Assembly (NCBI GenBank): GCA_023132075.1
Contig: JAGLYT010000084.1
Location: 1-6,922, forward strand
Reading direction: 5' to 3'
Length of the DNA: 6,922 nt
Source: JAGLHV01 sp023132075 [NCBI: bacterium]
GTDB lineage: Bacteria; CBDUZB01; JAGLHV01
Below are positions 1 through 6,922 of this stretch, one piece after another. Below the pieces are notes generated by a model that ran no database searches, was not told the origin of the DNA, and saw nothing but the letters and a program-made list of their open reading frames with translations. Position numbers and translations under genes: made by a program. The stretch's first letter is position 1. Every line of letters starts with the position of its first letter.

Positions 1-41
1 AAAAACCGCAGGTTTTTGTCGGCTGCAGCGAATTGTTAGCA
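1..41 (-). other. Partial integron attC recombination site, cut by the window start
   Basis: Read on the minus strand, the bases just after the stop codon at 47-49 are an R''-type core TGCTAAC (41-35), the spacer AATTCGCTG, an L''-type box CAGCCGAC (25-18), and then a perfect 7-bp stem AAAAACC/GGTTTTT with a 3-base loop (17-1). The string TAACAATTCG followed by AGCCGAC is the layout of the R''-L'' half of classical attC sites such as those of aadA cassettes. The L'/R' half would lie outside the window. Position directly behind a stop codon, and orientation relative to the gene, are as expected for a cassette. Seen: motifs and hairpin. Inferred: attC identity, since half the site is missing. 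Confidence 0.72.
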
Positions 42-46
42 GCTGA

Positions 47-619
47 TTATTTTATAACTGTCAGTCTAAAAGATTGCTCTCGATTATTATTCTCAACCTG
101 ATTATAGAATGATATTAGTTCATCTTTCATAATTTCTATTCTTCTTGCTATTTTGGCATCAAAATGAAAAAAGTTATCGATTACTGCTGTGTAATCTGAA
201 ATCAATTTGTTAAAATCTAAGAGGGGTTCTCTTGAAATCTCATTTCCTAATTTATCTGTGAATACAAATATGAATTTATCATCAAAATCTCGAATTAACT
301 TGAAAGATAAGAGAATTTGATCTGTTCCTGGATAAAGAAAAAAATCCTCTCGATAAACCAATTCCTTATCAATATATGTCGCTACACTTGCATCTTTATT
401 TGATGGGATAATTTTCCGAATAAAAGTACGATATTTTATATCAAATAATTTCTTTTTTCTTGGTAAATTTCTGATGACTAACCGAAAACCATATAAGGGG
501 AGATACCATAATTCAGGTTTGCCATCATGTTTGGAAGACCGTTTTACTATGCCATATTGTATTATTGGAAAAGCAAAAAACGTCAATAGCGCCAATAATT
601 GTTCAAAAAACATATTCAT
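47..619 (-). CDS. Hypothetical membrane-anchored protein, probable cassette gene
   Basis: This encodes 190 residues of unknown function. Residues about 4-23 are strongly hydrophobic and look like one N-terminal membrane segment or anchor. They are followed by a basic stretch and a PELWYLPLYGFRLVIRNLP segment (35-53), then a mixed alpha/beta soluble region probably facing the cytoplasm. I see no catalytic motif. Two starts are possible: ATG at 619, or ATG at 613, which has the better spacing (10 bases) from the AGGG at 627-624. That AGGG abuts the recombination core, so the ribosome site would travel with the cassette. The stop is followed at once by the attC half-site. A strong promoter-like sequence at 709-681 could drive it. 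The ORF is convincing; the role is not known. Confidence 0.8.
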   Translation of the reverse strand: MNMFFEQLLALLTFFAFPIIQYGIVKRSSKHDGKPELWYLPLYGFRLVIRNLPRKKKLFDIKYRTFIRKIIPSNKDASVATYIDKELVYREDFFLYPGTDQILLSFKLIRDFDDKFIFVFTDKLGNEISREPLLDFNKLISDYTAVIDNFFHFDAKIARRIEIMKDELISFYNQVENNNREQSFRLTVIK

Positions 620-626
620 TTTTCCC

Positions 627-633
627 TGCTAAC
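627..633 (-). other. Integron-type core site GTTAGCA at the 5' edge of the cassette
   Basis: On the minus strand GTTAGCA is the exact partner of the R'' core in the attC half-site at 41-35. It sits where the R' core of a preceding attC, or the core of an attI, should be. The sequence upstream of it (634-680) does not fold into an attC palindrome and lacks an L'/L'' pair, so the flanking site is not an ordinary attC. It could be an unusual attI or a secondary site used once by an integrase. A 7-base match alone is weak; its value lies in the pairing with the other end. Confidence 0.45.
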
Positions 634-680
634 ATTATATATTATCTGGTTACTCTATTTTCATAAAATTACACTGCATT

Positions 681-709
681 ATTATAAAAAAAAGACGGGT
701 TCCCGTCAA
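681..709 (-). promoter_or_regulatory. Sigma-70 type promoter, TTGACG-N17-TATAAT
   Basis: On the minus strand the -35 box TTGACG (709-704) and a consensus -10 box TATAAT (686-681) are separated by exactly 17 bases. Transcription would start near 674, about 55 bases before the cassette ORF at 619, with the core site GTTAGCA inside the leader. This is the geometry of a cassette promoter (Pc) reading into a first cassette. The same bases also form a terminator hairpin, so its use as a promoter is uncertain. Confidence 0.5.
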
Positions 710-716
710 GTTTTTT
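686..716. terminator. Rho-independent terminator, probably bidirectional
   Basis: GACGGG and CCCGTC (694-699 and 702-707) form an inverted repeat; allowing a tetraloop gives a 5-bp stem. On the minus strand it is followed by eight T (693-686), which is right for ending the operon that comes down from about 4240. On the plus strand CAAG and a T-rich run follow (711-726), so it could work both ways. A-runs in front of each arm can extend the stem. It overlaps the -35 box and spacer of the promoter call at 681-709. Confidence 0.6.
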
Positions 717-859
717 ATTTTTTCCTCTTGACCAACTATAAAACATATGATATTTAATAGTTATACGGTGACTGTATAAATTGACAAAGGTGTTATTAAA
801 ATGGCTTTTAAGCTATTTCTTAAACAGAAACAAAATATTATTATAAAAAAAATACCTTT
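710..859. other. Gene-free stretch between the terminator and the 68-residue gene
   Basis: I find no credible gene here. It contains a 6-bp inverted repeat, TTATAC/GTATAA around a 7-base centre (755-773), of operator-like size but without a recognised owner. It also holds the second copy of the 16-base string ATTATTATAAAAAAAA (837-852; first copy at 678-693). The rest is AT-rich sequence without obvious signals. Confidence 0.4.
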
Positions 860-1066
860 TTATCCTTTTGCTTTTTCCGGGGTGGTTAATTGTCGTATGG
901 TGGCTTCCAGGGTGTTCTTTTTCTTTTTTAGTTTTTTATAGGTTGTTTCTACTCCTGCTAATTCTTTTGATGTCTTGGCTGAGTCGTCTTTTAGTTGTTT
1001 GACCAGGGCTTCGGTGGTTTCAAATTTGTATTCTTTGCCGGAAATTTTTGTGGTTAGTTTTACCAT
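860..1066 (-). CDS. Small charged coiled-coil protein (68 aa), unknown function
   Basis: The protein has 68 residues. The N-terminal third (VKLTTKISGKEYKFET) suggests two short beta strands. From about residue 18 to 62 it is a Lys/Glu/Thr-rich helix with hydrophobic residues at heptad-like spacing (L21, L24, L39, L49, L56, I60), consistent with a coiled coil. There is no signal peptide or membrane segment. The start is fixed by AAGGAG at 1078-1073, six bases before ATG 1066; the longer reading from 1135 has no such site. It lies 68 bases downstream of the SIR2-TPR gene on the same strand and ahead of the terminator, so it is probably the last gene of that operon. I count 38% G+C, visibly above its neighbours. 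I do not recognise a family; an accessory or regulatory partner of the SIR2-TPR protein is possible but unproved. Confidence 0.68.
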   Translation of the reverse strand: MVKLTTKISGKEYKFETTEALVKQLKDDSAKTSKELAGVETTYKKLKKKKNTLEATIRQLTTPEKAKG

Positions 1067-1072
1067 GGGGAA

Positions 1073-1078
1073 CTCCTT
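1073..1078 (-). promoter_or_regulatory. Ribosome binding site that sets the start of the 68-residue gene
   Basis: AAGGAG lies six bases upstream of ATG 1066 on the minus strand. It shows that translation begins here rather than at the in-frame ATG at 1135, which overlaps the stop of the SIR2-TPR gene and would add 23 residues (starting MDFPFLFVTIIP) translated from the spacer. Confidence 0.8.
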
Positions 1079-1134
1079 TTTTGTTATAAGGCTGTAATAT
1101 GGAATTATGGTAACAAAAAGGAAGGGAAAGTCCA

Positions 1135-2913
1135 TTATATGGAATTTTCTAAATTTTTATATTTTTCTGACTGTTCATAATTTCCGGTTTTTTCATAAGC
1201 AAGAGATAAATTATCATATACTACTTTTAAATAATGATATTGTTTTGTTTCTTTAAAAATCCCCTCTGCTTTCAAATAATACTCTATTGCCCTATTATAT
1301 TCTCCTAATCTATGATAAACAAGCCCTAAATTTGTATAACATGCTAATTCTCCTTGCTTATACCCAATTGACTTAGCAATCTTTAATGATTTCTCCTGAT
1401 ATTCTATTGCCCGCTGGAAATCTCCTAAGCTCTCATAAACAGTACCTAAATTTACATAACATTTAGACTCTTCTGCCTTATCCCCAATTGCTTTAGCAAT
1501 CTCTAAAGACTTCTCATAATATTCTATTGCTCTCTTGTAATCTCCTAAGCTATCATAAGCAACACCTAAATTTGTATAGCATTTAGATTCCCCTGCCTTA
1601 TCCCCAATTGCTTTAGCTATCCCTAAAGACTTCTCATAATATTTTATTTGTTTATTGTAATTTGAAATATTATAAAAAATCCGACCAGCGATAAAGCTTT
1701 TGAAAGAACCTTCCCCTCCTTCCAATCCTTTAGCCCACTCATCAACATATTTTCTCCATTTAAACGCTCTTCTTTTCTGTTCTGTTTCAGATGGGATAAG
1801 TTCGTATTCTTCTTTACTAATGTCTTTAAGTGAAATCCAAATGTTTTCAATGAGCGTGTTTATATTATATCTTATCTTTTTCCCGGAAAAACTTTTGAAA
1901 GGGTTCTTTTCTTCCTCTGAGGAATTCTCATTTTCCTCTTTTTTTAGATCTTCTATTTCTTCTTTGGTAGTAGAGTGATCAACATAGATTATTTCTTTTT
2001 TGTTTTCCCCTATATTTTGTATTTGCGGTGTTATGTCAAATTCGTCAGAACAGCTATAGCCCAGGATTAAAACCTTTTTGTGCTTTCCACTTGAAAATAT
2101 ATGTCTTATTAGAGCCTTTCTCTTATCAGAAAGAACTTTACTTGCTACCCCTTTCATTGTTGTCCTTATGCTCTTGTAATCTTCAGCACTTCCATGTATT
2201 TTGAAAATTCTTATTTTTTTATGCCCGTCATCATTAAAATCTATCTCTGAGAAATGTTTTTCATTATAATATACTTTAAAATCTTTATCCCTCTTTAACT
2301 CTTCTTCTTCTAATGCTCTCTCGATAAGTAAATCAAAGTTGGTTGTAAATATATTCTTAGCCAAACCCACTTTAGCAAGTTTTGCAATTAAAACATGATT
2401 TGTATTTATTTTTTTCTCGTCCTTATACATATTTAAAATATCAGGAATATCTAGGTTCTCTGCAATTATCTCCATAAATAGCTCAAAAGGAATGCTATGT
2501 TTAATCTTTGAATAAGGAATATTTTCCCGGCAAACAGCTAACATTTTTTTTTGCTTAATCTCATCGTCTATTAATTCATATATTAAATCTTCAAAATTGG
2601 TTTTAAATAAGAGGTTTTCTTCTCCTGGATTTTCAAACAATTCATGCCACGAAGTATCTTTCTCTCCAAAAATATTTTCCATCTCTTTTTTTGGCATGTA
2701 TCCGTAAATATCTTTTTTATCTACCGATAATTTTTCAAGGATGTATAGCTTTAAATCATTGGCTAATGGTACTCCCGAATTTAAAGAAATCCCTGCTCCG
2801 CAATATATTACTAATTCTTTTTCTTTGATTGAATTAATTGTTTTCTGTATACAATCTTGCAATTCTGCTCTTGTTTGGGCTTCTTTTGATTTTGTAATGG
2901 TTGGAAAATTCAT
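1135..2913 (-). CDS. SIR2-like NADase domain fused to tetratricopeptide repeats, probable defence effector
   Basis: The protein has 592 residues. N-terminal SIR2-like Rossmann domain (about 30-315): the nucleotide-binding GAGIS (39-43), TTNFD (190-194) with the NAD-handling Asn192, and KIHGS (238-242) with the catalytic-type His240 are all present, plus a closing LILGYS strand (282-287). The cysteine pairs of zinc-binding protein deacetylases are absent, which favours NAD+ cleavage, as in the SIR2 effectors of Thoeris, DSR and SIR2-Argonaute systems. A Glu/Lys-rich linker (315-340) and a helical region lead to TPR units of 40 residues from about 404 to the end. No P-loop NTPase module is present, so it is not an Avs/STAND protein. 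The TPR part probably senses a trigger or mediates oligomerisation and releases the NADase. AAGGAAG at 2928-2922 lies eight bases before ATG 2913. The membrane-protein gene ends only 33 bases upstream, suggesting co-transcription. Domain calls are firm; the antiphage role is inferred. Confidence 0.9.
   Translation of the reverse strand: MNFPTITKSKEAQTRAELQDCIQKTINSIKEKELVIYCGAGISLNSGVPLANDLKLYILEKLSVDKKDIYGYMPKKEMENIFGEKDTSWHELFENPGEENLLFKTNFEDLIYELIDDEIKQKKMLAVCRENIPYSKIKHSIPFELFMEIIAENLDIPDILNMYKDEKKINTNHVLIAKLAKVGLAKNIFTTNFDLLIERALEEEELKRDKDFKVYYNEKHFSEIDFNDDGHKKIRIFKIHGSAEDYKSIRTTMKGVASKVLSDKRKALIRHIFSSGKHKKVLILGYSCSDEFDITPQIQNIGENKKEIIYVDHSTTKEEIEDLKKEENENSSEEEKNPFKSFSGKKIRYNINTLIENIWISLKDISKEEYELIPSETEQKRRAFKWRKYVDEWAKGLEGGEGSFKSFIAGRIFYNISNYNKQIKYYEKSLGIAKAIGDKAGESKCYTNLGVAYDSLGDYKRAIEYYEKSLEIAKAIGDKAEESKCYVNLGTVYESLGDFQRAIEYQEKSLKIAKSIGYKQGELACYTNLGLVYHRLGEYNRAIEYYLKAEGIFKETKQYHYLKVVYDNLSLAYEKTGNYEQSEKYKNLENSI
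1222..1701 (-). repeat. Tandem 120-bp TPR-coding repeats
   Basis: This stretch encodes four consecutive 40-residue TPR units (about residues 405-564) sharing the pattern CYxNLGxxYxSLGDYxRAIEYYEKSLxIAKxIGDK. The period is exactly 120 bases. Aligning 1381-1500 with 1501-1620, I count 100 of 120 identical bases; 1261-1380 against 1381-1500 gives about 84 of 120. The first unit (1582-1701) is more diverged in its N-terminal half. Conservation at DNA level, not only protein level, points to fairly recent unit duplication. Confidence 0.88.
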
Positions 2914-2946
2914 TTATTATTCTTCCTTTTTGAAATTTTGTTGATT

Positions 2947-3561
2947 TTATTTAATTAGTGATTTAAATTTCTCAAGATATCCTGTCTTTTCCAAAACTGT
3001 TAAAAAAGCAGCCAACATTGTAATTAAATAAAAAACACCTTTAATAATTCTTCCTGCTATTGATGTCTCTATTTTCTTTTGGTTAAATCCTATTTTCCCA
3101 ATAATTTTAAATGGTAACCCCACAATATAATCTAATATTAAACACAGCCAAAAGAATGGATTAATAGTCCTAAATAAAGCATTAAGTCTATCTTCGCTAT
3201 AAATACCTATTGCTCTATCTATAAAATCCATCAATTGTTGTGGATCAATTTGGAATTCATATAAATTGAAAATGTTGATGACTAAATCAATGTCTCCTGC
3301 AAATCCACCTATGGCACGAGGGGGTGAATAACACATAACCGGCTTAACTCCGCTTAAGATTATGAGAGAATACATCCTATCTAAATTCATGTTTATTGTT
3401 CTTCTCAATTGTTTTGCTTCTTCATTTTCATATACTCCTAAACCAATATCTGCATCCTCCACATTATCAAAATAATTAACAACATTTTTTCTAAACTCAA
3501 CCAAAAGTTTTGTTCTGTTCCGATTTTCCAAAATTGTTATTTTTTTATAATCCCCCATCAT
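2947..3561 (-). CDS. Protein with soluble N-domain and two C-terminal membrane segments, partner of the SIR2-TPR gene
   Basis: The protein has 204 residues and no family I can name. Residues 1-130 look soluble and mixed alpha/beta; a central segment (79-120) holds PPRAIGGFAGDIDLVINIFN and reads like a conserved core. Two hydrophobic segments follow, about 134-153 (NPFFWLCLILDYIVGLPFKI) and 172-190 (IKGVFYLITMLAAFLTVLE), joined by a short loop, with a lysine-rich tail. There is no signal peptide, so the soluble part is probably cytoplasmic and anchored by a C-terminal hairpin. GGAG at 3571-3568 serves either ATG 3561 or ATG 3558. It lies 33 bases before the SIR2-TPR gene on the same strand and so is likely co-expressed with it. 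It could be a membrane sensor, anchor or second effector for the NADase; a simple neighbour with no link cannot be excluded. Confidence 0.8.
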   Translation of the reverse strand: MMGDYKKITILENRNRTKLLVEFRKNVVNYFDNVEDADIGLGVYENEEAKQLRRTINMNLDRMYSLIILSGVKPVMCYSPPRAIGGFAGDIDLVINIFNLYEFQIDPQQLMDFIDRAIGIYSEDRLNALFRTINPFFWLCLILDYIVGLPFKIIGKIGFNQKKIETSIAGRIIKGVFYLITMLAAFLTVLEKTGYLEKFKSLIK

Positions 3562-3592
3562 AATATTCTCCAGATTTATCTTTCACATCTTT

Positions 3593-3857
3593 TTAATCAT
3601 CATCTTCCCGGCTAATGTTAAACACTGCCCAGATGGGACGATGGTCGGATACGACTAATTTTGCTTTTGTATCGTCATTATTAAACATTGTTTGGTCAAA
3701 CATGTCAATGCCTGAATTTTGGTTATATTCGGTTAAATATTCGTTTTGAAACCAAAAATTATCATATAAGCTTGTATCTGTAACGGTGGTTTTATTGGGT
3801 GGTTCGATTAAAAAGGTCATTGTGAAAATGGTTTTTAAATTGTCAACGGTTCGTTGC
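3593..3857 (-). pseudogene. C-terminal remnant of a DNase I-like (endonuclease/exonuclease/phosphatase) protein
   Basis: In this frame about 88 residues match the tail of the EEP superfamily: a TTVTDTSLYDNFWF segment, the MFDQTMFNND segment, and SDHRPIWAVF near the end, whose Asp-His pair is the last catalytic motif of these metal-dependent phosphoesterases. The rest of the family (about 200 residues with the Asn, Glu and first His/Asp motifs) is missing. The reading frame continues upstream only as the shadow of the nucleotidyltransferase remnant. No good ribosome site precedes the internal ATG codons (3862, 3820). The stop lies 31 bases before the 204-residue gene. It is probably non-functional. 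Family assignment rests on the SDHRP and YDN motifs. Confidence 0.65.
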
Positions 3858-4028
3858 AGCATTTTCTTCAGTAGCCCTAATCCAGATGTCAATATCATTT
3901 GTACTGCGAGAAATATGCGTGTAATGTAATGTAGCATAAGCACCTACTATTAGATATTCTACTCCATGCTTATTTAAGGCATTCAAAAAATCTATATAAT
4001 CATTTGTGTACGATTTTTCTGGTCCCAT
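3843..4028 (-). pseudogene. N-terminal remnant of an MNT-fold nucleotidyltransferase
   Basis: This encodes 61 residues. Residues 10-57 are typical of the first third of minimal nucleotidyltransferases of the AbiEii/MntA type: FLNALNKHGVEYLIVGAYAT, then RSTNDIDIWI with the DxD metal-binding pair (D46, D48), then ATEENA. The usual VGG is VGA here. Homology stops at residue 57 (3858) and the frame ends four codons later at TGA. The downstream bases belong to a DNase I-like tail in another frame, so a deletion or recombination has removed the rest. Intact relatives are 180-250 residues and often act in toxin-antitoxin or abortive-infection pairs. An active enzyme is unlikely here. Confidence 0.65.
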
Positions 4029-4209
4029 AAATTTTTTTATTTACCCTCATAGTTTTTGGATTTTTATGCAAAATGTTAACATGGTAATTGTACATAATAA
4101 AATAAACACTTTTTAATGTTTCATTAAATGTTTTTGGAATTTCAACATGGTGGTTATCTATTGGTGCTTGACCATAGAAAAAATCTTTAAAATGCGATAT
4201 TTTTTTCAT
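4000..4209 (-). CDS. Small ORF of 69 residues at the head of the operon, unknown
   Basis: GAGG at 4220-4217 lies seven bases before ATG 4209, and a good promoter (4274-4246) lies just upstream, so this is probably the first translated ORF of the minus-strand block. The protein is soluble, basic and rich in His, Asn and Lys; residues about 22-52 (VEIPKTFNETLKS through HKNPKTM) look like a real protein core. The last ten or so codons overlap the nucleotidyltransferase remnant in a different frame, so the C-terminus may be an artefact of a frameshift. I recognise no family. It might have been a partner gene of the nucleotidyltransferase, now degraded. Confidence 0.45.
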   Translation of the reverse strand: MKKISHFKDFFYGQAPIDNHHVEIPKTFNETLKSVYFIMYNYHVNILHKNPKTMRVNKKIYGTRKIVHK

Positions 4210-4245
4210 TTTCCATCCTCTTTGAATTTTAAGTTTTACTTAATT

Positions 4246-4274
4246 ATTTTATATTTATTCTTTGGTGGTGTCAA
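4246..4274 (-). promoter_or_regulatory. Promoter of the minus-strand accessory operon, TTGACA-N17-TAAAAT
   Basis: The minus strand shows a consensus -35 box TTGACA (4274-4269) and a five-of-six -10 box TAAAAT (4251-4246), 17 bases apart. Transcription would begin near 4239, about 30 bases before ATG 4209. It is the only strong promoter I see ahead of the SIR2-TPR block on that strand. Confidence 0.6.
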
Positions 4275-4432
4275 GAAATTTTTGAGTGAGTAAGGATCAA
4301 GATTTATTCTGACTTTTATTTTTTTAAGCACATTTATTTTTTACAAACAGAATAAAAAGCACATCTTTTTTTTAATTTTTATTGCTTCAGAAAAGAACTT
4401 AAAACATTTTTTAACCACTACTAAAAAACGTC

Positions 4433-4462
4433 TTGACTTTTAATGACTTAATGGAGTATATT
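4433..4462 (+). promoter_or_regulatory. Upstream promoter for the M23-bactofilin operon
   Basis: A -35 box TTGACT (4433-4438) and a -10 box TATATT (4457-4462) are 18 bases apart. It lies about 160 bases before the peptidase start and is the first of two tandem promoters. Confidence 0.5.
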
Positions 4463-4514
4463 GGAGGTTGCTAAAATTCAGCATTTGCTTTGAAAAGTAA
4501 AATGAATAATAACC

Positions 4515-4542
4515 TTGACAAACTTCATTTTTATGATATATT
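4515..4542 (+). promoter_or_regulatory. Proximal promoter for the M23-bactofilin operon
   Basis: A consensus -35 box TTGACA (4515-4520) and a -10 box TATATT (4537-4542) are 16 bases apart. A start near 4549 gives a leader of about 75 bases before ATG 4624. It is the stronger of the two tandem plus-strand candidates. Confidence 0.6.
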
Positions 4543-4623
4543 CATAACGTAGGAGAATAAAAAAGTAAGTTTTGAAACCAATTTAAATACTCTTAGAGTT
4601 TTCCGAGGGAATGAGGAGAGAAA

Positions 4624-5553
4624 ATGAAAAAATTTAATTTGCATAAAGAAATAAAAAAGAAACTAACAATCATGTTGGTTCCTCACCACACCAACAGAAC
4701 ACTAAAGATGAGTATCCCTCTCGTATTTATTTATTTCGTTCTTTCTTGTTGGGCAGGGTTAACGATACATTCCTTTTTCGTTACTTCCCGCCATATAGAT
4801 TACTTAGCTACTAAACGAAAAAATAAAGCCTTGCAGGAAAAAGTTGCATTTTTTATTCAGGAAACAGTTAAATCCAAAGAACTTGTTTCCCAGGTAGAAA
4901 AAATCGACCACCAATTGAGAAATATGGTTGCTTCAAATTCTAAGAAAATAATCAACCGCTATCCCTTCTATGCAAGCTATCTTCGGACTTATCTCAATTT
5001 AGGAAAAGGGGGTCCCAGCAAAAACGAACAACAGGTTGTTGACAATTTGTTCCAGAAAAATCAATTCCGTAAAGTAAATAAAAAATTGCAGGTTAATTCA
5101 AACAAACAAATAAAAAGTTTTCTGGAAATATCTAAATGTATTTTCCTTCAAAAAAGTATATTAGAAGCCACCCCCTGTATCTGGCCTACTTACGGCTATA
5201 TTAGTTCCCGTTTTGGTTATAGAATTTCTCCATTTAGTAATAAATCCGAATTTCACACCGGTTTAGATATAGCCAACCGTAAGGGCTCCCCTGTCTGGGC
5301 TACGGCAGATGGCATAGTAACAGTGGCTAGGAGAGCAAAAGGATACGGTTATGTAGTAATAGTCAAACACGGATATGGTTTATCAACTTATTATGCCCAT
5401 AATTCCAAGCTATTAGTTAAAACAGGGGATTATGTGACACGGGGACAAATTATAAGCTACACAGGTGATACAGGTCGTTCCACCGGAAATCACCTCCACT
5501 ACGAAGTGCGGGTGAGGGGTAAAGCAGTAAATCCTATCTATTATTTTAAATAG
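4624..5553 (+). CDS. Membrane-anchored M23 (LytM-type) peptidoglycan endopeptidase
   Basis: The protein has 309 residues. A basic cytoplasmic N-terminus (1-28) precedes one membrane segment (about 31-53). A charged helical region with coiled-coil character follows (about 58-105), then a less structured spacer, and a C-terminal M23 domain (about 186-309). The zinc site is intact: H211 and D215 in HTGLD, and H290/H292 in HLHYE, with YYAH at 256-259. An active enzyme cutting peptide cross-links of peptidoglycan outside the membrane is therefore expected. GAGGAG just before ATG 4624 supports the start. The bactofilin gene follows after 85 bases with no terminator between. Membrane-bound M23 enzymes beside bactofilins (as in Helicobacter Csd1/CcmA) control cell shape, and the short cytoplasmic N-terminus could contact the bactofilin polymer. 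Family assignment is firm; the shape role is inferred from context. Confidence 0.93.
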   Translation: MKKFNLHKEIKKKLTIMLVPHHTNRTLKMSIPLVFIYFVLSCWAGLTIHSFFVTSRHIDYLATKRKNKALQEKVAFFIQETVKSKELVSQVEKIDHQLRNMVASNSKKIINRYPFYASYLRTYLNLGKGGPSKNEQQVVDNLFQKNQFRKVNKKLQVNSNKQIKSFLEISKCIFLQKSILEATPCIWPTYGYISSRFGYRISPFSNKSEFHTGLDIANRKGSPVWATADGIVTVARRAKGYGYVVIVKHGYGLSTYYAHNSKLLVKTGDYVTRGQIISYTGDTGRSTGNHLHYEVRVRGKAVNPIYYFK

Positions 5554-5638
5554 GCTTTGCTAAAAAATTAAACAATCCTTTTCTTTCTTTGTAAAAATAA
5601 CTAAAAATATATTTCTCAAAAAGGAGGAAAATAAAAAG

Positions 5639-6073
5639 ATGTTCAGTGGCAAAAAGGAATCAGAAAAAATAGACGATAAAATAGAAACGATTGTTGGAGT
5701 AGGCACCACACTGAAAGGGACTCTTACTTCCAGAGGAAGTATCCGTATTGATGGAACAATAGAAGGAGATGTTATCAGCAACAAAGGAGGAGTTATTCTG
5801 GGAGAAAGCGGAACCATAAAAGGAAACATCAAAGCTCAAACAGTAACAATCGGTGGAAAAATTATCGGGAATATTCATGTCTTTCATAATATTGATATTC
5901 AAATCAAAGCTCAGGTTCATGGAGACATATATGCTCAACAATTAGTCATTTCCGAAGGGGCTATTTTTGAAGGGAATTGTACAATGAGCAAAGAAAAAGA
6001 AGTTATAAAAACAACGACAAATACAACAAAATCCAATCTCGTTGCAGTAGATATTGATTCTAAAAAAAACTAG
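5639..6073 (+). CDS. Bactofilin family cytoskeletal protein
   Basis: The protein has 144 residues, a normal size for the family. The core beta-helix domain runs from about 17 to 117 and starts with the signature VGTTLKGTLTSRGSIRIDGT followed by IEGDV. It continues as short, glycine-spaced turns (GVILGESGTIKGNIKAQTVTIGG). Short polar N- and C-terminal tails flank it, as in other bactofilins. These proteins self-assemble without nucleotide into filaments on the inner face of the membrane and position wall enzymes. AAGGAGG at 5621-5627 lies 11 bases before ATG 5639. It probably shares a transcript with the M23 peptidase upstream, which would be its natural client. Its stop overlaps the end of the convergent transporter gene by 14 bases. 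Confidence 0.94.
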   Translation: MFSGKKESEKIDDKIETIVGVGTTLKGTLTSRGSIRIDGTIEGDVISNKGGVILGESGTIKGNIKAQTVTIGGKIIGNIHVFHNIDIQIKAQVHGDIYAQQLVISEGAIFEGNCTMSKEKEVIKTTTNTTKSNLVAVDIDSKKN

Positions 6074-6922
6074 CTATTATCGGAATAATCAACAGCGATA
6101 CTAAAGTACTAAATATAACCATGGATGCGGTATAATCAATCGCTCCATGGTATTTTTTAGCCAAAATATAAGTAGTAACCGCCGATGGCATCGTAGAAGA
6201 TATAATCATTACTGCCATTATTTCCCGCGGCAAATGAAATAAGCTGCTCAACAGATAAGCTACAAACCCTCCCCCAACCATACGCAAGATTATACCAACC
6301 CCGGTTATTTTAAATAAATGAGCCGGAAATTTAACCAAACTTAATTGATATCCAACCAAAAAAAGGATAGAAGGGAAAATTACCGTTTTTATAATCTTAT
6401 AAAAATTCTGAATATAGTCAGGAGTAGAGATATTTATATAGTTCAAAAAAACACCTATACCTGCTGCATAAATTATGGGCATTTTTAAAATTTGTTTGAA
6501 ATCTTTTTTTTTGCTTATCAAAAATATCCCTAACGTATACATTATTAAACCCATTGCTATATCATAAATAACTGCATATTCACATCCTTTCTCTCCCCAC
6601 AATAAAGTATTTACCGGAATAGCTAAATATCCTGAATTCATAAACATAATCGGAAGACAAATTTCGCGAAAAGACTTCTTGAAAACAAAGGCAAGACAAA
6701 AAGAAAAAAAGGCTCCGCCTAAAATCACTCCTGTAACAACTAAAAAAATATTAACTACCAATGATATTTCCGACTCATTTTTCCAAATAACTAAAAATAT
6801 GAAAAGTGGAAAAACAAAATAAATAAAAAAATTTATTATTGTATGCGTAAAAAACTCCAAATTCACTTTTTTTATTTTTATCTTTCCAAAACAAAAACCT
6901 AAAAATATAAAAATAAAAATTT
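6060..6922 (-). CDS. AEC-family membrane transporter (auxin efflux carrier type), 5' end outside the window
   Basis: The frame is open from the stop at 6060 to the right edge. Upstream of the GTG at 6866 it still encodes a hydrophobic-then-basic stretch (FIFLGFCFGKIKIKK) that fits the first helix of AEC carriers, so GTG 6866 is probably not the true start. At least 286 residues are present, against about 300 for the family. Many membrane helices are visible. Family-type motifs are FMNSGYLAIPVN in the N-terminal half and STMPSAVTTYILAKKY in the C-terminal half, the two unwound-helix regions that form the transport site. Bacterial members export or import small organic anions; the substrate cannot be told. 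It converges on the bactofilin gene with a 14-base tail overlap. A weak ATTAT/ATAAT hairpin (6076-6089) before a run of eight T may end its transcript. Confidence 0.88.
   Translation of the reverse strand, partial: IFIFIFLGFCFGKIKIKKVNLEFFTHTIINFFIYFVFPLFIFLVIWKNESEISLVVNIFLVVTGVILGGAFFSFCLAFVFKKSFREICLPIMFMNSGYLAIPVNTLLWGEKGCEYAVIYDIAMGLIMYTLGIFLISKKKDFKQILKMPIIYAAGIGVFLNYINISTPDYIQNFYKIIKTVIFPSILFLVGYQLSLVKFPAHLFKITGVGIILRMVGGGFVAYLLSSLFHLPREIMAVMIISSTMPSAVTTYILAKKYHGAIDYTASMVIFSTLVSLLIIPIIASFF

Follow-up and report, generated by a model that had tools for sequence, protein, structure and literature searches.

The stretch of DNA analysed here, which we call the window, is 6,922 nucleotides long and constitutes an entire contig (C373) of a draft genome of 1,874,619 bases in 389 contigs that is 86.71 percent complete; the source phylum is represented in our collection by three genomes of a single genus. 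A preliminary description of this DNA had placed a gene for a SIR2-TPR protein 33 bases after an ORF of 204 residues on the same strand, and the ORF list agrees with that arrangement (Table 1). Neither ORF has arisen by chance, because the SIR2-TPR protein has strong domain matches and the 204-residue ORF has homologues in distant genomes. Purine-rich, ribosome-site-like stretches can be seen 5' of both starts, as judged by eye only. Given their proximity, their shared strand and a gap free of terminator-like matches, the two genes may be co-transcribed; over the window as a whole, promoter- and terminator-like sites are in no excess over shuffled sequences. No tRNA or Rfam family was found in the window, and PADLOC recognised no defence system among the seven window proteins scanned.

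Table 1 Features of the window, with positions counted from its first nucleotide
Feature	Positions	Strand	Basis or remark
SIR2-TPR protein, 592 aa	1135..2913	-	ORF; SIR2_2 and TPR_12 matches
TPR array, 40-residue units	1144..1695	-	residues ~407-590; TPR families, model, DNA repeats
SIR2-like domain	1924..2826	-	residues ~30-330, edges estimated; motifs, SIR2_2, KomC alignment
Intergenic gap, 33 bases	2914..2946	-	free of terminator-like matches on both strands
204-aa neighbour with a soluble N-terminal part and, C-terminally, a two-helix membrane hairpin	2947..3561	-	ORF, model, profile
Predicted membrane hairpin of the 204-aa protein	2983..3165	-	residues ~133-193; hydrophobicity and model
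Stretch with both genes, not found in sister genome G001	1084..4422		interval from the conserved M23 gene to a repeat of 117 columns

Genes for an M23 peptidase, a bactofilin and a transporter are conserved in the sister genomes G001 and G002, with DNA matches that end at window positions 4423 and 4418, respectively. In G001, 396 bases past the end of the match are followed by a repeat equal to window 969-1083 (86 percent). Because the repeat comes after only 396 bases, the stretch carrying both genes is absent from the syntenic place in G001; beyond the repeat the window and G001 do not match, so that its copies could have arisen independently and the edges of the absent stretch are not fixed. 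The G002 contig ends before the site of comparison. The repeat itself, of about 105-117 bases, occurs at window 969-1083, at L017:1483-1587 and at L039:5490-5604, and a short, coiled-coil-like ORF (window 860-1135) starts within it. One copy sits between SIR2_2 genes on contig C64 of the same genome as the window, and another in G001.

Just upstream of the pair, positions 3593-4028 contain what looks like a scar of recombination or deletion, made up of two fragments: the start of a nucleotidyltransferase-like gene (DUF6036, E 0.0037) and, in another frame, the end of a nuclease-like one (MnuA, E 0.011), both matches falling below their cut-offs.

The SIR2-TPR protein and its relatives

Pfam matched the SIR2-TPR protein with SIR2_2 (PF13289) over residues 187-325 (E 1.4e-13; 51.6 bits against a curated cut-off of 24.5) and with TPR_12 (E 1.3e-47, above the curated cut-off). 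All of the SIR2 motifs named in the preliminary description were located in the protein: GAGIS starts at residue 39, TTNFD at 190 (Asn192) and KIHGS at 238 (His240). The same description had the SIR2 domain fused to TPRs without an NTPase module, which holds in that no NTPase (NACHT, NB-ARC or other) is among the Pfam matches listed (25 of 28 families), and the span of residues 330-400 is too short for one. A structure model made without an alignment consists of helical repeats from about residue 421, with pLDDT mostly above 70; its residues 1-417 are unusable. The TPR units are also repeated in the DNA with a period of 120, as three copies of 161 nt at 71 and 75 percent identity (window 1248-1648). 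A fast-changing sensor is expected to show such DNA-level repeat units, and here they hint at recent expansion or exchange of units.

The best PADLOC matches were to TPR models, to ThsA (2.9e-11), to the SIR2 of SIR2-Ago (1.5e-10) and to SIR2 models, with pAgo-type matches restricted to the SIR2 part of the protein. In NCBIfam, the NAD-dependent deacetylase model NF010736 reached 3.1e-5, far under its cut-off, and the model for a SIR2 family anti-phage-associated protein, NF042942, gave 12.7 bits against a cut-off of 500. From its motifs and domain matches, SIR2-TPR is likely a NADase. It might instead be a regulator or a deacylase-like enzyme of host physiology rather than a defence NADase, which we regard as unlikely: the weak deacetylase-model matches and the absence of a known defence gene from the window are consistent with such an enzyme, but the SIR2_2, ThsA and SIR2-Ago models match better than the deacetylase models and, unlike a core gene, this one is found in one genome of the genus and is missing from another.

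Single-protein scans, which reach close relatives only, found no such relatives of the SIR2 domain in genome_contigs, plasmids, phages or viral_contigs, and at E 1e-8 the only one of 386 genomes to yield relatives was its own. There, contig C64 holds two more SIR2_2 genes, one of which can be aligned to SIR2-TPR over 397 columns at 22 percent. These two genes lie within 4.5 kb of each other (L017, 404-1390 and 2498-4297), one with a weak TPR match, and a PilQ-like fragment sits between them.

The 204-residue protein and its family

Two hydrophobic 19-residue windows above 1.6, starting at residues 133 and 168, and the long C-terminal helices at 135-156 and 168-193 of a structure model with a mean pLDDT of 81 agree with each other, and with the preliminary description, on a predicted C-terminal membrane hairpin in the 204-residue protein. 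The description had also called this protein unrecognised, and it remains so in four profile libraries: no curated family cut-off was reached (Pfam CamS at E 0.039, PADLOC RT_UG23 at E 0.01, NCBIfam GrpE at E 0.14), and PHROGs gave no match at E 0.01. Searched with Foldseek, the model had no match in the PDB (best E 0.94) or in BFVD (best E 0.54). A second structure comparison placed the KinB sensor domain first, over residues 9-136, with a Z of 7.3 that falls in a range common for helical bundles.

No relatives of the protein were found in genome_contigs, plasmids, phages or viral_contigs. A single-sequence search at E 0.01 found homologues in 4 of 97 other genomes, one of which, G060, was dropped as weak. 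The G060 match (E 0.00265) covers residues 26-92 at 33 percent within a 727-residue frame, and it is absent from a profile search at E 0.001. The profile search matched 4 of 385 other genomes. Further members came from the phylum of G007 (2 of 77 genomes, one new) and from that of G159 (23 of 132, 22 new), and none from the two other genomes in the class of G042, for a total of 27 rows outside the window with G060 excluded. Against a reciprocal profile built from 21 of these rows (L073-L093), the window protein gave E 1.8e-14 and the six remaining rows gave E 4.3e-6 or lower; none of 260 neighbouring background ORFs matched at E 10. By these sequence matches, the search confirms the 204-residue protein and the 27 rows as one family, new here.

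In a tree of the family, which has a long branch at L041 and a bootstrap that had yet to converge, the window protein clusters with L014 and L015 (97/87), inside a group of seven (95/98) apart from the 21. The genomes of L014 and L015 share only the taxonomic domain with that of the window, and because the nearest relatives are so distant from the host, the tree points to horizontal transfer of the family. Signs of mobility occur close to some copies in the group of seven: a tyrosine-recombinase-like gene is found 145 bases from the copy in L071, and the copy in L016 is 194 bases from a tRNA-His and about 7.5 kb from a recombinase-like gene. The homologue in L015 (G097, ~8788-9309) carries an in-frame TAG stop.

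Elsewhere the family has neighbours of a different kind. Of the 21 loci L073-L093, all from one phylum, 18 have Gat or purine genes near the family copy; these gene identities rest on an NCBIfam assignment of one copy each. An alpha/beta hydrolase ends no more than 11 bases ahead of the family gene in 12 of these loci, GatA lies ahead of it in seven, GatB follows within 126 bases in eight, purN/C/H follow in 14, and GatD and GatE precede it in four. With P for the family gene, the common order is hydrolase-P-GatB-purN-purC-purH, and GatE-GatD-P in the four (for example L092:6422-7021). No Gat, purine or hydrolase neighbours were seen at L077, L087 or L089, or at the six loci of the other group. 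The family is thereby linked to two kinds of tRNA amidotransferase (GatAB and GatDE), and may merit a study of its own.

Co-occurrence of the two families and interpretation of the pair

The preliminary description had proposed the two genes as a candidate two-gene immune module, an idea that would fail if homologues of the two did not occur together elsewhere. Around the 204-residue family, the SIR2_2 profile matched in none of the 27 loci (1230 ORFs, E 1), flanks permitting; a version built from half of the set recovered all 37 held-out SIR2_2 segments. On the SIR2 side the nearest homologue, L014, has a visible flank of 242 bases, and L080, L074 and L071 have 577 to 779, too short in these four for a firm profile call; on their ORF lists no SIR2-like gene directly follows the family copy. 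Four homologue genomes were tested for SIR2_2 as a whole. Two of these family carriers, G007 and G159, gave no SIR2_2 match at E 0.001, and the single matches in G042 and G097 lie on a different contig and about 2.16 Mb away, respectively.

The comparison was also made from the other side, across SIR2_2 homologues at large; true orthologues of SIR2-TPR were not found. At E 1e-6, SIR2_2 matched 64 of 386 genomes, that of the window included, at 81 places. The examined set, likewise of 81 places and not counting the window, comprised the 76 outside the genus, one of G042 and four within the genus, and all have an ORF except L188, a frame with a stop. At least 700 bases are visible upstream of 72 of the 80 ORFs, and on both sides of 65. 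The 204-residue family profile matched around none of the 81 at E 1. Within the genus, G001 has no SIR2_2 match and G002 has four; the places in G002 with E 3.1e-5 and 5.5e-5 fall outside the examined set. In summary, the two families have separate distributions in the genomes sampled, and homologues of the two genes were not seen together from either side, some flanks being short.

Other SIR2_2 proteins with TPRs also bear on the pair. Pfam was run on ten of the 80 ORFs, of which three had been selected because they match TPRs and seven because their size is 577-679. Three of the ten proteins scanned (L181, L183 and L196) combine SIR2_2 with TPRs and match no NTPase at a threshold of E 1e-3, a count that is not to be read as a frequency. 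As in SIR2-TPR, SIR2_2 is followed by TPRs in these proteins; in contrast to it, they span 577 to 1148 residues with TPR arrays of differing length, and their loci hold no relative of the 204-residue protein. None of the three has a same-strand membrane-protein gene directly upstream. Upstream of L181 there is a frame of 367 residues, antisense to a long ORF that by eye resembles a dehydrogenase. Among the ten, NB-ARC was found in two (L126, above the cut-off, and L141, below it and with TPRs), CHAT in one, and SIR2_2 alone in four. The CHAT protein (L127:3603-5642) has 679 residues, with the CHAT peptidase domain ahead of SIR2_2, and the same genome has the similar-sized L140 and L152.

A lineage-specific two-gene module, whose membrane protein would detect membrane disturbance, or would anchor or restrain SIR2-TPR, is on this evidence disfavoured, and we rate it as quite unlikely. 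The short gap free of terminator-like matches, the common strand and the location of both genes within the stretch missing from G001 are what such a module would predict, and with L014 and L015, the family copies closest to the membrane protein, in distant genomes, a single recent pairing is possible. Set against these points are the lack of co-occurrence in both directions, the two of four homologue genomes without SIR2_2, the SIR2_2-TPR fusions that have no such upstream gene, and the presence of the family beside housekeeping genes. That a member of an old membrane-protein family was recruited beside SIR2-TPR to form a young module, reporting membrane disturbance to the TPR array, is in our view very unlikely. 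Decay of one or both genes, carried along in a rearranged stretch and idle in their host, is highly improbable: the gene fragments in different frames just upstream and the internal stop codon of L015 would fit, but both window ORFs are open across the full family length and retain their motifs.

SIR2-TPR and the 204-residue protein are more likely chance neighbours than a new two-part immune system, judging from the sequences compared. We favour, with modest confidence, a one-gene, TPR-sensed SIR2 NADase that would act by abortive infection, beside an unrelated and horizontally moving membrane-protein gene. The cue that the TPR array would detect is probably a protein produced or perturbed in phage infection, and its detection would release the N-terminal SIR2-like domain, which would hydrolyse NAD+ and leave the cell arrested. 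Our guess is that activation could proceed by assembly on ligand binding. The 204-residue protein belongs to a separate family and probably shares the variable stretch with SIR2-TPR without a common function. We infer NADase activity, TPR sensing, cell arrest and anti-phage defence for SIR2-TPR, its defence role being suggested by family likeness and patchy presence. A small membrane protein next to an effector can mislead when judged from one genome, and here the distribution of its family proved to be separate.

Comparison with known SIR2 systems

A literature search, for which subscription papers were largely out of reach, gave no account of this pair or of a one-gene SIR2-TPR defence; eLife 52696 does not contain the term SIR2. 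No Argonaute or PIWI match, as would mark SIR2-Argonaute (SPARSA), was seen among the window proteins scanned. With Avs5 (SIR2-STAND), SIR2-TPR shares an N-terminal SIR2-like NADase domain and a C-terminal repeat-type sensor. The Asn of the TxN motif is required for defence by Avs5 (PMC12931631). A STAND NTPase lies between effector and sensor in Avs5, whereas SIR2-TPR has none in that position among the Pfam matches listed, and so falls outside the SIR2-STAND architecture.

Thoeris ThsA is likewise a SIR2-like NADase, and SIR2-TPR matches its PADLOC model. A TIR protein produces the signal that triggers ThsA via its SLOG domain; SIR2-TPR, in contrast, has TPRs instead of SLOG, and no TIR domain, as in ThsB, was found in the seven proteins scanned with PADLOC or the ten scanned with Pfam, within a view limited by the contig ends. 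KomC of Kongming is a SIR2-domain NADase whose GAG, TTN and HG stretches align with those of SIR2-TPR. In this weak phmmer alignment (whole-sequence E 0.0033), His240 falls on KomC residue 146, which is changed in PDB chain 9xvc_H. KomC differs in having 264 residues and no TPR, and its Kongming partner genes were not seen in the window.

DSR1 and DSR2 are one-gene SIR2-like NADases with a large helical sensor part. SIR2-TPR resembles them in being a single gene with a SIR2-like domain and a helical sensor part, and differs from Dsr1 in that its sensor is a canonical TPR array and its score against NF041818 is 11.7 bits, below the cut-off of 1400. As a compact protein without the NTPase switch of the Avs type, SIR2-TPR would join the likely one-gene NAD+-depleting defences, and it poses the question of how such an enzyme is kept off without an NTPase.
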